This document shows, in pieces, positions 1-54,499 of a stretch of 54,499 nt of DNA. Source of the stretch: Gammaproteobacteria bacterium (GTDB lineage: Bacteria > Pseudomonadota > Gammaproteobacteria > SZUA-152). Under the pieces are notes generated by a model, which saw nothing but the letters and a program-made list of their open reading frames with translations, had not been told where the DNA came from and made no database searches. The DNA lies in the NCBI GenBank assembly GCA_011321815.1, contig DROS01000012.1:1-54499 (forward strand), read 5' to 3'. Every line of letters begins with the position of its first letter. Position 1 is the first letter of the stretch. A program made the translations under genes and the position numbers.

Positions 1-106
1 AGAATTCATCGTTGCCACAGAGGAAGGCTCGACGGACACAGCGTGAGATGCAGTGATAGTAGGGTGTTGATTCCAGGCAGACTTGGTTTTTGCGCGGTGT
101 TGGCAT
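1..106 (-). CDS. Y1 (RAYT/IS200-like) transposase, N-terminal part cut by window edge
   Basis: Reading leftwards from an ATG at 104-106, 35 codons stay open to the window edge. The peptide begins [10 protein letters not shown] and continues with [10 protein letters not shown] and VRRAFLCG, the conserved N-terminus of Y1 transposase family proteins (REP-associated tyrosine transposases), which cut and rejoin single-stranded DNA with a catalytic tyrosine. The HUH motif and catalytic Tyr would lie outside the window. A good ribosome site (AAGAAGG, six bases before the ATG) supports the start. The upstream region and first 18 codons are duplicated just to the right. Family is confident; whether the gene is intact cannot be seen. 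Confidence 0.75.
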
Positions 107-371
107 CCGTGCCTTCTTTGTTCCATGTGAATTGTGAGTAGTACGTCCCGAAATCTAACGAGGATCGGTTTAGATGTCAATTAATTTATGGGTGTCTTGG
201 TTTTTTGTTGATGGTGATAGTAGGGTGTTGATTCCAGGCAGACCTGGTTTTTGCGCGGTGTTGGCATCCGTGCCTTCTTTGTTCCGTGTGAATTGTGAGT
301 AGTACGTCCCGAAATCTAACGAGGATCGGTTTGGATGTCAATTGATTTATGGGTGTCTTGGTTTTTGTTGA
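53..371. repeat. 161-bp tandem duplication spanning a transposase start
   Basis: Bases 53-213 are repeated almost exactly from 214 to about 371, with a period of 161. Differences are a handful of single-base changes (for example acttgg/acctgg and ccatgtg/ccgtgtg). Each unit holds the first 18 codons of the minus-strand Y1 transposase, its ribosome site and about 105 bases of upstream DNA ending in the TTTATGGGTGTCTTGG repeat. Confidence 0.9.
181..267 (-). pseudogene. Duplicated, truncated 5' end of the Y1 transposase gene
   Basis: A second ATG 161 bases to the right of the transposase start repeats the same first 18 codons ([10 protein letters not shown]...TPYYH) with the same ribosome-binding sequence. 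After the last shared His the frame runs into duplicated upstream DNA and stops at TAA (181-183), giving a 28-residue peptide. This is the direct result of a tandem duplication rather than a separate gene. It may still be translated, because its ribosome site is intact. Confidence 0.7.
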
Positions 372-431
372 ATTAATTTATGGGTGTCTTGGTTTTTGTT
401 GGTTTTTTGTTGATGGGTGTCTTGGTTTTTT
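183..431. repeat. Short direct repeats, TTTATGGGTGTCTTGGTTTT type
   Basis: The core GGGTGTCTTGG occurs four times, at about 190, 351, 382 and 415, each followed by a T-run and usually by GTTG. The first two lie at the ends of the 161-bp units. The last two are extra tandem copies with spacing of about 31-33. They sit immediately upstream of the transposase copies and may be ends or targets of the element. Confidence 0.8.
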
Positions 432-656
432 GTGATCATTTTTTGTCGTAAGGGGGGCATCATCTTTTCCTTGGGTGAAAGACCTGTAGTGGTCGTTAAG
501 GAGTGTGGTTGATGATGACGTGAAGTGAATTAAGGCGAAAAAAGGTGGGAAAAAAGCTACCGCGAAGCGGTTTAGTTCAACGTGGATTAAGTTTTCCACC
601 CCATAAACCTCACAATTGTCTACGAGTAGATGTGAAGTATTTGAGTTCAATAACAA
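432..656. other. Non-coding stretch, no gene supported
   Basis: An open frame crosses this region on the minus strand, but its C-terminal residues are just the translated short repeats (PRHP-type) and the rest resembles no family I recognise. It has no convincing ribosome site. I see no RNA gene or clear terminator. Confidence 0.5.
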
Positions 657-1343
657 TCAGTCAGAAAAGAAAATATTCCCGAAATACGCCGTAGCTGATT
701 GCCCGGTGTTGTCGCCATCGACCATCACGGCAATGGCGTCAATTTTCTTTATGTCTTTACCAAAAAAATTTTTTAGGTCTTTACGTACATTGCGGCGTTC
801 GGTTATCCATTGTCCAAGCTGTTTTTCGCCTGAGCGCACGGCAAGCATTTTTGCGTTGCCAGTGTAGGCGTTGGGCCATTCGCTGCCGACAGGCTGGTTG
901 CTGGACCACACATAATTAATTGCTTTGGTATTCCAAAAAAATACGCCGCCGGATACCACTACATAAATGCGTGCGGGATAATCGTCACCTTCTTTGCTGC
1001 GTTCGTTGTTATTTTTAAACAGGTTTTGCACCTGCCATGACCAGTTTAAATATGGTGTTTTGGTCAGATCAATATTCACTTCCTTGAACAAACCCGAGGC
1101 TTGGCCTTGAGTGCTGGCGCGTAATATCTGTTGGCCGTTTTTTAAGTCGTTGCTGTTAATGCCTGCGGTTTTTGCATCTACAAAACCGTACTGGCTGTTG
1201 CCTTCAAACGATTTTTCTTCCCAGCCTGCCAGATTAGCCTCACTGAAATCAGCGACTCGGTTAACCGTTCCGGCAGGCAGTAAGACGGGGACAGACAATA
1301 TTGTTATAAACAGCAATGTCTGCAAAAAAACGGGGGGGTGCAT
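657..1343 (-). CDS. DUF3047 family secreted protein
   Basis: This 228-residue protein starts with a hydrophobic signal segment (residues 5-24) followed by a mature domain of DUF3047 type, a family of unknown function. Family-like features include the LNWSWQV segment in the middle, the IYVVVSGG strand, and a C-terminal AVMVDGDNTGQSATAYFG stretch. The fold is probably a secreted beta-sandwich. It starts 11 bases after the malic enzyme stop and may be co-transcribed with it, although its ribosome site (AGAAAAG) is weak. The last codons abut the repeat-rich left end, so a terminator may have been disturbed. Family assignment is good; function is unknown. Confidence 0.75.
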   Translation of the reverse strand: MHPPVFLQTLLFITILSVPVLLPAGTVNRVADFSEANLAGWEEKSFEGNSQYGFVDAKTAGINSNDLKNGQQILRASTQGQASGLFKEVNIDLTKTPYLNWSWQVQNLFKNNNERSKEGDDYPARIYVVVSGGVFFWNTKAINYVWSSNQPVGSEWPNAYTGNAKMLAVRSGEKQLGQWITERRNVRKDLKNFFGKDIKKIDAIAVMVDGDNTGQSATAYFGNIFFSD

Positions 1344-1354
1344 GCTGGCTTTTC

Positions 1355-2644
1355 TCAGGCTTTGTTTTCCGCCAATACCGGATAATGCGCCGGGTATGGC
1401 AGCTGTGCCACGCCACTGTCTACCGCCGCTCTGGCAACGGCGGATGCCACAAATTCCAGCAGGCGTGGATGAAACGGTTTGGGAATAATGTAATCCGGGC
1501 CAAAGGTCATGCTTTCAACACCATAGGCTTTGCATACTTCAACCGGTACCGGTTCATGGGTCAGTTGTTGCAAGGCACGCACGGCGGCAATCATCATGTC
1601 TTCATTGATGCGTCGTGCGCGCACATCCAGCGCGCCGCGAAAGATAAACGGGAAGCCCAATACATTGTTTACCTGGTTCGGGTGATCACTGCGCCCTGTG
1701 GCCATGATCATGTCATCACGCAGACGATGGGCCAGTTCGGGGTCAATTTCCGGGTCCGGGTTGGACAGTGCAAACACTATGGGTTTTGGTGCCATGGCCA
1801 TTAATGCCGCTTCGTCAAGCAGGTTGGCTCCGGAAACGCCGATAAATACGTCGGCACCACTCATGGCGTCCAGCAGGGTGTTTTTGCTGCTGTCTTCACT
1901 GGCGAAGGACCATTTGTACGGATTCAGTCCTTTGCGGTCGGTGTGAATCACTCCTTTGCGGTCCAGCATGAGGATGTTATTGCGGTGTGCGCCGAGTGAC
2001 ACCAAAAGCCGCATGGAGGCGATGCCTGCTGATCCTGCGCCGAGACAGACAATTTTTGCGGCATCAAGTTTTTTGCCTTGAATCTGCAAGGCGTTGAGCA
2101 GGCCTGCGGCAACAATAATTGCTGTGCCGTGCTGGTCGTCATGAAACACGGGGATATCCAGTTGGTCGATAAGCGTCTGCTCGATTTCAAAACAGCGTGG
2201 TGCGGCGATGTCTTCCAGGTTGATACCACCAAAGGTGGGGGCAATACCTGCTACGGTGCTGATAAACTCGGCGGCACTTGCGGCGTCCACTTCGATATCA
2301 AACACGTCGATGTCAGCAAATTTTTTAAACAACACACCCTTGCCTTCCATTACCGGTTTGGCTGCCAGTGCGCCGGTATCACCCAGCCCCAGCACGGCGC
2401 TGCCATCGGTCACCACCGCCACCAGATTACCCTTGGCGGTATATTGATATGCCGCATCGGGGCTTTCGGCAATGGCCCGTACCGGCTCTGCCACACCCGG
2501 CGTATACGCCAGCGACAGTTCCTGCTGGGTGTCACAGGGTTTGGTGATTTCGGTGGCAATTTTGCCGGGGCGTTTGCCTGCCTGATTGGCAACATTGATT
2601 CCCGCGTGGTAGTCCAGCGCTTTTTGCTTCATGTCTTCGCTCAT
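1355..2644 (-). CDS. NAD(P)-dependent malic enzyme, short form
   Basis: Catalyses oxidative decarboxylation of malate to pyruvate and CO2, giving NAD(P)H, in the cytoplasm. The 429-residue product has the family motifs AYTPGVAEP (Tyr47), VTDGSAVLGLGDTG (78-91), MEGKGVLFKKFA with Lys102, the metal-binding FHDDQHGTA, and a nucleotide-binding GAGSAGIA loop near residue 200. The phosphotransacetylase-like C-terminal domain found in 760-residue MaeB proteins is absent, so this is the short YtsJ-like form. Whether it uses NAD or NADP is not clear from the sequence. A start at Met5 is possible. With the malate dehydrogenase at 6533 it gives the cell a malate node linking the TCA cycle and pyruvate. 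Confidence 0.92.
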   Translation of the reverse strand: MSEDMKQKALDYHAGINVANQAGKRPGKIATEITKPCDTQQELSLAYTPGVAEPVRAIAESPDAAYQYTAKGNLVAVVTDGSAVLGLGDTGALAAKPVMEGKGVLFKKFADIDVFDIEVDAASAAEFISTVAGIAPTFGGINLEDIAAPRCFEIEQTLIDQLDIPVFHDDQHGTAIIVAAGLLNALQIQGKKLDAAKIVCLGAGSAGIASMRLLVSLGAHRNNILMLDRKGVIHTDRKGLNPYKWSFASEDSSKNTLLDAMSGADVFIGVSGANLLDEAALMAMAPKPIVFALSNPDPEIDPELAHRLRDDMIMATGRSDHPNQVNNVLGFPFIFRGALDVRARRINEDMMIAAVRALQQLTHEPVPVEVCKAYGVESMTFGPDYIIPKPFHPRLLEFVASAVARAAVDSGVAQLPYPAHYPVLAENKA

Positions 2645-2707
2645 AGTATGTCCGCTTTTGTTTTATGATCATGGCGTTCTTCGTCAGACCCGCCGCTTTG
2701 TAGAATG

Positions 2708-3547
2708 TTACGGTACGACTTCCAGACTGGCCGGGTGCCGCAGCCGCATTACCAGCTGTTTTTTATACGGTGACAGCCAGCCCCGCACCATAATGTTTTT
2801 GCCGCGCAAAGAGTGTAGCTGCCGCTGGTCAAACCATTCCAGGTCGGTGCGCGCAATACGCACAGCCACGCCTTCGCGTGCCCCTTCGCCGGTGCGCGGC
2901 TGAAAGTTCAGCCACAGTGAGCGCCGGCTTTCGCCCATCTGCAACACACGGCCACGGATAATGCGAAATCCCCGGCTGTCCCGCGAAAGTTTCCTCACCG
3001 GAACAGGGCGATAAATATTCTGCCACACACCTTTCCTGGCCTTGCGCGCTTTGTTTTCTGCCGTTCGGTAGCAATCAAGCTGCATTACATTGGGCGGCAC
3101 TACGATTTGCGCTGCCAGGCCTGCCTCCAGCAAGGCCGCTTCAACACTTTTGCCATCCTGCAAATAGACATGCGCCAGCAGACGTCCGTAATGATCCCGT
3201 TTCTCCCGGTCAAAACGTAAGCCTACTGGGGTGGTTTTGCCCAGTAGTGCTTGCAGGGTTTCGCGGGCTGCTTCGGCCAGTGGTTCGGATGGTCTGCCCT
3301 TGCGTCCGATCTCCGGTGCGTTAATGCCGATTAAACGTACTGAACGTCCGTCGCGCAGCCGCAGGGTGTCTCCGTCAATGACCTGAGCCACTGTGACGGT
3401 TTCATCGACAGCATTAGCGGCACAGTTTGCCTGCCTGGTTTGTGCCGCCATTGCCGGCGCACTAACGATGGCAAAATAAAACAGCAGGCAAACAAAAAGG
3501 GCGCCCTGCGGGGACGCCCTTTTTTTGCTGGTTCTCTTATACGCCAT
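2708..3547 (-). CDS. Secreted SNase-fold (thermonuclease-like) protein
   Basis: A 279-residue protein with a staphylococcal nuclease fold in residues about 50-170. The calcium/active-site strand VIDGDTLRLRDG, VRLIGINAPE with the catalytic Arg and Glu nearby, and RDHYGRLLAHVYL with the second catalytic Arg are all present. The N-terminus carries a signal sequence (basic residues, then ALFVCLLFYFAIV and a likely cut after APAMA), so export is expected. Residues 190-279 form an OB-like C-terminal extension of unknown role. A terminator-like hairpin sits inside the signal-peptide codons (3494-3526), so a later start is possible, though that would remove the hydrophobic core. DNA or RNA hydrolysis is likely but unproven. 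Confidence 0.8.
   Translation of the reverse strand: MAYKRTSKKRASPQGALFVCLLFYFAIVSAPAMAAQTRQANCAANAVDETVTVAQVIDGDTLRLRDGRSVRLIGINAPEIGRKGRPSEPLAEAARETLQALLGKTTPVGLRFDREKRDHYGRLLAHVYLQDGKSVEAALLEAGLAAQIVVPPNVMQLDCYRTAENKARKARKGVWQNIYRPVPVRKLSRDSRGFRIIRGRVLQMGESRRSLWLNFQPRTGEGAREGVAVRIARTDLEWFDQRQLHSLRGKNIMVRGWLSPYKKQLVMRLRHPASLEVVP
3494..3526 (-). terminator. Rho-independent terminator of rpmE, inside the nuclease ORF
   Basis: The stem GGGCG-CCC pairs with GGG-CGCCC around a four-base loop, with one bulged base. It is flanked by seven A/T on one side and five on the other, so it could work in both directions. It lies about 100 bases past the rpmE stop. It also overlaps codons for residues about 8-18 of the downstream nuclease. 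Confidence 0.75.
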
Positions 3548-3623
3548 TTGCTGCTGCCTTTGCTACAGCAAAAACTGTGCGCCTGCTCCGTGTTGCGGTA
3601 CGCGCGAATCAGCAATTCGAGCT

Positions 3624-3833
3624 TTATTTCGCACCATATTTCTGGCGGAACTTGTCGACACGACCACCGGTATCCACAATTTTCTGCTTGCCGGTGTAAA
3701 ACGGATGGCAGGAAGAGCAGACATCCAGGTGCAATTCTTTATCCAGATCCAGTGTGGAGCGGGTTTCAAAGGTATTCCCGCAGCTGCATTTCACCTTGAT
3801 ATCGTGGTACGCGGGATGAATTTCCGACTTCAT
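3624..3833 (-). CDS. rpmE: Ribosomal protein L31, zinc-binding type
   Basis: A 69-residue L31 of the 50S subunit. It starts [10 protein letters not shown] and keeps the zinc ligands as CxC (Cys16, Cys18) and CxxC (Cys39, Cys42), with the typical ending HPFYTGKQK...GRVDKF. The four cysteines mark the C+ form, which is usually exchanged for a cysteine-free paralogue under zinc limitation. No such paralogue is in the window. The start is set by a GAGGTT ribosome site just upstream. The reading frame stays open upstream of the ATG, but that part has no L31 similarity. A strong promoter lies at 3908-3936 and a terminator follows. Confidence 0.96.
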
Positions 3834-3907
3834 GCTATCAACCTCAAATCTGTTCGTATGAGCGCCCTGTGGACATGCCACCATGAGGGGACGCTTGAGA
3901 GCCGCGC

Positions 3908-3936
3908 ATTCTAAGGGAATTTTGCTGGCACAGCAA
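3908..3936 (-). promoter_or_regulatory. Sigma70-type promoter for rpmE
   Basis: On the minus strand TTGCTG (3931-3936) and TAGAAT (3908-3913) are separated by exactly 17 bases, about 75 bases before the rpmE ATG. This is a near-consensus arrangement. Confidence 0.65.
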
Positions 3937-4283
3937 GAGCCAGCCTTGTCCAATGTGGCGTGAGCCCTACAAGAGAAGGAAAAGGGATAGATTGTAGATT
4001 GTAGATTGTGGCAATACGTGAATTGCGTCATTGAATGTTGGCTTCCACGCTCCTGTGTGGGGCTCCAAACCCGGCTAACAGTGGGCACAGTATGCATTTT
4101 CATGCGGGGCATGGCGCGAGAGGTGTCTGCGGCAGGCGCTATTCAGATAACCAGTATGCGCTATCGCATGCGGCCGCAGTAACGCGGGAACGTGGGAATG
4201 AAAGAACCGGAACAGCAGGGAAACAGCTGCAGGGCGGGTGGTTTTTTGTACCCGCGCATACGCTGGCCGGGTGATTTAATCCT
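3937..4283. other. Intergenic stretch with a small GATTGTA repeat
   Basis: No gene is supported between the rpmE promoter and the Nif3-like gene. Bases 3990-4010 contain three consecutive 7-base units (GATTGTA, GATTGTA, GATTGTG). The rest shows no clear RNA fold or terminator. Confidence 0.5.
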
Positions 4284-5054
4284 TCACACCGGGTTGTCGA
4301 TGTCCACAAATTCCACTTCCAATCCAAAGTGCGTGGCAAGATGTGCGCCCAGGGCCTGCACACCACCGCGCTCCGTGGCGTGGTGACCCGCGCTGAAAAA
4401 ATGCAGGCCCAGTTCACGGGCCACATGCACCGTTTGCTCGGAAACCTCCCCCGTTACAAAGGCGTCCACACCCAGCGCTGCCGCCCGTTCAAGATACGAT
4501 TGTGCGGCTCCGGTGCACCAGGCGAGGGTATGAATGTCATCACTGCCCCCGGCAATATGCAATGCCTCCCGGCTCAGTTTGCGGGCCAGCCTTTCACCGA
4601 AGGCTGTGGCGCTCATGGCTTGTGCCAGCCGGCCGTATTGTCCAATGGCCGGGCCTGCATGCGTGCCGCTTTCACTTCCAAAAGCGCCCTCTATCTGTAG
4701 CCCCAGCAATTTTGCCAGTTGCGTGTTATTTCCCAACTCCGGGTGGGCATCCAGTGGCAGGTGGTAGGCCAGCAGATTAATATCGGCTGCCATCAGTGCA
4801 CCAATACGCCGCCTTTTCATGCCGATAATGCGAGCCTCTTCTCCTGTCCAGAAATACCCGTGATGCACCAGCAGCGCATCGGCCTCCCGCGCCACCGCTG
4901 CGTCCACCAGCGCCTGGGAGGCAGTGACCCCGGTAATTATTTTTTTTATTACGGCACGACCTTCCACTTGCAGGCCATTGGGGGCATAGTCGGCAAAGGC
5001 CTGCACATTGAGCATTTCCGCCAGATACGTCAGTAATTCGTCGCGTTGTACCAT
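4284..5054 (-). CDS. Nif3-like dinuclear metal-centre protein (YbgI/GCH1-type-2 homologue)
   Basis: Member of the Nif3/YbgI family, which forms toroidal hexamers with a two-metal site; cellular role is still debated. The metal ligands are visible as the His pair LLVHHG (residues 64-65), HLPLDAHPE, and the C-terminal GHHATERGGV with its His and Glu. I place the start at 5054 (MVQRDELLTYL), because the family begins with this helix; a longer frame adds 12 residues with no similarity. Product 256 residues, close to the E. coli homologue. It is divergent from the protease gene at 5136, a pairing seen in other proteobacteria. Confidence 0.88.
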   Translation of the reverse strand: MVQRDELLTYLAEMLNVQAFADYAPNGLQVEGRAVIKKIITGVTASQALVDAAVAREADALLVHHGYFWTGEEARIIGMKRRRIGALMAADINLLAYHLPLDAHPELGNNTQLAKLLGLQIEGAFGSESGTHAGPAIGQYGRLAQAMSATAFGERLARKLSREALHIAGGSDDIHTLAWCTGAAQSYLERAAALGVDAFVTGEVSEQTVHVARELGLHFFSAGHHATERGGVQALGAHLATHFGLEVEFVDIDNPV

Positions 5055-5135
5055 TGCTTGTTCCCTGTTTTTACTTGATGGTCTCATCATAATCCGAAAA
5101 GCCGGGATCGGGGAGCCGTGCTATTCTTTCGCTTT

Positions 5136-6296
5136 ATGAAAAAACCCAATCTTTATCTGTTTTTGTTCAAAGCCGTGGTCGCCGGACTGGCCGCAGCTTT
5201 TGTGGTTCTGCTTCTGCGCCCCGACCTGCTTGGCCAGCAACGGCCAGTGGTGGAACTCAAGCAAAGCCCGGCAATCCACAGCAAGCCGGGGCAGTTCGGT
5301 AACGGTCCGGTATCTTACGCACGCGCCGTAGAGGCCGCTGCACCTGCCGTGGTCAACATTTATACCACCAAGGTCATCACCGAGCGGGTCAACCCGCTGC
5401 TGCGTTATTTTTTTGGTGATCAATATGTGCCCCGCCAGCGTCTGGAAAACAATCTGGGCTCCGGCGTCATCGTCAGTGACCAGGGTTATATTCTCACCAA
5501 CAATCACGTTATCGCCGGAGCCGCCGGTATCGAAGTGCTGCTGCGCGATGGCCGTAGCGCCGAGGCAAAACTGGTGGGCACAGACCCGGAATCCGATATT
5601 GCCGTTTTGAAAGTCGATCTCGATACCGTGCCTGTCATTACTTTCAATCTCGCCAGCAGCATGCGTGTGGGCGATGTTGTGCTGGCCATTGGCAACCCTT
5701 TTGGCGTGGGGCAAACGGTCACCATGGGCATCATCAGCGCCACCGGTCGTGACCATATGGGCATCAATACCTTTGAGAATTTCATCCAGACGGATGCAGC
5801 CATCAACCCCGGCAATTCCGGCGGTGCGCTTATTGACGCTTATGGCAACCTGGTGGGCATTAATACCGCCATCTTTACCAAATCCGGGGGGTCACAAGGT
5901 ATCGGCTTTGCCATTCCCATGAGCATTGCCCGTGACGTCATGGAACAGCTCATCGAGACCGGGCGTGTTTCGCGCGGCTGGCTGGGAGTGGAAACGCAGG
6001 ACATCACCCCGCAACTGGCCGAGTCATTTAATCTGCAAGACATCACGGGTGTAATTATCGCCGGTATTCAGCGTAGCGGCCCCGCCGCACGGGCCGGGTT
6101 GCGTCCCGGCGATATTATTCTGTCGATCAATGGCAAACCGGCCAGTGACAGTAAAACCGTGATGAATCAAATTGCCTTTACCTCATCCGGCGAAAAACTA
6201 CGCCTGAAGATTTTGCGTCATGGCAAGGAAATGGATGCCGAAGCCGTGGTCGGGGAACGCCCTCCACCAACCCGTCGACCGCGTAATCGTAGTTAG
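5136..6296 (+). CDS. Membrane-anchored HtrA/Deg serine protease with one PDZ domain (AlgW/DegS-like)
   Basis: Periplasmic trypsin-like protease held to the inner membrane by a segment at residues 11-28. The catalytic triad is His124 (TNNHVI), Asp154 (SDIAVLKV) and Ser228 (GNSGGAL). One PDZ domain follows (about 285-370), containing GIQRSGPAARAGLRPGDII. One PDZ plus an N-terminal anchor fits DegS/AlgW, which sense misfolded outer-membrane proteins and cut the anti-sigma factor RseA/MucA. No rseA or rpoE is in the window. A GTG at 5118 would add six residues (MLFFRF); neither start has an ideal ribosome site. The C-terminus ends in a short basic tail (RRPRNRS). Confidence 0.92.
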   Translation: MKKPNLYLFLFKAVVAGLAAAFVVLLLRPDLLGQQRPVVELKQSPAIHSKPGQFGNGPVSYARAVEAAAPAVVNIYTTKVITERVNPLLRYFFGDQYVPRQRLENNLGSGVIVSDQGYILTNNHVIAGAAGIEVLLRDGRSAEAKLVGTDPESDIAVLKVDLDTVPVITFNLASSMRVGDVVLAIGNPFGVGQTVTMGIISATGRDHMGINTFENFIQTDAAINPGNSGGALIDAYGNLVGINTAIFTKSGGSQGIGFAIPMSIARDVMEQLIETGRVSRGWLGVETQDITPQLAESFNLQDITGVIIAGIQRSGPAARAGLRPGDIILSINGKPASDSKTVMNQIAFTSSGEKLRLKILRHGKEMDAEAVVGERPPPTRRPRNRS

Positions 6297-6532
6297 CGTC
6301 AGCATGAAGAAACAGGAAACCTGGCGTTTATTACACAGAGGCCGCCGTGGCGCAGGGCTGCGGGAACCAGAAAAAAGGGCCAGAATCCCACTCCATACGG
6401 TAATTGTTGACACACCCTGAAAATATAAAAAGAGCAAAAATCCATCGTTGAAAAACACCGATGAAACGTGTCCATGAGCTCGTGGTCTACCACTACAGTA
6501 TCCGAATAATAATCCCAAGAAGGAGAACCCTG

Positions 6533-7456
6533 ATGAATAAAATCGCCATCATCGGTGCAGGCCGGGTCGGTGAATCCACCGCGCAAATTCTCGCCAAAGA
6601 AGAGCTGTGTCGGGAGTTGGTTTTACTTGATATCCATGAGGGCATGCCGCAGGGCGTAGCACTGGACATTCAGGAGTCCGCCTCGCTGTTGCGTTTTGAT
6701 ACGCGCGTAACCGGAGCCACTGATCCCGCTGCTATTGCGGGTGCAGACATCATCATCGTTACCGCCGGTATCCCGCGCAAACCAGGCATGTCCCGTTCCG
6801 ATGTTTTGGAGACCAATCTTTCCATCATCGACAAAATTGTCGCTGATGCGCTCACACATGCCCCTGACGCCATGCTTATCATGGTCACCAATCCGGTGGA
6901 CGTACTCACCTGGTATGCCTGGCAAAAATCCGGCTGGCCCCGTCACCGGGTATTTGGCCAGTCCGGCGCATTGGATACGGCGCGCATGACCAGCTTCATC
7001 GCCCTCGAAACCGGTTATTCAATCAAGGATATTTCTGCCCTGGTGCTGGGTGGACATGGTGACGCCATGGTACCACTGCCACGTTTTACTGATATTGCAG
7101 GCATCCCCATCACTCATTTTCTGAGTGAAGAAAAAATCAAGCAAATCAATCAACGCACCCGACAGGGTGGTGGTGAAATCCTGGCGCTGAAACAACATTC
7201 CAGCGCCTATGATTCCCCCGCCGCTGCGGTCGCCACCATGGTGGACGCCATCAGCCATAACCGTCGTCGCATCCTGCCCTGTGTGAGTGTGCTGGATGGT
7301 GAATACGGCCAGCGCGATATCGCCATGGGTGTGCCGGCGGTGCTGACTGAAGCCGGGCTCACTGACATTATCGAGCTGCAACTCAACGCAGATGAACAAG
7401 CCGCGTTTCAGGCCTCGGCCGACATGGTGTCTGCGGATATTGCTACTTTGCGTTAG
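6533..7456 (+). CDS. mdh: Malate dehydrogenase, LDH-like family
   Basis: Interconverts malate and oxaloacetate with NAD(H). The 307-residue protein has the Rossmann loop GAGRVGEST (8-16), the substrate-binding arginines in GIPRKPGMSR (Arg82, Arg88) and Arg151, and the catalytic His175 in GGHGDAMVP. This pattern belongs to the tetrameric LDH-like MDH group (as in green bacteria), not the enterobacterial dimeric type. The start is fixed by AAGGAG eight bases before ATG 6533; a longer open frame upstream has no similarity. It is a single gene followed by a broken gene on the other strand. Confidence 0.93.
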   Translation: MNKIAIIGAGRVGESTAQILAKEELCRELVLLDIHEGMPQGVALDIQESASLLRFDTRVTGATDPAAIAGADIIIVTAGIPRKPGMSRSDVLETNLSIIDKIVADALTHAPDAMLIMVTNPVDVLTWYAWQKSGWPRHRVFGQSGALDTARMTSFIALETGYSIKDISALVLGGHGDAMVPLPRFTDIAGIPITHFLSEEKIKQINQRTRQGGGEILALKQHSSAYDSPAAAVATMVDAISHNRRRILPCVSVLDGEYGQRDIAMGVPAVLTEAGLTDIIELQLNADEQAAFQASADMVSADIATLR

Positions 7457-7486
7457 AGGGTGTTAAATCCTGTTCTGCGAGCAGTA

Positions 7487-7705
7487 TCACCTGCGAAGGG
7501 TAATCAAACGCCCTTTGTTGCAGTTGCGCATGCCCCGCCCCTTCTCCAGCGCCTCTGCGGACCATGTATGCCATGCCACAGGGCCGTCGCCGTGCATGGC
7601 CAGATAGGGTGAATCATGCTCACTCAGTTCATTGGCCGCCGCTGAGCCGGCCATGACAATGGCGGCGATCAGCATATGTGCCATCTTGGCTGTAAAAGAC
7701 GTCAT
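7487..7705 (-). pseudogene. Remnant of a DUF255 (YyaL-like) thioredoxin-fold gene
   Basis: The 72-residue frame starts with a signal-like segment (residues 1-24) and then reads ELSEHDSPYLAMHGDGPVAW, followed by HTWSAEALEKGR, the start of the DUF255 thioredoxin-like domain. The family then continues with a strand and a CHWC-type motif, but here the similarity ends at about residue 55 and the frame closes in unrelated basic residues. The gene is therefore cut or frameshifted before its active site. A different frame stays open to about 7450, which would fit an internal deletion that joined two ends of one gene. Confidence 0.65.
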
Positions 7706-7894
7706 TTCGCTGCTGTCCTGTTATGTGCACGCAGGGTACGTTGCTCAGGGAACGTGCCGTTATTCCTGTTGAGAACACAAAAGACCCCGATTGTTACCTT
7801 CTGACGCCACAAAAACCGAACCCTGCGCTCCTGTATGAATCAAACATGGTTGATAAACCCTTGTGGAATGAGCGTATTTCTCTGCCGCTGGGAG

Positions 7895-7903
7895 TGCTAA
7901 AAT
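7895..7903 (+). promoter_or_regulatory. Extended -10 promoter element before the Fe-S carrier gene
   Basis: TGCTAAAAT matches an extended -10 box about 50 bases before the ATG at 7953. No good -35 box is found at the right distance, which is usual for extended -10 promoters. A small hairpin (GCCTC-CTCAC-GAGGC, 7912-7926) lies in the leader. Confidence 0.4.
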
Positions 7904-7952
7904 CAGTCATTGCCTCCTCACGAGGCCCAACGACACATCACCGGAGCATATT

Positions 7953-8333
7953 ATGAGTGCATTACCCGAATACAAAGCCACTATTACTGATGAAATAACC
8001 GTTATGCCCGCAGCCCATGAAAAACTCCTGGAGTTGTTGAAGAGCGAGGAAGACATTAACGGTGTGCGCATCTTTGTTTCCGGCGGTGGCTGTGGCGGTA
8101 TGACGTATGGCATGACCTTTTCCGAAGCACCCGGTGAGTACGATGCCATCCTGGAACAGGACGGCCTGACCCTCTACGTAGATGCCGTGGCCCTGAGCTT
8201 TCTCAGTGGTGTGGAAATTGATTTTGTACAGCAGGGTATGGGGGCAAGCTTCGTGTTCAAGAATGCCTTTGCGTCCACTGGTGGCTCCGGCGCCTGTGGT
8301 GGTTGCGGCGCAGCGGGTGGTGGTTGCGCCTGA
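7953..8333 (+). CDS. A-type iron-sulfur carrier (ErpA/IscA family) with atypical C-terminal cysteines
   Basis: A 126-residue HesB-like protein that should carry Fe-S clusters to client enzymes in the cytoplasm. The family core is clear: VRIFVSGGGCGGMTYG with Cys47, then a VDAVALSFLSGVEIDF stretch and GASFVFKNAFA. Standard A-type proteins end in CGCGxS, giving a C-x-C pair. Here the tail reads ACGGCGAAGGGC, so the cysteines are Cys115, Cys118 and Cys125 in a C-x2-C...C pattern within a Gly-rich tail. A GGAG ribosome site precedes the ATG. It resembles ErpA more than IscA. It stands alone, away from isc or suf genes. Confidence 0.85.
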   Translation: MSALPEYKATITDEITVMPAAHEKLLELLKSEEDINGVRIFVSGGGCGGMTYGMTFSEAPGEYDAILEQDGLTLYVDAVALSFLSGVEIDFVQQGMGASFVFKNAFASTGGSGACGGCGAAGGGCA

Positions 8334-8431
8334 CGCCGGGACGGTTTGCCACAAATATCAATCCTTGAAATATCCGTTATCCCGACACAGGCCGGACTCC
8401 AGAAATTGTTAACATCACTGGGCCCCGGCCT

Positions 8432-9712
8432 GTGCCAGAAAACGATCATCCAGTGTCCGTTTCCAGCGTAAACAGCAAATACCCCCGCCTGTTGCTGGTG
8501 GCCCCACACAGCAGTTACCGCATCGTCCCCTACCTGAATGCCGCCCACTCCCTGGGTGTCGATGTGCTCGTTGCCTCTACCAGCGAACATTCCTTGGTGA
8601 GCACTGTGGCCGAGGGTTTGCGTGTCGACCTCGCCCAGCCTGAGCATGCACTTGCTGCCTTGCTTGCCGCTGCCGCTGAACGTCCATTTTCCGGCGTCAT
8701 TGCCACCGACGACAGCGCCGTCCATCTTGCTGCCCACATCGCAAAAAAACTCGGCCTGCCACACAATCCGCCAGATGCCGTGCAGCTTACCCATCGCAAA
8801 GACCTGGCCCGGGCCCGGCTGGCACAACACAATGTTCCCATACCGGACTTCACCCGCATCGACCTGTATGCCGACCTTGCTGCGCAAGTTGCTGCATTAA
8901 GTTACCCCTGTGTCATCAAACCGCTCAGTCTGTCTGGCAGCCGTGGTGTCATCCGTGCCGACAATGCCGCACAGGCTGTTGCCGCCACACAACGCATCGC
9001 CACCATTGTCGAAGAACTCTGTGGTGACGACGAGCGCCGTTACCTGCTGGCCGAAGACTATTTGCCCGGCACCGAAGTTGCCCTGGAGGGCATGTTGTAT
9101 AACGGTAAATTGCAAGTGCTCGCACTGTTTGACAAACCGGACCCGCTGGACGGCCCCTACTTCGAGGAAACCTACTACATCACCCCCTCACGTCTGCCCA
9201 AAGCAGCACAGACTCTCATCGCGCAGCGGGTGCACGAAGCCTGTGCTGCCTATGGACTCAAACACGGCCCGATACATGCTGAGCTGCGTTTGCATAACGG
9301 CGAAGCAAAAATACTGGAGGTTGCTGCCCGCACCATCGGTGGCCAGTGTGCACAATTGCTAAAACAGGGCAGCGGCCACGGGCTGGAAGAATTGGTGATT
9401 GCGCAAGCCATAGGCAAACCACTGTCCACGCAGGCCACAACATGTGCTGCCGGTGTGTTAATGATCCCCATACCCAAGGCCGGTATCCTGCGCCGCGTCG
9501 AAGGTCTCCCGGCGGCACGTAAAGTCAGGCATATTCTGGACGTGGAAATTTATGTGCGCGAAGGTTATGAGCTGGTGCCATTGCCGGAAGGCGCGGCATA
9601 CCTCGGTTTTGTTTTTGCCCGGGCGGCCAGACCGGAACAGGTGGAAGCTGCGCTGCGGGAGGCACATGCACGACTCAATTTTGTGACTGCGCCGGTTTGG
9701 AAACTGCAATAA
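8432..9712 (+). CDS. ATP-grasp ligase family protein
   Basis: A 426-residue ATP-grasp enzyme; such proteins join a carboxylate to an amine or thiol through an acyl phosphate. The pre-ATP-grasp Rossmann part covers about residues 18-115 (RLLLVAPHSSY...GVIATDDSAVHLA). The ATP-binding core follows with YPCVIKPLSLSGSRGV, the AEDYLPGTEVALEG strand, and ILEVAARTIGGQCA with the metal-binding Glu and Arg. The C-terminal 100 residues look like the extra domain of L-amino-acid ligase and carboxylase-like members. The substrate is unknown. It starts with GTG about 100 bases after the Fe-S carrier and may share its transcript. Confidence 0.8.
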   Translation: MPENDHPVSVSSVNSKYPRLLLVAPHSSYRIVPYLNAAHSLGVDVLVASTSEHSLVSTVAEGLRVDLAQPEHALAALLAAAAERPFSGVIATDDSAVHLAAHIAKKLGLPHNPPDAVQLTHRKDLARARLAQHNVPIPDFTRIDLYADLAAQVAALSYPCVIKPLSLSGSRGVIRADNAAQAVAATQRIATIVEELCGDDERRYLLAEDYLPGTEVALEGMLYNGKLQVLALFDKPDPLDGPYFEETYYITPSRLPKAAQTLIAQRVHEACAAYGLKHGPIHAELRLHNGEAKILEVAARTIGGQCAQLLKQGSGHGLEELVIAQAIGKPLSTQATTCAAGVLMIPIPKAGILRRVEGLPAARKVRHILDVEIYVREGYELVPLPEGAAYLGFVFARAARPEQVEAALREAHARLNFVTAPVWKLQ

Positions 9713-9746
9713 ATCACACCGAGCATGGGTTTTAACCTAACACTCT

Positions 9747-10562
9747 CTAACGCTGACAATGCGGGCAATAATAACTCGCCCGTTGCGCCTGCTGGATGTG
9801 CTTGATGGTTTTACCGCAAACATCACATGGTTCGCCGGCACGGCCATAGACCTGTAATTCTTGCTGGAAGTATCCGGGTTTGCCTTCACCGCTGACAAAA
9901 TCACGCAGCGTAGTGCCACCGGATTCAATAGCGGAAGCCAGCACGGTCTTTATTGCCAAAACCAATTGTTGGTAACGTTCCCGGCTGACCCGGCCCGCCG
10001 CTGTACAGGGCCGGATACCCGCGCGAAACAGTGCCTCACTGGCGTAAATGTTGCCCACTCCCACCACGGTTTTGCTGTCCATAATGAAGGGCTTGATGGC
10101 CCGTTGGCGTTTGCGTGAGCGTTGATACAGGTAATCCACATCAAACGTATCGTCCAGCGGCTCCGGTCCCAGCGAGGCAATGAGTTTGTGTTTATGGGGC
10201 GAGCGGCTGGTCCATAACACAGCGCCAAAACGGCGGGGATCGCGCAGGCGCAAAATACAATCAGCGGCAAAGACAATGTCGACGTGATCATGCTTGCCTG
10301 CGGCTTCATTTTTGTTTGTCAGCCGCAAACTGCCGGACATACCCAGGTGAATAATCACGCTGCCCACGGCGGTATGCAAAAACAGGTATTTGCCCCGGCG
10401 GCTGACATCCAGCATCACCTGCCCCGGTAAAACGCTTTTCAGTCGTAGCGGCACCGGCCAGCGCAATTGCTTGTGACGCAACACAACCGTCTGTACGGTT
10501 TTGCCAACGATATGTGGCGCAATGCCACGGCGGGTGGTTTCAACTTCGGGCAGCTCCGGCAT
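9747..10562 (-). CDS. mutM: Formamidopyrimidine-DNA glycosylase (Fpg/MutM)
   Basis: Base-excision repair enzyme that removes 8-oxoguanine and formamidopyrimidines and nicks the site. The catalytic Pro2 and Glu3 are in MPELPEVET. The conserved Lys sits in RRGKYLF near residue 60, the helix-two-turn-helix [12 protein letters not shown] near 170, and the C-terminal zinc finger has CDVCG...YYCPHCQR. At 271 residues it is full length. It begins two bases after the end of the DUF4340 gene, so it is probably read from the same minus-strand transcript as the Gld-type ABC genes. Confidence 0.95.
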
Positions 10563-10564
10563 GA

Positions 10565-11440
10565 TTATTGTGTCGTTGCGGCCCCAACAGGCAGGGCAAG
10601 CAGACGCCGGCCTGCTTCCAGGGGAAAGTGGTATTGAATGCCTGGCTTTGCACGTTGCAGGATGATTTCTGTTTCGCTGCGCAGCAGCGCGAATCGCAAT
10701 TCCTGTTTGATGGCGTTTCTGCTGATGCTCACAGCAATGCTTTCTTCTCCGGTTGCATCTGGCGCATCACCTTTGTCAATCAGGCTGACACGCAAGGCGC
10801 GCGCATGCCGCCACTCATCCAGCAATACTTGAATCGCATCGGCATCACCTTCATGGTGCTCACCGACGAACCAGCGCCCATCCTCCTGTGTCAGATGTAA
10901 ATCAGGCAGGATGAGCTTTTCAATGACGCTACCCGGCGGCAACAGCGCCGAGCTGACAAATTCCGTCGCCGCCCCTTGTGCCAGGTGACGGTATCTGTCG
11001 GTAATAAGATGTACCTTATTACCCACCTGTACATACCGGCTGCCACCCAGGGCATCGGTGGCGCCAAAGCGTAACAGCACGTCATCCAGCTTTAGCAACA
11101 GGCTGGGGGTATCAAGCTGTAATTGATTGGCATCCACGCGACTCATGGCATAGTCCGCGATGCTTTTGGCCTGGGTAACTCTTAACAGTTGTTGAATGCG
11201 CCCGGCATTGGCAGGCATCACCAGCGGTTTTTGCATTTGCCATTGGCCGGACTGTTTTATTAACAATACCGGTTCACGGCCAGGGCTTTCGATACTGATT
11301 TTTTGCACGGCATCAGGGTCAAGTGCGGTAAGCCTTTTTGCATCCGGCGCTTCTGTTTTTCCGGGCTCATAAATCACCACCGCCAGCAGGCCGGCCAATG
11401 CCAGCGCCAAAAAAATATTGAGCAGGGTTTTGGAATTCAT
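10565..11440 (-). CDS. DUF4340 domain protein of the Gld-type ABC cluster
   Basis: A protein of 291 residues from the preferred ATG at 11440, with one N-terminal membrane segment (about 8-25) and a periplasmic part made of two similar DUF4340 repeats. A typical phrase is [21 protein letters not shown], where the protein compares with others that follow GldG in gene clusters. Function is unknown. Its place right after the GldG-like gene suggests it is a partner of the ABC complex. A GTG at 11452 would add four residues. Confidence 0.75.
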
Positions 11441-11474
11441 TACAAGCACCACAATCGGTAATAAAAATCAGTCA

Positions 11475-12845
11475 TCAATATTTACGTCGTTTCCACCAGA
11501 TAATAAAACCACTGCCCGCCAGCAACAACGGCAACACAAACAGGAAACCGAAACCGATCATACCTTGCGCCAGTGGCGACAATTGCAGATTTCTGTCGGT
11601 CGCTGTTTTAACAGGAATGTTGATCAGTTGATCATCATTGGCCAGCCAATTGACCATGTTCATCCCTAACAGTAAATTGGCGCCATTACCAAGGTAGGCG
11701 TTGGAGAGGAAATCACCATCACCAGTAACCACAACTCGCTGCTCTTGCGATGCTTCGGCGCCATCAACCGATAGTTCGCGCGTCAAGGCGACACCCAGTA
11801 TCAACGGCCCGGGCACATCATTGGTTGCGTCAAACTGGACTGAACCCGACATGTCACCGGTCTCGGACCAACTGCGTTTTTCAGTTTGTAGAATAACCCG
11901 CGCCTGCCAGCCATCCGGGGGGGTGATAATCAGACCCTGGCTTTGTGGGAACAGGGTCAGCGCATCAAATCCCTGGGTAATGGCATGCCCCGGATAATCC
12001 GCCACCAGGGCAAAGCGCGGATCGCTTACCCCCAGGACCTGGGTTGTCGGATCAACAATCATGCCGGGCTCAAACCCGATGCCAAGCTGTGTGGCCAGTG
12101 GTGTCAGCCCGTATTGGTTTTTATTTTCAGCGGGGTCGGTGAGCCACAATACGTTGCCACCGCCTGCCACATACTGATTGATGATCGCCACTTCGCCCGG
12201 CAACAAGTCTGTTTGTGGGCCGGCCAATACCAGCACCTGGGTGTTTTCCGGTAACTGTGGATTTTGCACCAGATTATGTGTTTGTACCTTAAAACCTTTG
12301 GCGGTCAGTTGTTGCGACCACTGACCCAGATCGTGGTTGGCAATCCCTTGCGGTTTGCGTTCACCGTGGCCTTCCACAAACACCAGCCACCGTTCACCGC
12401 TGCGCGCCAGGCGTTGCAGTATATTGGTCAGTCCCTGCTCGGAAAGATTTTGCAAATTTTCGCTGCGGGACTGGTATTCGATGCGCAATTCACCATTGAC
12501 CCGAATACCCAGCGCCCGCACTGCCTCGGGCTCCAGGTCCGGGTTGATAAACCTGAGTGTCACATCCGCTTTATGCCGCCGGTAGCGGTCCACCAGTTCA
12601 CTTACTGCATGGCGTACCGATTCATCTTCCGTGGCATAACTGGTAATGGTAACCGGGCCTTCCAGTTGTTTGAGCAATTCACTGCTGGCTTCGGACAGGG
12701 TATTACGATTATTGGCCGTCCAGTCCGCAGTAAAGCTGTAGCGGGTGCTCAACCAGGCCAGCACACCCACTACAGCCAGAAAAAGAATTGTGAATATCAC
12801 CCCTTGCAGACGGGAGTGTATACGTGTTTTTGGGGTAACTAACAT
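11475..12845 (-). CDS. GldG-family ABC auxiliary protein
   Basis: A 456-residue protein with a membrane helix at residues 16-33, a large periplasmic region, and a second helix near the C-terminus (about 428-450) followed by a basic tail WWKRRKY. The periplasmic part contains the GldG/IFT52-like fold, with a FVEGHGERKP strand, VLVLAGPQTDLLPGE and GGNVLWLTDP. In Bacteroidetes GldG works with GldA and GldF in gliding; in non-gliding proteobacteria the role of the set is not known. It lies after the ATPase and permease genes, with a small nuclease gene between. Confidence 0.8.
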   Translation of the reverse strand: MLVTPKTRIHSRLQGVIFTILFLAVVGVLAWLSTRYSFTADWTANNRNTLSEASSELLKQLEGPVTITSYATEDESVRHAVSELVDRYRRHKADVTLRFINPDLEPEAVRALGIRVNGELRIEYQSRSENLQNLSEQGLTNILQRLARSGERWLVFVEGHGERKPQGIANHDLGQWSQQLTAKGFKVQTHNLVQNPQLPENTQVLVLAGPQTDLLPGEVAIINQYVAGGGNVLWLTDPAENKNQYGLTPLATQLGIGFEPGMIVDPTTQVLGVSDPRFALVADYPGHAITQGFDALTLFPQSQGLIITPPDGWQARVILQTEKRSWSETGDMSGSVQFDATNDVPGPLILGVALTRELSVDGAEASQEQRVVVTGDGDFLSNAYLGNGANLLLGMNMVNWLANDDQLINIPVKTATDRNLQLSPLAQGMIGFGFLFVLPLLLAGSGFIIWWKRRKY

Positions 12846-12869
12846 GAAATACCGATATAAAAACCTGAA

Positions 12870-13241
12870 TCAATACTGTACATATTTTGCGTGCCCGGCA
12901 TTCACCAAGGCGTCATTTACGTTATAGGGTTTTCCGTTGTCATCCTTAACCCAGATATCCGCGATATAACGACCGTATTTGCCCTTTTTATCTTTTTCTG
13001 TGCTGATCCAGATTTCTTTGCCGGGTTTGTCGTCAGGCATCAAAATGTTGCGTGCAAACTCCCGCGCCAGCAAACCGGCCGGGCGTTCATCGCCGTACAA
13101 TTCCGGGGTATTAATGCGGGCCAGGCGAATTTTTTCATGATGCAGCCAGGTGCCCATGCCCAAATCAACATTCAGGGTACAGGTGTCGCCGTCGTAAACG
13201 GATTGCACTTCTGCGCGATAATAATAAAGTTGTTTGTCCAT
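12870..13241 (-). CDS. Small SNase-fold nuclease-like protein
   Basis: A 123-residue protein that is nearly all SNase domain: VYDGDTCTLNVDLG, IRLARINTPELYG and GKYGRYIADIWV keep the metal-binding Asp, catalytic Glu and both Arg positions. No signal peptide is visible, so it should be cytoplasmic. Similar short proteins are common in phages and mobile regions. It sits between the permease and GldG-like genes of an ABC cluster, with an 80-base gap upstream that contains a GGAAGG-type ribosome site. Its codons look more A-rich than its neighbours. It is not a recent copy of the nuclease at 2708. Confidence 0.78.
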   Translation of the reverse strand: MDKQLYYYRAEVQSVYDGDTCTLNVDLGMGTWLHHEKIRLARINTPELYGDERPAGLLAREFARNILMPDDKPGKEIWISTEKDKKGKYGRYIADIWVKDDNGKPYNVNDALVNAGHAKYVQY

Positions 13242-13322
13242 GTGCTTTTCCTTCCCTTTCGGGGATGAGTTTTCGGTGAAAAATAGAAGATGAGTAAAAA
13301 CCGATGTGGCACATTGGCATAA

Positions 13323-14075
13323 TCAGTGTTGCAGACGGTCAGCATCCAGCCGACGCACACTGAGTGCCAGACAGCTAAAAATCAACAACAGGTAATACAC
13401 AACGTCCGTACTGCTAAAAATCCCTTTTAACAGGGGTTGGTAGTGGCTTAACAGCGAAAGATAGTTCAGTACACCACCGCCTTCGTTGCCGGTGCTGCCT
13501 GCCAGATTTAACACCCATAATAATAGCAGTATTCCAAAGGTTGTTACTGCTGCCACCGTGGGCTGGGTGGTTAATGTGGAAATATACAAACCTATGCTGC
13601 AAAAACTGGCCAGTAATAGCACCAGCCCCAACAGGCCCGATGCCCACAGGCCCATGTCGATCTCACCGCCTGCCCACAGGCTCAGCGGCATGACCGCGAC
13701 CAGAGCCAGCATCAGCAATACAAAGGTGAAAACACCGAGAAATTTACCCAGGATAATTTCAGTCATGGAGACTGGCGCACTCATCAACAGGCTTAATGTC
13801 TGGCTGCGGCGTTCTTCGCTGATCAGGCGCATGGTAAGCAGTGGCGTCACCAACAGCAATACTGTGGCGGTCGTGCTGAACAATGGCATCACAATCACAT
13901 TGGTCACACCAGGGGCATTGGATAAGCCGGCAAGCCGTGGCTGTAACTGTAAATAGAGATCAATGTACAGCAGAAAAAAATAGGCGCACAAACCGCTGAC
14001 CACCGCCAGAATCACCCAGGCCATGGGGGACAGAAACATCGAACGCAATTCGCGGGCGGCAAGCGTAAAAACCAT
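13323..14075 (-). CDS. ABC transporter permease, GldF/ABC-2 type
   Basis: A 250-residue membrane protein with six hydrophobic segments typical of ABC-2 permeases, including the conserved LISEERRSQTLSLLMSAPVS region after the second helix and EIILGKFLG. It should form the channel partner of the ATPase encoded just before it; the stop of that gene and this ATG share one base (TGATG). Substrate is unknown. Confidence 0.87.
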   Translation of the reverse strand: MVFTLAARELRSMFLSPMAWVILAVVSGLCAYFFLLYIDLYLQLQPRLAGLSNAPGVTNVIVMPLFSTTATVLLLVTPLLTMRLISEERRSQTLSLLMSAPVSMTEIILGKFLGVFTFVLLMLALVAVMPLSLWAGGEIDMGLWASGLLGLVLLLASFCSIGLYISTLTTQPTVAAVTTFGILLLLWVLNLAGSTGNEGGGVLNYLSLLSHYQPLLKGIFSSTDVVYYLLLIFSCLALSVRRLDADRLQH

Positions 14076-15055
14076 CAGGCAGCCACCCCGGGGGGTTCAA
14101 CCGGTTCATCGGTGGTTTGCTCTGCCGTGGTAATGTCCACAAAAATCTCTTCCAGCGAACGTCGCTCCGGCGTCATTTCCAGCAGGTCCCAGTTTTGTTC
14201 CACTGTCATTCTCGCTATGGCTGCTGCCGGATTAATTTCCGGTTTGTGTTTGATTTGCACATAATCCTCATCAATCGTGTCCACGGCGACAACGCCTTCA
14301 ATCGCCAGCAGAAGGTCATTGTTTGCCCGGTTTTTTGTGCGCAATCGCAGACTGGAAGTCTGCATATGCTGTATCAGCCCTTCGATGCTGTCGCTCAATA
14401 CCAGCCTGCCCTGGTTGATAATCTGCACGCGGTCACAGGTGGCTTGCACCTCCGGCAAAATATGTGTGCTCAAAATCACGCTGTGTTCGTTGCTCAGTTC
14501 ACGGATCAGGTGGCGTATTTCACGGATCTGAATGGGATCAAGCCCCACCGTGGGTTCATCCAGCACCACCACCGCCGGCGAATGAATAATTGCCTGGGCA
14601 ATACCCACCCGTTGTTGATAACCCTTGGAAATATTGGCGATAAGCCGTTTGCCGACATTACTCAAACCACAGCGTTCTCTGGCGCTGCCAATGGCATTTG
14701 CCTGTTTGTCTCGGGGGATGCGGTTGAGGCGCGCACAAAACTGTAAATATTCATCCACTGTCAACTCGCGGTAGAGTGGCGGCAGCTCTGGCAGAAAGCC
14801 AATACCTGCCTTGGCCTTTTTGGGGTTGTCCAGAATATCAATGCCGTTGATGGTAATCCGACCATGGCTGGGCGCCAGATTGCCGGTAATGATACGCATG
14901 GTGGTGGACTTGCCTGCTCCGTTGGGACCGAGAAAACCCAGCACTTCACCCCGTCGCACCTCAAAGCTGATGTTGTCCACCGCTGGCTGCAAACCGCTTT
15001 GCGCACCATAATACCGCGTCAGTTGTTCAACCTTGATGAGAATGTCATCTGTCAT
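14075..15055 (-). CDS. ABC transporter ATP-binding protein, GldA type
   Basis: A 326-residue ATPase from the preferred ATG at 15055. Walker A is GPNGAGKST (43-51), the signature region reads ISKGYQQRVGIAQAI, and Walker B is VVVLDEPTVGLDP. The C-terminal 90 residues form the extra domain of drug-exporter/GldA-like ATPases. It is the first gene of the minus-strand set ATPase-permease-nuclease-GldG-DUF4340-mutM. A start seven codons earlier is possible. The region up to the divergent cyclase gene at 15186 must hold its promoter. Confidence 0.9.
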   Translation of the reverse strand: MTDDILIKVEQLTRYYGAQSGLQPAVDNISFEVRRGEVLGFLGPNGAGKSTTMRIITGNLAPSHGRITINGIDILDNPKKAKAGIGFLPELPPLYRELTVDEYLQFCARLNRIPRDKQANAIGSARERCGLSNVGKRLIANISKGYQQRVGIAQAIIHSPAVVVLDEPTVGLDPIQIREIRHLIRELSNEHSVILSTHILPEVQATCDRVQIINQGRLVLSDSIEGLIQHMQTSSLRLRTKNRANNDLLLAIEGVVAVDTIDEDYVQIKHKPEINPAAAIARMTVEQNWDLLEMTPERRSLEEIFVDITTAEQTTDEPVEPPGVAA

Positions 15056-15185
15056 GTCATGGTTCTTGCTTGGCAAAATATCTGTGGACTATGCTCATCT
15101 GGTGCCTATGATATATTCGTAGCCGCAAAGTTCAAACAACAGTTCAACAATAGCGGCAATTCAACGAGGCAGCACACGGTTCCAG

Positions 15186-16232
15186 ATGTCTTTGACTTAT
15201 TGTGAAAAATTCGGCTTTGATGACAACAAAATTGCTGAGCGCCTGCAATGGCTGGAACTCAGTGTGGCTGACCATGCCACTGCCCAACAACTCCAGCAGG
15301 ACATTATTCAACCTCATGCCGAGGCAATAGTGGCAACCTTTTACCAGTGGCTGCCCACTCTGGAAGAGGCGCAGACTTTGCTGGTGGACGATGAGCTGGT
15401 GGCGCGCCTCAAACAAACCCAGTCAAGATACCTGCTGAGTCTTGGTATTGTCTTTGACCAGGCTGATTATTTTGAATCACGTCTGCGAGTAGGTCAGGCC
15501 CATGTGTGGGTAGGTCTGAGTCTGAGTCTGTATCAGTGTGCTTACCGCTATCTGGGGGATCTGATCCTCCAGCACATTGATTACAGACATCACGATGCCC
15601 GCAAACTCACCACCTTTGTATACAAAATTATTGCTCTGGATATGTCGCTGGCTATCGAAACCTATCACCTTACCCATGTGAGAACCCTGGAAGAATCACT
15701 GGATCGCTCACAACGCCAACAAAAAAGTCTGCGTATGGATGCTGCCACCGATTCGCTCACTGGTCTGGCAAACCGCAAAACCATCATTGATGAATTGGAA
15801 CGGGCGCTGCAACAGCCTCCGCAAGCACATCACCCCGTGGTGGCCATTATGGCGGATATTGACCACTTCAAGACAGTCAATGATACCCATGGCCATCTGG
15901 TGGGAGACAAGGTGCTCATCGAAGTATCAAACCGGATTCGCTCTGCCTTGCGTAATTTTGATGAAGTTGGCCGTTATGGTGGCGAAGAGTTTTTGCTGGT
16001 GCTCAATGGTGCGAACCTTACCACCTCAAAAAATGTCGCCGAACGTATTCGCGAGCATGTAAGCAGTCAGCCTGTCAATTTGCAGGGTCTGGAAATACAG
16101 GCCAGCATCAGCCTTGGTGTTGCCGCTGCACGCCCTGGCGAAACAGCCGATTCAGTACTGGCCCGTGCCGACAGGGCGCTCTACGCGGCCAAGGCCGCTG
16201 GCCGTAACTGCGTCATTATTGCCGACGCATAA
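15186..16232 (+). CDS. Globin-coupled diguanylate cyclase (GGDEF)
   Basis: A 348-residue oxygen- or gas-sensing enzyme that should make cyclic di-GMP. Residues 1-160 are a protoglobin-type sensor; the proximal heme ligand is predicted as His106 in RVGQAHVWVGL, with the usual following helix. A short coiled linker leads to the GGDEF domain. The active site is GGEEF (265-269), with MADIDHFKTVND for metal binding. An inhibitory site RxxD (Arg256-Asp259) lies five residues ahead, so product feedback is likely. It ends one base before the HyuA-type gene and so is probably in an operon with it. Heme binding is inferred. Confidence 0.9.
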   Translation: MSLTYCEKFGFDDNKIAERLQWLELSVADHATAQQLQQDIIQPHAEAIVATFYQWLPTLEEAQTLLVDDELVARLKQTQSRYLLSLGIVFDQADYFESRLRVGQAHVWVGLSLSLYQCAYRYLGDLILQHIDYRHHDARKLTTFVYKIIALDMSLAIETYHLTHVRTLEESLDRSQRQQKSLRMDAATDSLTGLANRKTIIDELERALQQPPQAHHPVVAIMADIDHFKTVNDTHGHLVGDKVLIEVSNRIRSALRNFDEVGRYGGEEFLLVLNGANLTTSKNVAERIREHVSSQPVNLQGLEIQASISLGVAAARPGETADSVLARADRALYAAKAAGRNCVIIADA

Positions 16233-16233
16233 T

Positions 16234-18291
16234 ATGCCGCTTTTAGGCGTTGACACGGGTGGCACCTTCACCGACTTTGTACTGCTTCCTGATAACTCAA
16301 GCGGGTCGCCATGTTTGCGTGTGCACAAGGTATTGTCCACACCACAGGCACCGGAACAGGCTATCCTGCAAGGTATCCGCGAACTGGGGCTGGATAATTG
16401 CAACGATTTGCTGGTGGTGCATGGCTCCACCGTCGCCACCAACGCCGTGCTTGAAGGCAAGGGTGTGCGCACTGTATTTATCACCAACACCGGTCTGCGC
16501 GACCTGCTGACCATCGGTCGTCAGGCACGCGCCGAACTCTACAACCTCAACCCGGCTCCCGTCGCGCCTCCCGTGCCACGCGAACTGTGCCTGGAAACCG
16601 GAGGGCGGCTGGGCGCCGATGGCAGTGTGCTGGAGGCGTTGAGCGAATCCGCGCTGCACACACTGCGCAGCACACTGGACACGCTGAAACCGCAAGCCGT
16701 GGCCATCAACCTGTTGTTTTCCTGGCTCGACGAACGTTATGAAAAACGCATTGCTGACATCGTGCCAGAAGGTATGTTTGTCTCACGTTCATCGCACATC
16801 CTGCCTGAGCCCCGTGAATACGAACGGGGCATCACCACCTGGCTCAACGCCAGCGTCGGTCCGCTGGTGCAGGGTTACCTGCAACGATTATGCACAGGCG
16901 TTCCGCAGGCACAGGTGGCCGTCATGCAAAGTGCGGGGGGCACCATTCATGCGGCACAGGCGGGTGAAGAAGCTGTACACATGTTGTTATCCGGTCCCGC
17001 AGGCGGTCTGGCCGGGGCACAATATGTTGGCAGCCTTGCCGGTTGCCATCGCCTGCTGAGTTTCGACATGGGCGGCACTTCTACCGATGTGGCACTGCTG
17101 GACAATACGCAGAACGGCGATTTGCCGTTAACCACCGAAGGCCGTATTGGCTCCTACCCTGTGGGCGTACCCATGGTGGACATGCATACCATCGGTGCAG
17201 GCGGTGGTTCCATTGCACGTGTCGACGACGGCGGACTGTTGCAGGTAGGACCGGAATCTGCGGGGGCTGACCCCGGTCCCGCCTGTTACGGGCGGAGTGC
17301 TGCCGGAAACGGCTTGCAGGCCACAGTCACTGACGCCAATTTGCTGCTGGGCCGTCTGCGTAGCAACGCCTTTCTCGGTGGCCATATGACGCTGGACGAA
17401 AACGCCGCACGGGCAGCCATTGCTCCGCTGGCCAAAACGCTGAAGCTTTCCCTCGAAGAAACCGCACAGGGTATTATTGACGTAGCCAACGAACATATGG
17501 CGCGCGCCCTGCGGGTAATGTCAGTGCAGCGCGGTGTCGATGCGGCACAACTGACGCTGACCTCCTTCGGCGGCGCCGGAGGGCTGCATGTGTGCGCGCT
17601 GGCTGAGGCACTGGAGATGTCACAGGCGCTGGTGCCCGCTCATGCCGGTGTATTGTCGGCGCTGGGTATGTTGGCGGCGCCACGGGCACGTTATCTGTCT
17701 CACGCATTACAGCAGCTATTTTCCGTTATGCCCGATGAATCATTGCTGCATGATGTGCAACAGGCCATAGTCACACTGACAAAACGGGGGCGTGAAGCGC
17801 TGATCGCAGAAGGTGTGAATGCAGACAGTATCCGCGTGTCACCCAGTATGGATCTGCGTTACCGGGGCCAGTCCTTTGTCATCAATTTACCGGTGGCATT
17901 ATCCGCAGACAGTAAAATCCATACCATTGAGCAAGCGATGGCCCGTGTAATCGTACAATTTCATGAGCGGCACGCTGCATTGTACGGCCATCGTTTGCCA
18001 CAACCGGTGGAACTGGTGACGTTGCGCGTAAAAGTATACAGCCCACCCCGGGGGCTGACATTGCAGCCCGTCCACAAAACCACCGGTAAAATATCGGCAG
18101 TAACCCATGTGGCGCTGGCGGGTATCGAAGCAAAAGCGCCGGTATATGCACGGGAAAACCTGCCCGCCGAAATCAACGGACCCGCATTGATCACCGAAAC
18201 TGTCTCCACCACCTATCTCGCACCCGGCTGGTCTTGCCGGTCTGATAGCAATGGTTGCCTGTTGTTAACAAAAAATAAGCGCCCCGCCTGA
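16234..18291 (+). CDS. Hydantoinase/oxoprolinase family protein, HyuA type
   Basis: A 685-residue ATP-dependent enzyme of the HyuA family, relatives of which open hydantoins, oxoproline or carboxylate acetone. The family N-terminus GVDTGGTFTDFVL, the VVHGSTVATNAVLEGKG strand, FDMGGTSTDVALL and the GAGGGSIARVD loop are all present. I choose ATG 16234, as the family starts here; the frame stays open 40 codons upstream inside the cyclase gene. HyuA proteins usually pair with HyuB or are fused to it, but no HyuB is next to it. The substrate cannot be told from sequence. Confidence 0.88.
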   Translation: MPLLGVDTGGTFTDFVLLPDNSSGSPCLRVHKVLSTPQAPEQAILQGIRELGLDNCNDLLVVHGSTVATNAVLEGKGVRTVFITNTGLRDLLTIGRQARAELYNLNPAPVAPPVPRELCLETGGRLGADGSVLEALSESALHTLRSTLDTLKPQAVAINLLFSWLDERYEKRIADIVPEGMFVSRSSHILPEPREYERGITTWLNASVGPLVQGYLQRLCTGVPQAQVAVMQSAGGTIHAAQAGEEAVHMLLSGPAGGLAGAQYVGSLAGCHRLLSFDMGGTSTDVALLDNTQNGDLPLTTEGRIGSYPVGVPMVDMHTIGAGGGSIARVDDGGLLQVGPESAGADPGPACYGRSAAGNGLQATVTDANLLLGRLRSNAFLGGHMTLDENAARAAIAPLAKTLKLSLEETAQGIIDVANEHMARALRVMSVQRGVDAAQLTLTSFGGAGGLHVCALAEALEMSQALVPAHAGVLSALGMLAAPRARYLSHALQQLFSVMPDESLLHDVQQAIVTLTKRGREALIAEGVNADSIRVSPSMDLRYRGQSFVINLPVALSADSKIHTIEQAMARVIVQFHERHAALYGHRLPQPVELVTLRVKVYSPPRGLTLQPVHKTTGKISAVTHVALAGIEAKAPVYARENLPAEINGPALITETVSTTYLAPGWSCRSDSNGCLLLTKNKRPA

Positions 18292-18534
18292 TTCAAATAA
18301 AAACCGGCATTTTTTTGCAGGCCGATTCAAACCACCCATTACCGCAGGAACATGCACGCTTGCTGCCTTTAGTGGTTTAAGCCCGGTTGCTCTGCCAGAA
18401 CATTCCCCCATCTTTGCATTACACGCAATTATGAATTGTTTTTCATGATATTTATCGGGCTGTGACGATGAAATAAGGTACATCTGACCATTAAACAGAA
18501 TGGCCTAATCGTTAAATGACAGGAGATAGAAAAC

Positions 18535-19200
18535 ATGTCTGACTCAAAAACAGTCCCGTCCTACAAAGACAGTTTAAAAGGGCTTATCCAGCAGCTTGGT
18601 GAAATGCTGCCGGAAGATAAACTTGCCATTTTTAATCACGATGCGGAACAGCTCGCAAAAACCTACACTTCTCCATTGATGCTCAATAAGGGTGACAAAG
18701 CACCGTCATTTTCGTTGCCAAATGCGGATGGTAAAAACGTTGCTCTTGATGATCTTCTACAGCAAGGGCCTGTTGTATTGACCTTTTATCGTGGTACCTG
18801 GTGCCCATACTGCAACCTGGAACTCAAAACCTATCAGCAGATACTTCCGAAAATCAAACAGGCTGGTGCGAGTTTTGTCGCCGTTTCGCCAATGACACCG
18901 GATAATTCGTTACAGATGAAAGATTCCAACGAATTACAGTTTGAGGTATTGAGTGATGTGGGCAACAAGGTGGCAGGTCGATATACCACAATCATCAAAA
19001 ATCCGGAAACCTCCATACAGGGAATGGCTGACCTGGGTTACGATTTTTACAGCTTTTACGACGATACTTCCGCGGAACTTCCCGTACCGGCAATTTTTGT
19101 CATTGCCAAAAACGGAACCGTACTGTTTGCCGGCTCAGCGGGCGGAGATTACCGGGAAAGAACTGAGCCTCAAGCAATACTCGATGCGCTTGCCCAGTAA
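18535..19200 (+). CDS. Peroxiredoxin-like protein (AhpC/TSA superfamily)
   Basis: A 221-residue thioredoxin-fold protein. After a 45-residue helical N-terminus the redoxin domain begins with GDKAPSFSLPNADGK. The active site is TWCPYC (Cys90, Cys93), a CxxC pair where normal peroxiredoxins have one peroxidatic Cys after a Thr. FYRGTWCPYCN is the pattern of a bacterial group annotated as peroxiredoxin-like. It should reduce peroxides or disulfides in the cytoplasm. It has a good ribosome site (AGGAGA) and a 240-base upstream region of its own, so it is likely a single transcription unit. Confidence 0.87.
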   Translation: MSDSKTVPSYKDSLKGLIQQLGEMLPEDKLAIFNHDAEQLAKTYTSPLMLNKGDKAPSFSLPNADGKNVALDDLLQQGPVVLTFYRGTWCPYCNLELKTYQQILPKIKQAGASFVAVSPMTPDNSLQMKDSNELQFEVLSDVGNKVAGRYTTIIKNPETSIQGMADLGYDFYSFYDDTSAELPVPAIFVIAKNGTVLFAGSAGGDYRERTEPQAILDALAQ

Positions 19201-19410
19201 TTTTTTCTGGGACTGTGAAAATTTACACCATTTTATGCTTGTACTGAAATAACACACAGCCCTGGTTGCAACCGGGGCTGTGTACTGACTTTACCGGGCA
19301 GCATTTTGAATCCGCAAAGCCATATCCGTAGCGATTGAGATTCAGGTCTAATTGCACGCCCTATTTCCTCCATAGCCACGGATATATGGATAAAAAAACC
19401 GGAGGTAAAA

Positions 19411-19518
19411 ATGACAATTATCACAATACCGGCTACCAGGGTAGTGGGGTCACGTACGACAAAGAAATCCCGCAGTATCGACCTGCGCCACCAAAAAACA
19501 CTATGGCAAAACACATGA
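19411..19518 (+). CDS. Possible 35-residue leader peptide overlapping the SRPBCC gene
   Basis: An ATG at 19411 follows a full GGAGG ribosome site by a spacer of five bases, the best such site in this area. The frame encodes a basic 35-residue peptide beginning MTIITIPATRV. Its TGA (19516-19518) overlaps the ATG of the SRPBCC gene at 19515 as ATGA. That gene lacks a ribosome site of its own, so translation of this small ORF would explain how it is translated. The peptide resembles nothing I know. Confidence 0.45.
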   Translation: MTIITIPATRVVGSRTTKKSRSIDLRHQKTLWQNT

Positions 19519-19970
19519 AGCATACAGTATTTACCAGTTCAATCATTAACGCCCCGATTGACGAGGTGTGGGCAGTCACTCGTAATTTCGATGGCCTGCC
19601 TTTATGGCATCCCGCCATCAGCGAAAGCTTTATCGAAGAAGGCAATCCTCCCGACAAGGTCGGGTGCATCCGAAATTTCACTCTGGTGACAGGGGAATCG
19701 GTGCGGGAACGCTTATTGACGTTGTGTGATTTCAACAAGATCTGTCGCTATGCATTGCTTGATGGCCCTCTTCCCATGCGTGACTATATTGCCACATTTC
19801 AACTTACACCTGTTACGGATGGTGACCGGACATTTATTGATTGGCATGCACAATTTTTTACTGATGCGGAAACAGAAATTGCGGCCGAGCAAAAAATTGA
19901 AGAAATATTTCTGGCGGGATTCAACGCACTGGCGCAACGATTCACTCAGGGAGCAGACTTGAGAGCGTGA
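19515..19970 (+). CDS. SRPBCC (START/Bet v1-like) family protein
   Basis: A 151-residue protein with the polyketide cyclase/dehydrase fold, which makes a deep hydrophobic pocket for lipids or small ligands. Family marks are SIINAPIDEVWAVTRNFDG at the start, WHPAIS, the central IRNFTLVTGESVRERLL and the long C-terminal helix. The substrate is unknown. The start at 19515 is preferred because it overlaps the stop of a small ORF with a strong ribosome site. ATGs at 19503, 19386 and 19335 are in frame but have no ribosome site. Confidence 0.8.
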   Translation: MKHTVFTSSIINAPIDEVWAVTRNFDGLPLWHPAISESFIEEGNPPDKVGCIRNFTLVTGESVRERLLTLCDFNKICRYALLDGPLPMRDYIATFQLTPVTDGDRTFIDWHAQFFTDAETEIAAEQKIEEIFLAGFNALAQRFTQGADLRA

Positions 19971-20111
19971 AACCTGAACTTCATACAGCGCGAACAAGGA
20001 CCAGAATCTCGCCGAACGGTGGTTGAGAGCGGCCTCTGGGAATCAGCGCAATTATGCATTACCCGGAGATTGATGACGGGCAGTGCCCACCCCACGATCT
20101 GAACATTGTGG

Positions 20112-21545
20112 TCAACCTGTAGTGGTATCGGTAATACGGGCCACGTCGGGGAAGGGCAGGTAGTCGGGGTCAAAAAACTGGGTGGCAATTTCATCGGCAA
20201 AAAAACGGCCGCGTGATGTGAGCCATACATGGTTATCGTCTTCGGCAATCAGTCCCAGTGCTTTAAAACCATTAATTTCTTTCGCAAAACATTGTTCGAT
20301 GGTTTCACCTGTGCGTTGGGTAAACAGCGCTTTGCTGACCCGTGCGTTTTTCAACGGAAGAATAAAACAGCGCCGGCGTTCGTCATCGGTGGTGCGGATT
20401 TTGCCGCGATTCACAGAGACTTTGCCTTGGCGGACTAACTGGTAGTAGTTTTCCAGGTTGGCGTCGCCCACGTTCATGGAAAATACGCCGCGCAGGTTGG
20501 ACCAGGATGATACGCCGACGCCGGTTACATCAGCGAGGTCGCAGGCCCAATCGCGCAGGTAGTGGGAGATGTCTTCTGCTTTGCGGGCAAAGATACGGGT
20601 TTGGTGTTCGCCGTAACCGTGGCGTTCTGACATCATAATGCCGAGGTATTTCATTAGCTGGATGTCGTCAGGTTCGGGAAATTTTTCCGGCGCACTGTTG
20701 TGCACTTTAAGGATGTTGCCGTCGCGGTCGCCGTGTGGGCGGATGCGCAGCCGGTAGAGCTGGTAACCTTCGATGTCGAGGTTGACGGCGGTGAGCATAT
20801 TTTCTACCCATTGTTCTACGGTTTGGCCGGGGTAGGCGTAAATCAGATCGATAAAAATATTGTCAATACCTGCGCGGCGCATTTGTTGGATGGATTTCAG
20901 TGTGTCTGCATTATTGTGGGTGCGGCCCATGGTGGCGAGTACGGGGTCATCGAAGGATTGTACGCCGAGGCTGATGCGGTGTACGCCGTAGTCTTTCATA
21001 ATGGCGAGTTTTTCCAGGCCTTCCTTGCCCAGCAGGGTGGTGGGTTCGGCTTCAATGGAAAACTGAGTGCAGTCGCTTAAATCAAAGTGCCGGGTAAAAG
21101 CGGCGAGAAACCGCGCCATTTGTTGTGGTGATAAATAAGTGGGGGTGCCGCCGCCAATGAGTACGGAGCTGGCGGGAATGGCATCCATACCCATTTTGCT
21201 GCGGTACAGGGACATTTCCTGTTCGAGATGGTCGAGATAAACGTCAACTTCTTCGGCTTTGGTTTTGGTTTTGGTGATCCAGTGACAAAAGGTGCAGCGC
21301 GAGGGACAAAAAGGTATATGGCCGTAGGCGATGGTTTTGCTGGCCGGGCGTTGGGCAAAATCCTGGAACAGGGCGGCATCGTCCATTTTGGAGAACATGG
21401 TTAATGGCGGGTAGCCGATAACCGGGAAAAACTGCTTGCCGCCACCGGGCAGCAGGCCTGATTGCCGGACTTCGTCTACATTCAGTTTTGCCAGTTCCTC
21501 GCGTGCGAGGCCAATCCAGTCATTTACACCATTCACGTACTGCAC
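20112..21545 (-). CDS. HemN-like radical SAM enzyme
   Basis: A 477-residue radical SAM protein of the coproporphyrinogen oxidase-like family. The 4Fe-4S binding site is CPSRCTFC (Cys80, Cys84, Cys87) after YGHIPF, and the SAM-binding GGGTPTYLSP follows. IEAEPTTL, RISLGVQSFDD and IDLIYAYPGQT are typical HemN-family strands. It lacks the fourth Cys of true HemN, and it is longer than HemW. The relatives include oxygen-independent heme-modifying enzymes such as ChuW/HutW, so heme or porphyrin chemistry is a reasonable guess. Its place near fetAB and hemW supports an iron/heme link. Confidence 0.75.
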   Translation of the reverse strand: MQYVNGVNDWIGLAREELAKLNVDEVRQSGLLPGGGKQFFPVIGYPPLTMFSKMDDAALFQDFAQRPASKTIAYGHIPFCPSRCTFCHWITKTKTKAEEVDVYLDHLEQEMSLYRSKMGMDAIPASSVLIGGGTPTYLSPQQMARFLAAFTRHFDLSDCTQFSIEAEPTTLLGKEGLEKLAIMKDYGVHRISLGVQSFDDPVLATMGRTHNNADTLKSIQQMRRAGIDNIFIDLIYAYPGQTVEQWVENMLTAVNLDIEGYQLYRLRIRPHGDRDGNILKVHNSAPEKFPEPDDIQLMKYLGIMMSERHGYGEHQTRIFARKAEDISHYLRDWACDLADVTGVGVSSWSNLRGVFSMNVGDANLENYYQLVRQGKVSVNRGKIRTTDDERRRCFILPLKNARVSKALFTQRTGETIEQCFAKEINGFKALGLIAEDDNHVWLTSRGRFFADEIATQFFDPDYLPFPDVARITDTTTG

Positions 21546-21681
21546 CCCTGATTACACCTTGATGACGAATTTACATTTTCGCATCCTTGCTGAAACAGGT
21601 AGCGACATCATACCGTTATTCCTCAGTGGTTTTCTATGTTATCTGCCGTTGGCGGTTCGCAGTCGATTCAACTGATTAGGA

Positions 21682-22482
21682 TCATCCGTTACGCGGTCCG
21701 GTGAGCTTGTCCAGCCGTAACCGGTGTCGTTCATCGAACAGCCTTTTTGAACCTAGCCACAGTGCTGCGGTTACCCCGAATCCGGTTCCGGCACTGATCA
21801 AAAACATGATCAAAATCTGATATTTCACGGCTTCCAGTGGTGGGCTGCCCGCGAGAATCTGCCCGGTCATCATACCCGGCAGGCTCACCAGTCCGGCGGC
21901 GGCCATGGCGTTAATGATGGGCATCATGCCGCTGCGCATGGCGTCGCGGCGAATTTCAGCTATGGCTTGCAGTCGGGTGGCGCCCAGCATCAGGCGTTGT
22001 TCGATAACGGCGCGTTGTTGCCATGCTGTGCTGGTGAGGCGATCCAATGCCAGTGCGATACCGCTCATGGTGTTGCCCAGTAACATGCCCAGCAGGGGGA
22101 CGGCGTATTGCGGGTCGTACCAGGGATCGGTGGCCACCATGGTGGTCAATGCCAGCACGGTAATGGCGAAGGATGAGATAAACATTGCGCCGGTGCCCAT
22201 GCCAAAACCCCACCAGCCGGTGAAGCGCCGTTGTTGGCGGGCCATGACTTCGCGTCCGGCGGCCAGCAGCATGACCAGCGAGATACCGGCCACCCAGAGC
22301 AAATCGACATTGGCAAACAGTGCCTTCAGCACCAGTCCGATAAGCAGCAGCTGCACCACGGTGCGCATACCCGCGATGAGCAGTTGTCCGCTGAGACCGA
22401 GCTGCATGCGCCAGCTTAACGCAGCCATGGTCAGCACCAGTCCGGCAGCGAGGGCAAGGTCTAGAGCGTCGAGGGTGATCAT
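21682..22482 (-). CDS. fetB: FetB-type iron exporter permease (UPF0014)
   Basis: Membrane part of the FetAB ABC exporter, which in E. coli pumps iron out and protects against peroxide stress. The 266-residue product has about seven hydrophobic segments and the family phrases LLGMLLGNTMSGIALALDRL, EQRLMLGATRLQA, and AAAGLVSLPGMMTGQILAG. Its ATG overlaps the stop of the ATPase gene as ATGA, so the two are coupled. Confidence 0.9.
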   Translation of the reverse strand: MITLDALDLALAAGLVLTMAALSWRMQLGLSGQLLIAGMRTVVQLLLIGLVLKALFANVDLLWVAGISLVMLLAAGREVMARQQRRFTGWWGFGMGTGAMFISSFAITVLALTTMVATDPWYDPQYAVPLLGMLLGNTMSGIALALDRLTSTAWQQRAVIEQRLMLGATRLQAIAEIRRDAMRSGMMPIINAMAAAGLVSLPGMMTGQILAGSPPLEAVKYQILIMFLISAGTGFGVTAALWLGSKRLFDERHRLRLDKLTGPRNG

Positions 22483-23078
22483 GGTGCGCCCTCAATCAGT
22501 GTTGTGGTGCTGAGCTGTAAATGCCGGTCTCCCACCCGTGCAGCCTGCCGGGCATCGTGACTTACCCACAATACGGCAGCACCGGTGTCCCGGCGGTATT
22601 CACCGATGAGCGTTTCCACTGCGGCCGCATTGCCGGCATCCAGGCTGGCGGTGGGTTCGTCCAGCAGCAGGACGCGGGGGGTATTCATTAATATTCGCGC
22701 CAGGGCCAGGCGTTGTTTTTCGCCACTGGAGAGTCGGCTTACCTGCCAGTGCATTGTTTCTGCGCTGAAGCCGAGTGTCTCGAACCAGGGACATTCCTCA
22801 CCCGAAAAGTGAGCGCCCACTTCGTCTTTCCACCAATGGCTTTCAGCCGGTAGCAGGGCAACCTGTTTGCGCCATTGCGGCGCAGTGAATTGCGCACAAG
22901 CCACGCCATCCAGCAACACCTGTCCGTCATGCGGGTCGAGATCGGCGATGGCGCGCAACAACAATGATTTGCCGCTGCCGGAATCGCCGCGCAGGCTGAT
23001 GCATTCCCCAGGCGCAATGTGCAGTGAGTAAGGGCCACGCCCACGGGTACACAGATCAATCACACTCAGGCCGTTCAT
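22479..23078 (-). CDS. fetA: FetA-type iron exporter ATP-binding protein
   Basis: ATPase of the FetAB pair. Walker A is GDSGSGKS (31-38), the signature is LSSGEKQRLALARIL, and Walker B is VLLLDEPTASLD. I choose ATG 23078 because it overlaps the stop of the upstream gene as ATGA, just as fetB overlaps fetA. An ATG eight codons earlier (23102) is also possible. Product 199 residues, slightly shorter than E. coli FetA. Confidence 0.88.
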   Translation of the reverse strand: MNGLSVIDLCTRGRGPYSLHIAPGECISLRGDSGSGKSLLLRAIADLDPHDGQVLLDGVACAQFTAPQWRKQVALLPAESHWWKDEVGAHFSGEECPWFETLGFSAETMHWQVSRLSSGEKQRLALARILMNTPRVLLLDEPTASLDAGNAAAVETLIGEYRRDTGAAVLWVSHDARQAARVGDRHLQLSTTTLIEGAP

Positions 23079-23377
23079 GCCGGGTCTTTCCAGTTCCACC
23101 ATTTGTGTTTTTCCGAAGCAGGATCAGGGCAGGTAGCCCCATGGCGCGCAAACCAAACCGCACAGCGAAACACATATAACACGCAACGGTCCACAGGCTG
23201 GCCAACTTGCACACACAGTTCCTCGTATAATTCCTCGGGGTCGCGGTCGCATAAATCCTGCACAGCCGTGATGCCCAGTCCGCACAGGTCCGCCGCGATG
23301 GACGGCCCCACGCCGGGAATGCGTTGCAGGTCTTTGAGGATGGCGTTACGGTGAGTCATAGGTGTGGTTTTTGTCAT
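23075..23377 (-). CDS. Helix-hairpin-helix protein (Cdd1-like)
   Basis: A small protein of 100 residues from ATG 23377, with a helix-hairpin-helix motif RIPGVGPSIAADL and the phrases EELYEELC and DRCVLYVFRCAVWFA, which mark the Cdd1/pathogenicity-locus family of unknown function. HhH motifs often bind DNA without sequence preference. It is the first gene of the HhH-fetA-fetB set, coupled through an ATGA overlap. In-frame ATGs at 23398 and 23359 are alternatives; none has a strong ribosome site. It lies head to head with hemW. Confidence 0.75.
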   Translation of the reverse strand: MTKTTPMTHRNAILKDLQRIPGVGPSIAADLCGLGITAVQDLCDRDPEELYEELCVQVGQPVDRCVLYVFRCAVWFARHGATCPDPASEKHKWWNWKDPA

Positions 23378-23424
23378 GAGCAGGCCATAACATAGCATGC
23401 CTGATAACCGAGAATCGGACGCCT

Positions 23425-24594
23425 GTGTTTCAATTTACCGCCTTACCACCCCTATCCCTGTATATTCACCTGCCGTGGTGTATTCGCAAATGCCCGTATT
23501 GCGACTTTAATTCTCATGCGCTGAAAGACACGGTGCCCGAGACCGTTTACGTTGATGCTGTGTTGCGGGATCTCGAACAGGACCTGCCGCGCATCTGGGG
23601 ACGACGGATAGTGAGTGTGTTTATGGGCGGCGGCACCCCTAGCCTGTTTTCGCCCGAGGCGCTGGGTCAATTGCTGTCCGGTCTGCGTGCCCGGTTGAGC
23701 ATTAATGCCGATGCCGAGATCACTCTCGAAGCCAACCCCGGTACGGCTGAACAGGAAAAGTTTCGTGAATACCGGGCGTTGGGCATTAACCGCCTGTCCA
23801 TCGGTGTGCAGAGTTTTCACGATGATGCACTGCAAGCGCTTGGCCGTATCCATGGCCGGGGCGAGGCCATTCGTGCCGTAGAAATGGCGCATGCTGCGGG
23901 CTTTGACAATTTTAATCTCGACCTGATGTTTGCCCTGCCAAACCAGACGCTGACGCAAGCCGCTGAAGATGTGGCCACGGCCATTGATCTTGAGCCTACG
24001 CATATTTCCTGGTATCAGCTCACGCTTGAACCCAATACGCAATTTCATGCACAACCACCCGTGCTGCCAGATAATGACCGGGTCTGGCGAATACAGCAGA
24101 CCGGACAACAGCAGCTAGCCAAGGCCGGTTATGGGCAATACGAAATATCGGCTTACGCCAAAGAAAAACGTCAGTGTGCACATAACCTGAATTATTGGCA
24201 GTTTGGTGACTATCTGGGATTGGGCGCAGGTGCCCATGGCAAAATTACTGATGCCGCACAACAGACCATTACCCGCCTTGCCAAACAGCGTCAGCCACAA
24301 GCCTTTATGGATACGGCGGGTACTGCGCAGGGTATTCAAAGTGAACGTGTTTTGACGCGCAAGGATGTGGGCCTGGAGTTCATGATGAATGCATTGCGTT
24401 TAAACGCAGGTTTTGAGCCTGCTCTGTTTCCTGCACATACGGGCCAGCAGCTTGTATTGATTGCCTCCCCTCTGCGTGCAGCTGAAGAGGCCGGTTTGCT
24501 TGAACGAACACTGAAACGAATTCAGCCTACGGAAAAAGGCCGCCGGTTTCTGGATGATTTATTGACGTTGTTTGTTGTTGAGCAGCGGGTTTAG
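23425..24594 (+). CDS. hemW: Radical SAM heme chaperone HemW
   Basis: A 389-residue protein of the HemW group, which binds heme and inserts it into respiratory enzymes. The radical SAM cysteines are WCIRKCPYCDFNSH (Cys19, Cys23, Cys26). An Asp-Phe follows the third Cys where HemN has a further Cys, which separates HemW from coproporphyrinogen dehydrogenase. GGGTPSLFSP, EANPGT, RLSIGVQSF and GLGAGAHGK match the family. The start is a GTG at 23425 with a poor ribosome site. It is divergent from the HhH-fetAB genes with a very short shared upstream region. Confidence 0.92.
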   Translation: MFQFTALPPLSLYIHLPWCIRKCPYCDFNSHALKDTVPETVYVDAVLRDLEQDLPRIWGRRIVSVFMGGGTPSLFSPEALGQLLSGLRARLSINADAEITLEANPGTAEQEKFREYRALGINRLSIGVQSFHDDALQALGRIHGRGEAIRAVEMAHAAGFDNFNLDLMFALPNQTLTQAAEDVATAIDLEPTHISWYQLTLEPNTQFHAQPPVLPDNDRVWRIQQTGQQQLAKAGYGQYEISAYAKEKRQCAHNLNYWQFGDYLGLGAGAHGKITDAAQQTITRLAKQRQPQAFMDTAGTAQGIQSERVLTRKDVGLEFMMNALRLNAGFEPALFPAHTGQQLVLIASPLRAAEEAGLLERTLKRIQPTEKGRRFLDDLLTLFVVEQRV

Positions 24595-24614
24595 CAATCA
24601 CCGCCCACAGCATC

Positions 24615-26870
24615 CTATTTGGTTAACGACAGAAACAACTGTGGCAATTTTTCCGGCAGGCGTTCAACGCGATCAATCACTGTGTAATTGCGGCCAAAAA
24701 TATCCGTGACATATTCGTCGGCCTGGGGGTCAAGATTCACACAATGGGTGAAAATTCCCTGCTGGTCCAACTCCTGCACCGCTTTGTGCGCATCTTCGAT
24801 GAGCAGACGCTCATCGCTGACATCAATATCGGAAGGCTCACCGTCGGTGAGCACCAGCAGTAATTTTTTATCGGCCTGTTGCGCACCAAGATAATGCGCG
24901 GCATGACGCAACGCAGCACCCATACGTGTGGAATAACCGGCCTCCATTGCTGCCAGTCGGCTTTTCACTTCGTCATTCCAGGTTTCGCTGTAACCTTTAA
25001 TATGCTGATAGCGTACTTCATGCCGGGTATTTGATGAAAAGCCCGCAATGGCAAATTTGTCCCCCAGGCGGTCAATAGACCAACCCAGCAAGGCTACCGC
25101 CTCCTGGCTCAGTTGCAAAATGGTTTGCTCGCAACCCTCCGGGGTATCTGCCAACGAGGCTGACAGGTCTAACAACAACATGACGGCTATGTCACGGCCG
25201 TCATGTTTGTGGATCATGTTGATGCGCGGGTCCGGCATGCTGCCGCTTTTAAGATCAATAAGCGAACGAATTGCCACATCCAGATCCAGTTCACTGCCTT
25301 CTTCCTGATAGCGCACACGCACATAATGCTGAGGTTTCAGCATGTCGAGGATTTGTTGCAGGCGCTTTGCCAGAGCTGCGTGTTTATCCAGTAATTTGTC
25401 GACATCAGCAGCATTGCCTTTTGGGTGTAAACTCTCGTACAGGCTTACCCAGTCCGGGCGATATGTTTTGCTATGGTAATCCCATTCAGGATAATGCCGC
25501 GGCGGCAGACCTTCCGGTTCATGATCTTCCGGTTCCAGCCTGCGCTGTTCTTCAAACATTTCCTCTTCATCACCCTCCTCAATAAAACGCCACATATGTC
25601 GATTGTCATCACGATACTCAACCTCGGTATTTTCGAAACGGATATTCGGCAGCTGATCTGACTGCCGACGGGTACGGGCAATAAAGGAAATGGCAATTTT
25701 TGCAACCGCTGACGTAGAGCCTTCACCGCTTGCCATTAATGCGCGGAAGCGCGCCACAAATTCAAGAATATCTTCATTCCTGTATGGGTGATCAGGATTC
25801 AGAATGGCATAAGACAACATCGCCAGACGATGCCGGATGCAGGATTCCTCTTCCGGGTTACAGGCACCTTCAACCGGTTGCGGATGCAATGCCAGAAACA
25901 AGCCGGCCAGACCGGGATACGCCTGTATCGCCAGATATTCCACTCTTGAGTCTTCCAGCAATTCAATGGCAATACGCTGAAACGGACTGTAGTTATCGGC
26001 AATAATCGCCGTCGTCCAACGCTGATGTGCTGCCATATGCGCCAATAGCGCCCGATAGCGGTCAATACCCGGCACACCATCAATATCGTCGTACACATCC
26101 GGCACACGCATGCCCAGGGCATCGTAATAGGGAAGCGGTTTACGCAATTCGTCAAAGGCATTGGAGTACGGCACAAGGCGCGGCTCTTCTTCCCACAAGG
26201 CCTTCAGGTACAGATCAAGTCTGCGTTCGTTATCAATGAACAGGGTGCCATGTCGCTCACGCTGCAAAATTGCACGACTGTCGGCAGATTGCAGGCAGAA
26301 ATAGTCCGTTTGTCGCTCAGGGTGAGTTTCGTAATTACGAATACCGTAATCGATCCAGTTTTTAAGACCTTCCAGCGATAGCTGGCTCAGCAGATAAGGC
26401 ATTTGATTCAACAACTCCGGCAACCCGGGGCTGGGAATCGTGCTATGAAAACCGTGAATGGAGCCCGTAGTACGCGTCATCATATCGAGCAGCAGCTCAA
26501 CGTAATGCCGCAGTGAATCTTCACTACCCAGCCGTCTTGCTGCTTCCGCAATGGTTTGCACAAATGCCGGAATCGCCCGGCCATTGGGGGTACGTGACAT
26601 TTTCCACACGGTTTGCGACACCAGCGACAATGTGCCTTCACCCAGCGCTGCGGCAACCTGTGGCATTTCTTCCAGATAGACCAGTACCGGCTCAAAACCC
26701 CGGCCAATGGCACAAACCAGCGAAGCGCCTTCAAGATAATCCTTCACACCCTGCACAGACAAGCTGGCGAGCGCTTCATCCATACAGTCACCAAAAACTT
26801 CATCGAGGTCTTTGAAACCGCACTTCAGTTGCGCGCGATAGATTTGCAGTTCGCTTTCACTGATGATCAT
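24615..26870 (-). CDS. cbbO: CbbO, VWA-domain partner of the RuBisCO activase
   Basis: A 751-residue protein that acts with the CbbQ AAA+ hexamer to remove inhibitory sugar phosphates from RuBisCO; CbbO is the adaptor that binds RuBisCO. The last 190 residues are a von Willebrand A domain with the MIDAS motif DLSAS in VMLLLDLSAS and LLVLTDGEPSD. The N-terminal 500 residues are the helical CbbO/NorD-like region, and residues around 430-460 form a very acidic segment (EEGDEEEMFEEQ). It begins 27 bases after cbbQ. The order cbbM-cbbQ-cbbO is the usual form II arrangement. Confidence 0.93.
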   Translation of the reverse strand: MIISESELQIYRAQLKCGFKDLDEVFGDCMDEALASLSVQGVKDYLEGASLVCAIGRGFEPVLVYLEEMPQVAAALGEGTLSLVSQTVWKMSRTPNGRAIPAFVQTIAEAARRLGSEDSLRHYVELLLDMMTRTTGSIHGFHSTIPSPGLPELLNQMPYLLSQLSLEGLKNWIDYGIRNYETHPERQTDYFCLQSADSRAILQRERHGTLFIDNERRLDLYLKALWEEEPRLVPYSNAFDELRKPLPYYDALGMRVPDVYDDIDGVPGIDRYRALLAHMAAHQRWTTAIIADNYSPFQRIAIELLEDSRVEYLAIQAYPGLAGLFLALHPQPVEGACNPEEESCIRHRLAMLSYAILNPDHPYRNEDILEFVARFRALMASGEGSTSAVAKIAISFIARTRRQSDQLPNIRFENTEVEYRDDNRHMWRFIEEGDEEEMFEEQRRLEPEDHEPEGLPPRHYPEWDYHSKTYRPDWVSLYESLHPKGNAADVDKLLDKHAALAKRLQQILDMLKPQHYVRVRYQEEGSELDLDVAIRSLIDLKSGSMPDPRINMIHKHDGRDIAVMLLLDLSASLADTPEGCEQTILQLSQEAVALLGWSIDRLGDKFAIAGFSSNTRHEVRYQHIKGYSETWNDEVKSRLAAMEAGYSTRMGAALRHAAHYLGAQQADKKLLLVLTDGEPSDIDVSDERLLIEDAHKAVQELDQQGIFTHCVNLDPQADEYVTDIFGRNYTVIDRVERLPEKLPQLFLSLTK

Positions 26871-26897
26871 GGCATTGCCTCACACCGGTATTTACCG

Positions 26898-27704
26898 TTA
26901 TCCGGCAAACACTGCGTCAATCGCATGGTCCAGCGTGCTGCGAATATCCGCGTCATCGGTGATGGGGCGCACCAGCGCCATGCGGCAGGCATCCGGCGCA
27001 TCAATACCTTTGGCCATCAGAGTGGCAGCATATACCAGCAGACGTGTGGAAATGCCTTCATCAAGGCCGTGACCTTTGAGATTGCGCGCAGTGTGGGCAA
27101 CCTTCACCAATCTGGCAGCCATGTCTTCATCCACGTTCGCTTCCCTGGCAACGATGCCCACCTCCACCTTGGTGTCCGGGTAATCGAAATCCAACGCACT
27201 GAAGCGCTGCTTGGTGGATTGTTTCAAATCCTTCATCAGGCTTTGATAACCGGGATTATAGGAAATCACTAATTGGAAATCGGGGTGCGCGTCGATCAGC
27301 TCACCTTTTTTATCCAGCGGCAACTGACGACGGTGATCAGTCAGCGGATGAATCACCACCGTGGTATCCTGCCGTGCCTCGACGATTTCATCGAGATAGC
27401 AGATCGCGCCAATGCGCGCCGCCACGGTAAGTGGGCCGTCCAGCCAGCGGGTGCCGTTGGCATCCAACAGATAGCGCCCCACCAGATCAGAGGCGGTCAT
27501 GTCTTCGTTGCAGGCCACGGTGATCAGCGGCTTATTCAGCTTCCAGGCCATGTGCTCAATAAAACGAGATTTACCGCAGCCTGTAGGGCCCTTGATCATC
27601 ACCGGCAGGCGGGCTTCATAGGCCGCTTCGTACAAGGCAATCTCCTTGCCCTGCGCCTGATAAAAAGGTTCTTTTGTAATTTTATACTGATCGCTGTCAC
27701 TCAT
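26898..27704 (-). CDS. cbbQ: CbbQ, MoxR-type AAA+ ATPase, RuBisCO activase motor
   Basis: ATPase that forms a hexamer with CbbO and remodels inhibited RuBisCO. From ATG 27704 the protein has 268 residues. Walker A is GPTGCGKS (39-46) and Walker B lies in AICYLDEIVEA. VISYNPGYQS holds sensor 1, and an arginine finger is expected in the KQRFSALDFDYP region. An earlier ATG (27722) would add six residues. The gene is separated from cbbM by a terminator and a palindrome. Confidence 0.95.
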   Translation of the reverse strand: MSDSDQYKITKEPFYQAQGKEIALYEAAYEARLPVMIKGPTGCGKSRFIEHMAWKLNKPLITVACNEDMTASDLVGRYLLDANGTRWLDGPLTVAARIGAICYLDEIVEARQDTTVVIHPLTDHRRQLPLDKKGELIDAHPDFQLVISYNPGYQSLMKDLKQSTKQRFSALDFDYPDTKVEVGIVAREANVDEDMAARLVKVAHTARNLKGHGLDEGISTRLLVYAATLMAKGIDAPDACRMALVRPITDDADIRSTLDHAIDAVFAG

Positions 27705-27760
27705 CGTATTCACCATCGGCATTTACAGATTTGATTGACCGATATTGTCGGCCACAAGAA

Positions 27761-27795
27761 CAAACGGAATCAGGAACGTGCACGTTCCTCGTTTG
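27761..27795. promoter_or_regulatory. Perfect palindrome between cbbM and cbbQ
   Basis: AGGAACGTGCACGTTCCT (27772-27789) is an 18-base perfect palindrome. It is flanked by CAAACG (27761-27766) and CGTTTG (27790-27795), which extend the dyad after a five-base bulge. It lies about 60 bases before the cbbQ ATG. It may be a regulator site for cbbQO or an mRNA hairpin. Confidence 0.5.
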
Positions 27796-27820
27796 GGTGC
27801 GCTCACCCTTGGAGAAAAAA

Positions 27821-27844
27821 AGCCCTCACCAAACGGCGAGGGCT
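27821..27844 (-). terminator. Rho-independent terminator after cbbM
   Basis: AGCCCTC (27838-27844 read on the minus strand) pairs with GAGGGCT (27821-27827), and seven T residues follow. It lies 57 bases past the cbbM stop and would stop most transcripts before cbbQ. Confidence 0.85.
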
Positions 27845-27901
27845 TCCTGTATTGCTTCTGCTACTGAACGTAACAGATTTCACACCTGGGTCGGTTCAGG
27901 C

Positions 27902-29281
27902 TTACTTGTGAACGCCCAGCTTGTCTCTCCAGCCTGGGAAGAGTCTGTCGGCATCTCCCGGGAAAGACTCGAAGGCACGGGCAAATTCTTTGTGCTCTTT
28001 TGCGTACTCAATGGGGTCCGCACCCTGCTTCCAGCAATCAAAGGCCTGACGCAATGAGGTTGCGCCGGCAGCGGGACTGTCGATGTGGCCGTAGGAACCA
28101 CCACCAGAGGTGTTGATGACGTTGCCGTGCCCCAGGTTCTCAAAGAAACCGGGCAAGCGCAGTGCGTTCATGCCACCAGAGATAATGGGTGTGGTGGGCT
28201 TCATGCCATCCCATTTCTGGTAGTAGAACGGACCTTCACACTCTTCACGCTCGATCATGTAAGCGATAATGCGGTCATCGGCGCCGCCTTCCATTTTACC
28301 GAAGCCCATGGTACCGACATGGATACCGGAAGCCCCCATCAGACGCGACATCTTGGCCAGCACAAATGCTGTGTAACCGCGCACGGACGACGGCGAGGTT
28401 ACCGCGCCATGACCGGCACGATGATAATGCAGGTACTGCCCCGGATAGTTACGGCGGGCCGTTGTGACCATGCCGGGACCACCGACATAACCATCAACCA
28501 GGAAGGCGACCTTGTCGGCGTCCGGGCCAAAAGTCTCCAGCACGAAGTCAGCACGCGCGCACATTTCGTGATGATCATCAGCGGTGATGTTGGCGGAGAA
28601 CAGTTTGGCTTCGCCGGTTTCGTCCTGCGCCCGTTTCATGGCATCCGCGACCAGAGGAATAACTTTCTTCATGGGACAAAAAACCTGATTGCCCTGCGGT
28701 TCGTCGTTTTTGATGAAATCACCACCCAACCAGAACTGGTAGGCCGCTTCAGCAAAGGGCTCAGGGCGCAAGCCCAGCTTGGGCTTGATAATGGTACCGG
28801 CAATGTAGCCGCCGTCTACCTGTGGACGCCCCAGGATGCGCCACATGTCGCTGATGTCTTTGGCGGGGCCGTCGAACAGCTGCAACATACGCGGCGGCAC
28901 GAAGAAATCCTGCATTTGCAGATTGGCGCAATCGCCCATGCCCTGATTGTTACCAATCGCCAGGGTCAGGAAGGATACGATCATGGTGCGGCCATCAATG
29001 ATGTTGCGGTCAAACAGATCGTTTGGATAGGCAACTTTCATAATGCCTTTGGCTTCGTCGATTTCATACACCAGGGCATCAACGCCTTTGGTGAAGTCAT
29101 CCGTCGTAGAGACTTCTACGTTGGTGCCGGTTGAAGACTCCGCAGCGATATGGGCTGCCACTTCCAGATAACCGTAGCCGGTTGCCGGTTGCATGGTGTA
29201 GGCAACCAGAATGTGCTCACCACCTGCAATCAAATCATCTTCATTCAGGCTCAGGTCTGCATAACGTGCGGATTGATCCAT
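27902..29281 (-). CDS. cbbM: RuBisCO form II large subunit
   Basis: Fixes CO2 onto ribulose-1,5-bisphosphate. The 459-residue protein matches form II in length and numbering: Lys166 in [10 protein letters not shown], the carbamylated Lys191 with Asp193 and Glu194 in FIKNDEPQ, a later conserved HYHRAGH, and loop 6 with its Lys in GFGKMEG. Form II acts without small subunits and suits high CO2 or low O2. ATG 29281 is set by AGGAG seven bases upstream; the frame stays open 41 codons further with no similarity. A stem-loop (29330-29360) lies in the leader. It is divergent from cbbR, whose product likely controls it. Confidence 0.98.
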
Positions 29282-29404
29282 TTCAATCTCCTGTTGTAAA
29301 AAACAAATCGCTAAAAATCCGGTTTCGGGGTTTTCGCCAGACCACACCCGGGGGCGAAACAAATTATGGGCACTGCATAGCCCTCCCGAAAGGGTTGCTA
29401 ACAA

Positions 29405-29466
29405 TACTTAAGATGACTCATAATTAAAACTAAATTATTTTGATGATATACATAAGTATTTACTTA
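29405..29466. promoter_or_regulatory. Candidate CbbR operator between cbbM and cbbR
   Basis: Two dyads lie in this AT-rich region. TAATT-N7-AATTA (29421-29437) has the T-N11-A form of LysR sites. TAAGTA-TT-TACTTA (29453-29466) is a perfect dyad. A further TACTTA half site is at 29405-29410. This is the place expected for CbbR binding. Confidence 0.6.
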
Positions 29467-29497
29467 GCTAATAATTCACACAGGTTTTTACCGGCCC

Positions 29498-30412
29498 ATG
29501 CACCTCACCATCCGCCAGCTTCAGGTCTTTGAAGCCACCGCCCGCCTGCTAAGCTTCCGGAAAGCGGCAGACGAGCTGCATTTGAGCCAGCCGGCAGTGT
29601 CCATGCAGATAAAACAACTGGAAGAAAACGTCGGTCTGCCACTATTCGAGAAGCTTGGAAAACAGATTTACATGACGGAGGCAGGCCGGGAGATTTACCA
29701 TTACAGTCGTTCAATCGGCCAATTGCTGACCGAGGCCGACGAGGTTATCAATGGACTTAAAGGGGCATATCAGGGGCGGCTGAGCATCTCTGTGGCCTCC
29801 ACTGCCAACTATTTTGTGCCCACTTTACTGGGCACCTTCCACAAACGCTTTCCCGGTGTCACCGTCACGCTGGACGTTACCAACCGCAAGGCCCTGCTGG
29901 AGCAGCTGAACCAGAACCAGGTGGATCTGGTGGTAATGGGCCAGCCTCCTGAGGGCGCCAACCTGGAGGCAGGAGCGTTTATGGAAAACCCGTTGGTGAT
30001 TGTCGCCCCACCCACGCACGCGCTGGCAAAGCAAAGCAATATCCCGCTGCAACGACTGGAAGACGAGGTATTCCTGACCCGCGAACGTGGCTCCGGCACC
30101 CGTGACGCCATCGAGCGGTTTTTTACCCAGCATGAGGTCCAGATCAGCACCGGCATGGAAATCGCCAGTAACGAGGCCATCAAACAATCGGTACAGGCCG
30201 GGTTGGGGTTGGGACTGTTGTCACGGGATACGCTGGAGATGGAACTGGCACTGGGCAAGCTGGTGATTCTGGACGTTGAGGACTTCCCCATCGTGCGTCA
30301 CTGGTACGTGATGCACAGAAAAGGTAAACGCCTGTCCACGGTGGCTCAGGCGTTTAAATATTTTTTGCTGGAAGAGGCCAACAAACTGTTGCACGACACC
30401 CACAAGGACTGA
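29498..30412 (+). CDS. cbbR: LysR-type regulator CbbR
   Basis: A 304-residue LysR-family activator. The winged helix-turn-helix covers residues 1-60 (RQLQVFEATARLLSFRKAA, LSQPAVSMQIKQLE), followed by the linker helix and the effector domain with RLSISVASTANYFVPTLL. In autotrophs CbbR senses metabolites of the Calvin cycle or reductant state and switches on cbb genes. The position head to head with cbbM is the best evidence for the name. The upstream region holds dyads typical for LysR sites. Confidence 0.92.
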   Translation: MHLTIRQLQVFEATARLLSFRKAADELHLSQPAVSMQIKQLEENVGLPLFEKLGKQIYMTEAGREIYHYSRSIGQLLTEADEVINGLKGAYQGRLSISVASTANYFVPTLLGTFHKRFPGVTVTLDVTNRKALLEQLNQNQVDLVVMGQPPEGANLEAGAFMENPLVIVAPPTHALAKQSNIPLQRLEDEVFLTRERGSGTRDAIERFFTQHEVQISTGMEIASNEAIKQSVQAGLGLGLLSRDTLEMELALGKLVILDVEDFPIVRHWYVMHRKGKRLSTVAQAFKYFLLEEANKLLHDTHKD

Positions 30413-30438
30413 CTGCCGGCCCACCGGAAAACACAGGG

Positions 30439-31128
30439 TTAATAATTTCCCGTCAGCGTAACTTCCGTATTGATATTGGCATTAAATGTTTTCAGCTCAA
30501 CCGACAATCTGCTTCCATCCGGTTTAATCAGATATGTCGTGGTGAATGTATTATCCAGCACGCCGGATTGATCATTTGTAACGTTTGACAATACCAGTTT
30601 TGCGTTGCCATTAAAGCCATCTTCAAGCTTCCAGGACAACGATGTTTCAGCGTTGGAATTATCAATATATGTCCCTATTACTCCGGCATCCCCTATATTG
30701 GCGGTTTCGGGAATTGGCGTTGTCGTCGCTGAGACGGTTTCAACATTATTATTTCGACTACCCAAAAAACGCCTGTCACCAGCGTCAACGCTATAATAAC
30801 TTGTCAGTGAAGCCGCCCCAAAGCCGCCATTGGAAATCGTAAATACCATATCAGTTTGAACAGGTATCGCTGGATCACCCAAAAATACAGTTTCATTTAA
30901 TGTTTTTTCGGTGGTGTTGCCTGTGTAAGTTCTCCCTTGATTATCCGCCCCGGTTAAAGCCGCAGACACGTCATAATTTGTAAAATAATTGTCAGGAAAC
31001 AATTTAAAATCAATGCTTGTATCTGTAGGCAGGCCGCCCACAGATAAATTTGGTGTGGAATTACCACCGCCGCCACATCCTGATATAAGCAGGCTGATCA
31101 ATATAAATATATTAACGCTGTATTTCAT
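30439..31128 (-). CDS. Lipoprotein of unknown function
   Basis: From ATG 31128 the product has 229 residues. It starts with a lipoprotein signal MKYSVNIFILISLLISGC, where LISGC is the lipobox, followed by a GGGG spacer. The mature part is rich in Thr, Asn and Ser and appears all-beta. No known domain is recognised. The frame is open 63 codons upstream, but this part has no signal sequence; GGAAG before 31128 supports the start chosen. Confidence 0.7.
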   Translation of the reverse strand: MKYSVNIFILISLLISGCGGGGNSTPNLSVGGLPTDTSIDFKLFPDNYFTNYDVSAALTGADNQGRTYTGNTTEKTLNETVFLGDPAIPVQTDMVFTISNGGFGAASLTSYYSVDAGDRRFLGSRNNNVETVSATTTPIPETANIGDAGVIGTYIDNSNAETSLSWKLEDGFNGNAKLVLSNVTNDQSGVLDNTFTTTYLIKPDGSRLSVELKTFNANINTEVTLTGNY

Positions 31129-31348
31129 ACTCGCTTCCACCTGTCGATAAGTAAAAAACCTAAACCAACACTTGCAGATAATACAGTGAAACCATTCCCC
31201 TTCCCAACCCCGCCCGGATCTGTGTGCTCGTGGGACCGGAGGAAACCCCAATTTATTTATGTGGTGCAGACAAGGCAAAACCGGAAAGGCTGGAGAATAA
31301 ATCGCAGGAACAGACACAAACCGTTAGAAAATAAGCACTAACCCGTTC

Positions 31349-31867
31349 TTATTTTTTCTCTAACAGCGACTGGGAAACCGCTATCGCTTTTTCAAGGTAG
31401 TCATCGTACAAGCCGGGCGTCTGATAACCGACAATTTTTGGCACCAGCTCCCTGCCTGTTGCATCCAGCAGCTGCAAGGTGGGCACAACGTCCACGCCTT
31501 GATCGATGGCAAAGTTTTCTGCGTTACGTTCACGTCCATCGAAATCGCGCAGGGTATCGTATGCATCCATCATCACTTTACGCAAAATCACGCGCTGTGG
31601 ATCAATTCCGGCAAGGCGCATAGGGCCCAGCACTTCTGCTTCCAGGCGTTTGCAGTAATGGCAGTCTTCGGTGGCAAACATCAGCAGGATGGGTACGCCA
31701 TTTTTGCGGGACAGCCTGCTCAGGGCTGCCATGTCCTGGCTGGTGACGAGTCGCAGGTTCTCCGGCACAGACAGATTTCCGTCTTCGTCCACGTCCACAG
31801 AAGCTGCTCTGACCGCGTGCCCGGCAGCCAGACTAAACAGTAGAAAAAAAGTCAGCAGGTAACGCAT
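31349..31867 (-). CDS. Periplasmic thioredoxin-fold protein
   Basis: A 172-residue protein with a signal peptide (residues 1-21, MRYLLTFFLLF...) and a thioredoxin-like domain. The active site is EDCHYCKRLEAEV, a CxxC pair, and VVPTLQLLD includes the cis-Pro strand. It resembles the SoxW/DsbD-gamma group of periplasmic disulfide reductases. The ATG at 31867 gives the cleanest signal peptide; the frame is open 11 codons further. Its partner is not in the window. Confidence 0.8.
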   Translation of the reverse strand: MRYLLTFFLLFSLAAGHAVRAASVDVDEDGNLSVPENLRLVTSQDMAALSRLSRKNGVPILLMFATEDCHYCKRLEAEVLGPMRLAGIDPQRVILRKVMMDAYDTLRDFDGRERNAENFAIDQGVDVVPTLQLLDATGRELVPKIVGYQTPGLYDDYLEKAIAVSQSLLEKK

Positions 31868-31928
31868 TGCCAATACCGTAAAATCACTCCTGTCCATCAT
31901 TTTGTGCCGTTCTGCACGGGCCGCTTCA

Positions 31929-32001
31929 ACGAAAAGGATCGAGAAAATGGGCCGAAATGGTTTTTTCGCAGTAGATTCACCCTAAGTCCGGCAGACTCCT
32001 A
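31929..32001. mobile_element. Half copy of the 160-bp MITE-like element
   Basis: This matches the right half of the element at 41680-41842: CGAAAA.GATCG..AAAATGG, then GTAGATTCA.CCTAAGTCCG.CAG.CTCCTA. The left half is absent. Its end (CTCCTAG) supplies the TAG stop of rep at 31999-32001. Confidence 0.75.
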
Positions 32002-34005
32002 GCCCAGCATATCACGCAAATTAGCCAGATGAGCGCGGCCACGTTCCTGGCGCTCTTCGGGATCAACCTGCTCGCCCCGGCCTTCCCACAGCAGATCGTC
32101 CTCGGGCAGTTCACTCAAAAACCGGCTGGGCTCACAGTCCACGATTTCGCCGTGCTTGCGACGGCGGGCGGACATGGTGAACGTCAGCGTTTTTTGCGCC
32201 CGGGTAATGCCAACATACGCCAAACGCCGCTCTTCTTCTATATCGTCGGCCTCCAGGCTGGCGTGATGGGGCAACAGGTTTTCTTCCATACCCACCACAA
32301 ATACGTGGGGGAATTCCAGACCTTTGGCGGCGTGCAGAGTCATCAATGAAATACAGTCATCACGCTTTTCGTCTTCATTCCGTTCGAGGATGTCCATTAA
32401 TGTCATTTGCGCCACCAATTCACCAAGCCCGGCATCACCCTCACCTTTCTCCGCCATGCGCGTCAGCCAGTCCACCAGCTCGTGCACATTGGCCATGCGG
32501 CGTTCGGCGCTTTTGGGATCGCTACAGGTATCGAGCAACCAGTCTTCGTAGCGAATATCGCTGATGACTTCTTTGACTGCGGCCACCGGGTCACCACGCT
32601 CGGCCAGTTCTGCTTTCGCTGCCAGCCAGCGGACAAATTCCCGCACCCGGGTCAGGGCGCGTTCACTCAGTTGCATTTCCAACCCCAGCTCATCGCAGGC
32701 AGCATACAGGCTGATACCCCGCTCACCTGCATAGGTGGCGATTTTCTCCAGTGTGGCCGGGCCGATTTCACGCCGTGGTGTGTTAACCACGCGCACGAAG
32801 GCGTTGTCGTCTTCCGGGTTCACCAGCAGACGCAGGTAGGCCATGATGTCTTTCACTTCCTGATAGGCAAAAAATGAGGTGCCGCCGGAAATCTGGTACG
32901 GCAGCTGGTTTTCGCGCAACCCCTTTTCAAACAACCGTGACTGGTGATTGCCGCGATACAAAATGGCGTAATCGCTAAAACGGCCACCGTTCTGGAATTT
33001 GTGCGCTAGCAGTCGTGACACCACCTGTTCCGCCTCGTGATCTTCGTTACGCGCCTGCACGACTTTTATGGGGTCACCATAGCCCAGCTCACTCCACAGG
33101 CGTTTTTCAAATACGTGCGGGTTATTGTCGATAAGCTGGTTGGCAGCTTTCAGAATACGGCCAGTGGAGCGATAATTTTGTTCCAGCTTGATGACCTTGA
33201 GCGTGGGAAAATCCTGCGATAGCAGGGCCAGATTTTCCGGCTGCGCACCACGCCAGGCATAAATAGACTGGTCGTCATCGCCCACCACGGTCAATGCGCC
33301 GCGCACACCCACCAGACTTTGCACCAGCCGGTACTGGGCACTGTTGGTGTCCTGGTATTCGTCCACCAGCAGGTAGCGAATACGATTCTGCCAGCGCTCC
33401 AGCACCTCGGGAAATTCGCTGAACAGTTGTGCGGGCAGGCCGATGAGGTCATCAAAATCCACAGCGTTGTAAGCCCGCAGGTGATGATTGTATTGCTCAT
33501 ACAACATTGAAGCGGCCACCAGCCTGGGGTCGCCATTGGCCGAAGCCTGCGCTTGTGCAGGACTGGTCATGTCATTTTTCCAGTGGGATATCTGCCACTG
33601 CATTGCCTGCGCCTCGTCATCGGCATCAAAGGCCCGGCGCATCAATTCCTTGATCAGCGCCTGCGAATCCTGTGAATCGTAGATGGAAAAACCTTTGCGC
33701 AACCCCAGCGCCTTGCCGTCACGCTTGAGAATATTCAGGCCCAGGTTGTGAAAGGTGGAAACACGCATACCACGACGCTCGGCAGCCTTCAGCTCACCTT
33801 TAAGGCGAGCCTGCATTTCACGGGAGGCCTTATTGGTAAAGGTCACCGCAGTGATATGGTGGCCTTTGATGTCGCAATTTTGTACCAGATGCACGATTTT
33901 TTGCGTGATTACGCGGGTCTTGCCGGACCCGGCACCAGCCAGCACCAGTAACGGGCCATCAATGTAACGCACCGCCTCTTTCTGACGGGGATTGAGTTGG
34001 GACAT
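31999..34005 (-). CDS. rep: ATP-dependent DNA helicase Rep
   Basis: A 668-residue SF1A 3'-5' helicase that helps forks move through protein blocks. Walker A is AGAGSGKT (23-30), motif II is LLVDEYQDTN, and QSIYAWRGA, LEQNYRSTGRI and LMTLHAAKGLEF match motifs III-V of Rep/UvrD. Overall it fits Rep better than UvrD or PcrA in length and ending. The protein stops in HLANLRDMLG; E. coli Rep goes on with a few more basic residues after the same segment. The stop codon lies in the end of a MITE-like element, so the last few residues have probably been lost. Confidence 0.94.
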   Translation of the reverse strand: MSQLNPRQKEAVRYIDGPLLVLAGAGSGKTRVITQKIVHLVQNCDIKGHHITAVTFTNKASREMQARLKGELKAAERRGMRVSTFHNLGLNILKRDGKALGLRKGFSIYDSQDSQALIKELMRRAFDADDEAQAMQWQISHWKNDMTSPAQAQASANGDPRLVAASMLYEQYNHHLRAYNAVDFDDLIGLPAQLFSEFPEVLERWQNRIRYLLVDEYQDTNSAQYRLVQSLVGVRGALTVVGDDDQSIYAWRGAQPENLALLSQDFPTLKVIKLEQNYRSTGRILKAANQLIDNNPHVFEKRLWSELGYGDPIKVVQARNEDHEAEQVVSRLLAHKFQNGGRFSDYAILYRGNHQSRLFEKGLRENQLPYQISGGTSFFAYQEVKDIMAYLRLLVNPEDDNAFVRVVNTPRREIGPATLEKIATYAGERGISLYAACDELGLEMQLSERALTRVREFVRWLAAKAELAERGDPVAAVKEVISDIRYEDWLLDTCSDPKSAERRMANVHELVDWLTRMAEKGEGDAGLGELVAQMTLMDILERNEDEKRDDCISLMTLHAAKGLEFPHVFVVGMEENLLPHHASLEADDIEEERRLAYVGITRAQKTLTFTMSARRRKHGEIVDCEPSRFLSELPEDDLLWEGRGEQVDPEERQERGRAHLANLRDMLG

Positions 34006-34375
34006 GGAAGAGCTTTGAACCTGCGAGGCCTGCGTGACAAAAATGATTGGCTGTTATTGTATACCCAACGTCGGCGACTTTCCCTCAGAAATACCAGAAA
34101 AAAGGCAATGTGCAACACGGGGCCATCGGCCACCTGCACCCGCTCTCCGGTTTTCAATAGCGGCTGCGGGTATTGCCAACATTTTCCGCCGCCATGAAAT
34201 AACCTTCTTGATATTACGGTTTAAGCGCCGGATTTTTCATGACAATGCCGCAAAAAAACACCGATTACGACACATACCAAAAAACAATTGCGTCACAAAT
34301 TTAATGATATAGCACGCCAAAGTGTGTCCTGGTTCACAGTTCCACTCAACAACATCCCTGCGCTCCGTCAATTAT

Positions 34376-34403
34376 TTGACTGTCAGGAGAGTCTAGTGAT
34401 ATT
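34376..34403 (+). promoter_or_regulatory. Sigma70-type promoter, probably for the multicopper oxidase
   Basis: TTGACT (34376-34381) and GATATT (34398-34403) are separated by 16 bases. The start point would be about 150 bases before the oxidase ATG, so the mRNA would have a long leader that includes the hairpin at 34496-34520. Confidence 0.45.
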
Positions 34404-34495
34404 CCCTATAACGTTAGCCACTCGAAATATAACGAAAGTTCAATCGAACCGCCGCTGACAAGATTCACACTACGCCAGGGAGGCGCAAACGGGCT

Positions 34496-34520
34496 GCTGA
34501 AATCCTCAGTGGATTTCAGC
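34496..34520. promoter_or_regulatory. Perfect 10-bp inverted repeat upstream of the multicopper oxidase
   Basis: GCTGAAATCC (34496-34505) and GGATTTCAGC (34511-34520) are exact reverse complements with a TCAGT loop. No T-run follows, so it is unlikely to be a terminator. It is either an operator or a leader hairpin 38 bases before the ATG. The rest of the 34006-34558 gap shows no gene. Confidence 0.6.
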
Positions 34521-34558
34521 GGGGGTTGTCTGAATAAAAAACACGGAGACACCGCGAT

Positions 34559-36286
34559 ATGAAACCATTAATCATCGCAACATCACTTTGCCTTGCGCTC
34601 GCGCTACCACTTGCCAATGCAGGCAAATCGCATGACCGCAATCACGAAAAACGTCATCAACAAACGCACCATAAGCCACATCATGACAAACGCCATGATA
34701 AGCGTCATGACAAATACTTCAGCAAACGCACCAAAGCCGAGGCCTTCGGCTTGCAACTGCTGGAAGATATCAACCCCGATCCACACATTGTGGAAATTAA
34801 TCTGGAGGCACGCGAGGATTATGTGGAAATGATCCCTGGCGTGCCTTCCAAGGTGTATACCTATAACGGCACCGTGCCGGGGCCACTGATTCGTGGCACG
34901 GTGGGTGACACTCTGATCATTCACTTCACCAACAATCTACCGGAGCCCACCACTATCCATTGGCATGGCCTGCGCCTGCCTGCGGACATGGATGGCGCCT
35001 CGGTCGCGCAAAATCCTTTACAGCCTGGTGAAACATTCACCTATCAGTATGAGCTGAAAGAGGCCTCGCTGTTCTGGTATCACCCACATGTCCGCTCCAA
35101 CGAACAGGTCGAAAAAGGTCTGGCGGGCGCGTTACTGGTATCCGAGAAAAAACGCAATATCAACAAGCATATTCGCAAAACCAAACAAAAAATACTGGTT
35201 CTCGATGATGTGTTGCTTGATGAAAACGGTCAGGTCGAAGAAGCTTTCGTAGGTACGCCGGAAGAAGTCCTGTTGAAAAAAATCAACGGTCGTACCGGTA
35301 ACACCCTGCTGGTCAATGGCCGCCAGATGCCCACCATGCACGTTAAATCCGGTGAGCCTATCCGTTGGCGCATGGTGAATATCGCCAATACGCGCTTCAT
35401 GCGTGTTGCTGTACCAGGACACAAGCTGACCCGCATCGGTGGCGATGGTGGCCTGCTGGAAACCCCCATCCGGGATATGGATGACGTGTTTCTGGTGCCC
35501 GGACAACGTGCTGACATCATGTTTATCCCCAAAGGCAAACCGGGCAGCGAGCTGATCGTGTATTGGAAAGACACCGCTCGCGGTCGTCACACCATTGATA
35601 TCATGGACAACGGCATGGTGATGATGGGCGATGATGAAATGGACGGCAATTATCCCGATATCCCGCTCATGCGCCTGGTATTCAAAAAAGGACACAAACA
35701 CGCCAAAAAACTTAAACTGCCCAGGCATCTGCGCACCATCGAGCCCATCGACACGACTGGTGCTGCTGAGACCACGCTCAAATTTGGCCACAGCATGCCT
35801 ATGGCCAATGGCATGATCAAATTCCTCATCAACGGTAAAACCTTTAACGAAGTCACCACCCACGATGCACCTGACGCGCAGGTTGGCGAAATCCAGGTGT
35901 GGAATCTGGTCAACATGACAGGCGGCGACCATCCATTCCACCTGCACGGTTTCTTCTTCCAGGTACTGGAGACCATCTACAAAGATAAAGATGGCAATGT
36001 GCTGGAAGTAGTCCCTGCACCACAACTGGAAAACGTTGACATGGTTAATCTGCCTGCCCGCAATGGCCCCATGGGCTCGGTGTCGGTCACCAAAATTGCC
36101 ATCGACTTCTCACCCGCAGAGGGTCTCACCGGTGCGGATATTGAGGCAAACGGCGGCGTTGCCGTCATCGAAAACGCCAATCTCGAAATGGGTAAACGAG
36201 GGCGCTCGGGTGGCTGGCAGTTCCATTGTCACATCCTCGAACACGCAGACACCGGTATGATGTCCTTCGTTGAAGTATTCCAATAA
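34559..36286 (+). CDS. Multicopper oxidase with a His-rich N-terminus
   Basis: A 575-residue secreted copper enzyme. After a signal peptide (residues 1-21) comes a stretch rich in His and Lys (22-58) with repeats such as HDKRHDKRHDK, likely a metal-binding tail. Copper ligands are seen as HWHG (134-137), WYHPH (174-177), HPFHLHG, and the C-terminal HCHILEHADTGMM that carries the type 1 Cys and axial Met. This fits CueO/CopA/laccase-type enzymes that oxidise Cu(I), Mn, Fe or phenols; the substrate is not certain. A terminator follows. It has its own promoter candidate and leader hairpin. Confidence 0.92.
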   Translation: MKPLIIATSLCLALALPLANAGKSHDRNHEKRHQQTHHKPHHDKRHDKRHDKYFSKRTKAEAFGLQLLEDINPDPHIVEINLEAREDYVEMIPGVPSKVYTYNGTVPGPLIRGTVGDTLIIHFTNNLPEPTTIHWHGLRLPADMDGASVAQNPLQPGETFTYQYELKEASLFWYHPHVRSNEQVEKGLAGALLVSEKKRNINKHIRKTKQKILVLDDVLLDENGQVEEAFVGTPEEVLLKKINGRTGNTLLVNGRQMPTMHVKSGEPIRWRMVNIANTRFMRVAVPGHKLTRIGGDGGLLETPIRDMDDVFLVPGQRADIMFIPKGKPGSELIVYWKDTARGRHTIDIMDNGMVMMGDDEMDGNYPDIPLMRLVFKKGHKHAKKLKLPRHLRTIEPIDTTGAAETTLKFGHSMPMANGMIKFLINGKTFNEVTTHDAPDAQVGEIQVWNLVNMTGGDHPFHLHGFFFQVLETIYKDKDGNVLEVVPAPQLENVDMVNLPARNGPMGSVSVTKIAIDFSPAEGLTGADIEANGGVAVIENANLEMGKRGRSGGWQFHCHILEHADTGMMSFVEVFQ

Positions 36287-36309
36287 CAACTGCCTGACCG
36301 CAACTTTTG

Positions 36310-36336
36310 CCCCCCGGCTATGCCGGGGGGTTTATT
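36310..36336 (+). terminator. Rho-independent terminator after the multicopper oxidase
   Basis: CCCCCCGGC pairs exactly with GCCGGGGGG across a TAT loop, and TTTATT follows. The TTTT before the stem lies on the wrong side for the plus strand and gives only AAAA on the minus strand, so it acts mainly to the right. Confidence 0.75.
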
Positions 36337-36356
36337 GGGGCGGAAAAAGGCGGAAA

Positions 36357-38747
36357 TCAAACAGACCATTTCCAGCCCCGGATCTCCGGCAAGTCTTGCC
36401 CATATTCAACAATATACGCTTTGTGCTCAATTAACTTATCGCGCATTTTCTGTTTGAGATAAACGGCGCTTGCCGCCAATGCGGGTACCCGGTCGATAAC
36501 ATCCTCCACCAAGTGGTAGCGATCCATATCGTTCAGCACTACCATATCAAAGGGGGTTGTGGTGGTGCCCTCCTCTTTGTAACCACGCACATGTAAATGA
36601 TGGTGGCACGCACGTCGATAGGTCAGGCGATGAATCAGCCATGGGTAACCGTGGTAGGCAAAAATCACCGAAATATTGGCTGGAAAGAGGGCATCAAAAT
36701 CCTTATCAGCCAGTCCATGGGGGTGCTCACTCTGCGGCTGTAGCGTCATCAAATCCACGACATTAATCACTCTGATTTTCAGTTCCGGAAGATGCTGCCG
36801 CAACAAATCCACGGCCGCCAGGGTTTCCAGCGTAGGCACATCCCCTGCACAAGCCATAATGACATCCGGCTCATTACCCTGGTCATTACTGGCCCAATCC
36901 CAGATGCCAATACCCGCACTGCAATGTTTAATCGCGGCATCCATAGTGAGCCATTGAAGCTGTGGTTGTTTACCCGCAACAATAACGTTGATGAGGTTTT
37001 TTGAACGCAAACAGGTATCGGTAACATGCAACAGGGTATTGGCATCGGGCGGCAGATAAACACGGATAATATCAGCCTTTTTATTCATCACATGATCAAT
37101 AAAACCGGGGTCCTGATGAGAAAACCCGTTGTGATCCTGGCGCCAGACATGAGAGGTCAACAAATAGTTGAGCGATGCAATGGGCTGCCGCCAGGAAATT
37201 TCCTTGCCGGTGACCTTGAGCCACTTGGCATGCTGGTTAAACATGGAATCCACAATGTGGATAAAGGCCTCATAACAGGAAAAAAGGCCATGACGACCGG
37301 TGAGCAGGTATCCTTCCAGCCAGCCCTGGCAGGTGTGCTCACTGAGAATTTCCATGACCCGGCCATCTGTTGCAAGATGGTCATCTTCCGGCAAGGTTTG
37401 CGCCTGCCATGCCCGGTTGGTAACTTCGAATAATGCACCCAGTCGGTTAGAGGCGGTTTCGTCCGGCCCGAATACACGAAAGTTTTTTGTCTCGGAATTG
37501 AGCTTCATCACATCACGCAACAGTTCGCCCATCGCGCGTGTTGCCTCACCTGCACTTTGCCCCGGCTCTGTCACCTCCAGCGCATAATTGCGAAAATCAG
37601 GCATGACCAGATCTTTCAACAACTGGCCACCGTTGGCATGAGGAATGGCGCCCATACGTCGTTCACCTTCAGGCGCCAGCGCCGCAAGTTCTTCGCGTAA
37701 AGTACCGTTATGATCAAACAGCTCTTCCGGCTTGTAGCTTTTCATCCATTGTTCAAGCAACTCAAGATGCCCTGGGTTGGTGGCAAGGTTGCCAAACGGT
37801 ACTTGGTGAGAACGCCAGTAATCCTCAGCCTTTTTGCCATCCACTTCTTTTGGCCCTGTCCACCCTTTGGGCGAGCGCAATATAATCATGGGCCAGCGCG
37901 CCCGGGGCTGGTTACCGCTTATTCTGGCATCCTCCTGAATGCGTTTGATCCTGGCGATAACCGTATCCAGCGTTACGGCCATTTTTTGATGCATCACGCC
38001 AGGGTCCGCGCCTTCAACAAAATAGGGCTGGTAACCATAACCGACAAACAGCTTTTCCAATTCATCGTGACTGATCCGGGCAAGCACCGTGGGGTTGGCA
38101 ATCTTGTACCCGTTAAGATGCAGTATGGGCAATACCGCACCATCGGTGACAGGATTGAGAAACTTGTTGGAATGCCAGGCAGTTGCCAGCGGCCCGGTCT
38201 CTGCCTCACCATCACCCACTACACAGGCGGCGATCAAACCTGGATTATCCAACACTGCTCCATAGGCGTGGGAAAGCACATAGCCCAGCTCACCACCTTC
38301 ATGGATAGAACCCGGTGTTTCGGGCGCAACATGGCTGGGAATACCGCCGGGGAAAGAAAACTGTTTAAACAGTTTTTTCATGCCCTCGGCATCCTGGCTG
38401 ATGTTGGGGTAGCGTTCGCTATAGGTGCCTTCAAGATACGTATTGGCCACCAGGCCGGGACCACCATGCCCCGGCCCGGTGAGGTAGATCACACTCAGGT
38501 CGTCACGTTTGATGACACGATTCAGGTGGACATAGATAAAATTCAACCCCGGCGTGGTCCCCCAATGGCCAAGCAGCCTTGCCTTGACGTGCGCAAGCGT
38601 CAACGGTTTTTTGAGCAGGGCATTATCCCGTAGGTAAATCTGTCCCACTGAAAGATAGTTGGCAGCACGCCAATAGGCGTTGATTCGCGTCAACTCATCC
38701 GTAGAAAGTGGCTGCACTGCTGTAACATTTTCACCTGTATTGCTCAC
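36357..38747 (-). CDS. xfp: Xylulose-5-phosphate/fructose-6-phosphate phosphoketolase
   Basis: A 796-residue TPP enzyme that splits xylulose-5-P or fructose-6-P with phosphate to acetyl phosphate plus glyceraldehyde-3-P or erythrose-4-P. Family motifs are [11 protein letters not shown] near residue 90, [26 protein letters not shown] (recognisable in pieces), and the TPP site [15 protein letters not shown]. The C-terminal part reads [20 protein letters not shown]. Its ATG overlaps the stop of ackA, so both enzymes should be made together and pass acetyl phosphate to ATP synthesis. Confidence 0.96.
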
Positions 38748-39865
38748 GGCAAACCCTCCACGTTATTCATTATAGCGACCGCATCAAGCGCCATCACCCG
38801 CGCCTCGTCCACAGGCATCACCCACACATCAGTCTGGCTGTCCGCAGCACTGATACACAACTCTTTTCCCGTAACATTATCATTCCGGAACAAATCCAGG
38901 CTCACACCCAACCATTGCATGTCCTGAAGAATTTTCATCCTTATCTTTGCACTGTTTTCACCCACACCACCGCCAAATAAAATCGCATCAGCACCACCCA
39001 GCACTGACAGATAAGCCCCTATATATTTACGCACACGATAGCAATACAGACTGACCGCCAATTCGGCATCAGGGCTGCCGGAATCCAGCAATACCTGCAT
39101 ATCACTACTTTCATCGGATACACCAAGCAAACCGCTTTGAGTGTTCAACAGTCGCTCAACGTCTTCGACATTCATCCCCTCTTGTCGTTGCAAGAACATG
39201 ATGACTGCCGGGTCAACATCACCTGAGCGGGTTGCCATCAACAACCCCTCCAACGGTGAAAACCCCATGGATGTATCCACTGGCACACCGTGATCAATAG
39301 CGGTAATGGAACAACCCGAGCCAAGCTGGATGGAAATAACCCTGCCGCCGCCTCTGACATCCGGACGGACTTCACCCCAGCGATTTAACATTGCACGGTG
39401 AGCAATGCCATGAAACCCGTAGCGCCGAATGCCATGCTCACGACACAGTTCGCGCGGCATTGCGTAAATGGTCGCGACCTCCGGTAACGATTGATAAAAC
39501 GCCGTATCAAACACAGCCACCTGGGACACGTGTTCACCCAGCAAGCGACGGGCAAGTTGAATCCATTCAAGCGCCGATGGATTATGCAATGGCGCCAGCG
39601 GTATCAGTCGTTTAATCTCCGCCTCCACCGTGGCATCAATCCGGCAAGGCGTTACAAGTCGCGTTCCACCATGAACCACCCGGTGCACAACCAGTGTAAT
39701 GCCCGCAGCCTCAACCGGCGAAATAAAATTTCCCAGCAAAGACAAATCGGCAGAATCAATGCCCTTATAATGTACACTGGCCAACTGCTTTAAACTGTTT
39801 TCAGTTTGAACGAACAGACTCAAACGTAAAGAAGAACTACCTGCGTTTATGGCGAGAATCGACAT
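38744..39865 (-). CDS. ackA: Acetate kinase
   Basis: Converts acetyl phosphate and ADP to acetate and ATP. The 373-residue product has [12 protein letters not shown] at the start, VVHRVVHGG, the catalytic Asp in [22 protein letters not shown] and [10 protein letters not shown]. It is some 25 residues shorter than E. coli AckA, and its FDTAFYQS differs from the usual FDTAFHQT. It is the first gene of ackA-xfp. Confidence 0.93.
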
Positions 39866-39993
39866 TGTGCTATTTAATATGCAACCCGGCGTCTTGTGTC
39901 ATTACACTGACATAATACTCCCGATTTTCCTTAACGTAACCTTATTAAATCATCGGTAAACATAATATTTTAGAGTAAAAAAATAGGATACAC

Positions 39994-41682
39994 ATGTTAT
40001 CTGCACTAAAAAAATCATTAAAAAGCAACCCCTCATACCATGATATTCAAACGAATATTCTGGCAGGTTTAACTGTCGGAGTAATTGCATTACCACTTTC
40101 TATGGCGCTGGCAATTGCCAGTGGAACCCCACCACAACATGGCCTATACACAGCAATAATCGCTGGCATTGTTATCGCTTTAACTGGTGGCTCAAAAGTA
40201 AATATATCAGGCCCTACAGCTGCGTTTGTTGTCGTATTACTGCCAATTGTTCAGGAATTTGGCATAGGCGGACTGCTCCTTAGTGGATTCATGGCCGGCT
40301 TAATTCTCATTATTATGGGTATCAGCAAGCTGGGAAAATTTATTGAAATCGTGCCATACCCTGTCATCATCGGCTTTACCGCAGGCATTGGTGTAGTTAT
40401 CGCCACTTTTCAAATAAAAGATTTTCTCGGGCTTGATATAGCGTCAATGGATGGCCACTACCTTGACAAACTTGCATTTATTTTCCATGCAATACCAACG
40501 ATTAACTGGCAAGAGACCCTGATTGGCGGGCTGACACTTGTGATATTGTTAGCTTGGCCACGAGTACGGTCTAAAATTCCCGGCCATCTCGTTGCTCTGT
40601 TTTTCGGCTCCATAATCGCCTTACTGTTAAGTTATTTCATTCAGGACTTCTCTGTTGCCACTATCGGCAGCCGATTTCACTATGAGATTAACGGTATCTC
40701 AGGCAATGGGATTCCTGCAATTCTGCCAACATTTGAATGGCCTTGGAATCTACCCGGTGGCGATGGCAAGCCCATCGGACTTAGCTTCGAGCTTGTCCGG
40801 TTACTTCTGCCCTCAGCCATTACAATTGCGATACTGGGTTCACTGGAATCATTGTTGTGCGCAACGGTTGCCGATGGCATGTCTGGAAAAAAACATAACC
40901 CAAACGATGAACTTATCGGCCAGGGGATCGGTAATATGATTACACCGCTATTCGGTGGCCTTCCGGCAACTGCGGCTATTGCCCGTACAACAGCAAACAT
41001 CAAGGCGGGAGGCAGCTTACCATTGGCCTCAGTCGTTCACAGCCTATTCATACTCATCGCCATACTGGCACTGTCACCATTGCTATTCTACCTGCCCATG
41101 GCCTCAATGGCGGCATTATTATTAGTGGTTGCATGGAACATGAGCGAAGTCAGGCATTTTGTTCGTACTGTCAAAATTGCCCCCAAAGATGACGTTTTGG
41201 TTTTAATCTTATGCTTTCTACTCACCATTTTCTTTGATATGACGATTGCTGTCGCTGTCGGCATGGGGCTTGCCGCAATGTTATTCATTCGCAGAAGCGT
41301 CAGTCTGGCGGAAACCACAGAAATAGAGAGCAATCATGATGCCTATAACCTGCCTGATAAAATTGCGGTATACGACATCAACGGACCATTGTTTTTTGGT
41401 TCCGCGCAAAAAGCATTAAAAACAATTTCAACAGTAACGCCTGATATACAAGTCGTCATTCTTGACATGTCAAAAGTTACTATGCTTGATATGAGCGCCA
41501 TTATTGCAATGGAATCAATGGCAGAAACCCTTTCCAACAAAAACATGGGGTTGATCATCAATAACTTGCAACCCAGAATGATATTAAAACTGCGCCGTGC
41601 CAACATCAGAAAAAAATCTGGCAAAATAGCGTTTTCCAGATCTCTTGCAGACGGTTTCGTGCTGGCAAATAAAATGCTCTAG
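39994..41682 (+). CDS. SulP-family anion transporter with STAS domain (DauA-like)
   Basis: A 562-residue membrane transporter. Residues 20-430 hold about 12-14 helices with the SulP signatures NILAGLTVGVIALPLSMALA, SGPTAAFVVVLLPI, GSLESLLCATVADGM and GGLPATAAIARTTANI. The last 120 residues are a STAS domain (AVYDINGPLFFGSAQKA...VVILDMSKVTMLDMSA). Length and sequence type resemble DauA, a dicarboxylate carrier, and also the BicA-type bicarbonate carriers; in an autotroph bicarbonate, sulfate or dicarboxylate are all possible. Its TAG stop lies in the end of the MITE-like element. Confidence 0.9.
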   Translation: MLSALKKSLKSNPSYHDIQTNILAGLTVGVIALPLSMALAIASGTPPQHGLYTAIIAGIVIALTGGSKVNISGPTAAFVVVLLPIVQEFGIGGLLLSGFMAGLILIIMGISKLGKFIEIVPYPVIIGFTAGIGVVIATFQIKDFLGLDIASMDGHYLDKLAFIFHAIPTINWQETLIGGLTLVILLAWPRVRSKIPGHLVALFFGSIIALLLSYFIQDFSVATIGSRFHYEINGISGNGIPAILPTFEWPWNLPGGDGKPIGLSFELVRLLLPSAITIAILGSLESLLCATVADGMSGKKHNPNDELIGQGIGNMITPLFGGLPATAAIARTTANIKAGGSLPLASVVHSLFILIAILALSPLLFYLPMASMAALLLVVAWNMSEVRHFVRTVKIAPKDDVLVLILCFLLTIFFDMTIAVAVGMGLAAMLFIRRSVSLAETTEIESNHDAYNLPDKIAVYDINGPLFFGSAQKALKTISTVTPDIQVVILDMSKVTMLDMSAIIAMESMAETLSNKNMGLIINNLQPRMILKLRRANIRKKSGKIAFSRSLADGFVLANKML

Positions 41683-41842
41683 AAGCCTGTCGGATTTAGG
41701 TGATCGTCGTGAGGCGAGTGGGAAATGGCGGACCGTTTTTCGATCATTTGAGGCGAATAGTGGTGACTATTTAACGAAAATGATCGGAAAAATGGACCCA
41801 TTTCCCACCGCCGTAGATTCATCCTAAGTCCGACAGGCTCCT
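41680..41842. mobile_element. About 160-bp palindromic MITE-like element with TA-flanked ends
   Basis: The ends are inverted: AGCCTGTCGGATTTAGG (41684-41700) and CCTAAGTCCGACAGGCT (41823-41839) differ at one position. The next layer also pairs imperfectly (GTGGGAAATGG with CCATTTCCCAC; CGATCATTT with AAAATGATCG). The centre is AATAGT-GGTG-ACTATT. The whole element could fold as one long hairpin. It is bounded by TA on both sides, as for IS630/Tc1-type insertions. It has no ORF. A half copy is at 31929-32001. Confidence 0.8.
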
Positions 41843-41936
41843 ACATATACCCGTAGCGTTTGGGTGTTGGAGCGCTAAGCACCATTACGACACATTGTAT
41901 TGTGATTTTTTCCCAAGAGTCGCCACTTAAACCAAA

Positions 41937-42707
41937 TCACCTTCCCCCCGCCACATCAATAAGCGCACCAGTTACATACGACGCTTCATCTGACATCAAC
42001 CATACTATGGCATTGGCAACGTCTGAGGCACTACCTACCTTCTTCATGGGAATGAATTTTTTCAGCTTTTGCGGCCGGTTAATATCCCCTGCATCGAGGT
42101 GCATTTCTGTTTCAATCAACCCTGGTCTTACTGCATTGACTCTGATACCTTCCTCGGCAACTTCTTTCGAGAGCCCAATTGTCATCGTGTCTATTGCGCC
42201 TTTTGAGGCTGCATAGTCGATAAATTCATGCGGCGATCCAAGCCGTGCGGCAGCAGATGATACATTTATGATAGAGCCACCATGCCCATCCCGGCCTGTT
42301 GACATTCGTTTGACGGCTTCACGAGCACATAAAAAACTTCCCACAATATTCGTGTTAAATATTTTATGCAGCCGGTCCGCACTGACATCAACCAACGGGG
42401 ATTGGGGAGCGATAACACCCGCGTTGTTTATTAATGCCTGAATTTTTCCGAATTTATCCACCGTATTGAATAAAGAAATGACATCCGCTTCCTTGCTTAT
42501 ATCTGCTTTTACAGATATCGCTGAACCACCAGATTCATTTATTTCATCCACCAGCTTTTCGGCGGAATCATTCCTGCTTTGATAGTTTATACAGATTGAC
42601 CACCCTTTTTTATTTGCCAGCCTTGCTGTGGCAGCCCCGATACCCCGACCGCCACCGGTAATAAGCGCCACTCTTTTTTTCAGGGCCACAGAACTATCAG
42701 GTTTCAT
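41937..42707 (-). CDS. Short-chain dehydrogenase/reductase
   Basis: A 256-residue NAD(P)-dependent oxidoreductase of the classical SDR family (FabG/glucose dehydrogenase-like). The cofactor loop GGGRGIG (18-24), NNAGVI, the catalytic Ser in INVSSAAA and YAASK with the Tyr and Lys are all present, and it ends VTGALIDVAGGR. I choose ATG 42707, which overlaps the GNAT gene by 11 bases; an ATG at 42746 would overlap by 50. Substrate unknown. Confidence 0.87.
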   Translation of the reverse strand: MKPDSSVALKKRVALITGGGRGIGAATARLANKKGWSICINYQSRNDSAEKLVDEINESGGSAISVKADISKEADVISLFNTVDKFGKIQALINNAGVIAPQSPLVDVSADRLHKIFNTNIVGSFLCAREAVKRMSTGRDGHGGSIINVSSAAARLGSPHEFIDYAASKGAIDTMTIGLSKEVAEEGIRVNAVRPGLIETEMHLDAGDINRPQKLKKFIPMKKVGSASDVANAIVWLMSDEASYVTGALIDVAGGR

Positions 42708-43134
42708 TGACCAACCCCAGCTCAAGCGCTTGATTCTGGTTTTCAAAAATAGCCATAGCGGTACTCATACGTTTAAAACCCAATTTTCTGTAAAAATTTT
42801 CTTTCCCCGGATACGCATACAAAATAATTTTCTTGTGCCCTTTTGATAACTCAACAAGATTCGACACAATACTTTCACCAATACCCACACCTTGATAATC
42901 CGGCAAAACTGCCACATCACAAATGTATGAACAATCAATCCCATCCGCAAGCCCCCGGCCAACACCAATCAGCTTTCTGTTATCAAAAACAAAACACTTA
43001 AACATACTGTTTGAAAATGCCTTTTCCAAATCTTCCGGTTTTTTGTTGCCCAATGGGGCCAGTTTGTATAAATTGGATAATGCTTTCCAATCGATTTCAT
43101 CTTGTGAATATAACCATTCAAAATTCAATACCAT
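42697..43134 (-). CDS. GNAT family N-acetyltransferase
   Basis: A 145-residue acetyltransferase. The acetyl-CoA site is VAVLPDYQGVGIGESIVSNL, with the Q-x-x-G-x-G/A pattern, and the C-terminal strand NFYRKLGFKRM is typical for the family. The acceptor is unknown. It is coupled with the SDR gene downstream and divergent from the glycosylase-like gene at 43188. This small block is more AT-rich than the genes around it. Confidence 0.85.
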   Translation of the reverse strand: MVLNFEWLYSQDEIDWKALSNLYKLAPLGNKKPEDLEKAFSNSMFKCFVFDNRKLIGVGRGLADGIDCSYICDVAVLPDYQGVGIGESIVSNLVELSKGHKKIILYAYPGKENFYRKLGFKRMSTAMAIFENQNQALELGLVNET

Positions 43135-43187
43135 CTCCTTTTGTTAACAGTTGCAGTATTTAAAGGCGTATTACCATAACGGATTCA

Positions 43188-43769
43188 ATGTTGATTAACG
43201 TACTCAATGAGGCAAGAAACTGCCGGCTTTGCGCCAAACAGCTTCCCCATGAACCTCGCCCGGCATTAAGGGCTCATGCCAACGCCCGGCTGTTGATTAT
43301 TGGTCAGGCCCCCGGCTCAAAAGTACATGCCAGCGGCATTCCCTGGGATGACCCCAGCGGAGACCGGTTACGAAACTGGCTGGGGATTAACAAAAACCTT
43401 TTTTACGATGAAACCCAAATAGCCATCATCCCCATGGGTTTCTGTTATCCCGGAAAAGGACGTTCAGGGGATTTGCCGCCACGTCCCGAATGTGCGCCAC
43501 AATGGCATGCCGCATTACTCTCCCGGATGCCGAATATTCAGTTGACGCTATTGATTGGTCAATATGCCCAGCGTTACTATTTGGGCAAACAACATCGTAC
43601 GCTCACTGCAACAGTTAAAGCCTGGCGCGATTATTTACCACATTATTTTGCACTGCCCCATCCTTCCCCACGCAATCAACTCTGGCTAAAAAAGAATCCC
43701 TGGTTTGAAACGGAAGTATTATCTGAAGTAAAAAAACATACGCAAAATGCTTTGGCTGGGGGAGATTAA
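43188..43769 (+). CDS. Uracil-DNA glycosylase superfamily protein
   Basis: A 193-residue protein of the UDG fold. Motif A is IIGQAPGSKVH (38-47) and motif B is HPSPRN near residue 160; both lie at the places of the uracil-DNA glycosylase superfamily. Residue Asp/Asn for catalysis in motif A is replaced by Ala-Pro, so activity may differ from Ung. An N-terminal CRLC pair (Cys12, Cys15) is present, but a full 4Fe-4S set is not certain. Members are often annotated simply as UDG family. Confidence 0.75.
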   Translation: MLINVLNEARNCRLCAKQLPHEPRPALRAHANARLLIIGQAPGSKVHASGIPWDDPSGDRLRNWLGINKNLFYDETQIAIIPMGFCYPGKGRSGDLPPRPECAPQWHAALLSRMPNIQLTLLIGQYAQRYYLGKQHRTLTATVKAWRDYLPHYFALPHPSPRNQLWLKKNPWFETEVLSEVKKHTQNALAGGD

Positions 43770-43858
43770 CAATTCCAGCCGGGCTGCGTGCGCAGTACCG
43801 CATTTACTTCCGCCGCTGTTGTATCACGTTATACAGAGCATTGTGCATACCGGGCGTC

Positions 43859-44461
43859 TCATTCCGTCGGCCGGGTCCTGTAAAATTCCCCGGCATGATT
43901 GATGTAGCCTTCCCGGCCATCCAAAGTGGTCACCCGCGCATACCCCTCCTTGAATCCGTGGGAGGGCAGGTACAGGTAATCAATAACCTGCTTCCCACTC
44001 CGGTCAATGTAACCACAGGGATAGGCATTGTGGTCATCCCAGCCTATCAGTCGGAAAAGCCGAAACAGGAATGACGGGTTCCGGGGTGGCGCACATACCC
44101 GGGCCAGGCCGTCACTGAATTTATAGGCTTTGTGGAACCGGGGAGCAATAACCATACGCCCTGTTCGGTCAATGTAACCGGAGCGATCATCTTTCACCAC
44201 CCGGGCCAGCCCTTCCGAAAAAATTTGTGCAAACTGGAAGCGAGGCTCAATAACGACTCGCCCACTGCGATCAATATAGCCATATTTCTCACCAAGCCTC
44301 ACCGCTGCCAGCCCTTGATGGAAAGCGGCTTTGGGGAAATCGCGCAGATCAACCTGCTGCGGCACCGGCCCGCCTGGCGCAGCCTGTACCAAAGCGCACG
44401 GAATCAGAAAAAACACCCACAGACAGCCCGTGCGCAGCAACCATAAAAACCTGTGTCTCAT
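43859..44461 (-). CDS. WG-repeat protein, secreted
   Basis: A 200-residue protein with a signal segment (about residues 5-28) and four WG-type repeats of the form KYGYIDRSGRVVIEPRF, with GLA(A/R)V between them. The Gly-Tyr-Ile-Asp-Arg core recurs at roughly 28-residue intervals, with a longer insertion before the third (PPRNPSFLFRLFRLIGWDD). WG repeats make beta structures of unknown function. A longer frame begins at 44512; ATG 44461 gives the better signal peptide. Confidence 0.8.
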   Translation of the reverse strand: MRHRFLWLLRTGCLWVFFLIPCALVQAAPGGPVPQQVDLRDFPKAAFHQGLAAVRLGEKYGYIDRSGRVVIEPRFQFAQIFSEGLARVVKDDRSGYIDRTGRMVIAPRFHKAYKFSDGLARVCAPPRNPSFLFRLFRLIGWDDHNAYPCGYIDRSGKQVIDYLYLPSHGFKEGYARVTTLDGREGYINHAGEFYRTRPTE

Positions 44462-44600
44462 CTGCAAAGTGTAGCCACAAAACAAAAACCAGGAACAAAA
44501 ACGGCCATCCATAAAAACCCATCATCTGACTGTGATAAGCTGGGCCCGGAAAAATACACACAAAATACAGCACTCGGTGAAAATTCAGGGGGGAAACACC

Positions 44601-45767
44601 ATGAATAAACAGCAGGTTCGCTATTACCCACGCCTTACTTTTTTCAGTCGTTTTTTTCAATCCGGACAAGGCCACCCGCCATTTTTCGTGAGTGGGCTGC
44701 TGCTGGGCTTGCTGTGGCTGAGCGGCATCAGCCATGCTGACACTTCCGCCGCCGACACCCGCCTGTTGTTTTCCGCCAATCAGGCAGCACATGATCTTTC
44801 CGTATATCAATTAAACCTGCACAACGGTGAACTGCACGAAGTGCCCGGTTCACCTTATAAAACCGGCCGTTACCCCGTATCCGTGGACAGCCTGCCCGAT
44901 GGCCGCTTCGTCTATGTCGCCAATCAGGGGTCTGACAGCATTTCAGTATTTGAGGTGTCCACCGACGATGGCAGCCTGCACCCTGTACCTGGCTCCCCCT
45001 TTGCAGCGGGTAAATATCCTGACTCAGTACACTTAAGTCCCGATGGCCGCTTTGCCTACATCACTCACGAAGACGATAACAATGTGGCGGTATTCCGCGT
45101 CGATACCAGCACCGGCACCATTCATGATACGGGCTTTACAGCCCCCACTGGCCAGCATCCCATTGACGTCACCCTGACACCCGATGGCCGTTTTGCCTAC
45201 GTCACCAATTTTGATACCGCCAGTGTCAGCACCTATCGCGTCGACCGCAAAACCGGCGCCCTCACACCCACGGGTGCGCCAGTGGCCACCGACGACCGCC
45301 CCATCTACATCAAAATATCACCCAGCGGTCACTTTGCCTTTGTTGCCAATTATGGCTCCACTACGGTGTCAGTCTTTCACATCAACCCGGATAATGGCCA
45401 GCTGTCGCCCGTGTCAGGCTCACCCTTCCAGGCCGGCGCCCAACCCTATTCCGTAACGGTAGACCCTACCGAACACTTTGTTTACGCCGCCAACTGGGGA
45501 ACACACGACGTATCGGCCTACACTCTGGACAACACCAGCGGCAAACTGACTGCGGTAAAAGGCTCCCCCTTTAGCGCCGACTGGTTTCCGTACGCCGTGG
45601 TGGTCGACGACAAAACACAATACGTTTACGTCGCCAATAATGGTGCGGGCAACATCAGCGCTTATCGTATTAACGCACAAAACGGCGCACTCACAGAACT
45701 GGCGCATTCGCCGTTTGCTGCGGATCTGGGGCCCTATGGCCTGAGCCTCAGCCAGCAACAACGGTGA
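44601..45767 (+). CDS. Secreted lactonase-like beta-propeller (YVTN/6-phosphogluconolactonase fold)
   Basis: A 388-residue protein whose first 50 residues contain a long basic region, then a signal-like helix VSGLLLGLLWLSGISHA. The rest is seven repeated blades of about 45 residues with the phrases LSPDGRFAYI, NNVAVFRVD, and PGSPFAAGKYP. This is the cycloisomerase/lactonase type propeller. An exported product makes a pentose-phosphate pathway role unlikely, so I do not call it Pgl. The start follows AGGGGGGA by a spacer of five bases. Confidence 0.82.
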   Translation: MNKQQVRYYPRLTFFSRFFQSGQGHPPFFVSGLLLGLLWLSGISHADTSAADTRLLFSANQAAHDLSVYQLNLHNGELHEVPGSPYKTGRYPVSVDSLPDGRFVYVANQGSDSISVFEVSTDDGSLHPVPGSPFAAGKYPDSVHLSPDGRFAYITHEDDNNVAVFRVDTSTGTIHDTGFTAPTGQHPIDVTLTPDGRFAYVTNFDTASVSTYRVDRKTGALTPTGAPVATDDRPIYIKISPSGHFAFVANYGSTTVSVFHINPDNGQLSPVSGSPFQAGAQPYSVTVDPTEHFVYAANWGTHDVSAYTLDNTSGKLTAVKGSPFSADWFPYAVVVDDKTQYVYVANNGAGNISAYRINAQNGALTELAHSPFAADLGPYGLSLSQQQR

Positions 45768-45803
45768 CAAACCCCACAGGGGAAGCAGGAAACATGACGC
45801 CTG

Positions 45804-46526
45804 TTACGCCCGCGCACAAACCCATACCTCCACCTGCTCCGCCCCGGCATTGAGCAAGGTGTCCGCTAACTCATGCGCAGTGCTGCCAGTGGTCATCACA
45901 TCATCAATGATCACCACGCTGCCACTCAGCGGCTGCACGACTTCAAACGCCCCGCGTATATTTTTCAATCGTTCTTTGCGTGACAAATCAGACTGTGGGG
46001 GAGTGGCCCGTATACGTCGTACTCCGTGATGATTCAGCGGTACGTTAAAGTACCTGGCTATCGGCCGCGCCAGTTCCACGGCCTGATTAAAACCGCGTTC
46101 ACGCAGCCGCGTAGCGTGCAGAGGTACAGGGATAATCTGCCCGGGCGCAGCCTCCACCACGGCAGCCAGCCATTGTGTCATCAATTCGCCCAGCAGCCGC
46201 GCCTGCGTCAGCCCACCATTGAACTTGAGCCCCCGCAACAAATGATCCAGTGGAGCCTGATAACAAAAAGGTGACAAGCAGGATTCAAAGGCGGGAGGCT
46301 GCGTTTGACAACGACCACACAGCGCTTCGGTCGCCGTGGCGCTCAGTGGCAGGGCACAGCGGACACATTGAAAACCCATCGTCCAGGGCAGAGACTGCTG
46401 GCAGGCCAGGCATAAATCCCAGCTGCGATGATTGCGCCTGGCGCCCGCCGCGCCGCACAAAATACACACCGGCGGCAACAGGATCGCCGCCACCTGCGAC
46501 TGTATGTTTTTTATCCATCCGTTCAC
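45804..46526 (-). CDS. ComF family phosphoribosyltransferase-like protein
   Basis: A 240-residue protein of the ComF group, linked to DNA uptake and recombination in naturally competent bacteria. The N-terminus has zinc-finger-like CxxC pairs (CILCGAAG, CLACQQ, CVRCALP, CGRCQ). The C-terminal phosphoribosyltransferase domain has IPVPLHATRLRERGFNQA and the PRPP loop VVIIDDVMTTGSTAHE. Its gene lies head to head with bioB, a common arrangement in gammaproteobacteria. Confidence 0.9.
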   Translation of the reverse strand: MNGWIKNIQSQVAAILLPPVCILCGAAGARRNHRSWDLCLACQQSLPWTMGFQCVRCALPLSATATEALCGRCQTQPPAFESCLSPFCYQAPLDHLLRGLKFNGGLTQARLLGELMTQWLAAVVEAAPGQIIPVPLHATRLRERGFNQAVELARPIARYFNVPLNHHGVRRIRATPPQSDLSRKERLKNIRGAFEVVQPLSGSVVIIDDVMTTGSTAHELADTLLNAGAEQVEVWVCARA

Positions 46527-46544
46527 CTTTCATCACCTCCCCGG

Positions 46545-46572
46545 TTGACAGTCTATTACCAGCCACTAGAAT
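46545..46572 (+). promoter_or_regulatory. Sigma70-type promoter for bioB
   Basis: TTGACA (46545-46550) and TAGAAT (46567-46572) are 16 bases apart, with the bioB ATG 44 bases further. This is a strong promoter by sequence. No BirA-type operator (TTGTAAACC dyad) overlaps it. Confidence 0.7.
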
Positions 46573-46615
46573 GCTCCTTCGACTTAAACCCCAACCACAC
46601 AACACCGGAGCCCCC

Positions 46616-47635
46616 ATGGACAACGCCATCTGCCAGCGCATCGACAACATTACCCACCGGGTGCTTGATGGCGGCGAAGCCAGTGCCTCTGAGGGCCAAT
46701 GGCTCATCGGCCTGCATCATGACTACCTGCCCTGGTTGATGGCGGGCGCCGACCGTATTCGCAAAGCCAATCGCGGTGATGAAATTGAAGTCTGCGCCAT
46801 CTCCAACGTGCGCTCCGGTAATTGCTCGGAAAACTGTTCCTTCTGCTCCCAAAGCGGTCACCACAAAAACACCCGCGCCCCCGTTTACGAATTCATCGAC
46901 AGCACTGAACTGACCCGGCAGGCGCAACGTGCCCGTGAATGGGGCGCCAGTGACTTTGGCGTGGTCTCCAAAGGCTGGGGCATGCGCTCCGACAAAGAGC
47001 GCGAAAAACTGGGCGAGTATTTTTCAGCGATGGATGAAAACTCTGACATCGGTCGCTGTGCCAGTCTCGGCGTGCTCACTGAAAGCACCGCCAGAGAACT
47101 GAAAGGCATGGGCCTGGAAAATTACCATCACAACCTGGAATCCGCCAGGAGTTTTTTTGACAACGTATGCACTTCACACAGTTACCAGGAAAACATCGAC
47201 ACCATTCGCCACGCCCGTGATGCCGGATTACGTGTGTGTGCGGGCGGTATTTTGGGTATGGGTGAAAGCCTGGACCAGCGCATTGAGCTGGCCGTGCAAT
47301 TGCGCGACCTCGGCGTGGAATCCGTGCCGCTGAATTTTCTCAGCCCGCAGCAGGGTACCCCCATGGCTGACCGCGAACCGCTTTCGGCCTATGAAATTCT
47401 GCAAAGCATTGCAGTGTTTCGCTACTTGTTACCCAAGGCAGAAATCCGTATTGCTGGTGGCCGCCAGTTTCTTGGTGACATGCAGTCCATGATCTTTATG
47501 GCCGGTGCTTCCGGGGTGATGATCGGTGATTACCTCACCACCAGCGGTCGCAGTGTGGATGATGACCTGCAAATGTTTGATGATTTGAAATTGCGTATAC
47601 GTGGAGACACCCAGCAACGCCGCGCTGCCGGTTAA
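46616..47635 (+). CDS. bioB: Biotin synthase
   Basis: Radical SAM enzyme that inserts sulfur into dethiobiotin. The 339-residue product has the SAM cluster cysteines as CSENCSFC (Cys70, Cys74, Cys77). YHHNLESAR, RVCAGGILGMGES and the arginine in IRIAGGRQ mark the auxiliary 2Fe-2S site region. ATG 46616 is preferred, because a longer frame has no similarity. This BioB has LLPKAEIRIAGGR and DYLTTSGR, typical of the family. It is the first of the bio genes but is separated from bioF by 395 bases of repeats. Confidence 0.96.
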   Translation: MDNAICQRIDNITHRVLDGGEASASEGQWLIGLHHDYLPWLMAGADRIRKANRGDEIEVCAISNVRSGNCSENCSFCSQSGHHKNTRAPVYEFIDSTELTRQAQRAREWGASDFGVVSKGWGMRSDKEREKLGEYFSAMDENSDIGRCASLGVLTESTARELKGMGLENYHHNLESARSFFDNVCTSHSYQENIDTIRHARDAGLRVCAGGILGMGESLDQRIELAVQLRDLGVESVPLNFLSPQQGTPMADREPLSAYEILQSIAVFRYLLPKAEIRIAGGRQFLGDMQSMIFMAGASGVMIGDYLTTSGRSVDDDLQMFDDLKLRIRGDTQQRRAAG

Positions 47636-47644
47636 CAATAAGAT

Positions 47645-47793
47645 TGTAGGTTGGGGTGAGGTGCGAACCCCAACATGTTAATAACACGGAGCAGGAATAT
47701 TTTTTGGCACTGACAATTAAAATCAGTTTGTGTATGGCAGTTTGTTGCCCAGGCATGTTGGGGTTCATAAAAAAACATTCACCCCAACCTACA
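47645..47793. repeat. 149-bp element with two-part inverted ends
   Basis: The left arm has TGTAGGTTGGGGTGA and, after five bases, GAACCCCAACATG. The right arm has CATGTTGGGGTTC and, after twelve bases, TCACCCCAACCTACA. Both parts match exactly in reverse. The middle has a small hairpin (ACTGA/TCAGT at 47709-47727). No ORF is inside. It looks like a non-autonomous element of the widely seen GTAGGTTGGGGTGA type. Confidence 0.8.
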
Positions 47794-47809
47794 CTCTGAA
47801 GACACCGTC

Positions 47810-47834
47810 ATTCCGGCATGTTTTTAGCCGGAAT
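47810..47834. repeat. Small dyad ATTCCGGC...GCCGGAAT
   Basis: ATTCCGGC (47810-47817) and GCCGGAAT (47827-47834) are exact reverse complements with a nine-base loop. The surrounding GTCATTCCGGCATG...GCCGGAATCCAG is a common intergenic repeat in bacteria. It has no T-run for termination. Confidence 0.6.
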
Positions 47835-47871
47835 CCAGAGATTTATACTCCCGGACAAGTGACGTGTCATA

Positions 47872-47954
47872 AACGCAGAGGTCACAGAGACGCAAAGGAC
47901 GCAGAGAAAACACGAAAAACTTTGCGTCCTTTGCGCCTCTGCGATCTCTGCGTT
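47872..47954. repeat. 83-bp palindromic repeat, AACGCAGAG type
   Basis: AACGCAGAG (47872-47880) pairs with CTCTGCGTT (47946-47954), and CGCAAAGGACGCA pairs with TTGCGTCCTTTGCG inside. The centre is an A-rich loop. This type of GCAGAG/CTCTGC intergenic repeat is widespread. A degraded copy lies after bioD at 51661-51722. Confidence 0.75.
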
Positions 47955-48030
47955 AAATACCCGGTAATCCTTAAAAACCGCGTGTTTTTGCACTTAATTC
48001 ACATTAGATTCTCATGCTGACGCATTAAAA

Positions 48031-49227
48031 ATGACAAGCCAACAATCAATGGAGGAAACTCTCGCGCCAGCATTGCAGCGACGCCACGCACAGTCTCTCT
48101 ATCGTCAACGCCGCATCGTAACCGGCCCACAGGGCTCCCGTTTATCGTTAGACGATGGCAGCGTACTCAATTTTTGCAGCAATGATTATCTCGGCCTTGC
48201 CAATCACCCGGAAATTATTGCCGCGTTGAAACGCGGTGCCGATGAATACGGTGTTGGCGCGGGCGCTTCACACCTCATCAACGGTCACAGCCGCGCCCAT
48301 CACGCGCTGGAAGAGGCGCTGGCGGATTTTTTGGGCCGTCCACGCGCATTGCTGTTTTCCACCGGCTACATGGCTAACCTGGGGGTCATCACCAGCCTGG
48401 TGGGTAAAGGTGATGCAATACTGGAAGATCGTATCAATCATGCCTCGCTGATTGATGCCGGGCTGTTATCTGGCGCGCGCCTGCAACGTTATCTGCACGC
48501 TGATATCAATTCCCTCCACAAACATTTGCAAAAACAGGCAAACACTGATGACAGGCGCCGGCTCATTGCTACCGATGGTGTGTTCAGCATGGATGGGGAT
48601 CTCGCACCATTGCCCGCACTTTCCGCAACAGCACAGCACTATAATGCCTGGCTGATGGTGGATGATGCCCACGGGATAGGCATTATCGGCAAACAGGGAC
48701 GCGGCACAGTTGACCACTTTGCGTTAGACCAAAACCAAGCGCCGGTGCTTATGGGTACACTGAGCAAGGCCTTTGGTGCTTTCGGTGCCTTTGTTGCTGG
48801 CAGCGAAGCCTTGATTGACACCCTGATTCAACAGGCTCGCAGTTATATTTACACCACAGCGCTGCCGCCAGCCATTGCTGAGGCAGCACGCACCGGCCTT
48901 GCATTGTTGCAGGCTGGTGATGAGCGGCGTGAAAAACTTACCGCCCTCATCCAACAGTTTCGCAACGGCGCAGAACAACTGGGGTTGACGTTAATGGCGT
49001 CACAGACACCCATTCAGCCGTTGATTGTCGGCACTGCCAGACAGGCCATGACCCTGAGCGAAATCCTGTTGCAAGACCATCAAATTCTGGTCAGCGCCAT
49101 TCGCCCGCCCACAGTACCCGAAGGCAGTGCTCGATTACGCATCACCTTATGCGCCAATCACACAGCAACACAGGTTGATCAATTACTTGCTGCACTGGAT
49201 GCAGGCACACAGAAAATGGTGCAATGA
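48031..49227 (+). CDS. bioF: 8-Amino-7-oxononanoate synthase
   Basis: PLP enzyme that joins pimeloyl-ACP and L-alanine in biotin synthesis. The 398-residue product has the conserved [24 protein letters not shown], the cofactor-ring Asp and His in VDDAHGIG (around 210-216), and the PLP Lys246 in [12 protein letters not shown]. It begins the compact set bioF-H-C-D, in which each stop overlaps the next start. Confidence 0.95.
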
Positions 49228-49988
49228 ATCTTTTTACGCAAACACTCGGTGACGGAGCAGATGTTGTCCTGTTACATGGCTGGGGAATGAATGCCGACGT
49301 GTGGGAAGGCATTTTGCCCACACTCACAAAGCAGTTCCGCGTCACCCTGCTTGACCTGCCCGGGCACGGGCGCAGCCTGGACAGCCTCGCGGATTACAGC
49401 CTGAAAAATCTGGCCGCCACCATTGACGCCTTTATTCCCCAAAACGCCATGCTTATCGGCTGGTCACTGGGCGGCATGATCGCCACACAACTGACATTGA
49501 ACAAGCCGGATAACATTCGCAAGCTCGTGCTGGTGGCCAGCGCGCCACAATTTGTACGCGACGACACATGGCCCGACGGTACTGAGGCCGAAGTGCTGGA
49601 CAGTTTTGCTGATGGCCTCAAGCAAAACTATCAGCAAACCATCAAACGCTTTATCGCCATTCAGGCCATGGGCAGTGAACATGCCCGCGAACAGCAGCAC
49701 ATTTTGCGTGAGCGGGTGTTTCGTCATGGCAATCCGCAACCCGCCGCACTGGAGGCCGGGCTGGCAATTCTGCGCCACACAAACCTACGCCCTGGGCTGG
49801 CAAAAATCGCCTGTCCCACATTGCTTATCAGTGGCGAGCACGATGCGTTGTTTCGACGCAGCGCCGCAGAAAAAACCCAGGCCATGATGGCCGATGCCCG
49901 CTTGTCGGTTATTCCCGGTGCAGGACATGCGCCTTTTTTGTCACACCCGGATGCGTTTTTGCAAACACTTGTTCCCTTTTTATCCTGA
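49224..49988 (+). CDS. bioH: Pimeloyl-ACP methyl ester esterase
   Basis: Alpha/beta hydrolase that removes the methyl group from pimeloyl-ACP methyl ester and so ends the BioC-started pimelate route. The 254-residue protein has [14 protein letters not shown] for the oxyanion hole, the nucleophile Ser81 in IGWSLGGM, and the catalytic His in [12 protein letters not shown]. The start overlaps bioF by four bases (ATGA). Confidence 0.93.
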
Positions 49989-50929
49989 TGTTTTGCCGTA
50001 CAATGACAACCAACAGACTTTCACAAAACCCATTGCACAAACTGGAAAAGTTGCGTGTGCGCCAATCCTTCGATGCCGCTGCTGAGCATTACGACGATGT
50101 TGCAGTATTGCAACGTGAAATTGGCGAACGCATTCTTGAACGGCTGGAGCTGGTCCGGCTTGAACCCTGCACCATACTCGATATCGGCGCAGGCACTGGC
50201 GTGTGCTCACAGGCATTAGGCAGACAATATAAAAAAGCACATATTGTTTCCCTGGACCTCGCGCCACGCATGCTGCAACACGCCCGGCAACGGGGTGGCT
50301 GGCTGCACAAACAACTCAACAAATGGACCGCTAAAAACAGTTATGTTTGTGCCGATGCCGAACAACTGCCCATTGCCGACCATAGCGTCGAACTGATTTT
50401 TTCCAACGCCACTCTGCAATGGTGTGACGATCTTGAGCACACCTTTTCTGAATTTCGGCGGGTACTCAAACCCGGCGGACTGCTGATGTTTTCCACCTTT
50501 GGCCCGGACACACTGAAAGAATTGCGCCAGAGCTGGCAGGCAGCAGATGCTACTGCTTCCCGTGGGGCGGTGCATGTGCATGACTTCGTCGATATGCACG
50601 ATATTGGTGACGCCATGCTGCGCGCCAGCCTGGCTGACCCGGTAATGGATGTGGAAAATTTCACGCTCACCTATCCCGATGTTTATCAGCTCATGCGTGA
50701 ACTCAAAACCCTGGGTGCGCACAACATGGCCAGTGAACGTCGCCACACGCTGACCGGAAAAACACGCCTGAAAAACATGGCCGCTGCCTACGAAAAACTG
50801 CGTCACCAAGGCACTCTTCCGGTAACCTACGAAGTGGTTTATGGGCATGCATGGGCGCCGCTTACCCGTAAAAACGAGGTTACCGTCAACATGCCTGTTA
50901 ACCCGATGAACCCCGGTTTACGCCGCTAA
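49988..50929 (+). CDS. bioC: Malonyl-ACP O-methyltransferase
   Basis: SAM-dependent enzyme that masks malonyl-ACP as a methyl ester so that fatty acid synthesis can build pimelate. The 313-residue product has the SAM loop ILDIGAGTGVCS (63-74), DLAPRMLQHAR, and LIFSNATLQWCDD. It is longer than E. coli BioC by about 60 residues, mainly at the C-terminus. The ATG shares one base with the bioH stop (TGATG). A second ATG five codons later is possible. Confidence 0.93.
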   Translation: MFCRTMTTNRLSQNPLHKLEKLRVRQSFDAAAEHYDDVAVLQREIGERILERLELVRLEPCTILDIGAGTGVCSQALGRQYKKAHIVSLDLAPRMLQHARQRGGWLHKQLNKWTAKNSYVCADAEQLPIADHSVELIFSNATLQWCDDLEHTFSEFRRVLKPGGLLMFSTFGPDTLKELRQSWQAADATASRGAVHVHDFVDMHDIGDAMLRASLADPVMDVENFTLTYPDVYQLMRELKTLGAHNMASERRHTLTGKTRLKNMAAAYEKLRHQGTLPVTYEVVYGHAWAPLTRKNEVTVNMPVNPMNPGLRR

Positions 50930-51630
50930 TGGGTAAAGGTTTTTTTATCACCGGCACCGACACTGATGTGGGAAAAACCACTATTGCACTGGGCCTGATG
51001 GCAGCCTTGCAACAACAGGGATTACGGGTTGCTGCAATGAAACCCGTATCAGCAGGCTGCACAAAAACAACCGGGGGCTTGCGCAACGATGATGCTGTAC
51101 AACTTATGCAACAGGCCAGTGTTGAACTGCCTTACGACGTAGTGAATCCCTATGCTTTTGCAGCGGCCATCGCACCGCATATTGCTGCGGCACAGAACAA
51201 CACAATCTTGCATATCAAACCGCTTTGCCGCGCCTACGAAAGAATTGCGGCACAGGCCGATGTGGTGATTGTTGAAGGTGCCGGTGGCTGGCGGGTGCCG
51301 CTGAATGAAAATGAAACCATGGCCGACCTCGCCACCGCGCTGGGGCTGCCGGTTATCAATGTGGTGGGCTTGCGTTTAGGTTGTCTGAATCATGCACTGC
51401 TAACCGCAGAAAGCATTACCGCACATGGCCTGCAACACACGGCCTGGGTTGGCAATACGCTATGTACCGACATGACTTGTACCACTGAAAATATCATGGC
51501 CTTGAAACAGCGACTGCCGGGCGACTGCCTGGGCGTTGTGCCGTTTACCGCATCTTTGTCACAACAACACACATCTTTCTGTGAAAACATTGCCCGTCAC
51601 CTGAATGTTTCCACACTGCTGTCCCACTGA
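50929..51630 (+). CDS. bioD: Dethiobiotin synthetase
   Basis: ATP-dependent carboxylase that closes the ureido ring to form dethiobiotin. The 233-residue product has the P-loop GTDTDVGKTT (9-18), MKPVSAGC with the substrate-binding Lys, and VEGAGGWRVPL. The start overlaps the bioC stop (TAATG). bioA, needed between BioF and BioD, is not in the window. Confidence 0.95.
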   Translation: MGKGFFITGTDTDVGKTTIALGLMAALQQQGLRVAAMKPVSAGCTKTTGGLRNDDAVQLMQQASVELPYDVVNPYAFAAAIAPHIAAAQNNTILHIKPLCRAYERIAAQADVVIVEGAGGWRVPLNENETMADLATALGLPVINVVGLRLGCLNHALLTAESITAHGLQHTAWVGNTLCTDMTCTTENIMALKQRLPGDCLGVVPFTASLSQQHTSFCENIARHLNVSTLLSH

Positions 51631-51660
51631 CACACACGTAAAACCAATGCGCTGTCAACA

Positions 51661-51722
51661 CAAAAGGCGCAAAGCCTAGTACTCTTTCCTTTGCGCTCTT
51701 CGTGAACGTTGCGTTAAATACG
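51661..51722. repeat. Degraded copy of the AACGCAGAG-type palindrome
   Basis: AAAAGGCGCAAAG on the left and CTTTGCGCTCTTCGTGAACG, then TTGCGTTAAATAC, on the right resemble the arms of the repeat at 47872-47954 with several changes. Copies at both ends flank bioF-H-C-D. Confidence 0.55.
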
Positions 51723-51805
51723 CAACAATAAATTTTGAAGCAAACCCTGAAACAACCACTGCGACCAAAATCAGGGACTTGTAAAATCAACTTTTGATTT
51801 GTATT

Positions 51806-51838
51806 AAAAAAGCCAGGGAGGTGTTAACACTTCCCTGG
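51806..51838 (-). terminator. Terminator of the large lipoprotein gene
   Basis: CCAGGGA (51813-51819) pairs with TCCCTGG (51832-51838), and the inner GTGTTAACAC is itself palindromic, giving a stem of about 13 bp. On the minus strand a run of six T follows. It lies ten bases after the stop at 51848. Confidence 0.85.
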
Positions 51839-51847
51839 ACTGAGCGA

Positions 51848-53971
51848 TCACAAAATATCAAAAGTGCCGTCCGTGTAGGTGATTTTCGTCAGGCCATTAT
51901 TCAGGTGAACAACGGTGGCATACATTTGACCATTGAGCGCAATGCTTCCGGGTGAGATTTTGAAGTCATTCTCCAGAACCATACTGACGCCATCCTGGTT
52001 GGTAATGGTTATGCTGCCCGTTGCGTTTATGGTGGCGAAGTTACTCATGCCGGAGTAGCTGCTGTCCATCAGGATCTGCCGCAGACCATAGTTAATCGCA
52101 ACGGTCATGGTGCCGCTTTCATAAAAACCGGTTCGACTGCTGCTGATATTGACAGAAGCTTCTGGCAAACCGGCCAGTTGCAGACTGAAAGTCAGGCCCA
52201 TACTGCCCGTTGAAAACGGATCAAAAGGCAAAAAGCCACCAACACCGCCACCAATGCCGGTGGTGTTGGCCACGAGATTGGCATCCAGGCTATTGCCAGT
52301 GGTGTCACTGATACTGCCGCTCATAACCACAGAGTTGGATGTGGCCCAGATGCTGCCACTATAACCATCCTCTACGGGGCCCGACAGCGTGGCGGCAAGA
52401 TCCCCTGCAAAAGTCACTGCGGCAATAGGCGCACCCATGGCATCCAGTTTTTGTGTCAGCACCATGCCCAGGTCCACCGAACCACCGGAAATGGGGGGAA
52501 CAAGGTCGGTGCTCAACGCATCCGGCATCCAATTGACTGTATATGGCGCTGCGGTATTGAGGGTAATGGTGCCACTGGTCAGTTCCACATCAGTAGCCGC
52601 GCTGCGCAAGCTGGCGGAGACAATGCCCAGCGTGAAGCTTGTCGCAGTGACGCCATGGGCAGGCAGTTGCATGGCAATATCAACGGTCACACCGTTAATC
52701 ATTGCGCCGGTGATGCTGATGATCCCCCCCACACTGGTAATAGTGCCTGCACTGAATTGTGGGCCTTCCGGCAGCCCCACCGTGTAGTCACTGAGGGAAC
52801 CGTTAACCACGATACTCCCAAAACTCTGCTTGATGGCATCAAGCACCCCGGCAAAAGCCGGCCCCGTCAGGAACTCATGACTTGCGCCTGCGGCCATGGC
52901 CGCCATGCCGACCTGTTGTATAAAAGCACTTCGCTCGGCACGGGTTTCCTCCTCAATAACAATTCCCCAGGTGCGCATATCTCTCACGAAGGACTTGACC
53001 CTGGCCAGTGCGGACGCACCAGTGATGGGACTGGGGCGCGGATCAATGTTGCCACCGGCAGCAACAGCCTCATCAATGCTCGCCTGTACATTGGCAATTT
53101 TTCCTGATGTATCAGAAATACCAACCGCCCCGACTTTGCCGAGAACGCTGTTTGCTCCGTCAACGATTTCCTGTAAGGAAATAACGCTGTCATCCACACT
53201 CTCGTCATCGGCAATAATCATACCGCCACGGAATGAACTTGACAGAAGCTCAAGAACACCATTGATATCCGGACTTCCTCTGGAAGTATCCGCCAGGGTG
53301 GCCACAGCAGACGAGAAAGCGGCATAAACGATTTCCATCGCAGAACCACCTCTCAGCAAATAAGCATCGGTGACATCCACAATATCGGTGCCAAGAATAT
53401 CGACACCACCCAACAAATTGGACACTTCGGAATTGGCGTTGTAAATCCCGGCAGCATCCAATGACTCCGCCTCCATGGCACGGCTGGCGGCCAGATGGGT
53501 GTAAGGCGTGACGTTGGCAACAAGGCTGTCGTTGGCCTTGGCTTCTGCAACCAGCGCGACCATTGTTAAATTGCCAGGTTTGTACCACTCACCGAAATCA
53601 ATGACATTGTCACTGTCCGTAATATCGTCTGCGCGCTCGCCACAGCCTGCTGGTACATCACACTTCATTTCGGTATTCGCATCAGCACTCACAGTGACCC
53701 GAATTGGTCCACCGCTATAAGTGCGGTCCACTGTCAGCCTGTAACCGCCATCAATCCCGGTCACCGCACTGCCTACCTTAGCAATGACCGCACCGTTGTC
53801 ATCCAGCTCTTCCGCTACCACGTTGCCACGGTTGATCACACCCTTCGCTACACCACCACTGAGAATGACATTGCTGATCTCTGGCTGGGGAACAGGATCA
53901 TCGCTATTGCAACCGACCAACATGATGGCAGCGAGCCCCATAAATCCATTAAGTACTGTCCTTGTACGCAT
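51848..53971 (-). CDS. Large lipoprotein with a carboxypeptidase-regulatory-like N-domain
   Basis: From ATG 53971 the product has 707 residues. The lipobox is in MGLAAIMLVGC (Cys about 21), then an acidic linker. Residues 35-90 look like a small beta-sandwich of carboxypeptidase-regulatory type (GGVAKGVINRGNV...GIDGGYRLTV). The middle is helical; the C-terminal 300 residues are Gly/Ser/Thr-rich beta structure with repeated phrases such as ITSVGGIISITGA and VVMSGSISDTTGN. A GAGG site fits this start; an upstream ATG at 54031 lacks a signal sequence. Probably outer-membrane bound; function unknown. Confidence 0.75.
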   Translation of the reverse strand: MRTRTVLNGFMGLAAIMLVGCNSDDPVPQPEISNVILSGGVAKGVINRGNVVAEELDDNGAVIAKVGSAVTGIDGGYRLTVDRTYSGGPIRVTVSADANTEMKCDVPAGCGERADDITDSDNVIDFGEWYKPGNLTMVALVAEAKANDSLVANVTPYTHLAASRAMEAESLDAAGIYNANSEVSNLLGGVDILGTDIVDVTDAYLLRGGSAMEIVYAAFSSAVATLADTSRGSPDINGVLELLSSSFRGGMIIADDESVDDSVISLQEIVDGANSVLGKVGAVGISDTSGKIANVQASIDEAVAAGGNIDPRPSPITGASALARVKSFVRDMRTWGIVIEEETRAERSAFIQQVGMAAMAAGASHEFLTGPAFAGVLDAIKQSFGSIVVNGSLSDYTVGLPEGPQFSAGTITSVGGIISITGAMINGVTVDIAMQLPAHGVTATSFTLGIVSASLRSAATDVELTSGTITLNTAAPYTVNWMPDALSTDLVPPISGGSVDLGMVLTQKLDAMGAPIAAVTFAGDLAATLSGPVEDGYSGSIWATSNSVVMSGSISDTTGNSLDANLVANTTGIGGGVGGFLPFDPFSTGSMGLTFSLQLAGLPEASVNISSSRTGFYESGTMTVAINYGLRQILMDSSYSGMSNFATINATGSITITNQDGVSMVLENDFKISPGSIALNGQMYATVVHLNNGLTKITYTDGTFDIL

Positions 53972-54255
53972 GACCTCAACCTCTTGGTAAATTCTCTCAA
54001 AGCTTCCCGGAAAACGGTAAACAAACATCACCAGATAAAAATGCGATGTTGATTTACGGTGGGACGACGAATGGTTACATACTTTTTTGATAAATCAAAA
54101 TCATAACTGGATATAAGCGGCCAGATATGACTTTGTGCAATTTTTGTGCGCTTTATTGTCCATATCACTTCTGATTGGGTATTTGGCACACCGCTCGTTA
54201 GAATAAAACGAGTATTACAACTTATAGTTACAACTTGCTAAGTATCGCCAGGAAG

Positions 54256-54288
54256 CACCCGTACCCATCGGTTAAGCGGGTGTTTTTT
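54256..54288 (+). terminator. Rightward terminator with no gene before it
   Basis: CACCCG (54256-54261) pairs with CGGGTG (54277-54282), then six T. The loop is 15 bases. No plus-strand ORF ends before it, so it may end a small RNA. Confidence 0.55.
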
Positions 54289-54461
54289 GGAAGTGCTGTG
54301 GAAGCAAGCGCTTGTGCTATGCGTCACCATGAGGACGCGAATTCAGTTATTAACCGAAAATAACAGATGCTCTGTATTTTCAGACAATATGCACCACCTT
54401 AATGAATAAAAATGCGCGCCACAAGGTTGCAGAATATTTATTCTCCGCTTTTGCGCAAACC

Positions 54462-54488
54462 AAAAAAAGGGCGGCCCGGTGGCCGCCC
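54462..54488 (-). terminator. Leftward terminator of a gene beyond the window
   Basis: GGGCGGCC (54469-54476) and GGCCGCCC (54481-54488) pair exactly across CGGT. On the minus strand seven T follow. It should end a minus-strand gene that lies to the right of the window. Confidence 0.75.
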
Positions 54489-54499
54489 AATAATTGTCG

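Follow-up and report, generated by a model that had tools for sequence, protein, structure and literature searches.

The end of the SulP-type sulfate/anion transporter gene at positions 39994–41682 (+) raises the questions of what kind of sequence directly follows its stop codon, whether that sequence created the stop, by what machinery it could have arrived, and why it is folded as it is. The window analysed here is a stretch of 54,499 nucleotides from contig DROS01000012.1 of a gammaproteobacterial genome assembly. The palindrome that the original prediction had placed at the end of this gene was confirmed; it is near-perfect and lies between the 4-mers CTAG at 41679–41682 and CTAC at 41841–41844.

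Read from the sequence, the region 41679–41844 is composed of CTAG, an 18-base end, a long stem, the inverted end, and CTAC, with 158 bp between the boundary 4-mers. The left boundary 4-mer, defined by the sequence and by boundary statistics over the copies, holds the stop codon of the transporter gene, with TAG at 41680–41682 forming its second to fourth bases. The left terminal inverted repeat (41683–41700, +) reads AAGCCTGTCGGATTTAGG, with the family consensus GAGYCTGTCGGAYTTAGG, and is common to IS1182-family insertion sequences (see below); the right terminal inverted repeat (41823–41840, –) reads CCTAAGTCCGACAGGCTC, and both were delimited by arm complementarity and an end-motif scan. 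The right boundary 4-mer (41841–41844) is CTAG with one change, and the pair CTAG/CTAC is found in 3 of 128 copies. This change, together with AAG instead of GAG at the left, accounts for the imperfections of the window copy. Between the two ends lies the inner structured module (41701–41822, +), a long stem recognised by folding and alignment, whose pairs covary across 75 copies. The alignment also delimits four conserved strands of internal loops, all given on the forward strand: the 5' side of the lower loop, CGTCGTGAG (41705–41713; CGTAGCGAG in the family); the 5' side of the upper loop, TTTGAGGCGAATA (41747–41759), which defines the orientation of the element; the 3' side of the upper loop, TTTAACGAAAA (41770–41780); and the 3' side of the lower loop, CGCCGTAGATT (41809–41819; CGCAGTAGATT in the family).

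The outer arms (41680–41700 and 41823–41843, 21 nt each) are 90% complementary, and an inner arm pair (41736–41761 and 41766–41791) is 77% complementary. The 164 nt from 41680 to 41843 fold with an energy of –94.3 kcal/mol, compared with a mean of –44.0 kcal/mol for shuffled sequences (z –13; none of 200 shuffles equalled it), and the same strand folded as DNA gives a z of –10.6. With regard to coding potential, a single 60-amino acid frame with a TTG start crosses 41683–41840, and no other ORF of at least 60 amino acids overlaps it. Searches against Rfam yielded a best match with an E of 0.45, far under its gathering score, for window positions 41500–42000; for 12 element loci, the sole match was a tRNA located away from the element. 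The element is thus short, non-coding and devoid of a transposase, as is typical of MITEs, and it likewise has the terminal inverted repeats and dispersed copies of such elements.

In its own genome (3.58 Mb, 109 contigs), a blastn search with a 181-base query returned 50 match rows, some of which represent both strands of a single copy, and 40 of 52 candidates were scored. The search for end pairs that had been suggested along with the prediction found many bounded copies; at no more than 3 mismatches, the end motif occurs 42 times in forward and 51 times in reverse orientation, compared with 4 and 6 times for the reversed control. The scanned loci of this genome contain 26 distinct end-bounded copies, two of them short (41 and 119 bases), which bears out the idea of a MITE-like, multi-copy mobile palindrome whose boundary forms a stop. 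One further copy lies within the window itself, truncated to its right half (31925–32002, +, found by the end-motif scan); its boundary CTAG at 31999–32002 holds the TAG stop of the ORF 31999–34005 (–), presumably a helicase gene. Among 40 genomes, the own genome included, matches were found in 21, all of the same bacterial family and belonging to 5 genera; three genomes of that family gave no element match. The exact 22-base end is present in 27 of 369 sampled genomes of the class, compared with none for the control. Loci from other families mostly carry the same palindrome of approx. 162 bases with the same internal loops, and a few have short forms (68–91 bases) or one end only.

Several variants were observed among these copies. 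A 230-base subfamily in one genome (G010; L220 471–700, L240 517–746, L241 498–727) carries extra hairpins near the tip of the stem, and the remaining fold is kept. Two 68-base forms (L270 1504–1571 and L284 1452–1519) are almost identical despite coming from two different bacterial families, and they retain both ends and part of one arm. At one insertion site, two subfamilies occupy orthologous positions (L016 1500–1667 in the own genome and L137 1495–1665 in G006), with flanks that are 96–98% identical. Apparently, either one element took the place of another or a tandem pair lost one member in each line; judged by the sequences, this site supports element turnover.

The transporter gene encodes 562 amino acids and was identified as an ORF with the Pfam domains Sulfate_transp and STAS. 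It had been proposed that insertion created a new stop codon in this gene, and that the C-terminus should be aligned with those of its relatives. The closest element-free SulP protein (L061, 82% identical) ends in ...KML and stops at the same residue, 562, with TTTAG in place of the CTCTAG found here; by this comparison, the stop was not made by the insertion. Other SulP relatives stop between residues 562 and 588, several of them at 562–563, and a few distant or cut ones stop earlier; the relative from the same genus (G004) stops at residue 568. None of the 76 named-record SulP loci contains a believable end-bounded copy of the element.

The same was observed at other filled sites. At L293, the neighbouring gene ends in ...DIDNPA, followed by TAG, in the filled genome; a relative that lacks the element at this site has the same ending, followed by TGA. 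At L276, both convergent genes end within approx. 3 residues of relatives without the element at that position; of the three gene ends compared at these two sites, one is thus at the same residue and two are within approx. 3 residues. Moreover, 8 of 10 scanned proteins that end at an element boundary, including that of L293, reach within approx. 12 positions of the end of their family model (e.g., AhcY 416/416, LeuC 465/466, HscA 600/600), some models scoring below cut-off; of the other two, one has no family match and one is ambiguous. As their ends match those of relatives and family models, the boundary-ending genes compared or scanned were not cut by the element. At SulP, the element would have landed on a CTAG that already formed the end of the gene, as a C followed by the stop TAG, and SulP would thereby have kept its stop and its length.

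How often the element lies at gene ends was determined for 122 copies from many genomes, each with at least 320 bases of flank. In 49 of them, an ORF of at least 100 codons ends in the boundary TAG, and in 8, convergent ORFs do so on both sides; this is the count of stop-codon copies that had been called for. CTAG is rare in the own genome: in a sample of 374,499 bases (16 stretches of 20 kb and the window), 70 sites were observed and 1,462 were expected from base composition, an approx. 20-fold deficit. GATC, CATG and others, unlike CTAG, are common in the same sample. Among 60 scored own-genome CTAGs not located at an element, 37 are intragenic and 23 are not; 12 of the 60 coincide with the end of an ORF of at least 100 codons, and 7 with that of a selected gene. 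The 49 of 122 copies from many genomes exceed the 12 of 60 background sites from the own genome (P 0.0075); however, 7 of 21 own copies compare with 7 of 23 background CTAGs outside genes (P 1.0), provided that gene-end CTAGs are counted among those not inside genes. Because the own copies match the background outside genes, CTAG targeting combined with the loss of harmful insertions suffices; the background reaches the same share of stop codons as the copies when sites within genes are disregarded, so that no active preference for stops is evident, and CTAG targeting together with the rarity of the site can explain the count. Gene ends would be common sites owing to the rarity of CTAG in this genome and to the presumed loss of insertions within genes. 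With respect to the gene, the element is oriented in the same direction in 26 cases, in the opposite direction in 30, and ambiguously in 1.

The boundaries were characterised in two sets of copies. In the first, comprising 74 end-bounded intervals of 41–334 bases, a few of which are probably spurious, the commonest flanking pair is CTAG/CTAG (36 intervals). In the second, comprising 128 copies of 140–240 bases and thus 256 ends, conservation read inward is 0.82 for C, 0.77 for T, 0.91 for A, 0.98 for G, and 0.95 for the following G. Deviating pairs mostly concern the outer half of the 4-mer (CCAG/CTAG 10, CTAG/CTGG 6, TTAG/CTAG 5, CTAG/CTAA 5), and the only identical non-CTAG pair among the 128 copies is TTAG/TTAG. 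The outer C deviates at 45 and the inner G at 5 of 256 ends (P 8e-10). The flanking TA originally described is indeed present at the boundary of most copies, but the boundary is better described as CTAG. Variation of the outer bases is predicted by duplication of TA inside a preferred CTAG, or by entry without a 4-base duplication, and not by strict 4-base duplication; the boundary sequences would therefore favour one of the former. Very-short-patch repair acts on CTAGG, and the excess of T to C among deviations at the second base (37 of 59) resembles its effect. At the best empty site (L229 compared with contig 69 of the own genome, L374; flanks 87–88% identical), a single 4-mer, CTGG, replaces CTAG-element-CTAG; because CTAG is its own complement, this site fits 2- and 4-base duplication alike. 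Comparison of L010 with two own-genome repeats agrees weakly with a 4-base site, and two other candidate empty sites (L143 with L163/L145 and L276 with L416/L417) are too diverged for the 4-mer to be read.

The element had been assigned to the IS630/Tc1 type, and an IS630-like transposase with the same ends was to be sought. A PF13358 profile search identified 28 loci in 10 of 24 genomes of the bacterial family; none has an end pair within approx. 1.5 kb, and four have a single match at 3–4 mismatches. For the loci searched in this bacterial family, the IS630 partner was therefore rejected, the same ends being found instead around IS1182-family transposases. Two other candidates were discarded: PF01609 has one match in the own genome, at a contig start and lacking the ends, and the six PF05598 loci of the bacterial family have only chance-like end matches with 6 mismatches. 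The own genome, a draft of 109 contigs, contains no match to NF033551 (the IS1182 model) and none to PF05598; its partner must either have disappeared, have escaped the draft assembly, or have belonged to past hosts.

The search with NF033551 was extended to 35 chosen genomes, in which 30 loci and 14 further stretches were inspected for ends, yielding a single relic, adjacent to an identical end (L306), and a single fragment, whose end is related (L299). In the relic, which lies in a MITE-rich genome (G373), a PF13751 match is located just inside the identical end. A protein search with this relic gave matches, some of them intact, in 24 of 369 genomes. In particular, six insertion sequences in five genomes (L340, L342, L343, L345, L347 and L364, the same genome holding both L343 and L364) are bounded on either side by CTAG and a matching end; their ends are of the type CTAG[GC]AGYCTGTCGGACT and are spaced approx. 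1.57–1.65 kb apart. The four transposases tested score 334–375 bits against the IS1182 model, for which the cut-off is 270. The ends that the element has in common with an autonomous element thus occur in other genomes of the class and belong to the IS1182 family, and homology between the element and these insertion sequences covers approx. 20–25 bases at the ends, in addition to one weak match of approx. 40 bases. Two viral contigs also carry this end; a similar protein starts 54 bases after it in one and 61 bases after it in the other, and both contigs break off after 13–14 residues, too few to assign the protein. A plasmid collection searched with the viral end region gave no match, and two further viral-contig patterns retrieved no additional contigs. 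From these ends, we infer that transposases of the IS1182 family may move the element: such a transposase would recognise the ends GAGYCTGTCGGAYTT, move the element in trans, and insert it at CTAG.

The inner fold was analysed in an alignment of 75 distinct near-full-length copies oriented by the loop motif TTGAGG, from which two copies of ambiguous orientation and copies containing N or cut at an edge were left out. The consensus fold comprises 56 pairs, 41 of which show at least one double compensatory change. Paired cells amount to 96.4%, compared with 81.2% after shuffling, and covariation scores 0.425, compared with 0.171 (0 of 500 shuffles as high); when the partner is shifted by 1 to 3 columns, paired cells fall to 37–55%. 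The stems vary freely, and the two asymmetric internal loops, CGTAGCGAG/CGCAGTAG and TTTGAGGCGAATA/AACGAAAA, show little change. The chosen strand gives the more stable fold of the two in 71 of 75 copies, with a mean difference of approx. –15 kcal/mol. The asymmetry persists in 30 of 32 copies after thinning at 90% identity, in 10 of 12 at 80%, and in 4 of 6 at 75%, the heavy thinning at which significance is lost. The four exceptions include L162, probably mis-oriented by the motif rule, and L041 (1495–1664), a mosaic in which the outer stem is inverted relative to the tip, as if the arms had recombined. In the same direction, G-U cells outnumber A-C cells (327 and 34; 71 and 29 inferred events), an excess partly inflated by the choice of consensus structure; a control restricted to inner pairs common to the folds of both strands gave 32 G-U and 21 A-C. 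Sets of pairs with a Watson-Crick majority, in which G-U and A-C are about equal, reuse columns and are not proper structures, and were set aside. Because the G-U excess is inflated in this way, the claim of strand specificity rests on the fold energies of both strands.

Other explanations of how the element inserts have to be weighed against movement by an IS1182-family transposase into CTAG. Insertion of an IS630/Tc1-type MITE at TA, with duplication of TA, would agree with the TA at most boundaries, with the variable outer C, and with pairs of the TTAG/CTAG and CTAG/CTAA types, which outnumber identical non-CTAG pairs and fit TA duplication better than duplication of 4 bases; nevertheless, the PF13358 loci of the bacterial family without end pairs, and the ends in common with IS1182-family insertion sequences, render this origin highly improbable. 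IS1272 is placed in the IS1182 family, and its replacement of inverted repeats has been described (PMC5678879). Insertion of this kind could be reconciled with the orthologous site that carries different subfamilies (L016/L137), and yet it appears quite unlikely here, as the one clear empty site (L229/L374) has only a 4-mer at its junction and no inverted repeat, so that no target palindrome of the IS1272 type was lost there.

The fold, too, admits other readings than selection on the element. Arm-to-arm correction in quasi-palindromes is known in principle, and a neutral correction of this kind during replication would keep the arms alike and yield double changes without any selection on the fold. 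However, the two asymmetric internal loops are conserved and uncorrected across the family, and a strand-blind process should not favour the same strand in nearly all copies, an argument that thins out with the copies (4 of 6 at 75% identity); a purely neutral origin is accordingly unlikely. It has also been proposed that the element acts as a terminator or mRNA end, and a host-beneficial 3' mRNA element, terminating or stabilising transcripts and selected at gene ends, would be in keeping with a very stable hairpin directly after stop codons, in 8 of 122 copies between convergent ORFs. Such a role is nonetheless very unlikely: orientation to the gene is random though one strand folds much better, the frequency at gene ends is that predicted from CTAG targeting, and no terminator-like site was found at the element, with one located 120 bases away on the other strand.

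The element at the end of the SulP gene is therefore, with high likelihood, a non-autonomous palindromic MITE of approx. 160 bp that is moved by IS1182-family transposases and was inserted at a pre-existing CTAG gene end, and its inner module of approx. 120 nt would, as part of the same well-favoured explanation, be under selection to fold on one strand. At the level of sequence, this reading is supported by the copies and their ends, the partner insertion sequences found elsewhere, the pre-existing stop, the covariation, and the strand asymmetry. Since orientation to the gene is random, selection would act on the element itself; the fold is probably selected at the element level and not for the host, and we infer that its function is the mobility or survival of the element. 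A bolder, tentative proposal is that the fold, as a strand-specific RNA or a single-stranded DNA hairpin, takes part in movement in a class-wide family, with the transposase reading the duplex ends and the loops recruiting a protein or guiding a step into CTAG. If this possible but doubtful reading were true, selection on the structure would operate on the element instead of the host. With this family, one could ask in a natural setting why selfish palindromes retain their fold; the family also illustrates that a position at gene ends need not imply a regulatory role.

Among the matches listed in the open-licence literature on palindromic MITEs and on IS1182 and IS630 targets, no title or abstract describes this element family, nor do the available passages of PMC5896051, PMC4853749, PMC3189936, and PMC10969869. 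Known systems nevertheless offer instructive comparisons. Small non-coding CTAG or YTAA insertions are described in passages on MITEPsy1 of Pseudomonas syringae, an IS5-type element that was shown to move with a 4-nt duplication; unlike the present element, it has the terminal repeats GGAAGGTCTGAAAAAGCC as printed and a length of 100 nt, and those passages contain no long covarying hairpin (PMC3189936). QMITE1 and QMITE2 of Coxiella are likewise palindromic MITEs with stable predicted RNA folds, but the available text gives QMITE2 direct repeats of 7–11 nt of variable sequence and contains no CTAG string (PMC5896051). In enterobacteria, RU-1 (127 bp) and RU-2 (168 bp) are similar in size and are described as intergenic repeats with MITE-like features (PMC2759123).

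Bacterial MITEs are commonly regarded as passive remnants of insertion sequences. RU-1 is identical to ERIC, and YPAL is similar; RU, ERIC, and YPAL elements form hairpins and occupy gene-end positions, and to our knowledge, RU/ERIC have either no known partner or an IS630-like one. A further likeness is to the IS1182-family insertion sequences (NF033551), in which CTAG and the terminal sequence GAGYCTGTCGGACTT mark both ends and the transposase scores above cut-off; in contrast to them, the element is devoid of a transposase, and those compared did not contain its structured inside. The present family combines a conserved, covarying, strand-specific fold with ends known from an insertion-sequence family and with a rare target site, which accounts for its location at stop codons.
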